From positions 186,001 through 250,000 of the forward strand of contig DIBV01000006.1 in assembly GCA_002415085.1 (NCBI GenBank): DNA of 64,000 nucleotides, written 5' to 3'. Below are positions 1 to 64,000 of the stretch, in pieces. This DNA is from Arsukibacterium sp. UBA5043 (lineage in GTDB: Bacteria; Pseudomonadota; Gammaproteobacteria; Enterobacterales; Alteromonadaceae). How positions within the stretch are numbered: the stretch's first letter is position 1; every line of letters begins with the position of its first letter. The notes under the pieces were generated by a model. The model did not search any database. It was not told the origin of the DNA and saw only the letters and a program-made list of their open reading frames with translations. The position numbers and the translations under genes are program-made.

Positions 1-692
1 GTATCTTTAGGATTGGCATTTATCTCGCTGCTTTGTTCCAGTACAAAACCGGCTTGCTCTGCCAGGGTTATGGCCAGTTGCTGCGGAAAATAACCACTTT
101 TGGTCCAGTCGCCGTCGGCTTGATCAGCCGGTAAGCGGTGCTCAACTACCCCCAGCACGCCACCTGGCTTTAATGCAGTATAGAAATCTTTAAAAATGGT
201 CACCATGGCCTCATCACCACCCTGACCGTACCAGTTGTGCAGGTTACGGAAAGTCAGAACCACATCTGCACTGCCGGCAGGGGCAATATCACCGCTGTTG
301 CCTGGAGCAAAGGCTGTCAGCTCTACCCGGCTGTAGATAGGATTAGCTGCCAGTTTTTCTTTAAATGCTGCCAGGTTTCTTTTGTAATAATCGGAACTGC
401 TATCGGCAGGAAAATGCGCGGCATAATATTTACCATGCGCTGCCAGCAATGGTGCCAGAATTTCAGTGTACCAGCCGCCGCCTGGGGATATTTCAACAAC
501 AGTGCTGTTGGGTGTCACTTCAAAAAATGCCAGGGTTTGCACCGGATGGCGATATTGGTCACGGTTTTTGTTTTGTTCGCTGCGGACATGATGATCTGCT
601 GCTTGTTGCAGCGCATCGGTGGTGCTATCTGCCAGAACCGGCAGGGCCAAGAGTATTGCTGATAACGTTATAACTTTGCTAAGTGTTTTCAT
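1..692 (-). CDS. Predicted secreted class I SAM-dependent methyltransferase (COG4798-like), 3' end outside window
   Basis: The reading frame starts at ATG 692 on the minus strand and stays open to base 1, so the C-terminus is missing. The first 22 residues form a Sec signal peptide (basic start, then a leucine-rich core ending near LPVLADS), which predicts a periplasmic protein. The body shows a Rossmann-type SAM site: EISPGGGWYTEILAP fits motif I, and DVVLTFRNLHNWY fits the post-motif region of predicted methyltransferases in COG4798. The family is known only as predicted methyltransferases and its substrate is unknown to me. A SAM-type fold behind a signal peptide is odd, because SAM is cytoplasmic. 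It is divergent from trmJ. Family fairly sure, function not. Confidence 0.72.
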   Translation of the reverse strand, partial: MKTLSKVITLSAILLALPVLADSTTDALQQAADHHVRSEQNKNRDQYRHPVQTLAFFEVTPNSTVVEISPGGGWYTEILAPLLAAHGKYYAAHFPADSSSDYYKRNLAAFKEKLAANPIYSRVELTAFAPGNSGDIAPAGSADVVLTFRNLHNWYGQGGDEAMVTIFKDFYTALKPGGVLGVVEHRLPADQADGDWTKSGYFPQQLAITLAEQAGFVLEQSSEINANPKD

Positions 693-807
693 CTTCAGGC
701 TCTCTTTGTTAAAAGTCGCGCTAGTTTAGCAAAGCAGTCGCCGAATTGCAGTGATTATCGATAATAGGCGATAGACGCATTTAGATGGCCAGACTGCTAA
801 ATTTCAA

Positions 808-836
808 TCAACAAATGGTAAGGCCTATGCTAGAAT
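808..836 (+). promoter_or_regulatory. Probable trmJ-cysE promoter with extended -10
   Basis: A TAGAAT hexamer at 831-836 is preceded by TGC, giving an extended -10. A TCAACA -35-like hexamer lies 17 bp upstream at 808-813 (4 of 6 matches to consensus). It points into trmJ, whose ATG is at 875. Called by eye only. Confidence 0.5.
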
Positions 837-874
837 GCCAGCCTTTTTGATTAAGCCTTATCGGGTTTTCTGTT

Positions 875-1651
875 ATGGACAGTTTCTCTGTGGACAGTAA
901 TGTGGCGTCTGCCTTAGACAATATAAAAGTGGTGCTGGTAGGAACGACTCATACCGGCAACATTGGCTCGGTGGCCCGGGCAATGAAAACCATGGGGCTG
1001 TCACAGTTATGTCTGGTGGCGCCAAAAACTGCGCCTGATGGCCAGGCTTACGCCCTGGCAGCCGGGGCCAGTGATATTCTGGCCAGTGCCACTACTTTTG
1101 ATTCTCTGGCTGAAGCCGTGGCTGATTGTGCCCTGGTGGTGGGCAGTAGTGCCCGCTCCCGCACCTTAAGCTGGCCAATGCTGGAACCCAGAGAATGTGC
1201 GCAGTTAGCCGTCGCTCAAAGTAAGCAACCAGTGGCGGTGGTATTTGGCCGTGAATCCAGTGGCCTGAGTAATGAAGAGCTGCAGCTTTGTAATTATCAT
1301 GTCTGTATTGCAGCTAACCCACAATACAGCTCGCTCAACCTGGCTATGGCAGTACAAATCGTGTGCTATGAGTTACGAATGGCCTATCTGGAACATCAAT
1401 CAGTCTCTCCCGATACCGAGCTGACGGCTTATCCAAGTTCAGCGCAAATGGAAAATTTTTACCAGCATCTTGAAGTTGCCCTGCAACATACCGGTTTTAT
1501 TATTAAGCAGCACCCAGGTGTGGTGATGACCAAATTAAAGCGGTTGTTTAACCGGGCGCGGCCAGAAGAGGCTGAGTACAATATTCTGCGGGGTATACTG
1601 ACTTCGATGCAGCGTCTGGAAAAGCTTGATAGCAATACTCATAAGGAGTAA
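875..1651 (+). CDS. trmJ: tRNA (cytidine/uridine-32 2'-O)-methyltransferase TrmJ
   Basis: This 258-residue protein is a SPOUT-class methyltransferase that 2'-O-methylates position 32 of tRNA anticodon loops using SAM. The N-terminal [19 protein letters not shown] is the classic TrmH/SpoU motif 1 with the RNA-binding Asn and Arg. [15 protein letters not shown] is motif 2, and [18 protein letters not shown] is the trefoil-knot motif 3 that forms the SAM pocket. The C-terminal 90 residues match the TrmJ helical tail. The gene sits directly upstream of cysE and the isc operon, a common gammaproteobacterial order. cysE begins 4 bases after its stop, so the two are probably cotranscribed. Confidence 0.95.
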
Positions 1652-1655
1652 GGCG

Positions 1656-2465
1656 ATGTTCACGGGTATCAGAGAAGATATAAAAAGTGTGTTTGACCGT
1701 GATCCGGCTGCACGTAGTACCTTTGAGGTACTAACTAATTATCCGGGGTTGCATGCCATTTGGTGGCACCGGCTTAATCACAAGCTGTGGCGGGCAAACA
1801 TTAAATGGCTGGCACGCTTTTTAAGTACGATTGCCCGCTGGCTAACCGGGGTGGAAATTCATCCGGGCGCGAAAATCGGCCGGCGCTTTTTTATTGACCA
1901 TGGCATGGGCGTGGTGATTGGTGAAACGGCGGAAATTGGTGATGACTGCACCCTGTATCATGGGGTAACGCTGGGCGGTACAAGTTGGAATCCGGGTAAG
2001 CGCCATCCTACTCTGGCCAATGGCGTGGTAATTGGTGCAGGAGCCAAAGTGCTGGGGCCCTTGATGGTTGGAGAGAACGCCCGCATCGGCTCAAATGCTG
2101 TTGTGGTTCGCGATGTGCCAGCGGGGGCCACTGTGGTGGGTATTCCGGGACGCATCGTTGCTAAAGTAGCGGCAGAAGTGAGCGAGCAGCGCCAGCATCT
2201 GGCAAAGAAATTTGGCTTTGATGCCTATGCGGTTTCCGCTGAGAACCCTGACCCGGTTGCCAGTGCAATTGGCACCTTGCTGGATCATATTCATTTGTTA
2301 GACAATAAAGTGGCTGAGTTATGTAACAGCGTCAATAGTCTGGGGGGCAATGTCTGTGCTGAAATGCCCGAGCTGGATTTACCCGAAGAAGACTTTAAGC
2401 GGGCCGAACTGCAGGCTGCAGAACAACGACGCAAAGAAGTTGAAGCGTTTGATCCCGGTATTTAG
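1656..2465 (+). CDS. cysE: Serine O-acetyltransferase
   Basis: The enzyme acetylates L-serine with acetyl-CoA, the first step of cysteine synthesis. I chose ATG 1656 because AAGGAG lies at 1643-1648, just upstream; an upstream in-frame start at 1626 lies inside trmJ. The 269-residue protein opens with the short EpsC/NifP-type N-terminus ([18 protein letters not shown]). It then has a left-handed beta-helix of hexapeptide repeats ([35 protein letters not shown]), including the catalytic DHGMG and YHGVTLGG segments. A charged tail of about 90 residues follows. Its position before isc fits with supplying cysteine to IscS. Confidence 0.95.
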
Positions 2466-2482
2466 TGGCGCCGTGACAGTGA

Positions 2483-2532
2483 ATACCTGACCAGCTTACT
2501 AGGATATATACTTGACTAAAACAGTCAGGATT
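2483..2532 (+). promoter_or_regulatory. Two abutting type 1 IscR binding sites before isc
   Basis: Two 25-bp segments resemble the type 1 IscR consensus (ATA, then YYGACT, AT-rich centre, AGTCRR, TAT). The downstream site at 2508-2532 is near perfect, with TTGACT and AGTCAGG arms. The upstream site at 2483-2507 is degenerate (CTGACC and ACTAGG arms). They touch end to end, and the downstream one covers the -35 and spacer of the isc promoter. In E. coli, [2Fe-2S]-IscR represses iscR from such paired sites, so the same feedback loop is inferred here. Confidence 0.85.
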
Positions 2533-2539
2533 GTACAAT
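2512..2539 (+). promoter_or_regulatory. isc operon sigma-70 promoter
   Basis: TTGACT at 2512-2517 and TACAAT at 2534-2539 are separated by 16 bp. The pair is followed 28 bp later by the iscR ATG at 2567. The element is embedded in the downstream IscR site, so repressor binding would block polymerase. Confidence 0.8.
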
Positions 2540-2566
2540 AGCTGCCATGAAGTCAGGGAGCTTGAT

Positions 2567-3049
2567 ATGAGATTAACCTCTAAAGGTCGCTATGCGGTTA
2601 CTGCCATGCTTGATGTAGCATTGCATGCAGGGCAGGGTCCGGTGCCGCTGGCCGATATTTCTGAGCGGCAGGGTATTTCTTTATCTTATCTTGAACAATT
2701 ATTCGCTCGCTTGCGTAAACAGGGTTTAGTCAGCAGTGTGCGTGGTCCGGGCGGCGGTTACCAGCTGGGGCTGGCGCCTGAATCGATTTCTATTTCTGCA
2801 GTAATTGCGGCAGTAGACGAATCAGTGGATGCCACACGCTGTCAGGGAAAATCTGATTGCCAGAGCGGTGCAAAATGCCTGACGCACACTTTGTGGCATG
2901 ATTTAAGTCACCGGATAGAAGACTTTCTGACCAATATCAGCCTGGCGGCACTAGTTAGCCAGCAAGACGTGCAAACAATTGCACAGCGGCAGAACAGTCG
3001 CAATGTTAAAAATCCTGCAACTGACATTAAAGTCAGTTGCCAGCTGTAA
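2567..3049 (+). CDS. iscR: Fe-S cluster assembly transcription factor IscR
   Basis: This is an Rrf2-family winged-helix regulator of 160 residues that binds a [2Fe-2S] cluster and senses Fe-S status. The start at ATG 2567 gives the canonical [20 protein letters not shown] and has AGGGAG at 2554-2559. An in-frame TTG at 2531 lies inside the promoter -10 region and is discarded. Cluster ligands are visible at Cys92, Cys98 and Cys104, with His107, in the same spacing as E. coli IscR. The recognition helix lies around residues 38-60. It heads the isc operon behind paired IscR sites, so it should repress its own transcription. Confidence 0.97.
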
Positions 3050-3068
3050 GCGCAATACGGAGCCAACA

Positions 3069-4283
3069 ATGAAGCTACCTATTTATCTGGATTATGCGGC
3101 AACCACCCCGGTTGACCCGCGTGTGGCCGAAAAAATGATGCAGTACCTGACGATGGATGGCGAGTTTGGTAACCCGGCGTCACGTTCTCACCGGTTTGGC
3201 TGGCAAGCGGAAGAGTCTGTGGAAATTGCCCGCAGCCAGATAGCTGAGCTGGTCAATGCTGACCCGCGGGAAATCGTGTTTACTTCTGGCGCAACCGAAT
3301 CAAACAACCTGGCAATTAAAGGGGCAGCCCAGTTTTACAAGAAAAAGGGCAAGCATTTAATTACCGCTAAAACTGAACACAAAGCCGTGCTGGATACCAT
3401 GCGTCAGCTTGAACGTGAAGGTTTTGAAGTTACGTATCTGGATGTGGAAAGTAACGGCCTGGTTGATCTTGTCAAATTAGAAGCGGCAATGCGTCCGGAA
3501 ACTTCAGTGGTAAGTATTATGTTTGTGAATAACGAAATTGGCGTTATTCAGGATATAGCGGCCATTGGTGAATTATGTCGCAGTAAAGGCATTGTTTTTC
3601 ATGTCGATGCTGCGCAGGCAACCGGTAAAGTGGATATCGATCTGCAAAACCTGAAGGTCGACTTAATGTCGTTTTCCGGCCACAAAACCTATGGTCCGAA
3701 AGGCATAGGTGCATTGTATGTGCGGCGTAAACCGCGTATCCGCTTAGAAGCGCAAACTCACGGTGGTGGTCATGAGCGCGGCATGCGTTCAGGCACCCTG
3801 GCGCCGCATCAAATCGCGGCCATGGGCGAAGCATTCCGGTTAGCCAAAGAAGAAATGGCCGCCGAGCGCGAACGTATCACTACGTTGCGTGATCGCTTGT
3901 GGGATGGCATTAAAGATATCGAACAAGTTTATTTAAATGGGGACAGCGCGCCAAGAGTGCCGGGCATCACCAATATCAGCTTTAACTTTGTTGAAGGTGA
4001 ATCACTGATCATGGCATTGAAGGATATTGCGGTGTCATCAGGCTCGGCCTGTACGTCTGCCAGTTTAGAGCCTTCTTATGTGCTAAGGGCACTGGGTTTA
4101 AATGATGAACTGGCCCATAGTTCTATCCGGTTCAGTATTGGTCGGTTTACTACTGAAGCGCAAATTGACCATACCATTAAGATTGTCCATCAGGCGATTG
4201 ATAAACTACGTGAAATGTCACCGTTATGGGATATGTTCAAAGACGGTATTGATTTAAACACAGTGGCATGGGTAGCGCATTAA
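3069..4283 (+). CDS. iscS: Cysteine desulfurase IscS
   Basis: This PLP enzyme converts cysteine to alanine and passes persulfide sulfur to IscU and to tRNA thiolation partners. ATG 3069 gives 404 residues, the same length as E. coli IscS, and the protein starts [19 protein letters not shown]. The PLP lysine is Lys206 in [12 protein letters not shown]. The persulfide-carrying cysteine is Cys328 in [13 protein letters not shown]. The C-terminus keeps the IscU-docking end [12 protein letters not shown]. An upstream in-frame start at 2979 lies within iscR and is rejected. Confidence 0.98.
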
Positions 4284-4313
4284 GTGCAATCCGGCCCAAC
4301 GAGGTAACAGATC

Positions 4314-4697
4314 ATGGCTTACAGCAATAAAGTAATCGATCATTATGAAAATCCACGTAATGTGGGTTCTTTTGCCAAAGATGACCCAAGCATCGCAACC
4401 GGCATGGTTGGCGCGCCGGCCTGTGGTGACGTAATGAAACTGCAAATCAAAGTGAATGAGCTGGGTATTATTGAAGATGCCAAGTTCAAAACTTATGGCT
4501 GTGGCAGCGCTATTGCCTCCAGCTCACTGGTAACAGAGTGGGTTAAAGGCAAAAGCCTGGATGAAGCGCAACAGATTAAAAATACCGATATTGCCCACGA
4601 GCTGGCATTGCCACCGGTGAAAATTCACTGCTCTATTCTGGCGGAAGATGCCATTAAAGCAGCGATTGCCGATTACAAGCAAAAGCGCGGGGGTTAA
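4314..4697 (+). CDS. iscU: Fe-S cluster scaffold IscU
   Basis: IscU is the scaffold on which [2Fe-2S] clusters are built from IscS sulfur before HscA/HscB-driven transfer. The 127-residue protein keeps the three cluster cysteines Cys37, Cys63 and Cys106. It also has the LPPVK motif at residues 99-103, which HscA recognises. It lies 30 bp after iscS and 6 bp before iscA, as in the standard isc operon. Confidence 0.98.
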   Translation: MAYSNKVIDHYENPRNVGSFAKDDPSIATGMVGAPACGDVMKLQIKVNELGIIEDAKFKTYGCGSAIASSSLVTEWVKGKSLDEAQQIKNTDIAHELALPPVKIHCSILAEDAIKAAIADYKQKRGG

Positions 4698-4703
4698 AGC
4701 AGT

Positions 4704-5027
4704 ATGGCAATATCGATGACCACAGCGGCAGCTGAAAGAGTGCGTAACTTTCTGCAAAATCGCGGTAAAGGTCTGGGCTTGCGGGTTGGGGTAAAAACCA
4801 CTGGCTGCTCCGGCCTGGCCTATGTGCTGGAGTTTGTCGATGCGCTGAACGATGATGATCAGGTATTTGAAGAGCACGGCCTGAAACTGATTGTCGACGG
4901 CAAAAGCCTGGTGTACATCGATGGCACCCAGCTGGATTTTGTGAAAGAGGGCCTGAATGAAGGCTTTCAGTTTAAAAACCCAAATGTTAACGGCGAATGT
5001 GGCTGCGGCGAAAGCTTTACCGTTTAA
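4704..5027 (+). CDS. iscA: A-type Fe-S carrier IscA
   Basis: IscA is an A-type carrier that delivers clusters, mainly [4Fe-4S], to targets. The 107-residue protein has the invariant cysteines at positions 35, 99 and 101 (TTGCSGLAY and ECGCGESF). It is part of the isc operon between iscU and hscB. Confidence 0.97.
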
Positions 5028-5057
5028 TTACTCTGACTGCTGTAGGGCCAATATTGC

Positions 5058-5582
5058 ATGAATTATTTTCAGTTATTTGATTTGCCGGCGACCTTCGAGC
5101 TGGACTTAACTGAATTGGGTTCACGTTATTTGGCACTACAGCGCAAATTTCACCCCGATAAGTACGCGGCCGCCTCCAATCGTGACCGCTTAATGTCGGT
5201 TCAGCAAACTGCCAATATAAACGATGCCTACCATAGCCTGAAACAACCGCTGCTGCGGGCTGAACATCTGCTGGCGCTTCGTGGTTTAAAGATAAGTCAT
5301 GAGCAGCGCAGTTTTACCGACCCGGTGTTTTTAATGCAGCAGATGGAGTTGCGGGAACAGTTGGAGGAAATCAGCAGCAGTGCTGATCCGGATAGCGCTA
5401 TTATGGCGGTAGAGCAGCAATTGCAGCAGCAACGCAAAGTTCTGCTAAAGCAGCTGGCAGCAACCTTGGATGCCAACACAGCTGAGCAAAACCAGCAGGC
5501 AGCGGAACTGGTGCGTAAACTCAAATTTTTCTTTAAACTACAGCATGAGCTGGAGTTAATCGAACAGCAATTACAAGACTAA
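5058..5582 (+). CDS. hscB: Fe-S assembly J-type co-chaperone HscB
   Basis: HscB binds IscU and stimulates the ATPase of HscA. The N-terminal J domain (MNYFQLFDLPATFELD...) has the HPD tripeptide in KFHPDKYAA near residue 33. The C-terminal half is a helical, glutamine-rich IscU-binding domain. At 174 residues it matches the family length of about 171. It is 30 bp after iscA and 8 bp before hscA. Confidence 0.96.
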   Translation: MNYFQLFDLPATFELDLTELGSRYLALQRKFHPDKYAAASNRDRLMSVQQTANINDAYHSLKQPLLRAEHLLALRGLKISHEQRSFTDPVFLMQQMELREQLEEISSSADPDSAIMAVEQQLQQQRKVLLKQLAATLDANTAEQNQQAAELVRKLKFFFKLQHELELIEQQLQD

Positions 5583-5590
5583 ATTAAGCT

Positions 5591-7447
5591 ATGGCGTTAT
5601 TACAGATTGCAGAGCCCGGCCAGAGTGCCGCGCCCCATCACCATAAACTGGCAGCCGGTATCGATTTAGGTACTACCAATTCTTTAGTTGCCACGGTACG
5701 CAGCGGCCAGGCCAGCACCCTTAGTAATGTGGCAGGCAACGATATGATTCCCTCAGTTGTCCGTTACGGTCCGGATAGAACTGACGTTGGCCAACAGGCC
5801 GTTGCTGCAGCAGCAGCAGACGCCAGCAATACTATATTCTCGATTAAACGACTGATGGGTAAAGGTTATGCCGAAACCCTGCCCTTGGCGGAGTTGTTGC
5901 CTTATCAGTTAATCGATCAGGGTGGACTGGCTGCAGTGGCCACCCGCGATGGGGTAAAAAACCCGGTTGAAGTTTCAGCAGAAATTCTGGCTACACTGGC
6001 CGACACCGCCAGCCAGGTGCTGGGAGGGGAATTGAATGGCGTGGTGATTACCGTGCCAGCCTATTTTGATGATGCCCAGCGCCAGGCCACTAAAGATGCC
6101 GCTAAACTAGCCGGTCTTAATGTTCTCAGATTATTAAATGAGCCAACCGCGGCGGCACTGGCTTATGGCCTGGATTCCGGCCAGGAAGGGATTATTGCCG
6201 TTTACGATTTAGGTGGCGGCACCTTTGATATTTCTATCTTGCGGTTAAAGCGCGGTGTATTTGAAGTATTGGCTACCGGTGGTGATTCGGCACTCGGTGG
6301 TGATGACTTTGACCAGGCTATTGTTGGTTGGTTGCAGCAAAAAAGTGGCCAGCAGCAGTTGAGCCATACCGCCAGGCGCCAGTATTTGACTGTCGCCCGC
6401 AAGTTAAAAGAACAGCTGACAGACAGCCCGAATGCAGATTATGCCTTTAGCGCTGATGAACAGCAGGTATCAGGCACGCTTAGCCGCGGTGAATTTGAGC
6501 AGCTGGCTGGCCCGATGATTAAGAAGACCATCCGCAGTTGCCGTCAGGTGCTGCGCGATGCCGGGTTAACCCCGGACGAAGTGGCAAACGTAGTGATGGT
6601 AGGTGGGTCTACCCGGGTACCACTGGTACGCACTGAGGTGGGGCAATTTTTTGCTACTAAGCCGTTAACCTCAATCGACCCGGATAAAGTAGTGGCGCTG
6701 GGCGCGGCAATTCAGGCCAATGTGCTGGTGGGTAATAAAGCCGAACACGAGACCTTGCTGCTGGATGTAATCCCCTTATCGCTGGGGCTGGAAACCATGG
6801 GAGGCCTGACCGAAAAAGTGATACCACGCAATACCGTGATCCCGGTTAGCCGTGCTCAGGAATTTACCACCTTTAAAGACGGTCAGACTGCGATGGCGAT
6901 TCACGTGTTGCAGGGCGAGCGTGAGTTGGTTGAAGACTGTCGCTCACTGGCGCGTTTTGAATTACGTGGTATTCCTCCTATGCCAGCGGGTGGCGCGCAT
7001 ATCCGGGTAACCTTTCAGGTTGATGCCGACGGCTTGCTCAGCGTCAGCGCAGAAGAGAAGTCAACCGGCGTTGCTGCAGGTATTCAGGTTAAGCCCTCTT
7101 ATGGTTTAACGGATGAACAGGTAGCCGGAATGATCAGCGGTTCAATGCAGCATGCCCGGCAGGACATGCAACGGCGACTGCTGCGTGAACAACAGGTAGA
7201 AGCTGACCGGGTGCTTGAAGCCGTTACTGCCGCAGTACAACATGACGGTGCCCTGCTTGACGCTGACGAATTAGCCGACATTAATGCAGCGCTGGCAACA
7301 TTAGCCGAAGTGCGGCAGCAAGACGATACGGCAGCGATAAAAGCTGCCATTGAACATACCAATACTTTAACAGATGACTTTGCTGCCAGGCGCATGGATA
7401 AATCAATCCGGCAGGCCTTGCAGGGCCATAAAGTCGACGAGGTTTAA
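5591..7447 (+). CDS. hscA: Hsp70-type chaperone HscA
   Basis: HscA is a specialised Hsp70 that releases clusters from IscU. The 618-residue protein begins with the short HscA-type N-terminal tail, then [16 protein letters not shown] (phosphate loop 1). [14 protein letters not shown] and [16 protein letters not shown] follow in the nucleotide-binding domain. The substrate-binding domain starts near residue 390 ([16 protein letters not shown]). fdx starts 3 bases after its stop. Confidence 0.97.
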
Positions 7448-7449
7448 TC

Positions 7450-7788
7450 ATGCCCAAGATAGTATTTTTACCCCATGCGGAATTATGCCCCAAAGGTGCC
7501 GCACTGGATGCCAGTGTTGGCGACACTGTGCTGGATGTCGCATTAAAAAATGGCATTGCTATCGAGCATGCCTGTGAAAAATCCTGTGCCTGCACCACTT
7601 GTCATGTCATCGTTCGCGAAGGCTTTTTTTCGCTGAATGAAAGCGATGAGCTGGAAGATGATATGCTGGATAAAGCCTGGGGCTTGGAACCCGAATCACG
7701 CCTCGGTTGCCAGGCCAGGATTGCAGACGAAGATTTGGTGGTCGAGATCCCGAAATATACCGTCAATATGGTAAGTGAAGGTCACTAA
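7450..7788 (+). CDS. fdx: Isc-type [2Fe-2S] ferredoxin
   Basis: This adrenodoxin-type ferredoxin supplies electrons for cluster assembly. Ligand cysteines are Cys42, Cys48, Cys51 (in HACEKSCACTTC) and Cys87 (in LGCQARI), the Isc Fdx spacing. It closes the isc operon. The iscX gene that follows fdx in E. coli is absent: the next gene is ndk, 91 bp downstream. Confidence 0.97.
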   Translation: MPKIVFLPHAELCPKGAALDASVGDTVLDVALKNGIAIEHACEKSCACTTCHVIVREGFFSLNESDELEDDMLDKAWGLEPESRLGCQARIADEDLVVEIPKYTVNMVSEGH

Positions 7789-7830
7789 GGCGAAATAGTT
7801 GGCACGGTATGTTTTTTCCGGTAATTAGCG

Positions 7831-7836
7831 TATAAT
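7831..7836 (+). promoter_or_regulatory. Putative ndk -10 box
   Basis: A perfect TATAAT lies 43 bp before the ndk ATG. The sequence 17 bp upstream (TATGTT) is a poor -35, so the call rests on the -10 and on the change of function between fdx and ndk. Confidence 0.45.
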
Positions 7837-7879
7837 TTGCCGCCTTAAAATTTTAAACCTTTAATTACAGGAGCCTGAC

Positions 7880-8311
7880 ATGGCCTTAGAACGTACTTTT
7901 TCAATCGTTAAACCAGATGCCGTAGCGAAGAACCTGATCGGTGCTATTTATCACCGTTTTGAGTCTGCCGGCCTTAAGATTGTGGCTTCTAAAATGCTAC
8001 ACTTAAGCCAGGAACAAGCGGAAGGCTTCTATGGCGAGCACAAAGAGCGTCCATTTTTTAAAGCACTGGTTAGCTTTATGACATCGGGTCCGGTAATGGT
8101 TCAGGTGCTGGAAGGCGAAGACGCTGTACGCAAAAACCGCGAAATCATGGGTGCAACTAACCCGAAAGATGCCTTAGCTGGTACTTTACGCGCTGATTAT
8201 GCTGACAGCATTGATGAAAATGCAGTACACGGTTCTGACGCAGCAGCATCTGCGGCCCGTGAAATTGCTTTCTTCTTCACCGAAGCTGAGCTGTGCAGCC
8301 GTACCCGTTAA
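7880..8311 (+). CDS. ndk: Nucleoside diphosphate kinase
   Basis: Ndk transfers the gamma-phosphate of ATP to nucleoside diphosphates through a phosphohistidine. The 143-residue protein shows [17 protein letters not shown] at the N-terminus and the active-site segment [20 protein letters not shown] with the catalytic His near 117. AGGAG lies 8 bases upstream of the ATG. A strong hairpin follows, so it is probably a single-gene unit. Confidence 0.98.
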
Positions 8312-8344
8312 TATTGGGTAAGTGTTAGCTGTATTGGCTGAAGG

Positions 8345-8370
8345 AAAAGGGGCGTCAGCCCCTTTTCTGT
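8345..8370 (+). terminator. Intrinsic terminator after ndk
   Basis: A 9-bp perfect stem (AAAAGGGGC, 8345-8353, with GCCCCTTTT, 8358-8366) closes a GTCA loop. It ends in a short T-rich run. It lies 33 bp after the ndk stop. Confidence 0.85.
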
Positions 8371-8438
8371 CTTAGCAAGATATAGATTTTAATAGTTAAA
8401 GTGAGTTATTGATAGGTGTCAGCAGGAGTTATCAGGGT

Positions 8439-9566
8439 ATGAACAAGCCGGTAAACCAGGTAAATTTGTTAGATTTTACCCGTGCTCAAATGCAGGAGTT
8501 TTTTGTGGCCCTGGGTGAGAAACCATTTCGGGCCGATCAGGTGATGAAATGGATTTACCACTATTGCGTTGATGACTTCGACAAAATGACCAATATCAAT
8601 AAAACATTGCGCGATAAATTAAAAACGCTGGCCGTGATCGCTGCACCTGTGGTGGTGACCCGGCAAGACAGCACCGATGGCACCATTAAGTTTGTGATGG
8701 GTTTAGCCGGTGGCCAGGAAGTGGAAACTGTCTGGATCCCGGAAAAAGACCGCCGCACACTTTGTGTGTCATCGCAGGTTGGTTGTGCGCTGGATTGTAC
8801 TTTTTGCTCGACCGCCCAACAGGGTTTTAACCGTAATCTAAGTGTCAGTGAAATTATCGGCCAGGTATGGCGGGTAGCGCAGATTATTGGCAGTTACGGC
8901 GATACCGGCGAAAAACCGGTTACTAACGTCGTGATGATGGGCATGGGCGAGCCACTGTTAAACCTGAACAACGTGGTACCGGCGATGGAGCTGATGCTGG
9001 AAGATTACGGCTTTGGTTTGTCGAAGCGTCGGGTTACCTTAAGTACTTCCGGAGTAGTGCCTGCACTGGATTTATTGCGTGAGCGAATTGATGTGGCGCT
9101 GGCCATTTCATTGCATGCACCGAATAATGCCTTGCGCGATGAGCTGGTGCCGGTGAATAAAAAATATCCGATGGAGCAGTTTTTAGCGGCCTCACGTCGT
9201 TATGTCGAGAACTCTAAAGCCAATGACAAGGTCACAGTAGAGTATGTTATGCTCGACGGTATCAACGATAGCATGGAACAGGCGCATGAGTTAGCGCAGG
9301 CATTGCAAGATACGCCGGCAAAGATTAATCTGATCCCCTTTAATCCGTATCCTGGCTCGCCTTATAAAAGATCCAGCAACTCGCGGATTGACCGTTTTAA
9401 CAAGGTGTTACAACAACACGGTTTTACTGTTATGGTACGGAAAACCCGGGGCGATGATATCGACGCAGCCTGTGGCCAGTTGGTAGGTGATGTGATTGAT
9501 CGAACCAAAAGACTGATAAAGAAGCAGCAGAAAGGCCAGAGCATTCTGGTTAAAATGCTGCCGTAA
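8439..9566 (+). CDS. rlmN: Dual-specificity 23S rRNA/tRNA adenine-C2 methyltransferase RlmN
   Basis: RlmN is a radical-SAM enzyme that makes m2A2503 in 23S rRNA and m2A37 in some tRNAs. ATG 8439 gives 375 residues starting [15 protein letters not shown], with AGGAG at 8424-8428; an upstream in-frame TTG at 8409 is less likely. The CxxxCxxC cluster motif is visible in [18 protein letters not shown]. The C-terminal AACGQL segment contains the resolving cysteine. It lies 15 bp before pilW, the usual gammaproteobacterial order. Confidence 0.97.
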
Positions 9567-9581
9567 CCCAAGGGATGACCA

Positions 9582-11633
9582 GTGGTAATGCAGAAATTTT
9601 CGGTAGGGCTCGCACTCTGTGTGTCGTTAACCCTGACGGCGTGTGTGTCAGAAAGCAGCTATGTCGGTTCTGACCGCCAGGTTGGTGAGCGAAGCCTTGA
9701 TAATAGTGAAGCTGCCCGCACCCGAATTTCTCTGGGTTTAAATTATTTACGTCGTGGTGATACCACACAGGCTAAATACAATTTAGAACGGGCCAAAGCC
9801 TTCGCACCAGATTTGCCTGAAGTTTACAACGCACTGGCTTTTTATTACCAGAGCGTAGGGGAACATATTCAGGCTGAAGACGCCTACAAAAAAGCGCTCG
9901 ACAAAGACAGTAATAATGCTGATGCCTACAACAATTATGGTGCATTTTTGTGCCAGATTGGTAAGTACCAGGAAGCAGAAGAATTGCTGCTTAAAGCAAT
10001 TTCCCGGCCGGGTTATATCCGGGTGGCAGAGAGCTATGAAAATCTGGCACTGTGTCAGTTAGATCAGCAAGGCTACAGTAAAGCTAAAACCTTTCTGGAA
10101 TCGTCAGTGTCTCATAATGGCACCAGGATCAGCTCGTTGATTAATCTGGCTGCCGTAAATTATGCCATGGGCGACAACGTCGGCGCGAAAGCATCGCTGC
10201 AACGGATTCAGCGGTTGGGCAGGGTATCTGCGCGCAGCACGCTGCTTAATTATCTGGTGGCAGAAAAGCAGGGCGACGTTAGCACCATGAAGCATGCTGA
10301 ACAACTACTCCTGACGTTGTATATTGATACCCCTGAAGCCCGTTTATTATTGCAGCAACGTCTACTGGAAAGTGAGTTTGAACAGCTGCGCGAGCAATAT
10401 AAACTTAGCTTAATGGCAAACATCGTGCTACCCGATAATGCTGCCGTAGCGGTAGCGCCAACTGACCCTGTTGCCAACCCCAGGCTTAGAGTAGTCAGGC
10501 GTAAAACGTCAGAGTCCGCTGCTGACGATGCTGAACAAAACCTGACGTCTGCACAAAAAAAAATCAATAGCCCTGCCTCCTCCTCCGGCACAGCAATGCC
10601 AAGCCCGCAAACTGAGCAGGCCTCCACAGCAGCCCGTTCAGTGAGTAGCCAGGCAATAGCCGGCGTCCTGGCAACCAGCCAGCCGACTGCTGACGACGAA
10701 GCGGCGCTGGAAGCACTGTCCGCGCAACAACGTGCAGACCAGCAAGCCGCCGAGACCGCAAGGCAACTGGCAACAAAACAGGCAGCAGAGCAACAGGCAA
10801 AAGCTGACGAATTAGCTGCGAGGCAATTAGCTGAACAACAGCGAGCTGAGCAATTAGCAGCAGAGCAACTAGCTACTGATAAATTGGCTGCCGAGCAACG
10901 GGAAACCGATAATCAGGCTGCTGGCGACATTGCCGCTAACCAACCGGCAGAGCAGCCGGCGGAGCAACAGCCTCAGCCACCAGCGCCTGAGCAACTGACA
11001 GCAGATCAGGGCCAGCAGCAAACAACCGGACAAGCTGAGCAGGATAGCGCCAGCCAGCTGGTGTTAGCAGCAACACCACCGGTGACCCTGCCGGTTGAAA
11101 CGGTATTAGCTGAACCGGCTGCAGCCACCGTTGCTGCATCGGCAGGATCAACCGCTTCAGCAGCAGACATTGCAGCAGCCGAGGTTGAAGCAGAAAAGCT
11201 TGAAGCAGAAAGTACAGCTGTGACAGAGGTCAGCCCTGCGGAGCCGGCGGCAGAATTTCATATCGTTCAGGAAGGCGAGTCACTGTATGCCATTTCTGTG
11301 GCGCATAATATCAGGCTGGCCAGATTAATGGAGTGGAACCAGCTGACTCCTGAATCCGTTATTAAAACCGGCCAGCGGGTCTGGCTGGCTGAAGTGGACG
11401 ATGAGCAGTTGCAGCAACAGCAAACGGTTGCCAGGCTGGCAGAGTTCAGTGAACCTGTTGATGCTTCAGAGCCTTACCATCAGGTTGCCGCAGGCGAAAC
11501 CATGTTTGGAATTTCGTACCGGTATAATATTCGCCTGGAACGTTTTATGACCTGGAACAACCTGACTGAACAAAGCAAGTTACAGGTTGGTCAGCAGGTG
11601 CTTGTTATCGACCCGGCCAATATTGAACCATGA
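9582..11633 (+). CDS. pilW: PilW-like TPR lipoprotein with extended linker and two LysM domains
   Basis: The first ~230 residues are a PilW/PilF-type pilotin-like TPR lipoprotein. A lipobox LTLTAC has Cys21 counting from GTG 9582. TPR repeats follow (SLGLNYLRRGDTTQAKYNLE, then ADAYNNYGAFLCQIGKYQEA). Such proteins help assemble the type IV pilus secretin and are usually about 250 residues. Here a ~320-residue linker rich in Ala, Gln and Glu follows, then two LysM domains near residues 560-605 and 631-678. LysM binds peptidoglycan glycan chains, so the protein may span from outer membrane to cell wall. The start is GTG 9582 or ATG 9588; the AGGGA at 9571-9575 favours GTG. rodZ overlaps its stop by 4 bases. 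Confidence 0.85.
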   Translation: MVMQKFSVGLALCVSLTLTACVSESSYVGSDRQVGERSLDNSEAARTRISLGLNYLRRGDTTQAKYNLERAKAFAPDLPEVYNALAFYYQSVGEHIQAEDAYKKALDKDSNNADAYNNYGAFLCQIGKYQEAEELLLKAISRPGYIRVAESYENLALCQLDQQGYSKAKTFLESSVSHNGTRISSLINLAAVNYAMGDNVGAKASLQRIQRLGRVSARSTLLNYLVAEKQGDVSTMKHAEQLLLTLYIDTPEARLLLQQRLLESEFEQLREQYKLSLMANIVLPDNAAVAVAPTDPVANPRLRVVRRKTSESAADDAEQNLTSAQKKINSPASSSGTAMPSPQTEQASTAARSVSSQAIAGVLATSQPTADDEAALEALSAQQRADQQAAETARQLATKQAAEQQAKADELAARQLAEQQRAEQLAAEQLATDKLAAEQRETDNQAAGDIAANQPAEQPAEQQPQPPAPEQLTADQGQQQTTGQAEQDSASQLVLAATPPVTLPVETVLAEPAAATVAASAGSTASAADIAAAEVEAEKLEAESTAVTEVSPAEPAAEFHIVQEGESLYAISVAHNIRLARLMEWNQLTPESVIKTGQRVWLAEVDDEQLQQQQTVARLAEFSEPVDASEPYHQVAAGETMFGISYRYNIRLERFMTWNNLTEQSKLQVGQQVLVIDPANIEP

Positions 11634-12520
11634 GTACGCCAGACATTCCAGCGACAACAGCACTGACGGCTGGTCAGTTATTACGCCAGGCCCGTGAACA
11701 ACGTAAACTCAGCGTTGCTGATGTAGCTCTGCAACTGAATTTGCGGGTTAATCTGGTACAACAAATTGAGACAGATCAACTCGACAGTACGATGCTGGTT
11801 ACCTTTGTTCGTGGTTATCTGCGGGCTTACGCCCGGCTGGTTAAGTTACCCGAGCAACAAGTATTGTTGGCCTTTGAGCAGCAAAATGGGGGCAGCGCAG
11901 ATCCGGCAAAACCAATGCGTACTTTTTCAAATCGTGCTGAACTCCAGGCCACCGAAAACCGCTTTATGTGGGTTACCTATGCCATGGGATTTATTTTAGT
12001 ATTAATGCTGGTGTTGTGGTGGTGGCAAACCGCTGGTCCTGTCGCTGAAAATACTCCCGGCCAGCCTGCTACAATGCAGCAAACCAGCTTGGAAACAATT
12101 GACAACACAATCGTCTCTGCGACGGATCAAAGTACCGCAGCGGCCAATAGCAGTGCTGAGTTAACAGACCTGGGCCAGGAAGCTGATGTTACAGTTGCTA
12201 CCCCTGATCTGGCTGATGACAACGCGGTTGACGCCAATCCGGAGCCCGTCAGTACGGCCACTGTGGATGCACAGGCAGATGTGATTACGATGGCGTTCAG
12301 CGATAATTGCTGGATTGACGTACTGGATGCCGAAGGTAATCGTATCGCCTATGGCACTAAAGAGGCAGGATATACGATGACCGTGACTGGAAAGGCACCC
12401 TTCGTAGTAACACTGGGTAACCCCAGCGTGGTGCAGATTACCCTAAACAATAAACCTTTTGATATGTCATCGCTGCCTGCCGGCAGAGTGGCAAAATTCA
12501 CCCTGGCGGAATCTGATTAA
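11630..12520 (+). CDS. rodZ: Cytoskeletal bitopic membrane protein RodZ
   Basis: RodZ links MreB to the elongation machinery and sets rod shape. The 296-residue protein has an N-terminal HTH_25-type helix-turn-helix ([19 protein letters not shown], residues 14-80). One membrane helix follows ([18 protein letters not shown], near 115-132), then a Thr/Ala/Asp-rich periplasmic linker and a C-terminal DUF4115 beta domain ([17 protein letters not shown]). The ATG overlaps the pilW stop, so translation is coupled. ispG follows after 2 bases. Confidence 0.93.
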
Positions 12521-12522
12521 TC

Positions 12523-13635
12523 ATGTTTGCTGACAATCCTATTACCCGACGTCTTAGCACCCAAATTCACGTAGGTACCGTCCCTATTGGTGGCGACGCC
12601 CCTATTGCTGTGCAGTCGATGACTAATACCCGAACCACTGATGTCGAGGCTACCCTGGCGCAAATTCGGGCAATCGCGGCTGCCGGTGCCGATTTGGTGC
12701 GGGTCTCGGTGCCAACCATGGAAGCGGCAGAAGCGTTTAAGCTGATAAAACAGCAGGCGCCTGTCCCGCTGGTCGCTGATATTCATTTTGACTACCGCAT
12801 TGCTTTAAAAGTAGCGGAGTACGGCGCTGACTGTCTGCGGATAAACCCGGGTAATATCGGCAAGGAAGATCGGATCCGGGCTGTAGTGGACAGTGCCCGG
12901 GATCATAATATCCCGATCCGGATCGGCGTCAATGGTGGTTCGTTAGAGGCCGATATTCAGGAGAAATATACCGAACCCTGCCCGGAAGCATTGCTGGAGT
13001 CGGCGATGCGGCATGTTGATATTCTGGACCGGCTTAATTTCGATCAATTTAAAGTGAGTGTAAAAGCCTCAGATGTGTTTCTGGCGGTTGGAGCATACCG
13101 TTTACTGGCCAAGCAAATTAAGCAACCTCTGCATTTAGGTATTACCGAGGCCGGCGGCGCCAGAGCAGGTGCGGTTAAATCAGCAATTGGTCTAGGTATG
13201 CTGCTGGCAGAGGGCATTGGTGATACGTTACGGATCTCATTGGCCGCCGACCCGGTGGAAGAGGTTAAAGTGGCGTTTGATATTTTAAAATCACTGCGTA
13301 TTCGCCAGCGCGGTATCAATTTTATTGCCTGCCCCAGCTGCTCCCGTCAGGAATTCGACGTTATTAAAACCATGAACGAGCTGGAGCAGCGGCTGGAAGA
13401 TATTGTCGAACCTTTAACAGTGTCAGTAATTGGCTGCGTGGTGAATGGGCCTGGCGAAGCATTAATTTCAGATTTAGGTGTAGCCGGTGCTAACCGCAAA
13501 AGTGGTTTTTATTTAAATGGTCAGCGCCAGAAACTGCGGCTTGACAATAACAACATCGCTGAACAGTTGGAGCAGCAGGTACGGCAGTATCTGGTTGCTC
13601 GCGAGCAGCTGATAGGCATTAAACAACTGGATTAA
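12523..13635 (+). CDS. ispG: 4-hydroxy-3-methylbut-2-enyl diphosphate synthase (flavodoxin)
   Basis: IspG converts MEcPP to HMBPP in the MEP isoprenoid pathway using a [4Fe-4S] cluster. The 370-residue bacterial-type protein has the TIM-barrel segment [19 protein letters not shown]. Cluster cysteines lie in [12 protein letters not shown], and the third is in GCVVNGPGE. It needs the upstream Isc system for its cluster. It is translationally linked to rodZ. Confidence 0.98.
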
Positions 13636-13647
13636 CACGGATGCGGT

Positions 13648-13676
13648 TTGGTGTTTTCAATAACACCTCTTATAAT
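13648..13676 (+). promoter_or_regulatory. Probable hisS promoter with a dyad in the spacer
   Basis: TTGGTG at 13648-13653 and a perfect TATAAT at 13671-13676 are 17 bp apart. They lie 36 bp before the hisS start. A perfect inverted repeat GGTGTT(6)AACACC at 13650-13667 fills the region between the two hexamers, so a repressor could sit there. Confidence 0.65.
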
Positions 13677-13711
13677 CGCCCGGTTTTAAGCATGGCAGTG
13701 AGAATTTAACT

Positions 13712-14986
13712 TTGGCAAAAAATATTCAGGCAATACGCGGCATGAACGATTGTCTGCCACAGGATACGCCGTTGTGGCAGCATCTGGAGCAGGTATTACG
13801 CAGCACAGTGGCTAGTTTTGGCTACAGTGAGATCCGTTTTCCTATCGTTGAAATGACGGAGTTATTTAAACGCTCTATCGGTGAAGTTACTGATATTGTT
13901 GAAAAAGAGATGTACACCTTTGAAGATCGTAATGGCGACAGTCTGACATTACGGCCGGAAGGTACCGCCTGTTGTGTCAGAGCCGGTAACGAACATGGCT
14001 TGTTATATAATCAGGAACAACGTTTGTGGTATATGGGACCGATGTTCCGGCACGAACGACCACAAAAAGGCCGCTATCGTCAGTTCCATCAGTTTGGTCT
14101 GGAAGCCTTTGGTATTGCCAGCAGTGATATTGATGCTGAAGTTATTATGCTAACCGCCAATTTATGGCAGCAGCTGGGGCTGGCACCCTATGTCAGTTTA
14201 CAACTGAATTCCCTGGGCTCAAATGAGGCCCGGGCTGTTTACCGCGACGCATTGGTAGCGTATCTGGAACAGCACAAGTCGCAGTTAGACGAAGACAGTC
14301 TGCGCCGGATGCACAGCAATCCACTAAGGGTGCTCGATACAAAGAACCCGGCACTGGCAGAGGTGGTAGCAAACGCTCCGCAGCTAAGTGATTATTTAGA
14401 CGAAGACTCAGCGGATCACTTCAGGCAGTTAAAGCGTCGGCTTGATGCGGCCGGGATTGCTTATACTATCAACCCCACCCTGGTGCGCGGTCTCGATTAT
14501 TACAATAAAACGGTATTTGAGTGGGTAACTACCGAGCTGGGTGCTCAGGGCACGGTGTGTGCCGGTGGTCGTTATGATGGCCTGGTAGAGCAATTGGGTG
14601 GTAAAGCCACACCGGCAGTGGGCTTTGCGCTTGGCATGGAGCGGCTGGTGTTATTGCTGCAAACCCTGCAGCTGGCCAGCGTGCCTGAGACCACAGCTGA
14701 TATTTATATTATGCCTATGGGTGAGGCAGCGGAACTTGCTGCCATTGCGATTGCCCAACAGCTGCGTAGCGAGTTGGCGACAAAACGTGTTATCTTGCAC
14801 TGTGGTGGTGGCAACCTGAAAAAACAAATGAAACGAGCCGATAAATCGGGTGCCGAACTGGCGTTGATTGTTGGTGATGATGAGCTGGCGCGCGGTGAAA
14901 TAACGTTAAAATGGCTACGCCAGGATAAGCCACAGCAAACGCTGGCGTTGGCAGCGCTGTCAAAGTTACTGGCAGCAGCGATTTAA
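13712..14986 (+). CDS. hisS: Histidyl-tRNA synthetase
   Basis: This class II synthetase charges tRNA-His. The 424-residue product reads [18 protein letters not shown], as in E. coli, with a TTG start at 13712. Class II motif 2 ([19 protein letters not shown]) and the histidine-binding segment [15 protein letters not shown] are present. The C-terminal anticodon-binding domain starts around residue 325. No strong Shine-Dalgarno is seen, which with the TTG suggests modest translation. Confidence 0.97.
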
Positions 14987-15084
14987 ATAAAGATAAACAG
15001 ATTGGACTATCACTGGCAGGCTGATAATCTTCCGGCACTGGTAGTGGCAAAGCAGATTAGACAGGATATTACGGAGTAGTAAAA

Positions 15085-15714
15085 TTGGAAATTTACAGTA
15101 GCGAAGAACAACAGGTTGAAGCCATTAAACGCTTTTGGAATGATTACGGTAAAGCCATTCTCGGTGGGGTAGTCATTGGTTTGGCCGGGCTGTATGGCTG
15201 GCGCTATTTTCAGGCTGAACAGCGCGAGCAGGCCGAGCAGGTATCAGCTCAGTACAGCCAGCTATTGGAACAACAGCAAGCTGAAGGCAGCGACTGGCTG
15301 AGCAGTGCTAAAGGATTTATTGATGGGCAGAGTGATACCAGTTATGCGGTATTCGCTGCGTTACTGGCGGCGCGTGAAGCCATTGAACAACAACAACTGG
15401 CAACGGCGGCAGAGCACTTAAATTGGGTGATAAGTAACGCCAAAGATACACCAGTACAGGCGATTGCCCAGCTGCGGCTGGCCCGGGTGCAGCGCGAACA
15501 GGGTAATTATTCTGACGCCCTGGCCACGTTAGCCATGCCAGTGCCAGCCAGCTTTGAAACTCAGCAGGCAGAGCTGAAAGGCGACGTACTCCAGTTAACC
15601 GGTGAATTGGCTCAGGCTAAAGCGGCTTATCAGCAGGCGCTGGCCACAAGTGAACAAACCCGGCCGTTATTGCAGGTAAAACTGGATGAATTGGCCCATA
15701 TTACAGCCAGTTAA
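15085..15714 (+). CDS. yfgM: YfgM-type ancillary SecYEG/periplasmic chaperone protein
   Basis: YfgM is an inner-membrane TPR protein that associates with the Sec translocon and the PpiD chaperone. The 209-residue protein starts at TTG 15085 with MEIYSSEEQQVEAIKRFW. It has one membrane helix (KAILGGVVIGLAGLYGWRYF, about residues 23-42) and TPR-like helices to the end. GGAG at 15073-15076 is the ribosome site. It lies between hisS and bamB, its usual place, 12 bp before bamB. Confidence 0.92.
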   Translation: MEIYSSEEQQVEAIKRFWNDYGKAILGGVVIGLAGLYGWRYFQAEQREQAEQVSAQYSQLLEQQQAEGSDWLSSAKGFIDGQSDTSYAVFAALLAAREAIEQQQLATAAEHLNWVISNAKDTPVQAIAQLRLARVQREQGNYSDALATLAMPVPASFETQQAELKGDVLQLTGELAQAKAAYQQALATSEQTRPLLQVKLDELAHITAS

Positions 15715-15726
15715 CAAGGGGTAGGC

Positions 15727-16902
15727 GTGAAATTATTCGGAAAAATAACCGTGGTTGCAATAGTAACCCTTATCTTAAGTGCTTGCTCCAGTAAGGAAAA
15801 GCTGGTGCTGCCAGAGGTGCAAAACAGCATCAAACCACAAAAAGTCTGGCAAGATAAAGTTGGTAAAGGCGTCGGCCACTACGAATCAGGACTAAAACCG
15901 GTAATTGTTGACGATACCGTTTACGCTGCCAGTCGCAACGGTATTGTGGTCGCAAAAAACCTGAGCAATGGCCGTACCTTGTGGAGTTTTGATTTACGCA
16001 CTGAAGGCTCAAGCTCTTTGTTGTCGCGTTTTAGCAGCGATACCGCGCGGATTGCCGGTGGCGTTGCTTTTAATAACAATATGTTGTACCTGGGTACCGA
16101 AGATGGTGAAGTATTTGCGTTAAATGCCCAAGACGGTCAGTTGTTATGGCGGGTGGCAGTAAAAGGTGAAGTATTAACCAGTCCGGCTGTTGGTGAAGGC
16201 TTGGTTGTGGTGGCGACTACCGCAGGTAATCTGGTTGCGTTAGACCCGGCAACGGGCGAGCAACGCTGGATATTTGAAGACGAGCAACCAGCACTAACTA
16301 TCCGCGGGCTGAGTGAGCCTGTAATTGAATCTGGTGGTGTATTGTATGGCAGTGGCACCGGCCGGGTAGGGGTGTTAATTGCTGAACGCGGTTATCAGGC
16401 CTGGGAAGAAGTTATCGCTTCGCCACAAGGTAGCACTGACTTATCGCGACTGGTTGACGTTGACGCAAAACCGATAGTGGTTGCCGGCACCGTGTACACC
16501 ATTGCCTATAACGGTGAGTTAGTGGCGTTGGAACTGCGCAGTGGCCGTCAGTTGTGGAAACGGGATTATGCCAGCTTTCGTAATATGGCTGTGGCCGGCA
16601 CGGTTTTGTATCTGGTAGATTCGACTGGTGGCATCTACGCCGTTGACCGGCGTAATGGCAGTGAACTGTGGGGTCAGCAAGGCTTACAGCGGCATTTTTT
16701 AACCGGCCCAACTGTTTATAAAGATTATCTGGTGGTGGGTGACAACAAAGGTAACCTGCATTGGCTGAATCGGGAAACCGGTGATTTTGTTGCCCGGCAA
16801 AGTATGGATGGCTCAGGTTTTTACAACCAGCCAGTAGCAAACGAAGACTATATATTAGTGACAAGCCGCAATGGTGAGCTAGTCTTATTACAAGTACCTT
16901 AA
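15727..16902 (+). CDS. bamB: Outer membrane assembly lipoprotein BamB
   Basis: BamB is the beta-propeller lipoprotein of the BAM complex that inserts beta-barrel proteins. The 391-residue protein starts at GTG 15727 with a lipoprotein signal ending LILSAC (Cys20). Repeated PQQ-like blades are clear (NGIVVAKNLSNGRTLWSF, DGEVFALNAQDGQLLWRV, GNLVALDPATGEQRWIF). AAGGGG lies just upstream. Confidence 0.95.
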   Translation: MKLFGKITVVAIVTLILSACSSKEKLVLPEVQNSIKPQKVWQDKVGKGVGHYESGLKPVIVDDTVYAASRNGIVVAKNLSNGRTLWSFDLRTEGSSSLLSRFSSDTARIAGGVAFNNNMLYLGTEDGEVFALNAQDGQLLWRVAVKGEVLTSPAVGEGLVVVATTAGNLVALDPATGEQRWIFEDEQPALTIRGLSEPVIESGGVLYGSGTGRVGVLIAERGYQAWEEVIASPQGSTDLSRLVDVDAKPIVVAGTVYTIAYNGELVALELRSGRQLWKRDYASFRNMAVAGTVLYLVDSTGGIYAVDRRNGSELWGQQGLQRHFLTGPTVYKDYLVVGDNKGNLHWLNRETGDFVARQSMDGSGFYNQPVANEDYILVTSRNGELVLLQVP

Positions 16903-16929
16903 CAGGTACTCTAGGCATATAACTGAAGG

Positions 16930-16960
16930 AACAGGCCTGAATGGGCCTGTTTTCTTATTT
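16930..16960 (+). terminator. Hairpin with T-rich tail between bamB and der
   Basis: AACAGGCC (16930-16937) pairs with GGCCTGTT (16944-16951) around a 6-base loop. It is followed by TTCTTATTT. It could terminate the bamB transcript or attenuate read-through into der, whose ATG is only 15 bp further on. Confidence 0.65.
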
Positions 16961-16974
16961 CTGAGGTTGACTGA

Positions 16975-18459
16975 ATGTTACCTGTAGTGGCCCTGGTGGG
17001 GCGCGCCAATGTTGGCAAATCCACGTTGTTTAATCGTTTAACCCGCACCCGTGACGCTCTGGTTGCAGATTTTCCGGGGTTAACCCGGGATCGTAAGTAC
17101 GGCTCAGTCAATTTTGAGGGCCTGGAGTTTATTGTCGTAGATACCGGCGGTATTGATGGCCATGAGCAAGGCATTGAAGTGGAAATGGCTGAGCAGTCAT
17201 TAAAAGCTATCGACGAAGCTGATGTCGTGCTATTTATGGTAGATGCCCGGGCTGGCGCTACCGTGGGAGATGGTGCGATTGCTGATCATATTCGCCGCCT
17301 GGAAAAACCGGTGTTTCTGGTAGCCAATAAAACCGATGGTCTGGATGCGGATACCGCGGTAGCGGATTTCTACAGTCTGGGTATTGGCGAAGTATACCCG
17401 ATAGCCGCGGCCCATGGCCGTGGTGTGTCATCTTTATTAAACCATGCGTTATTACCGTTTCTGGCTGACAGCATCAAATCAGGAGCTGACAGTGACCCGG
17501 AGGCCGAAGCTGGCCCGGCGCTGGAAACGCTTACCGAAGAGCAAGCTGATGCTGAGGCTGCCCGGCTGCGTAGCGAGCATATTAAACTGGCCATTGTCGG
17601 TCGGCCTAACGTCGGTAAATCAACCCTGACTAACCGTATTTTAGGCGAAGATCGGGTAGTAGTATTTGATATGCCCGGCACCACCCGTGACTCTGTTTTT
17701 ATTCCGATGCAACGTAACGAGCGTAACTATACGTTAATTGATACTGCCGGCGTACGTCGTCGTGGCAAAATTGATGACATGGTAGAAAAGTTTTCGGTGA
17801 TCAAAACCTTGCAGGCAATAGAAGAGGCCAATGTGGTATTGCTGGTACTGGATGCCCAGCAAGGGATCTCTGATCAGGATTTAAGTATTCTGGGTTTTGC
17901 GCTCAATGCCGGCCGATCCTTGGTTATTGCCGTCAATAAATGGGATGGCCTGAACGACAGCATTAAAGATGAAGTTAAGCGGGAGCTGGATCGTCGCTTA
18001 GGTTTTATTGATTTTGCCCGTTTGCATTTTATCTCGGCATTGCATGGCTCTGGTGTTGGTAACCTATTTGAGTCGGTAGAAGAAGCATTCGACTCTGCCA
18101 CCAAACGAGTGAGTACATCGCTACTTACCCGCATCATGAAGATGGCGCAGGAAGATCACCAGCCACCGATGGTGCATGGCCGCAGGGTTAAACTAAAGTA
18201 TGCCCATGCCGGTGGTTATAACCCCCCCATTATTGTTATTCATGGTAATCAGGTAAAAGACCTGCCGGATTCTTATAAGCGCTATTTAATGAATTACTAT
18301 CGTAAAGCGCTGCAAATGATGGGTACGCCGGTACGGGTTGAATTCCGGGAAGGAGAAAACCCCTTTACCCCAACTAAGAAAAATACCGAGACGGCGCTAC
18401 AAAAATACAAGCGTGAGCGTTTAATGAAGGCGCGTCAGAAAGTGGCTAAAAAAGATTAA
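16975..18459 (+). CDS. der: Ribosome biogenesis GTPase Der (EngA)
   Basis: Der is an essential tandem GTPase in 50S subunit maturation. The 494-residue protein has G domain 1 ([26 protein letters not shown]) and G domain 2 ([29 protein letters not shown]). An acidic linker separates them, and a C-terminal KH-like domain follows ([18 protein letters not shown]). It ends in a lysine-rich tail. Confidence 0.98.
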
Positions 18460-18475
18460 CAGCAAGGATTAACTG

Positions 18476-20731
18476 ATGAAATTTCGTTTTCCGGTTATCG
18501 TTATCGATGAAGATTTCCGTTCAGAAAATATTTCCGGCTCAGGCATTCGAGATCTGGCTCAGGCCATCGGCAGCCATGGTTTTGAGGTAGTCGGCTATAC
18601 CAGCTATGTCGATCTAACGGCGTTTGCCCAGCAAGCGAGCCGTGCCTCGTGCTTTATTTTATCTATCGACGATGAAGAGTTTGGCAGCGGCAGTGATGCT
18701 GATGTTAATACTGCGCTGACGGAGCTCAGAGCCTTTGTTAAAGAAGTGCGTAAGCGTAACGCCGATATACCGATATTTTTATACGGTGAAACCCGCACCA
18801 GCCGCCATATTCCAAACGATGTGCTGCGCGAGCTGCATGGTTTTATTCATATGTTTGAAGATACGCCGGAGTTTGTGGCGCGGCATATTATCCGCGAAGC
18901 GCAAAAGTATTTAGATGCGTTAGCGCCGCCGTTTTTTAATGCGCTAATGGATTATGCCTCAGATGGTTCTTACTCGTGGCACTGTCCTGGCCACTCCGGC
19001 GGCGTGGCGTTTTTAAAAAGCCCGGTTGGCCAGATGTTTCACCAGTTTTTTGGCGAAAACATGTTACGGGCCGATGTCTGCAACTCGGTAGATGAGTTAG
19101 GCCAGTTGCTGGACCATACCGGACCGGTGGCGCAGAGTGAGCAGAATGCTGCCCGCATTTTTAACGCCGATCATTTGTTTTTCGTCACTAATGGTACCTC
19201 TACTTCTAATAAAATGGTCTGGCACTCCGTAGTCGCCCCTGGTGACATCGTGGTGGTAGACCGTAACTGTCATAAATCAATTTTACATTCGATTATTATG
19301 ACCGGCGCTATTCCAGTATTTTTAATGCCAACCCGCAACCATTACGGCATTATCGGCCCTATTCCCAAGAGTGAGTTTTCAGCCGAAGCCATTGCTAAGA
19401 AAATCGAGGCTAACCCCTTCGCCCGCAATGCCAAGAACAAAAAACCGCGTATTTTAACGATTACCCAAAGCACCTACGACGGTATTTTGTACAACGTTGA
19501 AGAGATTAAGCAGGAATTGGGCTCTACCATCGATACCCTGCATTTTGACGAAGCCTGGTTACCGCATGCCAGCTTCCACGATTTTTATAAGAATATGCAC
19601 GCTATCGGTAAAGATCGGCCGCGCTCAGATGAAACCCTGGTATTCGCTACTCAGTCTACTCATAAGTTATTGGCGGGCCTGTCTCAAGCATCACAAATTC
19701 TGGTGCAAAATGCCACTAACCGAAATTTAGATACCCATCGCTTTAACGAATCGTACTTAATGCACAGCTCTACCAGTCCGCAGTATGCCATTATCGCCAG
19801 TTGCGATGTGGCCGCCGCAATGATGGAAGCCCCGGGCGGCACCTCGCTGGTAGAAGAAAGCTTGCTGGAAGCGATTGATTTTCGCCGGGCCATGCGCAAA
19901 GTCGATGCCGAATTTGGTGATGATGACTGGTGGTTTAAAGTATGGGGCCCAGAACATTTGCCGGAAGAGGGCATAGGTGAGCGCGATAACTGGGTATTAC
20001 ACGCCACCGACAGCTGGCATGGTTTCGGACCGATTGAGTCGGGCTTTAATATCCTGGATCCAATTAAAGCCACCATTATCACCCCGGGCCTGAATATGCT
20101 GGGCCAGTTTGACGAGCAGGGCATTCCGGCCACTATCGTCAGCAAGTACCTGGCTGAGCACGGTATTATAATTGAGAAAACCGGCCTGTACTCGTTCTTT
20201 ATTATGTTTACCATCGGCATTACCAAAGGCCGCTGGAATTCAATGGTAACTGAATTGCAGCAGTTTAAAGACGATTACGATCAAAACCTGCCAATGTGGC
20301 GGGCGATGCCGGAATTTGTGGCAAAGCATCCACGGTATGAAAAGGTAGGTTTGCGCGATTTATGTCAGCAAATTCACAATATCTATCGTCAGTTTGATGT
20401 CGCAAAAGTCACTACTGAGATGTACCTGTCGACCATTGAAACGGCCATGACCCCGGCTGATGCCTGGGCCAAAATGGCCCATCGCGAGATTGAGCGTGTC
20501 TCTATCGATGATATCGCTGGCCGGGTAACCGCCATGTTAGTGACCCCTTACCCACCCGGTATTCCGCTGATGGTGCCAGGCGAGCGCTTTAATGCCACCA
20601 TAATTAACTATCTTAAATTCACCCGAGCCTTTAACGGCCAGTTCCCGGGTTTTGAAACCGATGTCCATGGTCTGGTGCGGGAAACGGTAGCAGGTGAAAG
20701 CCAGTATTTTATTGATGTCGTAAAAGAGTAA
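18476..20731 (+). CDS. Orn/Lys/Arg decarboxylase, AdiA-like
   Basis: This is a fold-type I PLP decarboxylase of 751 residues, close to AdiA (756) and Ldc proteins. Order: N-terminal receiver-like wing domain (1-135), PLP domain (HCPGHSGGVAF, VVDRNCHKSILHS, HFDEAWLPHA), PLP lysine near Lys397 in STHKLLAGLSQAS, and C-terminal domain with PPGIPLMVPGER. The product is a polyamine or diamine (agmatine, cadaverine or putrescine); the substrate cannot be read from sequence alone. Similarity by eye is best to arginine decarboxylase AdiA. No antiporter gene adjoins it, unlike classical acid-resistance pairs, so a biosynthetic or general role is possible. It lies 16 bp after der. Confidence 0.9.
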   Translation: MKFRFPVIVIDEDFRSENISGSGIRDLAQAIGSHGFEVVGYTSYVDLTAFAQQASRASCFILSIDDEEFGSGSDADVNTALTELRAFVKEVRKRNADIPIFLYGETRTSRHIPNDVLRELHGFIHMFEDTPEFVARHIIREAQKYLDALAPPFFNALMDYASDGSYSWHCPGHSGGVAFLKSPVGQMFHQFFGENMLRADVCNSVDELGQLLDHTGPVAQSEQNAARIFNADHLFFVTNGTSTSNKMVWHSVVAPGDIVVVDRNCHKSILHSIIMTGAIPVFLMPTRNHYGIIGPIPKSEFSAEAIAKKIEANPFARNAKNKKPRILTITQSTYDGILYNVEEIKQELGSTIDTLHFDEAWLPHASFHDFYKNMHAIGKDRPRSDETLVFATQSTHKLLAGLSQASQILVQNATNRNLDTHRFNESYLMHSSTSPQYAIIASCDVAAAMMEAPGGTSLVEESLLEAIDFRRAMRKVDAEFGDDDWWFKVWGPEHLPEEGIGERDNWVLHATDSWHGFGPIESGFNILDPIKATIITPGLNMLGQFDEQGIPATIVSKYLAEHGIIIEKTGLYSFFIMFTIGITKGRWNSMVTELQQFKDDYDQNLPMWRAMPEFVAKHPRYEKVGLRDLCQQIHNIYRQFDVAKVTTEMYLSTIETAMTPADAWAKMAHREIERVSIDDIAGRVTAMLVTPYPPGIPLMVPGERFNATIINYLKFTRAFNGQFPGFETDVHGLVRETVAGESQYFIDVVKE

Positions 20732-20744
20732 AACCCTGCTGTGG

Positions 20745-20784
20745 TTGCCACCGGTAAAAAGTGCTGTCCGGTGGCAATATTTTC
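20745..20784 (+). terminator. Hairpin terminator after the decarboxylase
   Basis: A perfect 10-bp stem TTGCCACCGG (20745-20754) with CCGGTGGCAA (20768-20777) closes a 13-base loop. TATTTTC follows. The rest of the 285-bp gap up to 21016 shows no ORF or clear promoter. Confidence 0.75.
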
Positions 20785-21016
20785 ATAATAGCCAGCACTG
20801 TAGCTGGCTGTCCCCTGTCTTTTAAAGATTGCTTGCCCTGTCTGCCCCCTAGCACAGTGCCCGCTGCTGATTTGTGCTGCTGTTATCCCTGCTAGCCGGC
20901 ATTTATCCCAGCTGCTGTCTGGTATGTTTTTTGAATGATGTATTGCTATGTTCTGAGCAGTACTCCGGATTAACACGAACCCACATTCTGACTGATGCCA
21001 GCAGGAGGTCAGCGAT

Positions 21017-22015
21017 ATGACAGCAAAGCTTGAGCAAGGCGATATTTATTTCTTTTACCGCAGTAAAATAGACCGCGAACAGGTTAACAGCATTGATGAT
21101 GTGCAGCGTTTTTATCTGGTTATGGTGCCGGACAACGACGATAAAGCACGGTTGTTTATCGTTGGCAAAAAACGTTTGCCAGAAATCAGCGACGGTTCGT
21201 CCAAATCGACGCAACGGGAGTGGATGCTGAATTACCTGACGACCAGCCCCCAGCAGATTGGCAAGGAGCTTGGGCCGCTAAAATATCAAACATCAACCGA
21301 AGGCGAGCGCGAGCAGGGTGAAGCTATTCCGGCAGGAGCCGGCCGCTATCTGATGTTTGAGCACAGCGACAGCACCAGGCTGGCTTACCGCTTACATCAG
21401 CCTGATAAACCGGGCAAGGCGCAAAAAGAACTTGGTATATTAGCTGAAGCCAGTTTTGTTATTTCAGTCCGAAACCCCGAAATAGATGCGCCCGGTTTTC
21501 CTGATGAAAAACCGGATTATCCGCAGCAACTTAAAGATAAATTTGCCGACAAACGCTGGATTGATATCAGCGACACCAAACTGCTGGATTACGAAAATGC
21601 CCAGTTGCTATTAATTGGTGCTCACGATGATTTAGCGGATACTGAAGCAGACATTAGCAGCGGTAAGCCAGAGCTTTTTGATACCCTGGGTTTAAAGCCA
21701 AAAAACTGGCCTGCTGCAGCAATTGAGGACGGCAAATTTACCACGCCTGACTTTAAGCTCGACAGCAAGTCGCCGCGGGGCGATCCAACCAAAGGCGGCC
21801 GACATGGTGGTAAGGCAGCATTAAAAAGTGCCTCGGCTGCAGGTATTGCTCAGGCGCTGAAGGGTATCGATTTCCCCCGTGACCGGGATCAGGTAGTTAA
21901 GTTTGCTGAAAAACACGATGTCAGGGCTGAGATTATCGACGTATTGCAAGAGCTGCCTGAACGCAAATTCCACACCATGGCAGATCTGGAAAAAGCCGTA
22001 GGGGAGGTAAGATAA
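21017..22015 (+). CDS. Unknown protein with C-terminal DUF2795-type module
   Basis: The 332-residue soluble protein has no signal peptide. Residues 1-235 form a domain I do not recognise (QGDIYFFYRSKIDREQV, RFYLVMVPDNDDKARLF, GAGRYLMFEHSDSTRLAYR). A Gly/Lys-rich linker near 258-268 joins it to a DUF2795-type helical module at 272-331 (AQALKGIDFPRDRDQVVKF). That module recurs twice in the next gene. Start ATG 21017 has AGGAGG at 21003-21008. The next gene's ATG overlaps the stop codon (TAATG), so both are made together. Function unknown. Confidence 0.85.
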   Translation: MTAKLEQGDIYFFYRSKIDREQVNSIDDVQRFYLVMVPDNDDKARLFIVGKKRLPEISDGSSKSTQREWMLNYLTTSPQQIGKELGPLKYQTSTEGEREQGEAIPAGAGRYLMFEHSDSTRLAYRLHQPDKPGKAQKELGILAEASFVISVRNPEIDAPGFPDEKPDYPQQLKDKFADKRWIDISDTKLLDYENAQLLLIGAHDDLADTEADISSGKPELFDTLGLKPKNWPAAAIEDGKFTTPDFKLDSKSPRGDPTKGGRHGGKAALKSASAAGIAQALKGIDFPRDRDQVVKFAEKHDVRAEIIDVLQELPERKFHTMADLEKAVGEVR

Positions 22016-22539
22016 TGGCCCAGTTTTGCTGCGACATTTGCGATGCAACCTTTGAACAGAAATCACGGTTAGAGCGCCACATGCTGACGTCTCATCCGCA
22101 GCCGGCGATATCTGCAGCCGATATTGAAAAAGCGCTGAAAGGCATTGAGTTTCCGGCGTCCCGCGACGAGCTGGTAGCGACAATTGACGATAGTAAACAG
22201 CGTGCCGGAGAAATTACTGACATCTTAAAGCAGCTTCCCGACCAGCAATACCGTGACGCCGCTGAAATCAGCCGGGCCTTTGGCGGCCTGCGCAGCCATC
22301 AGAATAAACCGGATGATCAGCCCAGTAAAAAAGGCGGCGCCCGGGCAATGGAAGTAGCCTCCGCAGCGAATATTGCCAGCGTATTTGCCGGCATGGATTT
22401 TCCTGCCAGTGGCGATGAGCTTAAAGCATTCGCCCGCGATAACGCCGATGCTGAGCAAGTAGAGATTATTGAGCAGTTCAGCGATAAGACCTATCACAGC
22501 ATGAAAGACGTAGCCAAAGAGTTTGGCCGGCTGTCGTAA
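22015..22539 (+). CDS. C2H2-type finger plus two DUF2795-type modules
   Basis: The 174-residue protein opens with Cys6-x2-Cys9-x12-His22-x4-His27, the exact spacing of a classical C2H2 zinc finger with the Phe and Leu core residues in place (CDICDATFEQKSRLERHM). Two DUF2795-type helical modules follow, at about 33-92 (EKALKGIEFPASRDEL) and 114-174 (ASVFAGMDFPASGDEL). The finger suggests nucleic acid or protein binding. The ATG overlaps the preceding stop by one base, with GGGGAGG at 22001-22007. Function unknown. Confidence 0.85.
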   Translation: MAQFCCDICDATFEQKSRLERHMLTSHPQPAISAADIEKALKGIEFPASRDELVATIDDSKQRAGEITDILKQLPDQQYRDAAEISRAFGGLRSHQNKPDDQPSKKGGARAMEVASAANIASVFAGMDFPASGDELKAFARDNADAEQVEIIEQFSDKTYHSMKDVAKEFGRLS

Positions 22540-22564
22540 CGCTGCTGTCTGAAGCCAGTAACAG

Positions 22565-23266
22565 TTAGCTGCTCTTTTTAAATGGAACAACAACGGCGTT
22601 AATGTTCTCGTTATAAGACAATACGGCTCTGAGTTGCTGCTGACCATTTGTTATCAACGAGCGATACACCACCGTTTTTATTTTATGGTCAGAATTAATG
22701 GCGGCATTAACCACTGACTCTATATTATCGTTATTGCCGGCATCAATTGACAGCAAACAGATATAGCTACCGCAGTTAATGTTATTAATTACAGCGCCAT
22801 TGGTAAGGGTATCGGCCAGTTGCTGCTCAATATCTAACCGTACCTGAATGTCATCGTCATGCTGGTAGCTTAAGTAACCGGCCAGCTCGTCGAAGCTGTC
22901 GTCTAACAGCATGGTATCCACGTCATCAACACTAAAATAGCCATTAGCCAGGGCATCAGCTGCAAAGCGCTGGGCTTGCTGGTTTAAGTCTGGTTTAACA
23001 TTCGTGGTTGCCGGTTCGTGATTGCTGCTTTTAGCACTTTTGGGGGCGGCCGCATTATCGACCGCTAATTGCTGAGTAGCATACTGCGCTTTCTTATCAG
23101 CGCTTTGCAGCACAGCAGATTGATGCTGAGCTGGCACGCTGCTGGTGCTGGCAATACTGATGCTGTCTGTCGAGGCGACGCTATCAGCTATGTGCTGTCC
23201 ACTGAGACTAAAATAACCGATAGCAGCAACACCTGCGACTATCATTAACCCTGGCCAATATTTCAT
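22565..23266 (-). CDS. Unknown anchored or secreted protein
   Basis: The 233-residue product starts MKYWPGLMIVAGVAAIGYFS, a single N-terminal membrane helix or uncleaved signal. A Ser/Ala-rich linker to about residue 90 and a folded domain follow. Two cysteines in NCGSYICLLSI may form a disulfide. AAGGA lies upstream of the ATG. It converges on the DUF2795 pair with a 25-bp gap and is divergent from the DUF2157-like gene. I do not recognise the family. Confidence 0.72.
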   Translation of the reverse strand: MKYWPGLMIVAGVAAIGYFSLSGQHIADSVASTDSISIASTSSVPAQHQSAVLQSADKKAQYATQQLAVDNAAAPKSAKSSNHEPATTNVKPDLNQQAQRFAADALANGYFSVDDVDTMLLDDSFDELAGYLSYQHDDDIQVRLDIEQQLADTLTNGAVINNINCGSYICLLSIDAGNNDNIESVVNAAINSDHKIKTVVYRSLITNGQQQLRAVLSYNENINAVVVPFKKSS

Positions 23267-23497
23267 ACTATGTCCTTATATTTTTGTTAAAAAAATGATT
23301 TTTAGATTTGCACGCAAAATGAAATGAGTCAATAAAAGCGGGACAAAATATGGTGGCGTATGTTTAACGAAGCTCTATGGGAATAAGGTATTCACTAAAA
23401 TACCGTTAGGTGTCGGCAGGGCTTGTTTTATCAGAGTAAGCTAGCTGATTCCGGTTTTGTTAGTTTTCAGGTACTCTGTTGTTCAGGCGCTGACAGC

Positions 23498-24613
23498 ATG
23501 GATGAAACGAAGCACGTGACCACAACTCCCCCCTTTAATAAAACCCAGGCGCAGGCCAGAGCTGATCAGGTACTGGCTTTTCGGGCTGAACAGCAGATAT
23601 TAGCCGAACAAGGCGTGTTGATACTGGCTGATGATAAAGCAGCTCAGGTTCGCGATTATCACGATGCCTTGTTGCAGCAAATGCAGCAGGAGCAGAATGT
23701 CGACTTAAACGCCCAGGCCCGCCATTTGTCGCTGGGTATGCAAATTGTCTCATTTCTAGGTGCAACAGCACTTGCCGCCAGTTTATTCTTTCTGTTTTTC
23801 CAGTATTGGGGTTATTTCTCTACCGTTAGCCAGGTTGCGCTACTCATTGCTGCGCCGCTATTAAGTCTGGCACTGGCGGTATGGCTGCAGCGGGTTGATG
23901 GCTCGGGCTACTATGCAAAACTGGCTGCATTAGTGTCTTTTACTGCCTGGGTGCTGAATATTATTATGCTGGGCAGCATTTTTAATATCACGCCATCAGC
24001 CAACGCTTTTGCTGTTTTTGCATTATATGGCTTTGTGCTGGCGTATCTGCTGCACGTACGCTTACTGTTGGCGGCAGCGATACTCTGCAGTTTTATGTTT
24101 ATTGGCGCGCAGTTTGGCAGCTGGATGGGCAGTTACTTGGTGCATGCCGGCGAGTATCCTGAGCATTTTCTATTAGCCAGTGCAATGTTCTTTGCAGTGC
24201 CAATGGCGTTTAAACAGCAACGGTTTGATGGCTTTGCCAATATTTATCAGACACTGTCTGCCGTGGTGTTTTTTATAGCGGTGTTGGTGTTAGCCAATTG
24301 GGGCAGGGTCAGTTATTTGCCCTGGTCAGCCGATTTAGTAGAAGGGGTGTATCAGGTAGTGGGGTTTGTTGCCAGCGCGCTATTGCTATTGTTCGGCATT
24401 CGCACACATGCAGCGAAACTGATGCTAACCGGCAACGTGTTCTTTGCCCTGTTTTTGTATACCAAGTTTTTTGACTGGTGGTGGGACTGGCTACCAAAAT
24501 ATTTGTTCTTTCTACTGGTCGGCCTTACTGCAATTCTGGCATTGACGATGTTTAATCGTTTTCGCGCTATCCAGCACGCCCGGATGCAATCAGCCGGAGG
24601 CGAACATGTCTGA
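23498..24613 (+). CDS. DUF2157-like polytopic membrane protein
   Basis: The 371-residue protein has a soluble, charged N-terminal region of about 70 residues and then about ten membrane helices (for example GATALAASLFFLFFQYWGYF and LLVGLTAILALTMF). This layout fits the DUF2157 family of predicted membrane proteins, whose function is unknown. I chose ATG 23498; an in-frame TTG at 23423 would add 25 unlikely residues, and neither has a strong ribosome site. The next gene overlaps its end by 8 bp, so they are a unit. Confidence 0.75.
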   Translation: MDETKHVTTTPPFNKTQAQARADQVLAFRAEQQILAEQGVLILADDKAAQVRDYHDALLQQMQQEQNVDLNAQARHLSLGMQIVSFLGATALAASLFFLFFQYWGYFSTVSQVALLIAAPLLSLALAVWLQRVDGSGYYAKLAALVSFTAWVLNIIMLGSIFNITPSANAFAVFALYGFVLAYLLHVRLLLAAAILCSFMFIGAQFGSWMGSYLVHAGEYPEHFLLASAMFFAVPMAFKQQRFDGFANIYQTLSAVVFFIAVLVLANWGRVSYLPWSADLVEGVYQVVGFVASALLLLFGIRTHAAKLMLTGNVFFALFLYTKFFDWWWDWLPKYLFFLLVGLTAILALTMFNRFRAIQHARMQSAGGEHV

Positions 24614-25439
24614 ACAGCATTTCAAAAAACTGCTCTGGTTAGCGGTTGCCACTGTAGTGACAGTTAATGGCGTAATACTTAGTAAAGTGTTTATCAATCG
24701 CAGCGCTATCTTAGCTGAATTCCCTTTAACCGAGCGGGAATTACGCTTGCCTAATCAATATGGCTTTGCCGGCGAGAATTCCGGTAAACGTATCGGTCTG
24801 AAGTGGACCACGCCTAACCCTGAGCCGATTAGTGACGAATGGCAATACCAATACCGGCATACTAACCGCGCTATTTCTGTTAGTGATGCGCACTTTGCCA
24901 GTTTTCAGTTTCAGCCATGCCTGCCCGGGCGCTACCGGCGGCAGCAGCAAAGGGCCTGGGTGTTACTGGAGTTTAACGGTCAAAGTTATGCTGATTACCT
25001 TACAGAAGCTGAGCAATATTACGCATTAGTGCAGCAGGTAAATCCGGAACTCACAGCCGAAGTGCAACTGGAACAGCAGCAGCGGGCGGCAGATTTGCTG
25101 CAAACCGCAAATGAACGGGCGACCCGTTTATATGTTATCGATGCTGCCGCCACTGCTGAGCTATTACAACCTGTATTAGCTGCCAGGCCAACCACGGCTG
25201 ATAGCAGGCTGGTAATTGTGCCCGCTGAAATCCAGGCCAGTTATCATCGCTGTGCTAAAACCGAACAGACAAAACTTAATGAAATTATCGTCACCAGGCT
25301 GGCAGTGCAGTCGCTTTATGTGCCCAAGCGGCTGGCTGCGGCCCTACCGCAAAATAATGACAAGATCGAAAGTGAGCCTTTGCGGGCGATTATTTACTAC
25401 GGAAAATTGCATGAGCCATGGATTAGCAATCTGGAGTAA
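24606..25439 (+). CDS. DUF4824-like membrane-anchored protein
   Basis: The 277-residue protein has one N-terminal membrane helix (LLWLAVATVVTVNGVILSKVF), then a conserved-looking FPLTERELRLP segment and a large extracytoplasmic domain. The segment and the pairing with a DUF2157-type partner suggest DUF4824 or a related family; this is from memory and unproven. The ATG overlaps the upstream gene by 8 bp. Its 3' end overlaps the convergent ChaC-like gene by 17 bp. Confidence 0.7.
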   Translation: MSEQHFKKLLWLAVATVVTVNGVILSKVFINRSAILAEFPLTERELRLPNQYGFAGENSGKRIGLKWTTPNPEPISDEWQYQYRHTNRAISVSDAHFASFQFQPCLPGRYRRQQQRAWVLLEFNGQSYADYLTEAEQYYALVQQVNPELTAEVQLEQQQRAADLLQTANERATRLYVIDAAATAELLQPVLAARPTTADSRLVIVPAEIQASYHRCAKTEQTKLNEIIVTRLAVQSLYVPKRLAAALPQNNDKIESEPLRAIIYYGKLHEPWISNLE

Positions 25440-26010
25440 GTTTTAACAACTCGCGCTCAATGGCAAACACATGCTCATCCTGCTCTTTCATGTCCCGCAG
25501 GGCTTGCGCCAGTTGTAGTAAGTATTCGCTGTTGGGGCCACTTGGCCCCTCACTTTTCGCTATATGGGCGGCAATCGCCTGATCACTGGCGGGGCCAAGA
25601 TAGGCCTCGTTATCGGCGCTGGCTAAGTACACTAAGCCTGAGGTATTAGCGTCACTCTGGTCAGGCGCATCCAGCCAGTGCAAGTCAGTAAACACCCGCA
25701 AATAACCGTTTTTCTCGCGGTGGTCTAAATGCTCAAAAGTATCAGGCGTTACCTGATACGCCATACCGGCACAGCGCTCGCCTGGTGCTTCTATCAGCGT
25801 TAATACCCGGCCAGGAGCTTGCGGCGTGCCGCGATGATCATGCGAGCCCTGCCAAAAGCGGCGCTGCCAGTTATAAATACAGGCTGGTTTGCGTTGCAGG
25901 AAAGGGAAGTCAGCTTTGTAAATGAGTGATCCATAACCAAACAACCAGACTGAGTCGAGGTGATCCAGCGGCTGGCGCTGTTTATTAAGGGCAGCGGTGT
26001 CGTGTGACAT
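25423..26010 (-). CDS. ChaC-like gamma-glutamylcyclotransferase
   Basis: ChaC-type enzymes cleave glutathione to 5-oxoproline and Cys-Gly in the cytoplasm. The 195-residue protein has the family signature VWLFGYGSLIYKADFPF near residue 21, the RRFWQGSHDHRGTP segment, and the catalytic glutamate in DHREKNGYLR near residue 99. GGAGAA precedes the ATG at 26010. The last 17 bp overlap the oppositely oriented DUF4824-like gene. Substrate assignment rests on the family. Confidence 0.88.
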   Translation of the reverse strand: MSHDTAALNKQRQPLDHLDSVWLFGYGSLIYKADFPFLQRKPACIYNWQRRFWQGSHDHRGTPQAPGRVLTLIEAPGERCAGMAYQVTPDTFEHLDHREKNGYLRVFTDLHWLDAPDQSDANTSGLVYLASADNEAYLGPASDQAIAAHIAKSEGPSGPNSEYLLQLAQALRDMKEQDEHVFAIERELLKLTPDC

Positions 26011-26034
26011 GTTTCTCCACTTAGTAAGCTGAGG

Positions 26035-26670
26035 TTAGTTGGCAAATGTTTCATGTTGAAAGTCAGGACAGGCGTCGACAGGTTCAGGATCGAGTACCTG
26101 TGACCGGCTATCCGCCAGCCAGCAGTCGTCGAAAATCGAACAATAGCAAAAGGTAATTGCGGTTTGTGGATTACCAACAGCAGCTTGAAATTTTCTGGCT
26201 AAAGCAGGCTCGGCAACCGATAGCAAATCAATTTTCCGACCAGGGCTGAGCACACGGTTGCTGATGGTATTCCGGCCGACGTTTTCATCAAAAGTGCCAC
26301 CAAGATACGTTACCACCTGAGCCCAGTCACGCATTGGTTTGCCATCGACCTCGACTTTCACCGCGCGAATAAGCGCCGGCCCCACACCGGTGTTAGTGAA
26401 AGTAAGGGTAAAGCTGGCATCCTGGCCAAAATCATAGTCTGCAATCGATATCTGGATAAAAGGCCAAACGGCTGCTGATGTTTGCTTGCGTATTGCTTCA
26501 GACTCAGTAAGAGCGGCATAAAGTGCCAAAACGGCAATAAATATGCCTACAACAGATAAAATCGTTTGCCAGAAAGACAAACGAATAAAAATTTTTTCAC
26601 TTGCAGAAGGTATTTGCGCAGGTTCAGTATCTGAAAGATAGTTATGAGATTCTGCATGCTGTTCAGGCAT
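26035..26670 (-). CDS. Unknown single-span membrane protein
   Basis: The 211-residue product has a polar N-terminus and one membrane helix near residues 32-57 (TILSVVGIFIAVLALYAAL). An extracytoplasmic domain follows with the immunoglobulin-like phrase FTLTFTNTGVGPALIRAVKV and four cysteines near the C-terminus. ATG 26670 is chosen over 26685 because a GAGGG lies 8 bases upstream of it. It is 24 bp upstream of the chaC-like gene on the same strand. No family recognised. Confidence 0.7.
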   Translation of the reverse strand: MPEQHAESHNYLSDTEPAQIPSASEKIFIRLSFWQTILSVVGIFIAVLALYAALTESEAIRKQTSAAVWPFIQISIADYDFGQDASFTLTFTNTGVGPALIRAVKVEVDGKPMRDWAQVVTYLGGTFDENVGRNTISNRVLSPGRKIDLLSVAEPALARKFQAAVGNPQTAITFCYCSIFDDCWLADSRSQVLDPEPVDACPDFQHETFAN

Positions 26671-26757
26671 TGCTTTAACCCTCATTGTAAAACAAGCTGT
26701 GTTGAAATAATCTCGATGGTGATTAAGCTTAGCCTGAGTCAGCCCAGATGACTAACC

Positions 26758-29712
<2,955 letters not shown>

Positions 29713-29727
29713 CAACATTACGTTTAC

Positions 29728-29757
29728 GCGGCGGGCCTGGCCCGCCGCCTTATTTTG
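29728..29757 (+). terminator. GC-rich hairpin between guaB and guaA
   Basis: GCGGCGGG (29728-29735) pairs with CCCGCCGC (29741-29748) around CCTGG, followed by CTTATTTTG. The weak T-run suggests partial termination or mRNA stabilisation between the two genes. Confidence 0.55.
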
Positions 29758-29768
29758 CAAAGGTTGTT

Positions 29769-31346
29769 ATGAGCAAGAACATTCACCACCATCGTATTTT
29801 AATTCTGGATTTCGGTTCGCAGTACACCCAGCTTATTGCCCGCCGGGTACGTGAAATTGGCGTGTATTGTGAATTATGGGCCTGGGATGTCAGCGACGAG
29901 CAAATTCGCGAATTTAACCCTACCGGCATTATTTTATCGGGTGGGCCGGAAAGCGTACCTAACCCGGACTCGCCACGGGCGCCGGAATATGTGTTTAACG
30001 CCGGTGTGCCGGTACTGGGCATTTGCTACGGCATGCAAACCATGGCCGAGCAGCTGGGCGGCAAGGTGCAGGGCTCGGATTTACGTGAGTTTGGCTATGC
30101 TCAGGTTGAGGTGATTGCCGCTAACGACTTTTTTGCCAAGATTGAAGATCATATTGGTGGCAACGGCAATGCCTTGCTCGACGTGTGGATGAGTCACGGC
30201 GATAAAGTGATGAGCATCCCTCCTGGTTTTGTGACTTGCGCCCAGACCACCACTTGTCCGCATGCCGGTATGGTTGATGAAGCCCGGCAATTCTATGGCG
30301 TGCAGTTCCACCCGGAAGTAACCCATACCCGTCAGGGCCTGCGGATGCTGGAGCATTTCGTGGTGAACATTTGTGGCTGCGACAAACTGTGGACGCCGGC
30401 TACCATTATTGAAGATGCGGTGGCCCGCTTAAAACAACAAATTGGTGACGACCGGGTTATTCTCGGCTTATCAGGCGGCGTAGACAGCTCGGTTACCGCC
30501 ATGCTGCTGCACCGTGCCATCGGTGCCAATCTGACGTGTGTGTTTGTTGATAACGGCTTGCTGCGGTTAAACGAAGGTAAGCAGGTCATGGATATGTTCG
30601 GCGACCACTTTGGCCTGAACATTATTAAAATTGATGCTGAGCAGCGCTTTTTAGATGCCTTAGCCGGTGAAAACGAGCCGGAAGCCAAACGCAAAATTAT
30701 TGGCCGGGTGTTTGTTGAAGTGTTCGACGAAGAGTCGCAAAAGCTGGAAAATGCCAAATGGCTGGCCCAGGGCACGATTTATCCTGATGTAATTGAATCT
30801 GCTGGTTCGGCTACCGGTAAAGCCCATGTCATTAAATCGCACCATAATGTCGGTGGTTTACCAGCCCATATGAAACTGGGGTTAGTAGAGCCGCTGCGTG
30901 AGCTGTTTAAAGATGAAGTACGCAAAGTAGGCCTGGAGCTGGGCCTGCCATACGATATGCTGTTCCGTCATCCTTTCCCGGGACCGGGTTTAGGGGTACG
31001 GGTACTGGGTGAAATTAAGAAAGAATACTGTGATTTACTGCGCCGGGCCGATGCCATCTTTATTGAAGAGCTGCACAAAGCGGATTTATACAATAAAGTC
31101 AGCCAGGCTTTTGCGGTGTTTTTACCGGTGAAATCAGTGGGCGTAATGGGTGATGCCCGTAAATACGACTGGGTTATTTCACTGCGTGCCGTGGAAACTA
31201 TCGATTTTATGACCGCACACTGGGCTCATTTACCCTATGAAATGCTGGGTAAGGTGTCGAACCGGATCATTAATGAAATTAATGGTATTTCCCGAGTAGT
31301 TTACGATATCAGCGGCAAACCCCCTGCCACCATCGAGTGGGAGTGA
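29769..31346 (+). CDS. guaA: GMP synthase (glutamine-hydrolysing)
   Basis: GuaA aminates XMP to GMP using glutamine. The 525-residue protein has the same length as E. coli GuaA. The class I glutamine amidotransferase domain has its nucleophile in [12 protein letters not shown] and the His/Glu pair in QFHPEVTHT. The ATP-pyrophosphatase P-loop is [15 protein letters not shown], and the C-terminal dimerisation domain ends KPPATIEWE. Confidence 0.98.
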
Positions 31347-31376
31347 TTTAGTTAACTTTAATGTTAATTAATTTTT

Positions 31377-31400
31377 AAAAGGCGCCTTGGCGCCTTTTTT
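31377..31400 (+). terminator. Intrinsic terminator after guaA
   Basis: AAAAGGCG (31377-31384) and CGCCTTTT (31391-31398) form an 8-bp stem around CCTTGG, with the T-run continuing to 31400. It lies 30 bp after the guaA stop. Confidence 0.9.
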
Positions 31401-31476
31401 GTTTATCATGCTATGCTGCAGTTTTGATTTGGGGCGCAAGCGGGCGTCTGCAGTTAAGTTTATACGGAGTAACAGG

Positions 31477-32397
31477 ATGAACCATCGTTATACCCTTATC
31501 TGGCTGCTGGCATTCGCCCTGAGCGGCTGCGCTGCAAAACCTGAACCGGCTGCCAATGCTACTGTCACTGACAATGCTACGGCCATCGCTAATGCTGCGC
31601 CTGGCAGCCATCAGGCAGATAGGCCCGCGCCAAATACTGACGAGCTGACAGCTGCTGAGCAGTTAAGCGCCGGCCAGGCAACTACAGTAGAAACCTCACA
31701 GGGTACGCTGGCGCTTGAGCCCACCGTTGTTGATATGGAGCCGGCAGTGGAGGACAACAGCGCAGCTGGCGATATTGCGCCGCTGTATTACGATCCGCTG
31801 GAAGGTTGGAACCGCGCCGTATTTCGTTTTAATCATCTCTCTTACACTTATGCTTTAATTCCAATAGCTAAAGGCTATGAGAAAGTGTTGCCGGCGCCGG
31901 TTCGCGATAAAGTCAGTAATGCGTTTGCCAATATCCGTGAGCCGCTTAACCTGGTTAACAATACGTTAAGTGGCGACTTTAAAGGCGCCGGCAGTAATTT
32001 AGGCCGCTTTGTTATAAATTCGACAATAGGCATTCTTGGCTTGTTTGATCCGGCCACAGCCTGGTTTGAGCTACCTAAAGCAAAACAAAGTATTGCGGAT
32101 ACTTTAAGCCACTATCAGGTTGGTCATGGTCCTTATCTGGTTTTGCCCATTCTTGGTCAGAGTGATATACGGGGAGCAACCTCCGTGGTCGGGGAGGCGT
32201 TATTTCATCCAATTAACTATGTGGCCGAGACGCCAGAGCTTTATTACCTGCAAGGCCTGAACGTAATAAACAGTTTCTCTGGCCGCGCCACGCTATATCA
32301 AACCTTGTATCAACAGGCCGAAGATCCCTATATTTACTTTCGAAATCAGCATTTACAAAGCCTGAAACGGGATGAAGCTTATGTCAAACCAGAATAA
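31477..32397 (+). CDS. mlaA: MlaA (VacJ) outer membrane lipid asymmetry lipoprotein
   Basis: MlaA extracts mislocalised phospholipid from the outer leaflet and passes it to the Mla pathway. ATG 31477 gives a lipoprotein signal ending FALSGC (Cys18). An Ala/Thr/Glu-rich linker of about 80 residues precedes the MlaA domain (YDPLEGWNRAVFRFNHLSY, GRFVINSTIGILGLFDPAT). At 306 residues it exceeds the usual ~250 because of that linker. The following RND gene starts inside its 3' end, so the two are translated together. Confidence 0.94.
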   Translation: MNHRYTLIWLLAFALSGCAAKPEPAANATVTDNATAIANAAPGSHQADRPAPNTDELTAAEQLSAGQATTVETSQGTLALEPTVVDMEPAVEDNSAAGDIAPLYYDPLEGWNRAVFRFNHLSYTYALIPIAKGYEKVLPAPVRDKVSNAFANIREPLNLVNNTLSGDFKGAGSNLGRFVINSTIGILGLFDPATAWFELPKAKQSIADTLSHYQVGHGPYLVLPILGQSDIRGATSVVGEALFHPINYVAETPELYYLQGLNVINSFSGRATLYQTLYQQAEDPYIYFRNQHLQSLKRDEAYVKPE

Positions 32398-34813
32398 GCA
32401 AACGGGAATTACCCAGTGGTTGGGGGATACCATTGTTGGAAATCGCTGGCTGATTATCGGTGTATTTCTGGTGCTGGCGGCAGTGGCTTCGGTTTTTTTA
32501 AGCCAGTTCAGAATTGATGCCTCCGCTGAAACGTTGCTGGTAAAAAATAATGAACTGTATATTAAAAGCCAACTGGCGAATCAGCGTTTTGCGCCGGATG
32601 AATTTATTCTGGTGGCTTACAAGCCGCACGATGGTGAGCTTTTCTCTGCACAAACCTTTGCTGATATCACCGTTATAAGCGCTGAGTACGCCAAGCTTGA
32701 GCGGGTGAGTTCAGTAACCTCGATGCTGACGGTGCCGCTGCTGAAGGATGCCAGTGCTTTTACTTCAGGGGCCGAGGTAGAAAGCCTGACCTGGCAACAG
32801 CAGCAGTATGCGCCGCAAGAGATGCAGCAGTTGTTAACGGACCATCCTATTTTTACTGATTTGCTACTGAACAAAGCGCAAACCGCCGCTGGCATTCAGA
32901 TTGTTTTTAAAGCAAATAGTAAGTTGCAGCAGCTTGACCGGAAAATTCTGGATATTCAGGCGCTGACACTTAAGCGCCCCCTGACGGCTGACGAAGAAGC
33001 AGAAATCAGCAAACTTCAACAAGCTGCCGATCCAATCCGCCAGCAGCTGAGCCAGCAGCGCCAGCAGGAAATCGAGCAGATAGAGCAAATTAACCAGCAG
33101 GTAGCCAAGCAGGCACAAACCTTTATTGGCGGCGCTTATGTGGTTGGCCAGCATCTGGTTAGCATGATTAAAAGTGATTTAACCAGCTTCGGTCTGGCGA
33201 TAGCGCTGATTATTGCCGTTTTGTTACTGGTTATCTATAGAAGCTGGCGGTGGGTTTGTTTTCCGCTGCTTAGCTGCGCCGTTAGCGTACTGCTAACCTG
33301 TGGCTTGTTTGGCATGTTGGATATTCGTACCACGGTAATTTCAGCTAACTTTATCGCGCTGCAGTTAATACTGACCCTGGCCGTGATGATCCACCTGCTG
33401 GGTGCCTATCGGGAAATTGCCCGCGATGAGCCGGAACGGGATCAGCAACAGCGGGTAACCGGTATGCTGGTGCAGAAACTATCCCCTTGCTTCTATGCCA
33501 CTCTGACTACCTCGGTCGGCTTTGGCTCACTTATTTTCAGCGGTATTCAGCCGGTAGTCGATTTTGGTTTTATGATGCTGATAGCGATGTTAATTACGAT
33601 GAGTGTCAGCTTGTTGTTATTTCCGGCATTACTGAGTTTGTTAAAAGCACGGCCTGAAACAGCCGACTTTGCCTGGTTACAACAGGGACTGCAAAAGGCC
33701 GCAGCAGGGGTTAGTCGCTGGCCTTACCCGGTCATACTGATTCTCGTTGTCGTGTTTGCCGGGCTGGCAACGGGCATTAGCCGGCTTAATGTTGAAAACA
33801 GCTTTATTAATTATTTTGCCAAAGACACGCAGGTGCATCAGGAGCTGGCCTTTATTGATCAGCAATTCGGTGGTTCTACGCCGCTGGATATTGTGATAAC
33901 CCTTGACCCGCAACAGGCTAAACCGGATCTGGTGATTAGCGCCGACCAGTTAAACCAGCTGCATGTAGCGCATGCTGCAGTAAACGCGTTTGACGCCACC
34001 GGCAGCGTTACGTCCCTGATCAACTTTACCACGCTGGCCAGACAGCTTAACGATGACAAACCGCTTACGGAGTATGAGCTGGATGCGATTTACGAAATGC
34101 TCAGTACCAAGGTGACTAACCAGCTGGTGGGGGCGTATTTGGCCGAGACACCGCAGCAGGTGCGCATTGCCAGCCGCATTCAGGATACCACCGCAGGTTT
34201 GAACCGCGAGCAACTTATGCAGCAGTTGCATCAGGACCTGCAGGCCGTTGGCCTGGCAGAGCAAGACTATCAGCTAACCAACTTGTTCGTGCTGTATCAG
34301 GATATTCTGGCGCGCTTGTTTGACTCACAGGTAACGACACTGGGGCTGGTGTATTTGGCCCTGGGCCTGGTGTTGCTGGCAATTTTCCGTTCACTGAAAA
34401 TTGCATTAATTGCGCTGCTCCCCAATATTTTGACTACTCTGGGGATTCTCGGCCTGATTGGCTGGCTTAATATTCCGCTGGATCTGATGACGATAACCAT
34501 TGCTGCCATAGCCATGGGCATTGCTGTTGATGATACTATTCACTTTGTGCACAACTACCTGCAGCATCCCGGAAACAATGCCATTGGCGCTACTTTTAAG
34601 CATACCGGTATGGCCATTGTCTTTACTTCGGTGATCATCGCTGCCGGTTTTGCCGTGTTTGGCTTTTCGGATTTTCTACCCAGCGTATATTTTGGAGTGT
34701 TGACGGCGGCGGCCATGTTAATGGCACTGATAACCGACTTAACCATTTTGCCTGCACTACTCGACCGGTTTGTGAGTACCGGCAATAGCCGCCAGCCCAG
34801 CGCTGAGGCGTGA
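32381..34813 (+). CDS. RND/MMPL-family exporter (COG1033 type)
   Basis: The ~810-residue inner membrane protein has two repeats of one plus five membrane helices with large periplasmic loops, the COG1033 MMPL/hopanoid-type RND layout. The second half has GIAVDDTIHFVHNYL, the conserved proton-relay segment; the first has a matching HLLGAYREIARDEP. ATG 32381 is preferred to 32372 because the latter leaves no room for a ribosome site. It overlaps mlaA, and MlaA-RND pairing suggests lipid movement across the envelope. Cargo is inferred, not shown. Confidence 0.85.
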   Translation: MSNQNKQTGITQWLGDTIVGNRWLIIGVFLVLAAVASVFLSQFRIDASAETLLVKNNELYIKSQLANQRFAPDEFILVAYKPHDGELFSAQTFADITVISAEYAKLERVSSVTSMLTVPLLKDASAFTSGAEVESLTWQQQQYAPQEMQQLLTDHPIFTDLLLNKAQTAAGIQIVFKANSKLQQLDRKILDIQALTLKRPLTADEEAEISKLQQAADPIRQQLSQQRQQEIEQIEQINQQVAKQAQTFIGGAYVVGQHLVSMIKSDLTSFGLAIALIIAVLLLVIYRSWRWVCFPLLSCAVSVLLTCGLFGMLDIRTTVISANFIALQLILTLAVMIHLLGAYREIARDEPERDQQQRVTGMLVQKLSPCFYATLTTSVGFGSLIFSGIQPVVDFGFMMLIAMLITMSVSLLLFPALLSLLKARPETADFAWLQQGLQKAAAGVSRWPYPVILILVVVFAGLATGISRLNVENSFINYFAKDTQVHQELAFIDQQFGGSTPLDIVITLDPQQAKPDLVISADQLNQLHVAHAAVNAFDATGSVTSLINFTTLARQLNDDKPLTEYELDAIYEMLSTKVTNQLVGAYLAETPQQVRIASRIQDTTAGLNREQLMQQLHQDLQAVGLAEQDYQLTNLFVLYQDILARLFDSQVTTLGLVYLALGLVLLAIFRSLKIALIALLPNILTTLGILGLIGWLNIPLDLMTITIAAIAMGIAVDDTIHFVHNYLQHPGNNAIGATFKHTGMAIVFTSVIIAAGFAVFGFSDFLPSVYFGVLTAAAMLMALITDLTILPALLDRFVSTGNSRQPSAEA

Positions 34814-34957
34814 CAACAAGGCCATGCAAGAGATGTTTCGGGATTAAAAGACACTAAGACCACAGACCTTTGTGTCAATATGCTTGTAGCCAGTCAGTTA
34901 GCTGGTTATGCTGTGGCTACAGACATTTTTAAAAGTGCAGATCAGGCTCGTGCAGTT

Positions 34958-37612
34958 ATGAGGTTAAGAGAAACGCTGGTTGCCTATATGTTGCCGTTGC
35001 TGGTGCTACCGGTGTTATTGTTCGGTTATCTGGCCTATCAATACAGTCAGCGCTACATGCAGCAACAAACCTTTTATCAGGTTCGTAGTGCGCTGGCTGG
35101 CCAGCAGCAGCAGTTAAATGATTTTATCAATACTAAGCAAACGCAATTGCAAATGCTGGCGCTAAACCCTAATTTACAAAACTACCTGCAAACTAATGAC
35201 CCCGTATTGCTGAGCCCACTGCAACGTTATTGGCAGCGCTTCAGGACAGAGCAGCCGGCTATTGAAGCCATTAAGCTGGTGCAGCTTAATGGCGAATATG
35301 CGCTGCACCTGCCCGAGATCACCGATACCATTACGGTACCCAATCGCTTTCGCAATGAGTATTTTTCACCGCTGCAGGCCATGATTGATGATCAGGGCTA
35401 TTTTCTGGCGTTGTTACCGGGTAGCCGTGAGCGAAAATTGTACTTTGCCCGAAAGCTTTACCTTAGTTCTGTTACAGAATCACGCCGATTATGGGGCTAT
35501 CTGGTTATTATGGTCAGTCCGGATTTACTGGATAATGTTGTTAACTCTCCTTACACCAGTAACAGCGTCAGCCTGATAATCAGCAAAACCGCCAATATTG
35601 CCTATGCTGCTGATCAGGTATTAATTAACAGTGCTTTTGCGCCAACTAATTTTCGGCAAATTCAGCAAAGTATTGCTGCTAACAGTCTGCAAAGTGTGTT
35701 GTTACTGGGTCAGTACCGCGAGTTGTTAGGGGCACCACTGCCGGGTAACTATCAGCTGCTATATGGGCTGGATCCAGCACAACTTTATAGCGAGCAACGC
35801 TGGCTATCCCGGGTGTTGGTGTTGCTGATGGTCTTGGTTTGCCTGCTGTTGCCGTTGCTGGTCTACTGGTTGTTAATAAAACATATTTTCAGCCCAGTTA
35901 AACAGCTTACCGCAGCGAAAACTGCGGTCGGGCGGGGCGATTTATCGGTACTGCTCGAAGTAAAAAAACAAGATGAGCTCGGTGATATGTTTGCCGCTTT
36001 TAACGTGATGGTGCGCCAACTGAGGGTATACCGTGAGCGTGAGCGTGTTTATAAGCAGCAACTGGAGGACAAAGTGCTGCGTCGAACGCAGGATCTGGCC
36101 CGCGCCAATGATGATTTAGCTGGAGCCAACCAGGAGCTGATTTTAGCCAGGGAAACTGCCGAACAGGCTAACCGCTTAAAAAGTGTCTTTCTGGCCAATA
36201 TGAGTCATGAAATCCGTACCCCGTTAACGGCTATTATTGGTTTTAGTGAGCAGGCGCTACAGGAAAACGACCCCGATAAACGGCTAGATTACTTAAAGCG
36301 CGTACTAAAAAGTGGCGACCATCTTCTGGGCCTGATTAACGATATTTTAGATTTATCCAAAATTGAAGCCGATAAACTTGAATTGGAACACGAGAAATTT
36401 GATTGTCTGGCTGCCATCGATGACATTTACCAACTGGCCTGCGAACAGGCGCAAAGTAAAGGGCTGACGTGTCAGCTGAAATGGCATTTTCCACTACCAA
36501 AATATCTGCTTAGTGATAGCCTTCGCTTTCGCCAGGTCCTGCTTAATCTTAGCAGTAACGCTGTTAAATTTACCCAGAAGGGTAAGGTGGTGTTTCAGGT
36601 GAATTATGACCAGCTGGCCAGACAATTATCAATAAAAGTAAAAGATACTGGTATTGGTATGAATGAAGACGAGCTGGCCCGTATTTTCCGCCCCTTTGTC
36701 CAGGCTGATGCCACCGTGACCCGCCACTTTGGTGGTACCGGCCTGGGGTTAGTGATCTCGAAAAGATTAATGGAACAAATGGATGGCGATATACAAGTTG
36801 AAAGTGTCAAAGGGATAGGCAGTTGCTTTGAAGTGATCTTACATTGCCAGCAGCAGGACATTGAGTTAGTTAACGAATATCAGCCATCCCAGAAACAGGC
36901 TCCGACCACCAGCTTGTTAGCCACTGACAGTACAATCAGGGTGCTGGTAGCAGAGGACAATCCGGATAATCAGCTACTGCTTAAATTACTGTTGGAGAAA
37001 AGTAAGGTGACCGTGGTCGTGGTCGACAACGGCCATAAAGCCGTTGAGCGGGCGCTGCAGGATGATTTCGATTTAGTTTTTATGGATATGCAAATGCCGC
37101 TAATGGGCGGCGAAGAAGCCACCCGACTGATCAGGCATGCTGGGATAGAAGTGCCTATTATTGCGGTAACCGCCAATGTGATGAGTGAGGACGTTGAACG
37201 TTATAAAAAAGCGGGTTGTCAGGCGTTGTTGGGCAAACCGGTGGTACAAAGTGAGTTTTTAGCAATACTGAACCGATTTGCGAACGTTCGCAAAAACACA
37301 GAAGATGAGTGGTTGCAACGGTTAGCACAGGATCCGCAAATGCAGGCATTAAAGCAGCAATTTGGCGAGCAGTTACCCGGGTTACTTGCTGAATTACGCC
37401 AATACGCTCAAACCGAAGACTGGGCTGCATTGCGTTTTGCTGCCCATAGCCTAAAGGGCAGTGCCGGTAGTATGGGCTACCCACAGGTGACCCGTTTAGC
37501 TGGAGAGATAGAGCAAGCGGTAACCAGAAAGCCGACTGACATCGCAGATTTGTTAGTTGAGCTCACTGAACATATTGAGCAAAATCAGCTAAGTAGCCAA
37601 GCCGAGCATTAA
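34958..37612 (+). CDS. Hybrid sensor histidine kinase with receiver and Hpt domains
   Basis: About 884 residues from ATG 34958; an in-frame ATG at 34880 would add 26 residues, and neither has a good ribosome site. Order: membrane helix 1 (near 10-30), periplasmic sensor domain to about 280, helix 2, HAMP (PVKQLTAAKTAVGRGDLSV), HisKA with His417 in ANMSHEIRTPL, ATPase (N box NLSSNAVKF, G box GGTGLGLVISKRL). A receiver with Asp710 (VFMDMQMP) and an Hpt domain with His830 (AAHSLKGSAG) complete an internal phosphorelay. The HDOD gene follows after 18 bp. Confidence 0.93.
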   Translation: MRLRETLVAYMLPLLVLPVLLFGYLAYQYSQRYMQQQTFYQVRSALAGQQQQLNDFINTKQTQLQMLALNPNLQNYLQTNDPVLLSPLQRYWQRFRTEQPAIEAIKLVQLNGEYALHLPEITDTITVPNRFRNEYFSPLQAMIDDQGYFLALLPGSRERKLYFARKLYLSSVTESRRLWGYLVIMVSPDLLDNVVNSPYTSNSVSLIISKTANIAYAADQVLINSAFAPTNFRQIQQSIAANSLQSVLLLGQYRELLGAPLPGNYQLLYGLDPAQLYSEQRWLSRVLVLLMVLVCLLLPLLVYWLLIKHIFSPVKQLTAAKTAVGRGDLSVLLEVKKQDELGDMFAAFNVMVRQLRVYRERERVYKQQLEDKVLRRTQDLARANDDLAGANQELILARETAEQANRLKSVFLANMSHEIRTPLTAIIGFSEQALQENDPDKRLDYLKRVLKSGDHLLGLINDILDLSKIEADKLELEHEKFDCLAAIDDIYQLACEQAQSKGLTCQLKWHFPLPKYLLSDSLRFRQVLLNLSSNAVKFTQKGKVVFQVNYDQLARQLSIKVKDTGIGMNEDELARIFRPFVQADATVTRHFGGTGLGLVISKRLMEQMDGDIQVESVKGIGSCFEVILHCQQQDIELVNEYQPSQKQAPTTSLLATDSTIRVLVAEDNPDNQLLLKLLLEKSKVTVVVVDNGHKAVERALQDDFDLVFMDMQMPLMGGEEATRLIRHAGIEVPIIAVTANVMSEDVERYKKAGCQALLGKPVVQSEFLAILNRFANVRKNTEDEWLQRLAQDPQMQALKQQFGEQLPGLLAELRQYAQTEDWAALRFAAHSLKGSAGSMGYPQVTRLAGEIEQAVTRKPTDIADLLVELTEHIEQNQLSSQAEH

Positions 37613-37630
37613 CCACTGACGGGAGACACC

Positions 37631-38467
37631 ATGAGCGCACAACGTGCTTTACTAATTATTCTGGATGAAAAAATACGCTCTGATCGACTGGTGCTTCCTA
37701 CGTTGCCGGATATTGCGTTGAAGGTTCGTGAGCGCGCCGATGACCCGCAAATAAGTTTGCAGCAAATGGCCAATGTGATTAGCCAGGACCCGGCATTATC
37801 AGCCAGGATGATCAAAGTCGCTAACAGTGCATTTATGGGACGCTCTATTCAGGTAAACAGTTTAAATCAGGCGGTGACCCGGATTGGCCTGAGCCAGATA
37901 AAAAATATCTCGATTGCGATGGCAATGGAACAGTTGTTTGTGTCTCAGCACAAGCAGGTACAACAGCAATTGGACCGCTTGTGGCGTGACAGTGTGCAAA
38001 CCGCCAGTGTGGCAGTAGCCTGCTTGCAGTTTTATAAAGCACTTCATAGCAGTTGTAAGCTGAATATCGACGTGATGGCGTTGGCGGCACTCGTGCATAA
38101 CATCGGGGCACTGCCGGTACTGATTGAAGCTGAGCGCCATCCAGAAGTATTTGGTCACCCGGCTTTTATGCAGGTGTTGATCGATAAAATTGCCGCGATA
38201 ATAGGCTTAAAAATTATCAAAAACTGGGGCTTTGGCGAAGAGTTTATGCCAGTGGTAGAGCACTGGCGAACGCCGCAAAGTGAGCCGGTGCCTGGCTATA
38301 CCGATTTTATCCGGCTGGCGGCAATTAATCGTAATTATTACCTGCCTGAGCAGGCTCAGGTGCTGTTGGCGAACTATGTGGCTCATCAACTGGTGCCGGT
38401 GCCTGAGTTTATGCAGCAACCGGAAATTGCCGGTTGCTACCAGGATGTGCGGGCGCTTTTTCAATAA
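37631..38467 (+). CDS. HDOD-domain signalling protein
   Basis: The 278-residue protein is nearly all one HDOD domain (LPTLPDIALKVRERADDP, ISQDPALSARMIKVANSAF, ALVHNIGALPVLIEA). HDOD proteins are HD-like but usually lack the catalytic metal residues and act in signalling, often with two-component or c-di-GMP systems. The HD pair is replaced here by VHNIG. It is 18 bp downstream of the hybrid kinase and probably works with it. Confidence 0.9.
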   Translation: MSAQRALLIILDEKIRSDRLVLPTLPDIALKVRERADDPQISLQQMANVISQDPALSARMIKVANSAFMGRSIQVNSLNQAVTRIGLSQIKNISIAMAMEQLFVSQHKQVQQQLDRLWRDSVQTASVAVACLQFYKALHSSCKLNIDVMALAALVHNIGALPVLIEAERHPEVFGHPAFMQVLIDKIAAIIGLKIIKNWGFGEEFMPVVEHWRTPQSEPVPGYTDFIRLAAINRNYYLPEQAQVLLANYVAHQLVPVPEFMQQPEIAGCYQDVRALFQ

Positions 38468-38518
38468 ACCCGATACTTTTGCACCAACGCATAGCCCGTG
38501 ATGGAACGGCCTGACTCA

Positions 38519-39424
38519 TTACTGGTCATCAGTGGCCTGTAACCGAACTGCAATAGCTTGCAAAGCCTGGTTCAGACTGCTGCTCATTAGTAACAGATCA
38601 GCATCAAGTCGCAAGCTTAAATCTTCCCAGCCCATTTCTTCATTCTGGCCGGTCAACAGTTCATGGTATTTTATACCTTTAATACTGCTATCGTCACTGA
38701 CATGCAGGCTTAAACCTTCATTTTGCTGTAATGCAATTTTGGTCACCAGTTTATCCTGCAGATGGCTCTGTACTTCGTCAGCACTTAGCAGGTGGTTGCT
38801 AAATTTAACTTTGGCACCTTCTTCATCAGGCGCTTTTAGTTCAGCATCATTACCCAATGCGAACCCTTCTGGCAGTGCCTGATCCTGCAGCCATAACTGC
38901 AGGTGCGAGTTCAATTTATGATTATCCAGCCAGGGTAACGCCGGTAACGAGCCCAGCGCCTTGCGTAACAGCGCCAGAATGTCTTCCGCTTTGCCGGCAC
39001 CGCCGGTATTTATCACCAGCCAGTTATGCTCAGCGTCGTAATAACCATGGGTCAGGGTAGAGCGGCTGAATGCCCGGGGCAGCAGGGTTTGAATTAATTC
39101 TTCTTTCAGGCTTTGTTTTTCTTTACGGCTAAGCGACCGTCCCTGCTCTGCAGCCATGGCATCAATTTTTGGTTGCAATTCTTCATTAATTACCGCCGCC
39201 GGCAATACTTTCTCCTGGCGTTTTACGGCAAACAACCAGCCCTGAGCCATCGGATGGCAGTATTGCTTAATGCTGGCATGCAGCGGGAAGCTAAAACCGG
39301 TTTTGACGGCTTCCTGGCCAGTACAGGGGGCAAACTTAAATTCCGCCAATGCGTCTTCCAATTGCTGCGGATCAGTGCTTAACGGGGCACTTAACTTGTA
39401 AACCCGGATATTTTTAAACCACAT
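38519..39424 (-). CDS. rdgC: Recombination-associated protein RdgC
   Basis: RdgC is a ring-shaped DNA-binding protein that limits RecA-dependent recombination. The 301-residue protein starts MWFKNIRVYKLSAPLSTDP and shows the family segments FAPCTGQEAVKTGFSFP and YHELLTGQNEEMGW. E. coli RdgC is 303 residues. It converges on the HDOD gene. Confidence 0.96.
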   Translation of the reverse strand: MWFKNIRVYKLSAPLSTDPQQLEDALAEFKFAPCTGQEAVKTGFSFPLHASIKQYCHPMAQGWLFAVKRQEKVLPAAVINEELQPKIDAMAAEQGRSLSRKEKQSLKEELIQTLLPRAFSRSTLTHGYYDAEHNWLVINTGGAGKAEDILALLRKALGSLPALPWLDNHKLNSHLQLWLQDQALPEGFALGNDAELKAPDEEGAKVKFSNHLLSADEVQSHLQDKLVTKIALQQNEGLSLHVSDDSSIKGIKYHELLTGQNEEMGWEDLSLRLDADLLLMSSSLNQALQAIAVRLQATDDQ

Positions 39425-39469
39425 AAAAAACCTGTCCTTCTTCTAACAAGCTGGCGAGTATAACGCGGA

Positions 39470-41218
39470 TCAGCCGTCGAGTTTCAGGTTTTTTGGGAAG
39501 CGAATATGGTAGTGCAAACCCTGACCAGGCTCACTACTGACAGTGATGCTGCCACCCAGGGTTTGGCGCACCAGATTGTAAGTAATATGGGTACCCAAGC
39601 CACTGCCGCCCTGTTCTCGCTTGGTCGTGAAGAAAGGATGAAACAGCTTCTCAAGCTGATCTGGTGACAAGCCTTTACCGTTATCCGTGAAGCGGATATC
39701 GACATTGTGGTCTTCATCCAGCACGGTGATCCGGATCAGACCCTCTTTCATATTTTCAAAACCGTGAATGAGCGAATTCATCAGTAAATTGGTGAAAATT
39801 TGTGATATTGCACCAGCCGGACAGCGCAGAATGATATTATCCGGGCAATTTACTTCTATCTGATGCTGGGTTTTTTTAAAGTTAGGCTGCAAAGAACAGA
39901 TCACTTCGTTAATATATTCGGCCAGATTAATGGTGCGAATTGCCTCACTGGCCTGATCAACCGCAATTTGTTTAAAGCTGGCAATCAGTTCAGACGCCCG
40001 GCTTAAGTTTGATTGCAATAAATCGGTGCCTTGCAGTGCTTCATTAATAAAAGCCTCCAGCGTTTTCGAGGTTAGCGATTTGTCGTTAAAGGCGTGTTGC
40101 AGGCTATTAAGCTTTTCGGCCAGAAAACTGGTGGCAGTTACGCCGATACCAACAGGGGTATTCACTTCATGGGTAATACCGGCCACCAGACCACCCAGCG
40201 CGGCCATTTTTTCCGACTGCACTAACCGGTCCTGAGCTTGATTTAAATGTTCAACCAGCTGTTCAAGCTCAGTTTGTTTGCTACGTAGGGCGTCTTCGGT
40301 ATGACGGCGGCGTTCAATTTCTTCGCGCAGACTTTGCTGCTTCAGTTCCAGCTCCTGTTTCTGTTGCTGCAAGTCCATCATTGCCTGGCTAAGGCCAGAT
40401 GTTTTGCGGGCAACTTCCTGCTCCAGTAGCAGGTTTTGCTGGTCTAGTTTTTCATTGGAATTGAGCAATTGCTTCTGGGTATTACCTAACTGTGCTTTAT
40501 AGTCCTGTACCCGGTTTATCAGTCGGTTGTAGGCATCAGCCATTAAGGTCAGTTCAGAAGACTGGCTTTTATCTACATCGACCCGGGCACCATCGAGTTG
40601 ATCAAGCTCTAAGTCTTCAATTTGCCTGCTAATATCTGCCAGCGGCTCGGTAAGTTGTTTTCTAAATGCCATTAAAAACAGAATAATAAGAAAGGTGGTT
40701 TTCAGCATGGCGTTGCCAATCAGAAAATAAATACCCACTTTGATCCGATCAATCACCACGGCGCGACTGGAAAACAGTGTCACGTCGCCAACCTGGGTAG
40801 CCCGGCCTGAAAACTCAAAAATAAGCGGAAACGTATAACCGAAAATACCAGATTGTTGCTCGGTCAGCCGCACGCCTTCCCGGACCAACTGGCTGCTGAA
40901 CCGTTCTTTAACATCGATGTACCGACCTAACTGGGTAATCACGGCGCCATTGTCGTCCCGGACCACAATACCTTCTACGGCAGGAATAGACAGCAGGCCA
41001 TCGGCAATAATTAACGCTTGTGGCGTATTCAGCTCCCAGATAGCCCGGGTTAAGCTGCCTGAAAAAGTCTGCTGCAACGTTTCTAAGTCGCTGTTAATCA
41101 GGTTTTTTGTGTTGTAGTACTCTGCCACAATCTGTGCGACAGTAACAATTAAAGTCAGAACGAAATAGACTGACAACACCTTGGTAAGCAGATTGCGGGA
41201 CAGGCTTTTTTGCTGCAT
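39470..41218 (-). CDS. Membrane sensor histidine kinase
   Basis: The 582-residue kinase starts at ATG 41218 with AAAGGT upstream; an in-frame GTG at 41236 is less likely. It has membrane helix 1 (near 12-36), a ~130-residue periplasmic domain and helix 2 near 170-195. A linker and a Gln/Glu/Leu-rich coiled coil (about 240-330) follow. HisKA carries His350 in GITHEVNTPVGIG, and the ATPase has NSLIHGFEN and GGSGLGTHITYNL. It has no receiver. The stand-alone CheY-like gene, divergent at 41472, is the natural partner. Confidence 0.92.
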   Translation of the reverse strand: MQQKSLSRNLLTKVLSVYFVLTLIVTVAQIVAEYYNTKNLINSDLETLQQTFSGSLTRAIWELNTPQALIIADGLLSIPAVEGIVVRDDNGAVITQLGRYIDVKERFSSQLVREGVRLTEQQSGIFGYTFPLIFEFSGRATQVGDVTLFSSRAVVIDRIKVGIYFLIGNAMLKTTFLIILFLMAFRKQLTEPLADISRQIEDLELDQLDGARVDVDKSQSSELTLMADAYNRLINRVQDYKAQLGNTQKQLLNSNEKLDQQNLLLEQEVARKTSGLSQAMMDLQQQKQELELKQQSLREEIERRRHTEDALRSKQTELEQLVEHLNQAQDRLVQSEKMAALGGLVAGITHEVNTPVGIGVTATSFLAEKLNSLQHAFNDKSLTSKTLEAFINEALQGTDLLQSNLSRASELIASFKQIAVDQASEAIRTINLAEYINEVICSLQPNFKKTQHQIEVNCPDNIILRCPAGAISQIFTNLLMNSLIHGFENMKEGLIRITVLDEDHNVDIRFTDNGKGLSPDQLEKLFHPFFTTKREQGGSGLGTHITYNLVRQTLGGSITVSSEPGQGLHYHIRFPKNLKLDG

Positions 41219-41471
41219 GCAATAACCTTTTTTCACCGGATTATTTAATACTAAGTCTGACCTACCTTACCCAATAAAGTAGTCTTTTAAAATAGCTGAT
41301 GCTAAATAAGTACAGCGGCCCTGCTAAGCATGCCGCAGACGGTCAACCGGCCTGTTATCCAAGCTTGCTAAAGGTATGCTAATTATTGGCTGGATATTGC
41401 ATTATGGCGGCCATCTGTATATATTTTTTAACCAACAGATGCATTAATCCAACATAAAACAGGCAGTACTG

Positions 41472-41837
41472 ATGGCTTTAACCGCGTTAATTTGTGACGA
41501 CTCTCTTTTAGCTCGCAACCAAATGAAAAAATCTTTGCCCGGCGCATTTGATGCCGAGATTGTTACGGCCACCAATGGCCTGGAGGCACTGAACGTATTA
41601 CGTAGCCAGGAAATAGGCGTGGTTTTCCTGGATCTGACAATGCCTGAATTGGATGGTGTTGGCGTACTTGAAGCGATTAAAGCGGAAAAAATGGATGTTT
41701 TTGTTATTGTGGTCTCCGCTGATATTCAGCCGGAAATGCAAAAACGGGTAATGGATCTCGGTGCACTGGCCTTTATTCATAAGCCGGTAAATACCGATAA
41801 ACTCAGCGCAGTGATGCGACAGTATGGTTTGATATGA
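41472..41837 (+). CDS. Stand-alone CheY-like response regulator
   Basis: The 121-residue single receiver domain has the acidic pocket (LICDDSLLARNQM), the phospho-acceptor Asp near 53 (VFLDLTMPELDG), the switch Thr/Ser replaced region VVSAD, and Lys in FIHKPVN. With no output domain it must act by protein contact. The CheC-like gene overlaps its stop by 4 bases. It is divergent from the sensor kinase. Confidence 0.93.
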   Translation: MALTALICDDSLLARNQMKKSLPGAFDAEIVTATNGLEALNVLRSQEIGVVFLDLTMPELDGVGVLEAIKAEKMDVFVIVVSADIQPEMQKRVMDLGALAFIHKPVNTDKLSAVMRQYGLI

Positions 41838-42448
41838 CGGATTTGAGTTTTACTGAAGAGCAACGCGATTGCCTGCAGGAACTAATCAATGTGGCGATGG
41901 GGCTGGCCAGCGACAAACTGGCGCGGTTTCTTAATACCTTTGTTCATTTACAGGTACCGGCAATTGGTTTAGTGAGTGCCGCTGAAATTCCTGAACAGTT
42001 TCGCGGCCAGTATCAGGGCCTGAACAGCTCAATGATCAGCCTTGGTTTTTTTGGTGATGGTGGTTTGCGCGGTGAAACCATTTTGCTGTATCAGCTGGAC
42101 AACGCCGGCAAAATTGCTGCGTTACTCGGTTATGATGACGACGCGACCAGTGAAGCTGAAATGCTGACTGATATCAGCTCGATTTTAACCACTACCTTTT
42201 TAAATGGTCTGGCAGATCAGCTGGAAAACAGCTTTTCTTACGCGGCACCGCGGATTATATCCTCACGTGATAGCGACTTTATCAGTAAACTGGAACAAAC
42301 AGCATTTCACTGGCAACTGGCTTTAAAGGTGGATATTCGTTACGAGCTTACCGACTACAGCTTCGACTGCAATATGATTTTGTTGATCCCGGGTGAAGCG
42401 GTGTTGAAACTGAAAACGATTCTGGATCATGTGCTGGCGGAATTCTGA
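41834..42448 (+). CDS. CheC-family phosphatase-like protein
   Basis: CheC/CheX/FliY proteins dephosphorylate CheY-type receivers. The 204-residue protein keeps one complete motif: Asp12-x3-Glu-x2-Asn followed after exactly 22 residues by Pro (DCLQELIN ... QVP). The second pseudo-repeat is degenerate (Asp and Ser replace Glu and Asn, in MLTDISS), again with Pro 22 residues later. So one active site is likely. It overlaps both neighbours (ATGA-type), tying it to the receiver upstream and the GGDEF protein downstream. Confidence 0.85.
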   Translation: MTDLSFTEEQRDCLQELINVAMGLASDKLARFLNTFVHLQVPAIGLVSAAEIPEQFRGQYQGLNSSMISLGFFGDGGLRGETILLYQLDNAGKIAALLGYDDDATSEAEMLTDISSILTTTFLNGLADQLENSFSYAAPRIISSRDSDFISKLEQTAFHWQLALKVDIRYELTDYSFDCNMILLIPGEAVLKLKTILDHVLAEF

Positions 42449-43419
42449 TGAGTATTGACTGGCTGTCCGGTCCTTTACTGCAGCAGCTGAATAGTGGGGT
42501 GATACTGCTGAACACCCAGCTGCAAATAGTTTATATCAATCCCTATATCTGTCGCCGGGCTGACATTCAGCTGGAATCGGTGCAGGGCAAAGACATATTC
42601 AGCGTATTTACGGATGCCCCCAAAGCCTGGCTTAGTCGCAAACTAAACAGTGTGCTGAGTTTGCAAAGTCCGGCCTTCAGTTCCTGGGAACAGCGGCAGT
42701 ATTTGTTTAAGTTACCCCACTTGCGGCCAGTTAGCAGTGCCAATGAGTATATGGCGCAAAACTGTAATATGTTGCCATTGACCGAACCTGTTACGGGTGA
42801 GCATTATGTGTGCTTACTGATTGAAGACGCTACCGATGCCTATGTCTATCAAAACCAGTTGCAGCAAAGCAATTTACAGTTGCAGCAGGTAAACCGGTTG
42901 GATGGCTTAACGGGTGTATTAAACCGTAATTACTGGCAGCAGCAACTTGAAGTTGAGGTACAGCGTGCGGCCCGGTATCAGCACCCGTTGTCATTACTGT
43001 TTTTTGATCTGGATAAGTTTAAACGGTTAAATGATGATTACGGCCACCAGGCTGGCGACTTGGTCTTAATTGAAGTCGCGAAATTAATCGGCAGTTTATT
43101 GCGGGAAACCGATTTATTTGGCCGTTACGGCGGCGAAGAGTTTGCCATTATACTGCCCGACACACCACTGGATGGCGCCATTGAGGTCGCTAAACGTATC
43201 TGCCGGCGGGTCGCCGCCACCCCGATTGCATACAAACAGCAAAACCTTATGACCAGTGTGAGTGTTGGTGTCAGCCAGTTCAGTAGCGCCGATAGTGCCG
43301 ACGATCTTATCCAGCAAGCAGATTTAGCCTTGTATCAGGCGAAACGCAATGGCCGCAATCAGGTGGTCACTTATTATCCCGGCTTGATTGATTCCCTTAA
43401 AAAGGTAAAGACGAATTAG
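42448..43419 (+). CDS. PAS-GGDEF diguanylate cyclase
   Basis: The 323-residue cytoplasmic protein has a PAS-like sensor at about 8-130 and a GGDEF domain at about 150-320. The active site is intact (FGRYGGEEFAIILP), with DLDKFKRLNDDYGHQAGD for metal and substrate. An RxxD inhibitory site is not evident just before the motif. It should make c-di-GMP. The start overlaps the CheC-like stop, so the receiver, phosphatase and cyclase are made together. Confidence 0.93.
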   Translation: MSIDWLSGPLLQQLNSGVILLNTQLQIVYINPYICRRADIQLESVQGKDIFSVFTDAPKAWLSRKLNSVLSLQSPAFSSWEQRQYLFKLPHLRPVSSANEYMAQNCNMLPLTEPVTGEHYVCLLIEDATDAYVYQNQLQQSNLQLQQVNRLDGLTGVLNRNYWQQQLEVEVQRAARYQHPLSLLFFDLDKFKRLNDDYGHQAGDLVLIEVAKLIGSLLRETDLFGRYGGEEFAIILPDTPLDGAIEVAKRICRRVAATPIAYKQQNLMTSVSVGVSQFSSADSADDLIQQADLALYQAKRNGRNQVVTYYPGLIDSLKKVKTN

Positions 43420-43433
43420 CGGCTATTTTTTGT

Positions 43434-43463
43434 TTGACAGACGTCTATAAGTCTGTGCATAGT
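43434..43463 (+). promoter_or_regulatory. Candidate thr operon promoter with internal dyad
   Basis: A perfect TTGACA (43434-43439) has CATAGT 18 bp downstream (43458-43463), which would start transcription at about the leader ATG. TATAAG at 43446-43451 is an alternative -10. An inverted repeat ACAGAC(8)GTCTGT (43437-43456) overlaps the element. Confidence 0.5.
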
Positions 43464-43470
43464 GCTTAAC

Positions 43471-43530
43471 ATGAAAATAAGAACAGCAGACCTCACCAGC
43501 ATTATTATTACCACCAGCCCCTCGGGGTAG
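43471..43530 (+). CDS. thrL: thr operon leader peptide
   Basis: A 19-residue frame reads MKIRTADLTSIIITTSPSG. Three Ile codons followed by two Thr codons at 43501-43515 are the amino acids that control thr attenuation in enteric bacteria. It is followed by an intrinsic terminator and then thrA. Too short for routine gene callers. Confidence 0.85.
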   Translation: MKIRTADLTSIIITTSPSG

Positions 43531-43591
43531 GAGGTCGGCGGTGTGTTGTCTGTAAAAAGGCCCGTGACCTCAAATGTCACGGGTTTTTTTT
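43489..43591 (+). promoter_or_regulatory. Threonine/isoleucine attenuator
   Basis: The terminator is CCCGTGAC (43561-43568) with GTCACGGG (43576-43583) and eight Ts (43584-43591). GAGGTC at 43531-43536 can pair with GACCTC in the leader frame (43489-43494) or with GACCTC overlapping the terminator arm (43566-43571). A ribosome stalled at the Ile/Thr codons would cover the first GACCTC and favour the antiterminator. Confidence 0.85.
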
Positions 43592-43669
43592 ACATATTTA
43601 CAGGTGTTTACCTGGCCATGGTCGGCAATAACAACAAAACAACTCATTCGATGCGCAAGGAGAAAAAAC

Positions 43670-46126
43670 ATGAGAGTGCTAAAATTTGGCGGCTCGTCAC
43701 TGGCATCACTGCCACGCTTTGCCGAAGTTGCGCAAATTGTGCAGCGTCAGGCCGCGGCCTGCCCGGTGTGTCTGGTGTTATCAGCGCCACAGGGCGTGAC
43801 CAATATGTTGGTAGAGTTGACCGACCTCGCTTATCTGGGTTCAGATTATCAGGCGGTATTAACCGCTCTGACTGAACGTTATCAACAGCTGCTGAATGAC
43901 GCCACTTCGTTATCTGCACTGCAGGTTAGCCAGGTGCAGGCCTTGTGGCAGCAGCAATTAAAGCAACTGGCGCTGCATCTGCAGGGGATAAGCCTGCTCC
44001 GGCATTGCCCGGATCATATTAAGGCGCAAATTCTGGGTTTAGGTGAGCAATTTAGTGTGGCGTTAATGACGGCGTTGCTGGGCGCGGGCAATGTTAAAGC
44101 GGTTGCCCTGGATGCAGTTTCATTGATTAAAAGCCAGGGAGATTATCTGAATGCCACGGCCGATATTGCGGGCTCAGAACAGACGCTGCAACAGGCGATT
44201 GCTGCGCACAGCGCATCGGTATACGTGATCGCCGGTTTCGTTTCCAGTAACAGTCAGGGTGAGCCAGCCTTGCTGGGGCGGAATGGCTCCGATTATTCAG
44301 CGGCCATTGTTGCCGCCAGTCTGCGGGCCAAGGCCTGTGAGATCTGGACGGATGTCGATGGCGTGTACAGCGCTGATCCACGACAGGTGAAGCAAACACG
44401 CCTGATTGACCGTTTATCATATGATGAGGCGATGGAGTTATCGTATTTTGGTGCTAAGGTACTGCACCCGAAAACTATCGGCCCGTTGGCACGTTATCAG
44501 ATCCCCTGTTATATCAAAAATACCTTAAACCCGGCTGCACCAGGCACCTGTATTGATATAAGCGGCGATGGTGAGGCACTGGTGAAAGGGATATCCAGTC
44601 TGGAGCATCTGGCACTGTTTACAGTATCAGGCCCGGGGCTGAAAGGCGTGGTAGGGATGGCCAGCCGGGTGTTTGCCTCAATGGCCAGGGCGCAAATCTC
44701 CGTTAGTTTAATTACCCAGTCTTCATCCGAATTCAGTATCAGTTTTTGTGTATCGCAACTGCATCTCAATCGGGCGCAGAAAGCGCTGGAACAAGAGTTT
44801 GAGCTGGAATTACAAACCGGCTTACTGCGACCGGTAAGTATTCTGGCCGATATGGCAATTGTCAGCCTGGTGGGTGATGGTATGCGCCAGCATCGTGGCG
44901 TGGCAGCCAAGTTTTTTGCCTCGTTGGCTCAGGCCCGGGTTAATGTGGTGGCTATTGCTCAGGATAGTAGCGAGCGCTCTATCTCAGCGGTGGTTGAGCA
45001 AACGGTATGCAAAGATGCAGTAAGAGTTTGCCACGAAAATTTCTTCAGCCATATTCCCAGCATCGATGTTTTTCTGGTCGGTTGCGGTGTGGTGGGCGCT
45101 GAGTTGCTGGCCCAAATTGAACGCCAGCAAGGCTTTTTACAGCAGCGGCAGGTTAAATTAACGGTATATGGGGTCGCCAATTCCCGTCAGTTATTGCTGG
45201 CTAAAGATGGTGTGGCCCTTGGCAACTGGCAAACTGAACTGAGTGAAAGTCAGAAAAGTTTTTCACTGCAAGAGCTGTCAGACTTTGTCCGGCAGCAACA
45301 TCTTACCAATCCGGTACTGGTCGATTGCACCAGTGCCGAAGCTGTTGCCAGTCAGTATGCTGATTTTCTGGCGGCTGGCTTTCATGTAGTGACCCCGAAT
45401 AAAAAAGCCAACACAGCAAGCCTCGCTTACTACCGGCAGTTGCGCCAGGTGGCGCAGCAGCAACGGCGGCGGTTTTTATATGAAACCACAGTAGGCGCAG
45501 GTTTGCCGGTTATTGATACCCTGCAGGGGTTACTGAATGCCGGCGATGAATTACTGGCGTTTGAAGGGATCTTATCCGGCTCGTTATCTTATATTTTTGG
45601 TGAGATAGAGGCGGGTGGCAGTTTGTCGGCAATAACAAGTAAGGCCAAAGCGAAGGGGTTTACGGAGCCGGATCCACGTGATGATTTATCGGGAACCGAT
45701 GTCGCCCGTAAATTGCTGATTATGGCGCGTGAAGCCGGCATGCCACTGGAACTCAGTGACGTTTATATTGAGCCGGTATTGCCCGCCGACTTTGACAGCA
45801 GCGGCAGCACAGATGACTTTATGGCGCGCCTACCTGCATTAGATGCCACCTTTAGCCAGCGGATAAAAGCGGCGGCTGAGCAGGGTAAAGTACTGCGATA
45901 TATTGGTGAGATCCGTGATGGCAAATGCCAGGTTGCCATTAAAGCATTGGCTCAGGATCATCCGCTGGCTACGGTAAAAGACGGAGAAAATGCTCTGGCC
46001 ATTCACAGCCGCTATTATCAGCCGATCCCGTTTGTGCTGCGTGGTTATGGCGCTGGTGCTGCCGTCACTTCAGCCGGCGTGTTCAGTGATATTATGCGAA
46101 CCTTAAGCTGGCAGCAGCAGGTGTAA
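43670..46126 (+). CDS. thrA: Bifunctional aspartokinase / homoserine dehydrogenase I
   Basis: ThrA catalyses the first and third steps from aspartate toward threonine. ATG 43670 with AAGGAG at 43657-43662 gives 818 residues (E. coli 820). The kinase domain starts MRVLKFGGSSLASL, ACT regulatory domains lie around 310-460, and homoserine dehydrogenase starts near 465 (DVFLVGCGVVGAELLAQI) with the catalytic region KAKGFTEPDPRDDLSGTDVARK. Upstream open frames cover the attenuator and are rejected. thrB follows after 5 bp. Confidence 0.97.
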   Translation: MRVLKFGGSSLASLPRFAEVAQIVQRQAAACPVCLVLSAPQGVTNMLVELTDLAYLGSDYQAVLTALTERYQQLLNDATSLSALQVSQVQALWQQQLKQLALHLQGISLLRHCPDHIKAQILGLGEQFSVALMTALLGAGNVKAVALDAVSLIKSQGDYLNATADIAGSEQTLQQAIAAHSASVYVIAGFVSSNSQGEPALLGRNGSDYSAAIVAASLRAKACEIWTDVDGVYSADPRQVKQTRLIDRLSYDEAMELSYFGAKVLHPKTIGPLARYQIPCYIKNTLNPAAPGTCIDISGDGEALVKGISSLEHLALFTVSGPGLKGVVGMASRVFASMARAQISVSLITQSSSEFSISFCVSQLHLNRAQKALEQEFELELQTGLLRPVSILADMAIVSLVGDGMRQHRGVAAKFFASLAQARVNVVAIAQDSSERSISAVVEQTVCKDAVRVCHENFFSHIPSIDVFLVGCGVVGAELLAQIERQQGFLQQRQVKLTVYGVANSRQLLLAKDGVALGNWQTELSESQKSFSLQELSDFVRQQHLTNPVLVDCTSAEAVASQYADFLAAGFHVVTPNKKANTASLAYYRQLRQVAQQQRRRFLYETTVGAGLPVIDTLQGLLNAGDELLAFEGILSGSLSYIFGEIEAGGSLSAITSKAKAKGFTEPDPRDDLSGTDVARKLLIMAREAGMPLELSDVYIEPVLPADFDSSGSTDDFMARLPALDATFSQRIKAAAEQGKVLRYIGEIRDGKCQVAIKALAQDHPLATVKDGENALAIHSRYYQPIPFVLRGYGAGAAVTSAGVFSDIMRTLSWQQQV

Positions 46127-46131
46127 CGACG

Positions 46132-47100
46132 ATGACAAACTCTAGAATAGCCCGATATTTTGCGCCGGCGTCAACCGGTAATTTCTCGGTCGGTTTTGAT
46201 TTGCTAGGCGCAGCTTTTGAACCAGTAGCAGGGGCAGCAGCAAGAGATAATTTATTTGGTGATGTGCTTGAAATATATGCTGAACAGAACGAACTCAGCT
46301 TGCAAATCAGTGGCCGTTACCGCCATCAGTTACCAGCAGACAACAGCACTAATTTAGTATTAACCTGTTTTTATGCATTTGAGCAGGCAGTTGGCAAACC
46401 TTTACCCCGGTTAGCCTTAAAATTGCAGAAAAATCTGCCGGTAGGTAGCGGGCTGGGTTCAAGTGCCTGCTCTATTGTAGTGGCGTGTTATGCCTTCAAT
46501 GACTATTTTGGTCAGCCCTTAAGCCAACCGCAATTGTTACAGTTAATGGCAGAGGCTGAGGGGGGAGTCAGTGGCAGTGTGCATTTTGATAATGTCGCAC
46601 CCAGTCTCCTGGGCGGCCTGCAGTTAATGTTGCCCGGTAGCAATAAACTATGCCGGACGTTGCCATGGTTCAGCCATTGGCGGGTAGTGTTAAGCTACCC
46701 AGGCACCGTATTGTCTACTAAAGCTGCCCGGGCTGTGTTACCCCGGGAGTTAAGCCTGCCGCACAGTATTGAATTTGCCGGTATGCTCAGTCGTTTTATC
46801 AGCGCATTGTATTGCCAGGACGAAAATGAGGCTATTGCTGCACTGCAAGATCTGGTGGCCGAACCTGCCCGCACTGCACTTATTCCTGAATTGCCGCAGC
46901 TTCGCACGGCATTGACGGCTAATGGTGTGCTGCATCTGGGTATTTCTGGTGCTGGCCCTACCTTATTTGCACTATGCCCGGACGATGCCACCGCGGCCCA
47001 TGCTGCGGCTTATCTGCAACAGCATTATGAAAAAAATGCTGATGCCTGTACTTTGATTTGCCAATTATCAACTGCCGGCGCCAGAGCACTGACCTTGTAA
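46132..47100 (+). CDS. thrB: Homoserine kinase
   Basis: ThrB phosphorylates homoserine with ATP. The 322-residue GHMP kinase has the N-terminal APASTGNFSVGFDLLGAA and the ATP loop LPVGSGLGSSACSIV. It also has the C-terminal LGISGAGPTLFAL. It is slightly longer than E. coli ThrB (310). Second gene of the thr operon. Confidence 0.97.
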   Translation: MTNSRIARYFAPASTGNFSVGFDLLGAAFEPVAGAAARDNLFGDVLEIYAEQNELSLQISGRYRHQLPADNSTNLVLTCFYAFEQAVGKPLPRLALKLQKNLPVGSGLGSSACSIVVACYAFNDYFGQPLSQPQLLQLMAEAEGGVSGSVHFDNVAPSLLGGLQLMLPGSNKLCRTLPWFSHWRVVLSYPGTVLSTKAARAVLPRELSLPHSIEFAGMLSRFISALYCQDENEAIAALQDLVAEPARTALIPELPQLRTALTANGVLHLGISGAGPTLFALCPDDATAAHAAAYLQQHYEKNADACTLICQLSTAGARALTL

Positions 47101-47129
47101 CCTGCCGCTGACGGCCAGAGGATTTGACA

Positions 47130-48410
47130 ATGCAATTAACAAATTTAAAAGTAGCCACCGAACAAGTGAGCTTTTTACAGGCGGTACGCCAGGGGTTAGG
47201 GCAACAACAAGGCCTTTTTTTTCCGACCCGCTGGCCGACGCTGGATATTGATGCGTTACTGGAGATGCCATTAGTACAGCGCAGCTGCACAATTTTGGCG
47301 GCATTAATCGGCGATGAGCTGCCAGAAACTGAACTATTGGCGATGGTCGACCGTGCTTTTACTTTCCCGGCACCTTTAGTGCAAATAACAGAAAATATCA
47401 GTACATTGGAACTGTTTCACGGGCCCACTTTAGCGTTTAAAGACTTTGGTGGCCGCTTTATGGCTCAGGCATTGGCCAAAGCACAGCCAGAACCAACCAC
47501 TATTGTTACCGCCACTTCAGGGGATACCGGCGCGGCGGTAGCGCATGCATTTTATGGCCAGAAAGGCGTGCAGGTCGTTATATTGTTTCCAAAAGGAAAA
47601 ATCAGCAGTTTGCAGGAAAAGCTGTTTACCACTCTGGGTGACAACATTACCACGTTGGCGGTTGACGGCGATTTTGATCAGTGTCAGGCATTGGTAAAGC
47701 AGGTGTTTGACAATAAAAGTCTGGTGGACGAGTTTAATATCACCTCTGCTAACTCAATCAATATCAGTCGGCTGTTTGCGCAAATCTGCTACTATTTTGA
47801 AGCCGTGGCGCAGGTGCCAGCGGCGCAACGTCGGCACGTTGTAATATCAGTACCCAGCGGTAACTTTGGTAACCTCAGCGCAGGCCTTATTGCTAAAGCA
47901 ATGGGTTTATCTGTCAAACGAATAATTGCGGCCACCAATAATAATGATACCGTGCCCCGCTATTGGCAAAGTCAGCTATGGCAGCCGAAAGCGACTATCG
48001 CTACTTTGTCCAACGCGATGGATGTCAGTGCGCCCAATAACTGGCCACGGGTCGAGGCATTGCTGGCGCAAGGTGTGATTTGCCGTGATGATATTGAGGC
48101 ACTCGCGGTGGACGAAGATGATACCCAGTTGAGTATGCGGCAGTTATGGCAGCTGGGCTACGTAAGTGAACCGCATGCGGCGGTAGCTTACAAAGCGTTG
48201 AAGCGCAGTCTGGCGCCGGATGAGTTTGGTATTTTCTTTGGTACCGCGCACCCGGCAAAGTTTAAAGAGCAGGTAGAGAATATCCTGGGTAGTCCCATCC
48301 CGCTGCCGCCAGCACTCGCGGCCTGTGCAGCTGAGTCTGGACTTAGCGTCGATATTGCGGCAGACTTCTCAGCCTTAGAGCAGGTGATCAGGACCTTAAA
48401 ACGCACATGA
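47130..48410 (+). CDS. thrC: Threonine synthase
   Basis: ThrC is the PLP enzyme that turns O-phosphohomoserine into threonine. ATG 47130 with GAGG at 47118-47121 gives 426 residues (E. coli 428). The PLP lysine is in [16 protein letters not shown], and the phosphate loop is [15 protein letters not shown]. It ends the thr operon and overlaps ung by 4 bases. Confidence 0.97.
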
Positions 48411-49075
48411 CAGATTGGCAGCAAATATTGGGTGAGCAAAAGCAGCAGCCGTATTTTCAGGCGCTGCTAAATGAGGTGACAGCAATACGCAGCGCGGGGA
48501 CCATAGTATACCCGCCACAGGCTGATGTATTTAATGCCTTTAAGCTTACTGAGTTCGCCCGGTTAAAAGTAGTGATACTGGGCCAAGACCCTTACCACGG
48601 GCCGAATCAGGCGCATGGTTTGGCGTTCTCGGTACGCGACGGGGTAAAAGTGCCACCCTCCCTGGCCAATATTTATAAAGAACTGGCAATGGAGTATCCT
48701 GACTTTACCCCACCAGGCCACGGTAATTTGCAAAGCTGGGCTGAACAGGGGGTGTTGCTGCTTAATACCGTATTAACCGTGATTGCCAATCAGCCAAACT
48801 CGCATCGCAAATTGGGTTGGGAGCAGTTTACCGATCAGGTAATCAGCGCCATCAGCCAGCATTGCCAAGGCGTTGTCTTTTTATTGTGGGGCAGCCATGC
48901 TCAGAAAAAAGCCCGCTTTATCGACGGTGAGCGCCATCATATTTTGACAGCACCACATCCTTCGCCATTATCAGCGCATCGTGGTTTTCTGGGTTGCGGC
49001 CATTTTCTGCAAACCAACAGCCTGCTGCAAAACAGTAACCGTGGGGCCATTAACTGGCTTTCGGTTTGCCGTTAG
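48407..49075 (+). CDS. ung: Uracil-DNA glycosylase
   Basis: Ung removes uracil from DNA. The 222-residue family 1 enzyme has the water-activating loop [20 protein letters not shown] and the leucine-loop segment [17 protein letters not shown]. Its ATG overlaps the thrC stop, an unusual coupling of a repair gene to the threonine operon. Confidence 0.98.
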
Positions 49076-49118
49076 CATCAGTGTACTGCCACAAAAGCTA
49101 TGGTATAAGCTAAAACAG

Positions 49119-49145
49119 CAACGCCCAATCGATGATTGGGCGTTG
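49119..49145 (-). terminator. Strong hairpin between ung and the DUF3545 gene
   Basis: A perfect 12-bp stem (49119-49130 with 49134-49145) closes a 3-base loop. On the minus strand it is followed by CTGTTTTA, so it best terminates the DUF3545 transcript. It may also stop ung transcripts. Confidence 0.8.
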
Positions 49146-49148
49146 ACG

Positions 49149-49322
49149 TTATAACTCGATATCAGCCAGCTCTGGCTCTATGGTCCAATCCATATCGCAT
49201 AGCTCTTTTTTAAGGCGATGGCGTTCTTTTAATTCTTCGATTTCGCGCCATTTACGCTTAACAGCTTTCGGTTTAGCTGCCGGGCGTTCCAACATGTTCA
49301 GTAATTCTTCGAAGCTTTCCAT
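49149..49322 (-). CDS. DUF3545-type small protein
   Basis: A 57-residue frame runs from ATG 49322 to TAA 49149. It has an acidic start (MESFEELLNMLER), a basic stretch (KAVKRKWREIEELKERHR) and an acidic end. The RKWREIE core is what I recall for DUF3545, a family of ~60-residue gammaproteobacterial proteins of unknown function. GAGG precedes the ATG, and a terminator lies just past the stop. Below the size cut-off of many gene callers. Confidence 0.8.
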   Translation of the reverse strand: MESFEELLNMLERPAAKPKAVKRKWREIEELKERHRLKKELCDMDWTIEPELADIEL

Positions 49323-49486
49323 AATACGGCCTCTGCTGATGTTGTTGTAATTTTCAACGAAAGTTCTACCACACTTTGTTGTAAAATAAAATAGTTAAGT
49401 GACAACAGCGTTACAGCCATGGTAAAAATTTAAATAAAAGCTCACTTAGCTTATGATGCATGCAGGTGAGTTCAGTAGGAGCAGGC

Positions 49487-50215
49487 ATGAAAAAAGTCGC
49501 TATTGTGACCGGCGGTAGCCACGGTATTGGTTATGCCATCGTTGAAACGTTATTAAATGAACAATATCAGGTATTTAATCTGGATATTGTACCAGGTGAA
49601 CTTGGCGAATACCGCGAATGTGACGTCAGTCAGGTAGCAACGGTAAAACATGTTATTCAGACTATACTGAGCACGACCGGCCGCATTGATTTACTGGTAT
49701 CTAATGCCGGCCGCCATATCAGTGCCGATATCGAAGCGACTGATGAAGCCACGCTGGATACCTTGTTTGCGCTTAATGTCAAAGGAGCATACGCCGCTGT
49801 GCAGGCAGTACTGCCGCAAATGCGCAGCCAGCACAGTGGTGCTATTGTGCTAATCGCCTCAGATCAAGCCCTGATAGCCAAGAAAAATTCTTTTGCCTAC
49901 AACCTGACCAAGCACGCACTGGCCTCTATGGCCAAAACCACCGCACTGGATTACGCCCGTTTTAGTATCCGGGTGAATGCCGTTTGCCCGGGTACCATTG
50001 AGACGCCGTTATTTCATCAGGCGATTGACCGCTACTGTGCCAATAGTGGCGCTGACAAAGCGGCGGTAGTAGCCGATGAAGCTGCAGAACAGCCACTGGG
50101 TCGCTTAGGTCAGCCAGAAGAAGTGGCGGCGCTGGTTGCCTTTCTGGCGAGCGACAATGCCCGCTTTATTACCGGTAGCCTGCAGGTTATTGACGGCGGC
50201 TATACCTGCCAGTGA
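49487..50215 (+). CDS. SDR-family oxidoreductase, probably sugar dehydrogenase
   Basis: The 242-residue classical short-chain dehydrogenase has VTGGSHGIGYAI (cofactor loop), NLDIV with an Asp favouring NAD, SNAGRH, and the catalytic YNLTK. The C-terminal GSLQVIDGGYTCQ closes the fold. ATG 49487 is chosen because AGGAG lies 5 bases upstream. A lactonase-type gene follows in the same orientation. That pairing fits oxidation of a sugar to its lactone (as with L-fucose or L-rhamnose dehydrogenases) or a later keto-acid step. Exact substrate unknown. Confidence 0.85.
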   Translation: MKKVAIVTGGSHGIGYAIVETLLNEQYQVFNLDIVPGELGEYRECDVSQVATVKHVIQTILSTTGRIDLLVSNAGRHISADIEATDEATLDTLFALNVKGAYAAVQAVLPQMRSQHSGAIVLIASDQALIAKKNSFAYNLTKHALASMAKTTALDYARFSIRVNAVCPGTIETPLFHQAIDRYCANSGADKAAVVADEAAEQPLGRLGQPEEVAALVAFLASDNARFITGSLQVIDGGYTCQ

Positions 50216-50272
50216 GCGACTAGTCCAGTGAACAAACCGTCCTGTGAGTAAACAGTCCAGTGAACAAACAGT
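50209..50272 (+). repeat. Four tandem 16-bp repeats at a gene junction
   Basis: Units start at 50209, 50225, 50241 and 50257, each close to CCAGTGAACAAACAGT. Units 2 and 4 differ at one base, while 1 and 3 are more diverged. A fifth decayed copy may follow at 50273. The array covers the SDR stop codon and reaches the amidohydrolase start. Confidence 0.85.
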
Positions 50273-50273
50273 A

Positions 50274-51170
50274 ATGAGCAAAACAGACATACAGGATATT
50301 GTCGACCCGCATCTGCATCTGTGGCAGCTAAGCGCCGGTCAGTATCACTGGCTACGATCTGGTAATGCGCCAGACTGGCAGGATAAAGCCCTGTTGCAGC
50401 ATGATTACTTAGTTTCTCAGCTTGAGCTGGCGCCGTCTTTTCGCCTGGTTGGTCTGGTACATATTGAGGCAGGTTTTGATAACAGCGCACCCCAGCGCGA
50501 ACTGGTCTGGCTGGCGGAGCAACACCTGGCCTTACCCCATAAGGCCGTAGCCTTTTTAGACTGCAGTCTGGGGCTACCGCAGGTACTGGCAAATTTACAG
50601 GCACTGCTGCCTTATCAGCCGGCCGGGGTGCGGCATATTTTTGAAGGCGATGATGAGCGCTGGTTACATGCGCCGCAGTTGCTGCAACTTGCCAGCGAGT
50701 TAGCCAGGCACAACCTTGTGCTGGAAATTCAATGCACCCTGGCCAGCGCTAAAAACGTCGCCAGAATTCAGCAGGTAGCAGAGGCGTTTCCTGCTTTAAA
50801 ACTGGTGTTAAACCATGCCGGTTTAGTAAAGCCTGATAATTTTTCTCAGTGGCAAGCAGGCATGCGCCAATTGGCACTGCTGCCCAATGTCGCGATGAAA
50901 CTGTCTGGTTGGGAGCTGTTAAATGCCGGTCGCTACAGTACGGCAGAGCCCATATGGCAGCAGCAGGTATTCGCTGCCGTGCTAAGTGAATGGCCAGCTG
51001 AACGGCTGATGCTCGCCAGTAACTTCCCACTGTGTTTATGGCAGGGCAGTTATCTGCAGCTGTGGCAGCGTTATTACCAGTTACTGACCAATCTAGGGCT
51101 TAGCCGCACTGGCTGGCAGCAATTAAGTGCCGGCACAGCCAGTGCCTGGTATCGGCTTAGTACAATTTAA
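50274..51170 (+). CDS. Lactonase-type amidohydrolase (COG3618)
   Basis: The ~298-residue TIM-barrel amidohydrolase_2 protein has the metal motif VDPHLHLWQLSAGQYHWL and a later LKLVLNHAGLVKP. This matches the COG3618 group that includes L-fuconolactonase and L-rhamnonolactonase. The final motif reads LASNFPL, with Asn where many members have Asp. The start is ATG 50274 or GTG 50244; the latter is inside the repeat array and neither has a clear ribosome site. It converges on the dehydratase gene with a 15-bp gap. Confidence 0.82.
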   Translation: MSKTDIQDIVDPHLHLWQLSAGQYHWLRSGNAPDWQDKALLQHDYLVSQLELAPSFRLVGLVHIEAGFDNSAPQRELVWLAEQHLALPHKAVAFLDCSLGLPQVLANLQALLPYQPAGVRHIFEGDDERWLHAPQLLQLASELARHNLVLEIQCTLASAKNVARIQQVAEAFPALKLVLNHAGLVKPDNFSQWQAGMRQLALLPNVAMKLSGWELLNAGRYSTAEPIWQQQVFAAVLSEWPAERLMLASNFPLCLWQGSYLQLWQRYYQLLTNLGLSRTGWQQLSAGTASAWYRLSTI

Positions 51171-51185
51171 TCAGCCGTTGGCAAG

Positions 51186-52361
51186 TTATTTAATCTCTAC
51201 CCGTTGCGAGCGCATTACGATTTCATCGTTCAGCTCTATACCGATACCCGGCGCTTCTGATACCTGAAAAAAGCCGTTTACCGGTTGCGGATCCTGAATA
51301 CAGAGTTCGCGGTTCCACTTTTTAATGGCATAAGTATGGTGCTCATGGATTAAAAAGTTGGGTATCGCGGTTTCAAGATGCAGCGCGGCAGCAGTGGCTA
51401 CCGGGCCGCCGCAGACATGGGCCTGAATACGCACGTCAAAAATATCGGCGTAATCACACACTTTTTTAGTTTCGGTAAAGCCACCACACAGGCCGATATC
51501 CGGCTGCAGTACGTCAATGCTCTGATCTTCCAGATAAGGCCGCACACCCCAGCGGTTATACAGCCGCTCGCCGCCGGCAATCGGTACTGCCACTTTGTCG
51601 GCAACCTTGGCATGTAAAGAGTGGTTCAGGTAATTTACCGGCTCTTCAAAGAACATACAGTCAAATTCTTTGGCAATTTCGCCAATTTGAATAGCCGAGG
51701 TTGCACCTGGCAGGCTGTGGCATTCGAAAATAATATCGACTTCATCACCGACCGCATCACGGATAGCCTGCATTCTGGCCCGATACAGTTTCATTTCAGT
51801 GCGAGAGATAATATTGGTACGGTCATAGTAAGTGTTGCCGTCTTTGTCATACTGAATAGGGTCAACTTTTACCGCGTCATAGCCTTCAGCCATGGCTTTT
51901 AACGCGGCTTCAGCATACTGCTCAGGATGGACCAGCGCTTTAAATTCCGGGCCCCAGTCAAACTGCAGCTGTGAGGCGTAAGTACGCAGCTTGTCGTTAA
52001 CTTTGCCGCCCAGCAGCTGATATACCGGTAAATTAAGTGCTTTACCTTTAATATCCCACAACGCGGTATCAATCGCGCTCATCGCTGAATAAATAACCGG
52101 ACCGCCGCCCAGGCCCCAGAAGCTTTCGCGCAGCATCCGCGACCAGAGCTTTTCAGTTTGAAACGGATCATGACCAATTAAAAACGCTTCAGCCATTTCT
52201 TTGATCATCGCTGCGGCCGCACTGTGGCCTAAATCATAGGCCAGGCCGGCTTCACCGATGCCGCTGATGCCCTCATCAGTATGAATTCTGACAAAAACCG
52301 GGGTCCAGGCCGGGCGATCCGGACAATAAATATCAAATACTTCAACGCGGGTAACTTTCAT
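51186..52361 (-). CDS. Enolase-superfamily acid-sugar dehydratase
   Basis: The 391-residue mandelate racemase/muconate lactonizing-type protein has a capping domain (KVTRVEVFDIYCPDRPAW) and barrel motifs. A KVD segment stands in place of KxK, with metal ligands in FECHS, FEEPVN and GGERLY, and a late His in IQAHVCGGP. Such enzymes dehydrate sugar acids to 2-keto-3-deoxy acids. The exact substrate is not readable. AGGAG precedes the ATG. The aldolase gene lies 26 bp upstream on the same strand. Confidence 0.88.
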   Translation of the reverse strand: MKVTRVEVFDIYCPDRPAWTPVFVRIHTDEGISGIGEAGLAYDLGHSAAAAMIKEMAEAFLIGHDPFQTEKLWSRMLRESFWGLGGGPVIYSAMSAIDTALWDIKGKALNLPVYQLLGGKVNDKLRTYASQLQFDWGPEFKALVHPEQYAEAALKAMAEGYDAVKVDPIQYDKDGNTYYDRTNIISRTEMKLYRARMQAIRDAVGDEVDIIFECHSLPGATSAIQIGEIAKEFDCMFFEEPVNYLNHSLHAKVADKVAVPIAGGERLYNRWGVRPYLEDQSIDVLQPDIGLCGGFTETKKVCDYADIFDVRIQAHVCGGPVATAAALHLETAIPNFLIHEHHTYAIKKWNRELCIQDPQPVNGFFQVSEAPGIGIELNDEIVMRSQRVEIK

Positions 52362-52387
52362 TGAGACTCCTGTTTAGCCGCAAACGG

Positions 52388-53155
52388 CTACTGAGCAAAA
52401 CCGGGATCAAGCCGATAGGCTTTGCGCAACATCGCTGGCCAGGCTAACTGGCCGCCGGTGCTGCCACTGTGCACCACTTTAGCTTGCTTGCTGATATTAT
52501 CGATTATCGTCTGCGCTACCGGTATTGCCGGCTGGCCGCTGGCTTGCAGCGCCAGTTGAATTTCACAAGCGCGCTGTAAATCATAAAAGCGCATAAACGC
52601 ATCACCGACGGTTGGGCCGACGGTTAAGCCGCCATGGTTTACCAGCAGCATATGATTGTGCTGGCCTAAATCAGTTTGGAGGCGGGCTTTCTCATCCTGA
52701 TTAACTGCTAAGCCTTCATACTGGTGATAGGCCAGAGAGCCTAAGGAAAACATTGCATATTGGCTGAGGGGCTGCAAGCCGTGCTGCTGGCTGGCAACGG
52801 CGATGGTTTCTTTGGTATGCAGGTGAATAACGCAGTGGGCGTCGGGTCTCACTTGATGAATAGCACTGTGAATAGTAAAGCCGGCCGGGTTAATCTGAAA
52901 CGGCGTGTCGTCCAGAATATTGCCGTCTAAATCGACTTTTACCAGATTAGAGGCGGTAACTTCATCAAAAGTCAGGCCAAAGGCATTCACTAAATAATGT
53001 TCGGTGCCGGGTAGTCTTGCTGATAAGTGAGTATAGATGAGATCACCCCAGCGGTGATGCTCTGCCAGCCGGTAACAGGCCGCTAAATCCAACCGCAGCT
53101 GCCATTCTTCAGCACTGACTTTGGACTGTAAATTGAGTTTGGGTAAAGATTGCAA
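52388..53155 (-). CDS. Class II aldolase/adducin-family protein
   Basis: The 255-residue protein from TTG 53155 has the Zn-binding HLHT (VIHLHTKETIAV) and a later NHGGLTVG, typical of AraD/FucA-type aldolases and epimerases. GGAGG lies 7 bases before this TTG; an upstream TTG at 53230 has no ribosome site. With the dehydratase next to it, a retro-aldol cleavage of a keto-deoxy sugar acid is plausible, but the substrate is unknown. Confidence 0.83.
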   Translation of the reverse strand: MQSLPKLNLQSKVSAEEWQLRLDLAACYRLAEHHRWGDLIYTHLSARLPGTEHYLVNAFGLTFDEVTASNLVKVDLDGNILDDTPFQINPAGFTIHSAIHQVRPDAHCVIHLHTKETIAVASQQHGLQPLSQYAMFSLGSLAYHQYEGLAVNQDEKARLQTDLGQHNHMLLVNHGGLTVGPTVGDAFMRFYDLQRACEIQLALQASGQPAIPVAQTIIDNISKQAKVVHSGSTGGQLAWPAMLRKAYRLDPGFAQ

Positions 53156-53302
53156 CGCGTTACCTCCGGCAAGCCCTTCAGGCTGCAAATAGATGTTCAG
53201 AAGTCTAAGGGAGTTGGCAGGGGGGATCAATGGCAGAGCTTAAATAAAGTAGTGGCAGCAGCACTACCCGGACAGCAGTGCTGCCCGGGCGGCATGTCGT
53301 TA

Positions 53303-54463
53303 TTATTCTTTGCCAGCTAACTCAAAGCGGTAAACTGCCGCCGCTTCACTCTGGTCGGGCAGACGTTCAGCCGGAATAACCATCACCTCACCACCGTGCC
53401 GGATTACCTGCAGCACCAGTTCTTCCAGTAGATCCGGATGCTCGTTGCTGGCGTGGTATTTATCTACCTTCGCCACGTCAAGCCGGCCTTTACCGACCAG
53501 TAAAGTAGCAATCCGGCCCATTTGGGCGGCCTGCTCAATGTCAGCCAGTTTATTGGAAGCCAGCCCCTGATTTGCTGACTGGTTGTATTGTTGCAACATG
53601 GCGTCAACTTTCTGCTGGTACGGCTTTTCCATAAGCTGCCAGCACTGCTGGCGTAATTTGCTGGTATCCAGATCGCTTAAATCGACAGTGACACCGTCAG
53701 CCAGCAGATTAGAGTTGTGACTGACTTCGCGGAAAAACCCTTGGTTTTCTGGCAACGCCGCTAAAATCAGGGGCAATGCCGAAGGCTGGGAGTGATGCTC
53801 AGTAATGGCTTTATCGACTGCCCGGAAGTAACGCTTGCGGTCAATATCGATTTCTTGCTGCTTATCGTTGCCTCCGGATTCGTGGGCATAAAGATCGCCG
53901 CGATCGCTGGTTGCACCAAAACCCTGGTGATAGCCGGTTTGATCAGATGGGGTCAGTTCATGTCCCAAAGCCTGCTCTTTGGTTGTCGGCACATCAGAAT
54001 GAAGCGACACTTCATTTATCGTATCGCGGTTACCTGCAAACAAACGGATGCTGTCCCGGCTTAAACACAACACCTGATAGTTTTCCGTGCTCTGAGTCAG
54101 CCGGATTAGCGGCGAGATATAAGGATGGTCACAGACAAAGGTGCGGCCTGCCACTGGCTGTTCCAGCTGCAGCACTTTAAAAAAAGCATCGGTTGCAAAT
54201 ACCGCCAGACCATTTTGCGGATGCTGCCAGAACTCCTGATCATCCTGCAGTTTTTCAAAGCCCTGCATTAGTTTGGCATGGTTAGCATCAGGATACTGCT
54301 GTTGCAGTTTCTCTGATAATTCCGACAGCAGATTTTTAAACAAAATCGGGTTTTCATTGCGCTGGGGAAAGCTGCGGTGGGTTGGCATATATAATGACAG
54401 ACACACCGTGTCCTGGATGTTCATCAGTTCGTTAATGGTATTGTTGCTTAATTGTTCACTCAT
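53303..54463 (-). CDS. baeRF-type (archaeo-eukaryotic release factor-like) protein
   Basis: The 386-residue soluble protein starts at ATG 54463 with GGAGGA upstream. It opens with SLYMPTHRSFPQRNENPILFKNLL and ends in an L7Ae-like eRF1 domain 3 region (LEELVLQVIRHGGEVMVIPAERLP, AAVYRFEL). This pattern fits the bacterial proteins related to archaeo-eukaryotic release factor aRF1/eRF1 (baeRF families), proposed to act in ribosome rescue. No GGQ is visible; a GG occurs in HESGGNDKQ. It is cotranscribed with the epimerase-membrane fusion upstream (29-bp gap). Confidence 0.72.
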   Translation of the reverse strand: MSEQLSNNTINELMNIQDTVCLSLYMPTHRSFPQRNENPILFKNLLSELSEKLQQQYPDANHAKLMQGFEKLQDDQEFWQHPQNGLAVFATDAFFKVLQLEQPVAGRTFVCDHPYISPLIRLTQSTENYQVLCLSRDSIRLFAGNRDTINEVSLHSDVPTTKEQALGHELTPSDQTGYHQGFGATSDRGDLYAHESGGNDKQQEIDIDRKRYFRAVDKAITEHHSQPSALPLILAALPENQGFFREVSHNSNLLADGVTVDLSDLDTSKLRQQCWQLMEKPYQQKVDAMLQQYNQSANQGLASNKLADIEQAAQMGRIATLLVGKGRLDVAKVDKYHASNEHPDLLEELVLQVIRHGGEVMVIPAERLPDQSEAAAVYRFELAGKE

Positions 54464-54492
54464 AACAGTATCCTCCGTTGCTTCGGAAAAAT

Positions 54493-57024
54493 TCAGACAA
54501 CCAGCCGTGACCAGCGGCCATATTGGCTTTGTACCGGTCCTTTCGGGATGCTGGCTGCCATAATCAGTGCGCTGGCCAGTAAAGTTGCAATGGTAATGCT
54601 GGTACTGGCCGGGATAACAAAGGCACAAATCATTAACGCCAGCGCCAGAAACAGGTTAATAAACCTCAGGGCGCGGCCACTTTCCGCCAGGGCAATCACC
54701 GAAATGGTAATGATCAGCGCGCCCAGCAGGTGGTGGGCATCTGCCATAGCGCCTTCGACGCCCAGCAAGAGCCGGCTGAACATCAACAGTACACCGAGCA
54801 CTGTGCAGATAAGTAATCCTGGGCACCACCAGCGCACGCCACCGCCAAAAACTGCCTGAATGACGTGCTTAGGCGAATCGGCAAAATCATCCTGATCCCG
54901 TCTGCCATCATCGTCATCGGTGTCGCCGACAAAAAATACCCGTAGGACAGACTGTCCCTGTTGCTGTCGGCGCTTCAGAAATTGACAAGTGGCAATCAGC
55001 TCATCGAGTGAAAATGGAATTTGCAGCAGCATAACCGTAGCGGCAATCAGGCACAGGGTGCACCAGGTATTGAGAATAATAGGCTGAATAATAATAAAGG
55101 TAATGGATATCACACCCATTGGCACAATCAGAAAACCAAACAAAATTACCAGCCAGGGCATGGTACGCCAGCGGCTGCGCGAGCCTGCCAGCCCCACCAG
55201 TATTTCAAACAAATACACCAGTGCGCCAGCGCCGGCATCGGGTACTGGCCAGGCCTCCGACACTGAAGAGGTGATAATTTCAGCGGTACCATTTTTACCA
55301 TCACCGGCAATGGCGCCGGCAAAAAACGGATCCCAGATGGCATCGATATGGCCCAGCTGATAAGCCGCCATATAGGCTGAGATAAAAAAACCGATAAATG
55401 CCAGGATAATAATGGGTAGGCGCTGATACCAGGTTGAAGGCGAATAAGACCAGCCCGGGGGAATGTCCGGGCCTGTCATCACGGCCACCGGCGATACCCC
55501 GGGAGCCGGACGCAATAACACCGAGAAGGCAATCACCATGGCGCCGATCATGGTACTGTTTAAATACACTGCAGGCTCTGGTGTCCAGAACCACAGCGGT
55601 GCAGTGAGCACCCAGCAGCCGATAGCCGCACTGGCCCAGCGGGTAGCAGGCAGGCGCCATGATAATGACAGTGTTGCCACTATCATCAGCAACACGCCTG
55701 AGATTAAATCACTGTAAATCTGGGCGTCAGACTGATAATTAAGCCTCGGAACAGAGCCGATTAACCAGGCACCCAGGCCAATATTAAACATCGGGCCCCA
55801 CAGGTTACGGCTGTATTCCCGGCGGTACCAGCTTTCGTGGCGTTTACGCAGGGTTTCCGGATTGTCGGTAAGCTCTTCTGCTTCTTTCAGCCAGTCGGGC
55901 GGGCGGATGCCATTATCCTGATACCAGGCAATGGGGTCTTTTTTCAGTTGCCTAACCATTTGCGGTAGCATATCGCTGAGTTTATGCCGAGGCTGCCACT
56001 CCAGTAACTGATTAGCGAGGCTGATATCCAGCGCATAATGATCGGATGCCAGTTCAATTAAAAACGGCCTGATAAACGGCTGTTCGCCATGATCGATGGC
56101 ATCAGGTACCACAGGCTCGGCTTTCAGCTGCAGCCAGGCACCGACTTTGGCGACCGGCTGCGGCAAACTGATGGTGTGCCAGCTTTGCTCCCCGTGAATT
56201 AACTTGCCAAGCTGGTCTTGTAGTACACTGTAGCTCAGCGTTTCAGCTTCGCCTGCCAATATGGTGCAGTCCTCTGGTAATTGATTGCGCCGCTCTACGC
56301 AGCGTCTGAACAGCGCTATCATATCGTTCTGGTGAATATACGACTGGCCGGCATCCAGATCGCCGGCATATAAATGAGATTTCAGATCCCGTTCGTAAAT
56401 GCGGGCCATCTGATGGCTCAGGGTTGGCACGGCGTTATGCTCGCTATACAGGCCGGCCAGATGCAAAAATGTGCACGGAATGCCGTTACAATGCCGGCGA
56501 ATAGTAGCTTCCGTCTCCGCTTTTGATTGCGGGTAGGCCCATTTTGGCGCTATCGGTGTTGACTCGCTGACTTTATCACCCGGAGTCACCGGCTGATGGA
56601 CCAGCATGGTGCCGGAATAAATAAATCGTTCCACCGTAAAGTCAGCCAGCGCAGCCAGCAATTTTTCTGACCCTTTAACATTAACTTCGTCATACAGCGG
56701 CGATTGCTCACCGGTGAAATCAAAATAGGCAGCCAGATGAATGACGGCAGCTATATGTTCGCCGTACTGTTCGCGGAAATGATGAAATGCCAGCGCCAGA
56801 GAGTCTGCAGACGTCAGATCAGCGACCAGAGTGTTTTCAGCCTCATCTCTGTCCATGCCGACCACTTGATAATCCGGGCGCAGACTGTCTGCCAGGGCGG
56901 TGCCAATACTTCCGCCTGAACCGGTGATCAGTACCACGGGCTTATGCTCTGTCTGCTTCGCCGATACGGCTTTATTGTTGTCGGTGTCTTGCCGGTTGTT
57001 GCTATCAGAATGTTTAGCGTTAAT
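54493..57024 (-). CDS. Epimerase-like domain fused to a VKOR/SPW-like membrane region
   Basis: An NAD-dependent epimerase-like Rossmann domain (VVLITGSGGSIGTALADSL, IHLAAYFDFTG, YPQSK for the YxxxK) covers about 30-340. About ten or more membrane helices follow: a four-helix, SPW-repeat-like block (420-520); a VKOR/DsbB-like block with DPFF and a WCTLC cysteine pair (530-690); and a final four-helix block (730-843). Start: AGGAGGA at 57031-57037 lies 6 bases before an in-frame ATT at 57022-57024 with no stop between, giving 843 residues. The next conventional start, GTG 56937, cuts into the domain edge and has no ribosome site. Substrate unknown. Confidence 0.75.
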   Translation of the reverse strand: MNAKHSDSNNRQDTDNNKAVSAKQTEHKPVVLITGSGGSIGTALADSLRPDYQVVGMDRDEAENTLVADLTSADSLALAFHHFREQYGEHIAAVIHLAAYFDFTGEQSPLYDEVNVKGSEKLLAALADFTVERFIYSGTMLVHQPVTPGDKVSESTPIAPKWAYPQSKAETEATIRRHCNGIPCTFLHLAGLYSEHNAVPTLSHQMARIYERDLKSHLYAGDLDAGQSYIHQNDMIALFRRCVERRNQLPEDCTILAGEAETLSYSVLQDQLGKLIHGEQSWHTISLPQPVAKVGAWLQLKAEPVVPDAIDHGEQPFIRPFLIELASDHYALDISLANQLLEWQPRHKLSDMLPQMVRQLKKDPIAWYQDNGIRPPDWLKEAEELTDNPETLRKRHESWYRREYSRNLWGPMFNIGLGAWLIGSVPRLNYQSDAQIYSDLISGVLLMIVATLSLSWRLPATRWASAAIGCWVLTAPLWFWTPEPAVYLNSTMIGAMVIAFSVLLRPAPGVSPVAVMTGPDIPPGWSYSPSTWYQRLPIIILAFIGFFISAYMAAYQLGHIDAIWDPFFAGAIAGDGKNGTAEIITSSVSEAWPVPDAGAGALVYLFEILVGLAGSRSRWRTMPWLVILFGFLIVPMGVISITFIIIQPIILNTWCTLCLIAATVMLLQIPFSLDELIATCQFLKRRQQQGQSVLRVFFVGDTDDDDGRRDQDDFADSPKHVIQAVFGGGVRWWCPGLLICTVLGVLLMFSRLLLGVEGAMADAHHLLGALIITISVIALAESGRALRFINLFLALALMICAFVIPASTSITIATLLASALIMAASIPKGPVQSQYGRWSRLVV

Positions 57025-57156
57025 AGTATATCCTCCTGTCTGACTGGGGTCGCTAACAGCAGTTGCCGGTTACGTCACGATACGGGCAGAGAGAAATATG
57101 TTTAACTAGAAGCGTAGTCGATGTTTGTCGGGTTAACCAAACAGCGCGCATAATAA

Positions 57157-57191
57157 AAAACACCGCTTTGCCGGAACAAAAGCGGTGTTTT
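57157..57191 (-). terminator. Intrinsic terminator after pgi
   Basis: A 13-bp stem (57157-57169 with 57179-57191) encloses a 9-base loop. On the minus strand it ends in TTTTTTATTA. It lies 24 bp after the pgi stop and separates pgi from the epimerase operon. Confidence 0.88.
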
Positions 57192-57214
57192 ATTGTTTTG
57201 CAACAGTGCTCTGG

Positions 57215-58846
57215 TTAGTGCTTAGCGGCCAGAAACGTCTTAATTAACGCTGTGGTAGAGCCATCAAAGCTGTGATGGCTGTTACCGGTCAGAGTTTGAT
57301 AAATCGGACCGGATAATTGCTTGCCAAGCTCCACTCCCCATTGATCAAAACTGTTTAGTTGCCAGATTGCCCCCTGACAGAATACTTTATGTTCGTACAG
57401 CGCTATCAGCGCCCCTAAATAGTAGGGCGATAACTCGGGCAGCAGTAGGGTATTACTGGGCTTATTGCCCGGCGAGACTTTATGTGGTGCCAGGGCTTTT
57501 GCCTGTTGCTCGTTCATGCCCTGGGCCAGACATTCTGCCGTTGCTTCCTGCAGCGTTTTGCCCTGCATTAACGCCTGGGTCTGGGCAAAGCAGTGCGCTG
57601 CCAGACGGCTGTGCTGGTCCTGCAGCGGGTGCCTGGCCTTTAGTGGCAGAATAAAATCAGCCGGTACCGTCAGCGCACTCTGATGCAATAGCTGGTGATA
57701 GGCATGTTGACCATTGGTGCCGGCATCGCCCCAAATTACCGGTGCAGTTGCATAGGGTAAGGCGTTACCGTCGCGTCCGACACCTTTGCCGTTACTTTCC
57801 ATATCGAGTTGCTGGACGTATGAGGGCAGTAAGCGTAAATAATGGCTGTACGGTAACAGCGCCTGCGCCTGACAGTTGTGGCCGTTAATATACCAGACAC
57901 CAAGCAATGCCATAATCACCGGCATATTCTGGGCAAAAGGGGCATTAAAAAAATGCTGGTCCATCGCTGCCGCACCGGCTAACAGCTGACTAAATTGCTG
58001 GTTGCCAATCATCAGGGCCACTGGTAAACCAATGGCGGACCATAAGGAATAGCGCCCACCAACCCAGTCCCACATCGGCAGAATGTTTTTCTGTTCAATG
58101 CCAAATTCGGCCGCTGCAGCAATGTTGGACGAGGTCGCCCAAAAGTGATGGCCAATGGCCTTTTTATCGGCACCGTGGTCTGTAAACCACTGGCGGATGG
58201 CCAAGGCATTTTGTTTGGTTTCTTCGGTGCCAAAAGATTTTGATGCCACCACAACCAGGGTGGTGGCAGGGTCTAACCCGGCGAGGATATCACTAACTAC
58301 AGCACCATCAATATTACCGGCAAAATGCAGTTTAACCGGACTACAGTGATAAGGGGTCAGTGCTTCAACTGCCATCTGTGGCCCCAGTAACGAGCCGCCA
58401 ATACCTACCCATATCAGATCAGTAATGGCGCGGCCCTGGTAACCCAGATATTGCTGCTGATGCAGGGTATCTATCAGCGCCGCCATTCTGGCCCGGCAAT
58501 CGTTGATTTGCTGGCCAATGTCTTCGCCATTTAACATCAGACCACTGACATCCTGCTGCCGTAATCGGGTATGCCACACTGGCCGCTGCTCAGTATTGTT
58601 TATCGCGGTACCATCAAGCATTTGCTGTCGCAACTTACTGATATCACTGTCAACTGCCAGCTGCTGCAACGCCTGCCAGCTGGTGTCGTCAATCAGGTTT
58701 TTGGCATAATCCAGGGTAATACCACACGCTTTGGTGCTGTAGCGCGCTGCCCGTTTTGGATCGTTGTTAAAGGCAGCACGCAAACTAGCACTTGGTGCAG
58801 CAAGTGAGCGTAGCTGGTTCAGACGATCGGTAACACTGCCCGACAT
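57215..58846 (-). CDS. pgi: Glucose-6-phosphate isomerase
   Basis: Pgi interconverts glucose-6-phosphate and fructose-6-phosphate. ATG 58846 with AGGAG upstream gives 543 residues (E. coli 549). Signatures include IWVGIGGSLLGPQMAVEAL, VVASKSFGTEETKQNALA, WVGGRYSLWSAIGLP and HKVFCQGAIWQLNSFDQWGVELGK. It follows tal after 45 bp, so both are one unit read from the tal promoter. Confidence 0.97.
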   Translation of the reverse strand: MSGSVTDRLNQLRSLAAPSASLRAAFNNDPKRAARYSTKACGITLDYAKNLIDDTSWQALQQLAVDSDISKLRQQMLDGTAINNTEQRPVWHTRLRQQDVSGLMLNGEDIGQQINDCRARMAALIDTLHQQQYLGYQGRAITDLIWVGIGGSLLGPQMAVEALTPYHCSPVKLHFAGNIDGAVVSDILAGLDPATTLVVVASKSFGTEETKQNALAIRQWFTDHGADKKAIGHHFWATSSNIAAAAEFGIEQKNILPMWDWVGGRYSLWSAIGLPVALMIGNQQFSQLLAGAAAMDQHFFNAPFAQNMPVIMALLGVWYINGHNCQAQALLPYSHYLRLLPSYVQQLDMESNGKGVGRDGNALPYATAPVIWGDAGTNGQHAYHQLLHQSALTVPADFILPLKARHPLQDQHSRLAAHCFAQTQALMQGKTLQEATAECLAQGMNEQQAKALAPHKVSPGNKPSNTLLLPELSPYYLGALIALYEHKVFCQGAIWQLNSFDQWGVELGKQLSGPIYQTLTGNSHHSFDGSTTALIKTFLAAKH

Positions 58847-58891
58847 AAAGTACTCCTGTGCTGCTGGTAAAATGATCAATACGGCTGCTGC

Positions 58892-59842
58892 TTATAGTTG
58901 TCCGCCAATTAACTGCTCCAGCTTGCGCTGATCAATTGCAAACTTACGGATCCCTTCTGCCAGTTTTTCTGTTGCCATGGCATCTTCATTCAGCATCCAG
59001 CGGAACTCACTCTCAGTCAACGCAGGTAGCTTGGCTGTCTTAGCGCCACCATCAACCAGTTTTACCTCAAGGGTGCCACTTTGCTGACTTAATTCGTCCA
59101 GTAAAGCAGGACTGATGGTCAGCCGGTCACAGCCGGCCAGTGCCAGTACTTCGCCGGTGTTACGAAAACTGGCGCCCATGACCACAGTGGGGTAACCATG
59201 TTCTTTATAAAAGTGATAAATATCCCGCACCGACAACACGCCCGGATCGGTCTCGGCGGTATAGTCCTGCTTGGTATTGGCTTTGTACCAATCGAGAATA
59301 CGACCGACAAAAGGCGAAATAAGGTAAGCACCTGCCTCAGCACATGCGCGGGCCTGGGCCATATGAAACAGCAGGGTAAGGTTGCACTGGATCCCTTGCT
59401 GCTCTAACTGCCTGGCAGCCTGGATACCTTCCCAGGTAGAGGCTATTTTAATCAGGATCCGTTCGGTACTTATCCCGTTTTGCTGATACAACTCTATCAG
59501 TTGCAGGGCTTTGGCGACCGTGGCGGCGGTATCAAAGGATAAGCGGGCATCCACTTCGGTCGATACCCGGCCAGGCACCAGCTTACTGATTGCGGTACCG
59601 ACATCCACCGCAAACTTATCACAAGCGAGTTCCAGCACTGCGGCTTTATCGCTGGCATGCGCTTTGGCGTAGCTGATAGCACTGGCCAGCATTGGCCTGG
59701 CAAAATCAAGCTGACTGGCATTCAGTAATAGTGACGGGTTAGTGGTGGCATCTACCGGCCGGAACTGTTCAATGGCACCTAAATCACCACTGTCTACCAC
59801 GACGGTAGTGACGTCTTTAAGTTGGCTTAATAAATCACTCAT
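58892..59842 (-). CDS. tal: Transaldolase
   Basis: Transaldolase moves dihydroxyacetone units between sugar phosphates in the pentose phosphate pathway. The 316-residue TalB-type protein has [14 protein letters not shown] and the Schiff-base lysine in [16 protein letters not shown]. The phosphate-binding [22 protein letters not shown] is also present. A promoter and a palindrome lie just upstream. Confidence 0.98.
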
Positions 59843-59869
59843 ATTGTTTAATTACCATTTTTTTGAAGT

Positions 59870-59898
59870 ATTCTAGAGTTATTAACGATTCCAGGCAA
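59870..59898 (-). promoter_or_regulatory. tal-pgi promoter
   Basis: On the minus strand, TTGCCT (59898-59893) and TAGAAT (59875-59870) are 17 bp apart. They lie 28 bp before the tal ATG. Confidence 0.7.
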
Positions 59899-59902
59899 TA
59901 AA

Positions 59903-59920
59903 TGTAGGAATATTACTACA
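59903..59920. promoter_or_regulatory. Candidate operator upstream of the tal promoter (HexR-like)
   Basis: TGTAG(8)CTACA is a perfect 5-bp-arm palindrome 4 bp upstream of the tal -35. The TGTA...TACA ends resemble HexR sites, and HexR controls central carbon genes in related bacteria. The match is partial, so the regulator is a guess. Confidence 0.45.
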
Positions 59921-60192
59921 AAATGGTCGGGTGTCAGCCCGTTTCCAGAAAAAGCGTTGCACCGTTCTCGCTAAGTTACTATATTGCCATGGCGCTGTTT
60001 CAGCACCATTGATGCTCAGGGTTAGTGTTTATTGATCACCTTAGCACAGGATGCAAATGTTCGTGCAATGCCAGCTTGTTAAAACAGAAAAATTGTTGCC
60101 GCACTAAGCGCTCATCCTCGCTCTGGGTCAGTTAGCGTCTGGCCACGTACAAGTCGTTTTACTCAGATGAATTCGCAATACAGGTACTGTTT

Positions 60193-60969
60193 ATGTTGAT
60201 GGTTGTTTCCCCGGCAAAAGATCTTGATGCAAACCCGGTTTCACTGAAGCTGGCTACCACGATGCCCGCGCTGTTGCCCGAGGCTGCAGAACTGGCGGCT
60301 ATTTGTAAAAAACTCAGCCCGGCTGAGCTCGGTTCGCTGATGCATATCAGTGACAAGCTGGCCGGTTTAAATGCCGCCCGTTTCAGTCAGTGGCACCAGA
60401 ATTATGCTGCTGATGAAGCCAAAGCAGCATTGTTTATGTTTAACGGTGATGTATACCAGGGGCTGGATGCAGCAAGCCTCAGCACCAAACAGTTGCAGTT
60501 TGCCCAGCAACATCTGCGAATTTTGAGCGGCTTATATGGCGTGTTGCGGCCGCTGGATTTAATGCTGCCATACCGGCTGGAAATGGGTACTAAATTAGCC
60601 AACGCAGCCGGCAAAGATTTATATGCCTTCTGGCAGCAGCAGATCACCGATAATCTGAACAGACAACTTACTGAGTTAAACGCCGGGGTATTGCTGAATC
60701 TGGCATCGCAGGAATATTTTAAAGCGGTTAAACCCAAAATGCTGCAGGCCAGAGTGATAACCCCGGTATTTAAAGATTTTAAAAACGGACAGTATAAAAT
60801 TATCAGCTTTTTTGCCAAAAAAGCCCGTGGCCTGATGGCGCGCTATGTCATTGAGCAGCAACTTACTGATCCAAAATCAATAACTGATTTTAATCTGGCC
60901 GGTTATCAGTACAGTCAACAGGACTCAAGCGCCGATAAACCAGTGTTTTTGCGCCAGCAATCTGAATAA
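60193..60969 (+). CDS. yaaA: Peroxide stress protein YaaA
   Basis: YaaA lowers intracellular free iron during hydrogen peroxide stress. The 258-residue DUF328 protein starts MLMVVSPAKDLDANPVSLKL and has LMHISDKLAGLNAARFSQW and SGLYGVLRPLDLMLPYRLEMG. The C-terminal FFAKKARGLMARYVIE is also typical. Family length is about 258. Ribosome site is weak. Confidence 0.96.
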   Translation: MLMVVSPAKDLDANPVSLKLATTMPALLPEAAELAAICKKLSPAELGSLMHISDKLAGLNAARFSQWHQNYAADEAKAALFMFNGDVYQGLDAASLSTKQLQFAQQHLRILSGLYGVLRPLDLMLPYRLEMGTKLANAAGKDLYAFWQQQITDNLNRQLTELNAGVLLNLASQEYFKAVKPKMLQARVITPVFKDFKNGQYKIISFFAKKARGLMARYVIEQQLTDPKSITDFNLAGYQYSQQDSSADKPVFLRQQSE

Positions 60970-61013
60970 TTCAGCAAAGCATCAATAAGGCGCTTAGGCT
61001 TTGCCAACATTTT

Positions 61014-61022
61014 TGCTAAAAT
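61014..61022 (+). promoter_or_regulatory. Extended -10 before gsk
   Basis: TG-C-TAAAAT lies 30 bp before the gsk ATG. The region 17 bp upstream (TTAGGC) is a poor -35, consistent with an extended -10 promoter. Confidence 0.45.
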
Positions 61023-61051
61023 AGCTGCTTGTCTGTTGTTGAGTCTTTAAC

Positions 61052-62350
61052 ATGAAATTTCCCGGCCTGCGTAAAATAAAGCATTACTTTCCTGTGTCTC
61101 AGCCAAAGCCGCAACTGCCAAGCTTTGAAGTGCGGCCTGAGCTGGATACCTATATCGTCGGCCTGGACCAAACCATCGTTGATGTTGTGGCCAGTGTTAC
61201 TGATGATTTTCTGGTGCGGTATGATATTCAGAAAGGTTTATCCAATCTGGTTGAACATGCCAAAGCCAATGCTATTTATCAGGAACTGGTCAGTAAGCAG
61301 GCGATATCAGATCATTTTGCCGGCGGCACTATCGGTAACACCATCCACAATTATTCGGTTCTTGCCGACGATAAATCAGTTCTGCTTGGCGTGATGTCAG
61401 CCAATATTGCGCTGGGCTCGCCAGCCTATCACTATGTCTGTCATACCAGCTCGAAGGTAGACATGAACCATTTGCAGGGCGTGGCCGGTGATATCGGCCG
61501 CGGTATTACTATGATAACCCCGGATGGCGAACGGACCTTTGTCATTGACCCCAGTGATATGGATCAGCTGGAGCCTGATTATATTCCCACCGATATTATT
61601 GCTGCCGCCTCGGCCTTTGTGGTCAGTGCTTATCCACTGCGGGCCATCGGCCAGCCGATTCAGCGCGCCATGCACAAGGCACTGGAAGATGCCAAAGCGC
61701 ATGATGTGCCGGTAGTGATGAGCCTGGGTACCCGTCATCTGGTGGAGGAAAACCGCGAGCAGATTATCAGTACCATTAAAAACTATGTAAATGTGCTGGC
61801 GATGAATGAACTGGAAGCCGAAGCGCTGACCGGTTTCAGTGATCCGCTAAAAGCGGCGGAAGCTATTCTGGATCATACCGATATGGTGCTGATCACTGCC
61901 GGGCCGGAGGGCCTGTATTTGTGTGGTCATACTGATGACAGCGTCAAGCGCGAAAGCAGCAACCCGATAAAATCAGCCAGCCTGGCCGATTTTAACCAGT
62001 ATGAATTTAGCCGGCCGATGTTACGCAAATACTGTGAGCTGCCGTTGAAGGTGTATTCGCATATCGACCCGTACCTGGGCGGGCCGGAGCGTATTCAGAA
62101 TACCAATGGCGCTGGTGACGGTGCCTTGTCGGCCATTTTGCACGATATGGCGGCTAATCATTTTCACAAACAGGTGCAGCCGCTATCCGGTAAACATGAA
62201 ATGCCGTACCTGGCGTATTCGAGCTTCGCCCAGATCTGTAAATATGCCAACCGGGTAAGTTATGAAATTCTGGCCCAGAATGCACCCCGCTTATCAAAAG
62301 GCTTACCGGAGCGGGAAGATAGCCTGGAAGAGGCTTACTGGGAACGGTAA
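61052..62350 (+). CDS. gsk: Inosine-guanosine kinase
   Basis: Gsk phosphorylates guanosine and inosine in purine salvage. The 432-residue PfkB-family protein (E. coli 434) starts MKFPGLRKIKHYFPVSQ. It shows FAGGTIGNTIHNYSVLADD for the substrate side and the PfkB-type anion hole NTNGAGDGALSAILHDMA with the catalytic Asp. A strong terminator follows. Confidence 0.95.
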   Translation: MKFPGLRKIKHYFPVSQPKPQLPSFEVRPELDTYIVGLDQTIVDVVASVTDDFLVRYDIQKGLSNLVEHAKANAIYQELVSKQAISDHFAGGTIGNTIHNYSVLADDKSVLLGVMSANIALGSPAYHYVCHTSSKVDMNHLQGVAGDIGRGITMITPDGERTFVIDPSDMDQLEPDYIPTDIIAAASAFVVSAYPLRAIGQPIQRAMHKALEDAKAHDVPVVMSLGTRHLVEENREQIISTIKNYVNVLAMNELEAEALTGFSDPLKAAEAILDHTDMVLITAGPEGLYLCGHTDDSVKRESSNPIKSASLADFNQYEFSRPMLRKYCELPLKVYSHIDPYLGGPERIQNTNGAGDGALSAILHDMAANHFHKQVQPLSGKHEMPYLAYSSFAQICKYANRVSYEILAQNAPRLSKGLPEREDSLEEAYWER

Positions 62351-62354
62351 GAAA

Positions 62355-62382
62355 CGGCCCCGCTTTGCGGGGCCGGTTTTTT
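62355..62382 (+). terminator. Intrinsic terminator after gsk
   Basis: GGCCCCGC (62356-62363) pairs with GCGGGGCC (62367-62374) around TTT. C55-G75 extends the stem, and GTTTTTT follows. It overlaps the 3' end of the convergent LD-carboxypeptidase gene. Confidence 0.9.
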
Positions 62383-63454
62383 AACCCTGAAACACGCTGT
62401 TTAACATCCGGAAAGTGCCGGCGTCGGCATCCATTTCTACCGGGGCGCCGTGCGGCACAATAAACTGTTTACTGAGATGGCCAATCATCGCGCCGCGATA
62501 AGCCGGAATATTCAGCGGTTTAATATGGTCATCAAAAATCTGATCCATCGTTAACCAGCCATAACCACCACCGGGCCGGCAGGCCGTGCATTCACCAAAA
62601 ATAAAGCCGGCAATTTTATCCAGCGCGCCCATCAGCTTTAAGGTGCTGAGCATTCTGTCTACCCGGTAAGGCGCTTCTTCGACATCTTCTAAAAATAAAA
62701 TTTTACCGCTGAAGTCCGGTAAATACGGCGAGCCAGCTAATGCCGTTAACACCGTTAAGTTGCCGCCAACCAGCTGGCCCTGCACTTTGCCGCCGGTAAT
62801 GGTTTCAATCCGGTTTTGCCGCGGTACCAATTCATCTTTGGCATTGAGCTCATTCTGGTATTGCATCCGTTCGCGCTGAAAAAACACCCGCTGAAACTGA
62901 TCGGCATTAAAGCTGTTCCAGCTGCCGGTGCCATTAGGGCCGTGAAAGGTAACCAGCCCGGTCTGGGCATTAATGGCGTTGTGCAGTGCGGTAATATCAG
63001 AGTAACCGAGCAGGACTTTCGGGTTGCGTTTAATCAGCGAATAATCCAGCAACGGCAGCAACCGCGCTGCGCCCGAACCACCACGCAGGCAAATAATCGC
63101 TTTTACCTCTGGATCAGCAAACATGGCATTAAGATCGCCCGCCCGTTCAAGATCAGTGCCGGCCAGATGGCCGCGGCGCCCCTGCAGATGTTCACCCTGT
63201 TTTACCTTAAACCCCAGCGCCTGCATCACTTCCGTGGCTATCTGAATATCCAGCCGCTCGTCTGTGGCTTTAGACGGGCTGACCAGCGCCACGGTGTCGC
63301 CCGGGTTAAGTGGCTGCGGTAAAATAATATCGCCTGGCATAGCGCCGTTTCTGGCCTTGCTACCAACAGCGGCGCAGCTACTAAGAGGTAGTAATCCAAG
63401 CGGTAGTGCAGTGAGTGCGAGCGCGCTCGATTGCAGGAATTGGCGTTTATTCAT
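62381..63454 (-). CDS. S66-family LD-carboxypeptidase, secreted
   Basis: S66 serine peptidases cut the L,D bond of muropeptide tetrapeptides, and relatives such as MccF inactivate microcin C. The 357-residue protein has a KRQFLQSSALALTALPLG signal that ends in a lipobox-like LSSC. The leader has KR rather than a true RR Tat pair. The catalytic Ser is in LLGYSDITALHNA, the Glu in FLEDVEEAPYRVD and the His in IVPHG. Export is unusual compared with cytoplasmic LdcA. Confidence 0.9.
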   Translation of the reverse strand: MNKRQFLQSSALALTALPLGLLPLSSCAAVGSKARNGAMPGDIILPQPLNPGDTVALVSPSKATDERLDIQIATEVMQALGFKVKQGEHLQGRRGHLAGTDLERAGDLNAMFADPEVKAIICLRGGSGAARLLPLLDYSLIKRNPKVLLGYSDITALHNAINAQTGLVTFHGPNGTGSWNSFNADQFQRVFFQRERMQYQNELNAKDELVPRQNRIETITGGKVQGQLVGGNLTVLTALAGSPYLPDFSGKILFLEDVEEAPYRVDRMLSTLKLMGALDKIAGFIFGECTACRPGGGYGWLTMDQIFDDHIKPLNIPAYRGAMIGHLSKQFIVPHGAPVEMDADAGTFRMLNSVFQG

Positions 63455-63592
63455 GATTTAATGCCTCTTAGTAATAAATTATTCCTAATTTATCGCTATT
63501 GATAGCATGATTTTATTAGAATTGCAGCAAAGCGGACAGAAAAAAGCACCGGTTTGCTGCGATAACAGAGGTAATAAATGGCGCCGATCAGG

Positions 63593-64000
63593 TTATTTCT
63601 TAGGCGCTTTTTTGGCCAGTTTTTTAGCGGCCAGTTTACCGGGCTTTTTCTTCTTGCTGCCGATTTTTGCTGCTTTATGCTTTGGCCGCAGGCTGTCTAT
63701 GACCCGTCGTTTCAGCTTTTGTTCGGTATAGCGCTCCACTTTAGCTACCATCGCCATATCGTGGGCTTCTATCAGCGAAATCGCAGTGCCTTTTTTGCCG
63801 GCACGACCGGTGCGGCCGATGCGGTGAACATAGGTGTCGGCACTGCGCGGCATATCGTAATTAATCACGTGGCTGATATCGTCAATATCCAGGCCGCGGG
63901 CGGCAATATCCGTGGCAATCAGCACCGGCACCTGGCCTTTGCTGAAACGCTGTACGGCCTGTAACCTTTTATCCTGGGGCATTTCGCCCTGCAACCAGCA
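63593..64000 (-). CDS. srmB: ATP-dependent RNA helicase SrmB, 5' part outside window
   Basis: Only the C-terminal ~135 residues are present; the frame runs off the right edge. Helicase motifs are VLIATDIAARGLDI (motif V) and YVHRIGRTGRAGKKG (motif VI). TAISLIEAHD and RVIDSLRPK match the SrmB C-terminal region, followed by a Lys/Ala-rich tail (KKKKPGKLAAKKLAKKAPKK). SrmB acts in early 50S ribosomal subunit assembly. Other DEAD-box proteins share the motifs, but the tail best fits SrmB. Confidence 0.85.
   Translation of the reverse strand, partial: CWLQGEMPQDKRLQAVQRFSKGQVPVLIATDIAARGLDIDDISHVINYDMPRSADTYVHRIGRTGRAGKKGTAISLIEAHDMAMVAKVERYTEQKLKRRVIDSLRPKHKAAKIGSKKKKPGKLAAKKLAKKAPKK

Follow-up and report, generated by a model that had tools for sequence, protein, structure and literature searches.

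A gene pair with three DUF2795 modules and a classically spaced C2H2 motif is shared by Arsukibacterium sp. UBA5043 and halomonads

The window, a 64,000-nt stretch of the genome of Arsukibacterium sp. UBA5043, carries at positions 21017–22539 two genes on the + strand, here designated A and B, that together encode three DUF2795 modules and one C2H2 finger; open reading frames and Pfam matches confirmed this layout, which the original prediction had read from the letters of the DNA. Gene A (positions 21017–22015, 332 aa) consists of an uncharacterised N-terminal region (residues 1–248, positions 21017–21760), a Lys/Gly-rich linker of the form KGG..GG (positions 21761–21826, boundaries set by eye, computed pI 10.5), and one DUF2795 module (residues 273–324, positions 21833–21988). 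Gene B (positions 22015–22539, 174 aa) starts with the finger (residues 4–27, positions 22024–22095), which is followed by DUF2795 module 1 (positions 22111–22272) and module 2 (positions 22360–22515). The genes overlap in the sequence TAATG (positions 22013–22017), the last A of the stop codon TAA of A being the first base of the ATG of B, as had been noted before; the corresponding overlap is TGATG in the halomonads and in G971, a genome of another class. Both proteins are acidic (computed pI 5.5 for A and 5.0 for B) and contain no computed membrane-type stretch, which makes a bulk nucleoid role unlikely; the low pI of B in particular weakens the earlier suggestion of a nucleoid protein.

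The assignment of the three modules to DUF2795 was borne out by PF11387 scores of 59.4 bits for the module of A (56.1 bits, E = 3e−15, in the scan of the whole protein), 47.8 bits for B module 1, and 42.2 bits for B module 2 against a cut-off of 25, and protein B as a whole matched the family with two modules (85.5 bits, E = 2e−24). At E ≤0.01, these were the only DUF2795 matches in the 3.88-Mb host genome. The modules also matched one another (hhalign E = 1e−20, 4e−17, and 9e−15), and profile comparison placed the module of A nearer to B module 1. A common Lys/Gly-rich linker, proposed earlier for the modules, does precede the module of A and B module 2, whereas B module 1 directly follows the finger. 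The proposal of internal duplication lost ground when 38 pair modules (16 A, 10 B1, and 12 B2, a subset of those available) were compared with 10 free-standing modules in one tree: the modules formed one clade per position (support 0.77 for A, 0.91 for B1, and 0.98 for B2) with the free-standing modules interleaved, in a tree that is short and weakly resolved, modules of 60 residues being poorly resolved in general. The three-module layout is common to the window, halomonad, and other-class copies, and because the clade of each module position includes the other-class copy, the layout appears to be old. In exceeding the Pfam cut-off, the modules resemble other DUF2795 proteins, but the setting differs: the ten free-standing relatives examined are short one-module ORFs, whereas in the pair one module comes after an uncharacterised stretch of 248 aa and two come after a zinc finger. 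The small free-standing DUF2795 genes of halomonads (L076–L080, L019, L025, and L026) encode products with MTRGLGG before the module and constitute a separate conserved group. In the open-licence literature searched, no role for DUF2795 was found; the two papers naming it are proteome studies, and none contains the accession PF11387.

Pfam, NCBIfam, PADLOC, PHROGs, and PDB sequences yielded nothing significant for the N-terminal region of A (residues 1–248). Its top Pfam score was that of DUF3105 (E = 0.03, 14.9 bits against a cut-off of 25); the weak DUF3105 and T2SSL scores were dropped. PDB entry 4mkm was also rejected, its E-value of 0.0013 with seven sequences rising to 0.075 with 22 and the match consisting of weak repeated stretches only, as was an Aeromonas match from the plasmid collection (E = 2), which was taken as chance.

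The finger of B shows the textbook spacing that had been predicted, C-X2-C-X12-H-X4-H, the classical C2H2 motif being C-X2-C-X12-H-X3-5-H. Its score against zf-C2H2 (PF00096, 23.6 bits, E = 6e−5) is a near miss, narrowly below the cut-off of 25.2, and we claim a classical C2H2 likeness by motif only. When 18 B proteins were aligned (the window copy, 16 whole halomonad copies, and one 111-aa halomonad copy), the four candidate zinc ligands and F13 proved invariant; in the B protein of G971, the four ligands are kept and the letters between F13 and H22 deviate. The finger thus resembles Krueppel-type C2H2 fingers in spacing, invariant ligands, and F13, but differs from them in standing alone at the N terminus of an acidic protein from bacteria and in scoring just below the PF00096 cut-off. 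With the Ros/MucR regulators, it has in common that a bacterial protein carries a single C2H2-type finger; however, passages of PMC5745721 describe Ros87 as a 58-residue domain of beta-beta-beta-alpha-alpha topology, and B had no match to the Ros/MucR family in a Pfam scan up to E = 10. A functional finger in B would offer a simple case of bacteria using a classical C2H2 finger outside the Ros/MucR family.

The two genes occur together in the salt-loving halomonads. Within a draw of 250 genomes from the family of Vreelandella rituensis (G147, locus L003), taken as Halomonadaceae, A was present in 22, whole in 21 and as a 37-residue remnant in one. In 16 of the 21 whole-A genomes, B was whole (169–175 aa), directly followed A, and had the same overlap, in support of the expected co-conservation; in the others it was shortened to 111 or 75 aa (one genome each), decayed (one genome), or gone (two genomes). 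In the latter two (L034 and L032), B is missing beyond its first codons, within which the junction lies, and the overlap with A is retained. A B-profile search of the same 250 genomes, in some of which first-look candidates were scored in part, matched 26, 8 of them by DUF2795 modules alone and 18 with the finger part, and all 18 of these were A-positive. B is thus tied to A, and A can outlive B; loss, truncation, or decay of B in 5 of 21 genomes implies that B is not needed for keeping A. An operon with overlapping genes, in which, across these 250 genomes, the finger part of B never occurs without A and A does occur without whole B, would also suit a toxin–antitoxin-like pair in which B does harm and A protects, but plain accessory-gene loss yields the same pattern, and the family-search matches of A and B included no toxin family. 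Moreover, we know of no toxin–antitoxin pair with sizes and domains like those of A and B, and this also tells against a toxin–antitoxin function, which we regard as very unlikely.

A peptide-pattern scan of genome contigs with A, which reaches near relatives only, yielded six loci from halomonad genera, L003 among them, with A 58–61% identical over its full length. Neither A nor B was found in the other 146 host relatives examined, which include at least 20 from the same genus, and the A domain was not found in 368 other genomes drawn from the host's class. Among 398 genomes drawn from the phylum, in some of which first-look candidates were likewise scored in part, the A domain was detected in the host, in G1042 of the same class (with coordinates and a score the same as those of the halomonad G550), and, outside that class, in G971, where A is 47% and B 51% identical to the window proteins. 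Five weak phylum matches to the A domain were judged to be chance: four at E ~0.07 and one in G1011 (E = 2.5e−4), which lay antisense to a long ORF resembling the helicase Mfd by eye and was dropped. All of these genome samples are draws, not censuses, and beyond the phylum the search covered plasmid, phage, and viral records and the pattern scan of genome contigs; the observed spread of the A domain is a lower bound. Median dN/dS came to 0.17 (N-terminal region of A), 0.22 (A module), 0.10 (finger), 0.19 (B module 1), and 0.24 (B module 2); these are crude estimates from 23 A and 18 B sequences (pairs with 0.1 < dS < 1.5), many dS values being high. A and B are real, constrained genes and form a conserved unit. 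Among the papers listed by literature searches of a few terms each, none dealt with the pair, and its novelty is relative to the families and papers that the searches covered.

In the host, the pair is surrounded by core genes: ispG, hisS, bamB, and a two-domain GTPase gene (Der by eye) lie to the left, with an Orn/Lys/Arg decarboxylase gene immediately before A, and chaC, xseA, and guaB lie to the right. Between the GTPase gene and xseA–guaB (window positions 18476–26685), the order is decarboxylase, the pair, a 233-aa protein, DUF2157, DUF4824, ChaC, and an ORF of no family. The congener G010 matches the right side from approximately position 22590 to 26024; its left genes differ and the pair is absent. 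In the halomonads, gene clusters picked by hand showed that the contexts of the pair differ, with one context in six loci, one in four, and the rest in smaller groups or single. No ORF cluster outside the pair was common to more than 6 of 23 loci, and the partner gene is accordingly the only constant neighbour. Because the pair occurs in halomonads and in another class and is absent from the 146 host relatives, horizontal transfer is suggested, and since the halomonad contexts vary and the other congeners examined lack the pair, transfer into the host genome is the simplest reading. In G971 (L085:858-5061), the pair is flanked by a CBS-domain gene on one side and a gene of the erythromycin esterase family on the other, and a PHA synthase gene follows further on. 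Rfam gave nothing at the gathering score within the window, and scans near the pair were close to shuffled sequences for sigma-70 promoters (3 sites against a mean of 2.5) and gave one terminator site against a shuffle mean of 2.6.

Patchy distribution, apparent horizontal spread, and variable contexts are also what an anti-phage defence pair would show, as the original prediction had considered. This idea fared poorly: the host pair sits among core genes, and PADLOC, run on A, B, and eight neighbours, returned only a weak Csm2 match for B and a weak PbeC match for the exonuclease VII gene. The Csm2 match (E = 0.006, residues 73–154) was judged to be chance. Moreover, A had no match in phage or plasmid records at E = 1e−5, and neither A nor B had a match in viral contigs. 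At the same threshold, B gave two partial DUF2795 matches in plasmids; a Paraburkholderia plasmid match was rejected as a finger-plus-DUF2795 protein, since its translation lacked the finger. We consider a defence function highly improbable.

The upstream region of A offers another line of evidence. In 19 of 21 halomonad loci, the element TTtGCA-N13-TCTGCTA lies 75–139 bp upstream of A, close variants being allowed (TTTACA, TTTGCG, GTTGCA, and TTTGCTA); a twentieth locus (L100) has TTTGCT with a spacer one base longer, and in L110 (G711) no element was seen before A. The regular expression was written after the upstream regions had been viewed, so that its presence before A is by construction; independent of this design are its absence elsewhere in the loci, with no further match on either strand of 23 loci (720,162 strand bases), and four matches at phasin genes. 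These emerged when the exact core, TTGCA-N13-TCTGCTA, was searched in 22 genomes (the 21 A-positive halomonads, chosen for A, and the host): there were 18 matches against 5 for the reversed pattern, 14 before A and 4 before phasin genes. The phasin-side cores, in 4 of the 21 halomonads (G711, G556, G149, and G662), lie 83–124 bp before the ORF start on the same strand (the value of 124 was counted by hand). All four downstream ORFs pass the Pfam Phasin_2 cut-off and, judged by sequence and in two cases also by the gene that follows, seem to represent two phasin paralogues. It is most unlikely that chance would place four of four non-A matches at phasin genes. Two genomes only, G556 and G662, carry the exact core at both sites; in G149 the copy upstream of A differs by one letter, and in G711 the core stands before the phasin gene with no element seen before A. 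The element was not found upstream of A in the window or in G971, and the host genome had no exact-core match. Within the window, a degenerate look-alike (TTTGTG-N11-CCTGCTA, positions 20871–20894, + strand) deviates in letters and spacing and is probably not significant by itself.

Read as a promoter, the element has TTGCA as its −35 box, 17 bases of spacer, and an extended −10 box with TGC before TA. The C at −13 resembles that of sigma-S promoters, and we infer a putative stationary-phase (sigma-S-like) promoter. The phasin-gene copies contain extra TGCA repeats that are absent from the A copies, which suggests that the part common to both is probably a core promoter and not a PhaR site. 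In the halomonad phasin promoters (L120, L122, L135, and L136, near base 1500; the element is on the − strand in L122 and L136), repeats such as TTGCA.TGCACAA or TTGCA..GCACAA occur at −35 and TTGCA..GCA repeats after −10; these may be PhaR sites. PhaR controls phaP in Cupriavidus, and RpoS affects PHA metabolism with either sign in other bacteria, as given in the review PMC9049629. A putative control in common with part of the phasin genes is suggestive of a storage or stationary-phase state, and the occurrence of the element before phasin genes points to a regulon of that type and away from defence.

A highly conserved upstream element might also be an operator, and B might then be a transcription or nucleoid factor whose finger binds DNA, for example at its own promoter, and whose modules multimerise the protein. 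The classical spacing of the finger and the lowest dN/dS of all measured parts are in agreement with this. However, a lone finger rarely binds DNA specifically, B is acidic, and the letters between F13 and H22 deviate in G971; furthermore, where whole B is lacking (five halomonads), the element persists before A in four cases and is altered in the fifth. Such a regulator seems unlikely to us.

The same element raises the question of whether A and B act on PHA storage granules together with phasins, the finger tying granules to the nucleoid in the manner of PhaM, which according to PMC3556143 links PHB granules to the nucleoid in Ralstonia eutropha and so provides a precedent for combined granule and DNA binding. 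The likeness of the pair to phasins and to PhaM/PhaF lies in the promoter-like element that also precedes phasin genes in four halomonads, to which the G971 PHA synthase gene, located approximately 7.5 kb beyond B and equally oriented, adds weakly. The differences are as follows: neither A nor B contains a phasin domain in Pfam, both are acidic, and the host genome (99.96% complete) has no PhaC_N match, a domain that was matched in 24 of 147 host relatives, none of these 24 being in the host's genus. In addition, the synthase gene of G971 is outside the operon of the pair, with several genes between. The lack of a PhaC_N match in the host and of a phasin domain in A and B limits any direct PHA role, and a granule system of this kind is doubtful, and somewhat more so than a DNA-binding regulator.

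Considering the upstream element in common with some phasin genes, the limits on a direct PHA role, and two acidic proteins without a membrane-type stretch, we tentatively favour, at less than an even chance, a stress-phase protein assembly built via the DUF2795 modules. A stress role was among the possibilities raised originally; it gained some support from the element in common with phasin genes, within the halomonads, and the defence and nucleoid alternatives named beside it did not. In such an assembly, A and B would be soluble proteins made from a two-gene operon, spread by horizontal transfer, in a storage- or stress-type growth state. Through their homologous modules, A and B are assumed to self-assemble and to join each other; the core activity would lie in the N-terminal region of A, and the one finger of B would provide an accessory contact to nucleic acid or another protein. 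The finger may contact a protein, an RNA, or a DNA site. A bolder version of the stress-phase assembly, which we think quite improbable, is an unnamed two-protein body under phasin-type control whose DUF2795 scaffold would be anchored by the eukaryote-style C2H2 finger to the chromosome, to RNA, or to granule surfaces; if true, it would be a new bacterial storage- or stress-phase body, able to act even in PHA-free hosts. The pair gives DUF2795 a defined partner, a conserved operon, and an upstream element found at some phasin genes as well, which makes its role directly testable.

Immediately beyond B, the 233-aa protein is encoded on the − strand (positions 22565–23266) and has no Pfam match over the cut-off. 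Within the genus, 6 of 26 genomes carry it, including the host, with 61% identity in one relative and 24–29% in four.
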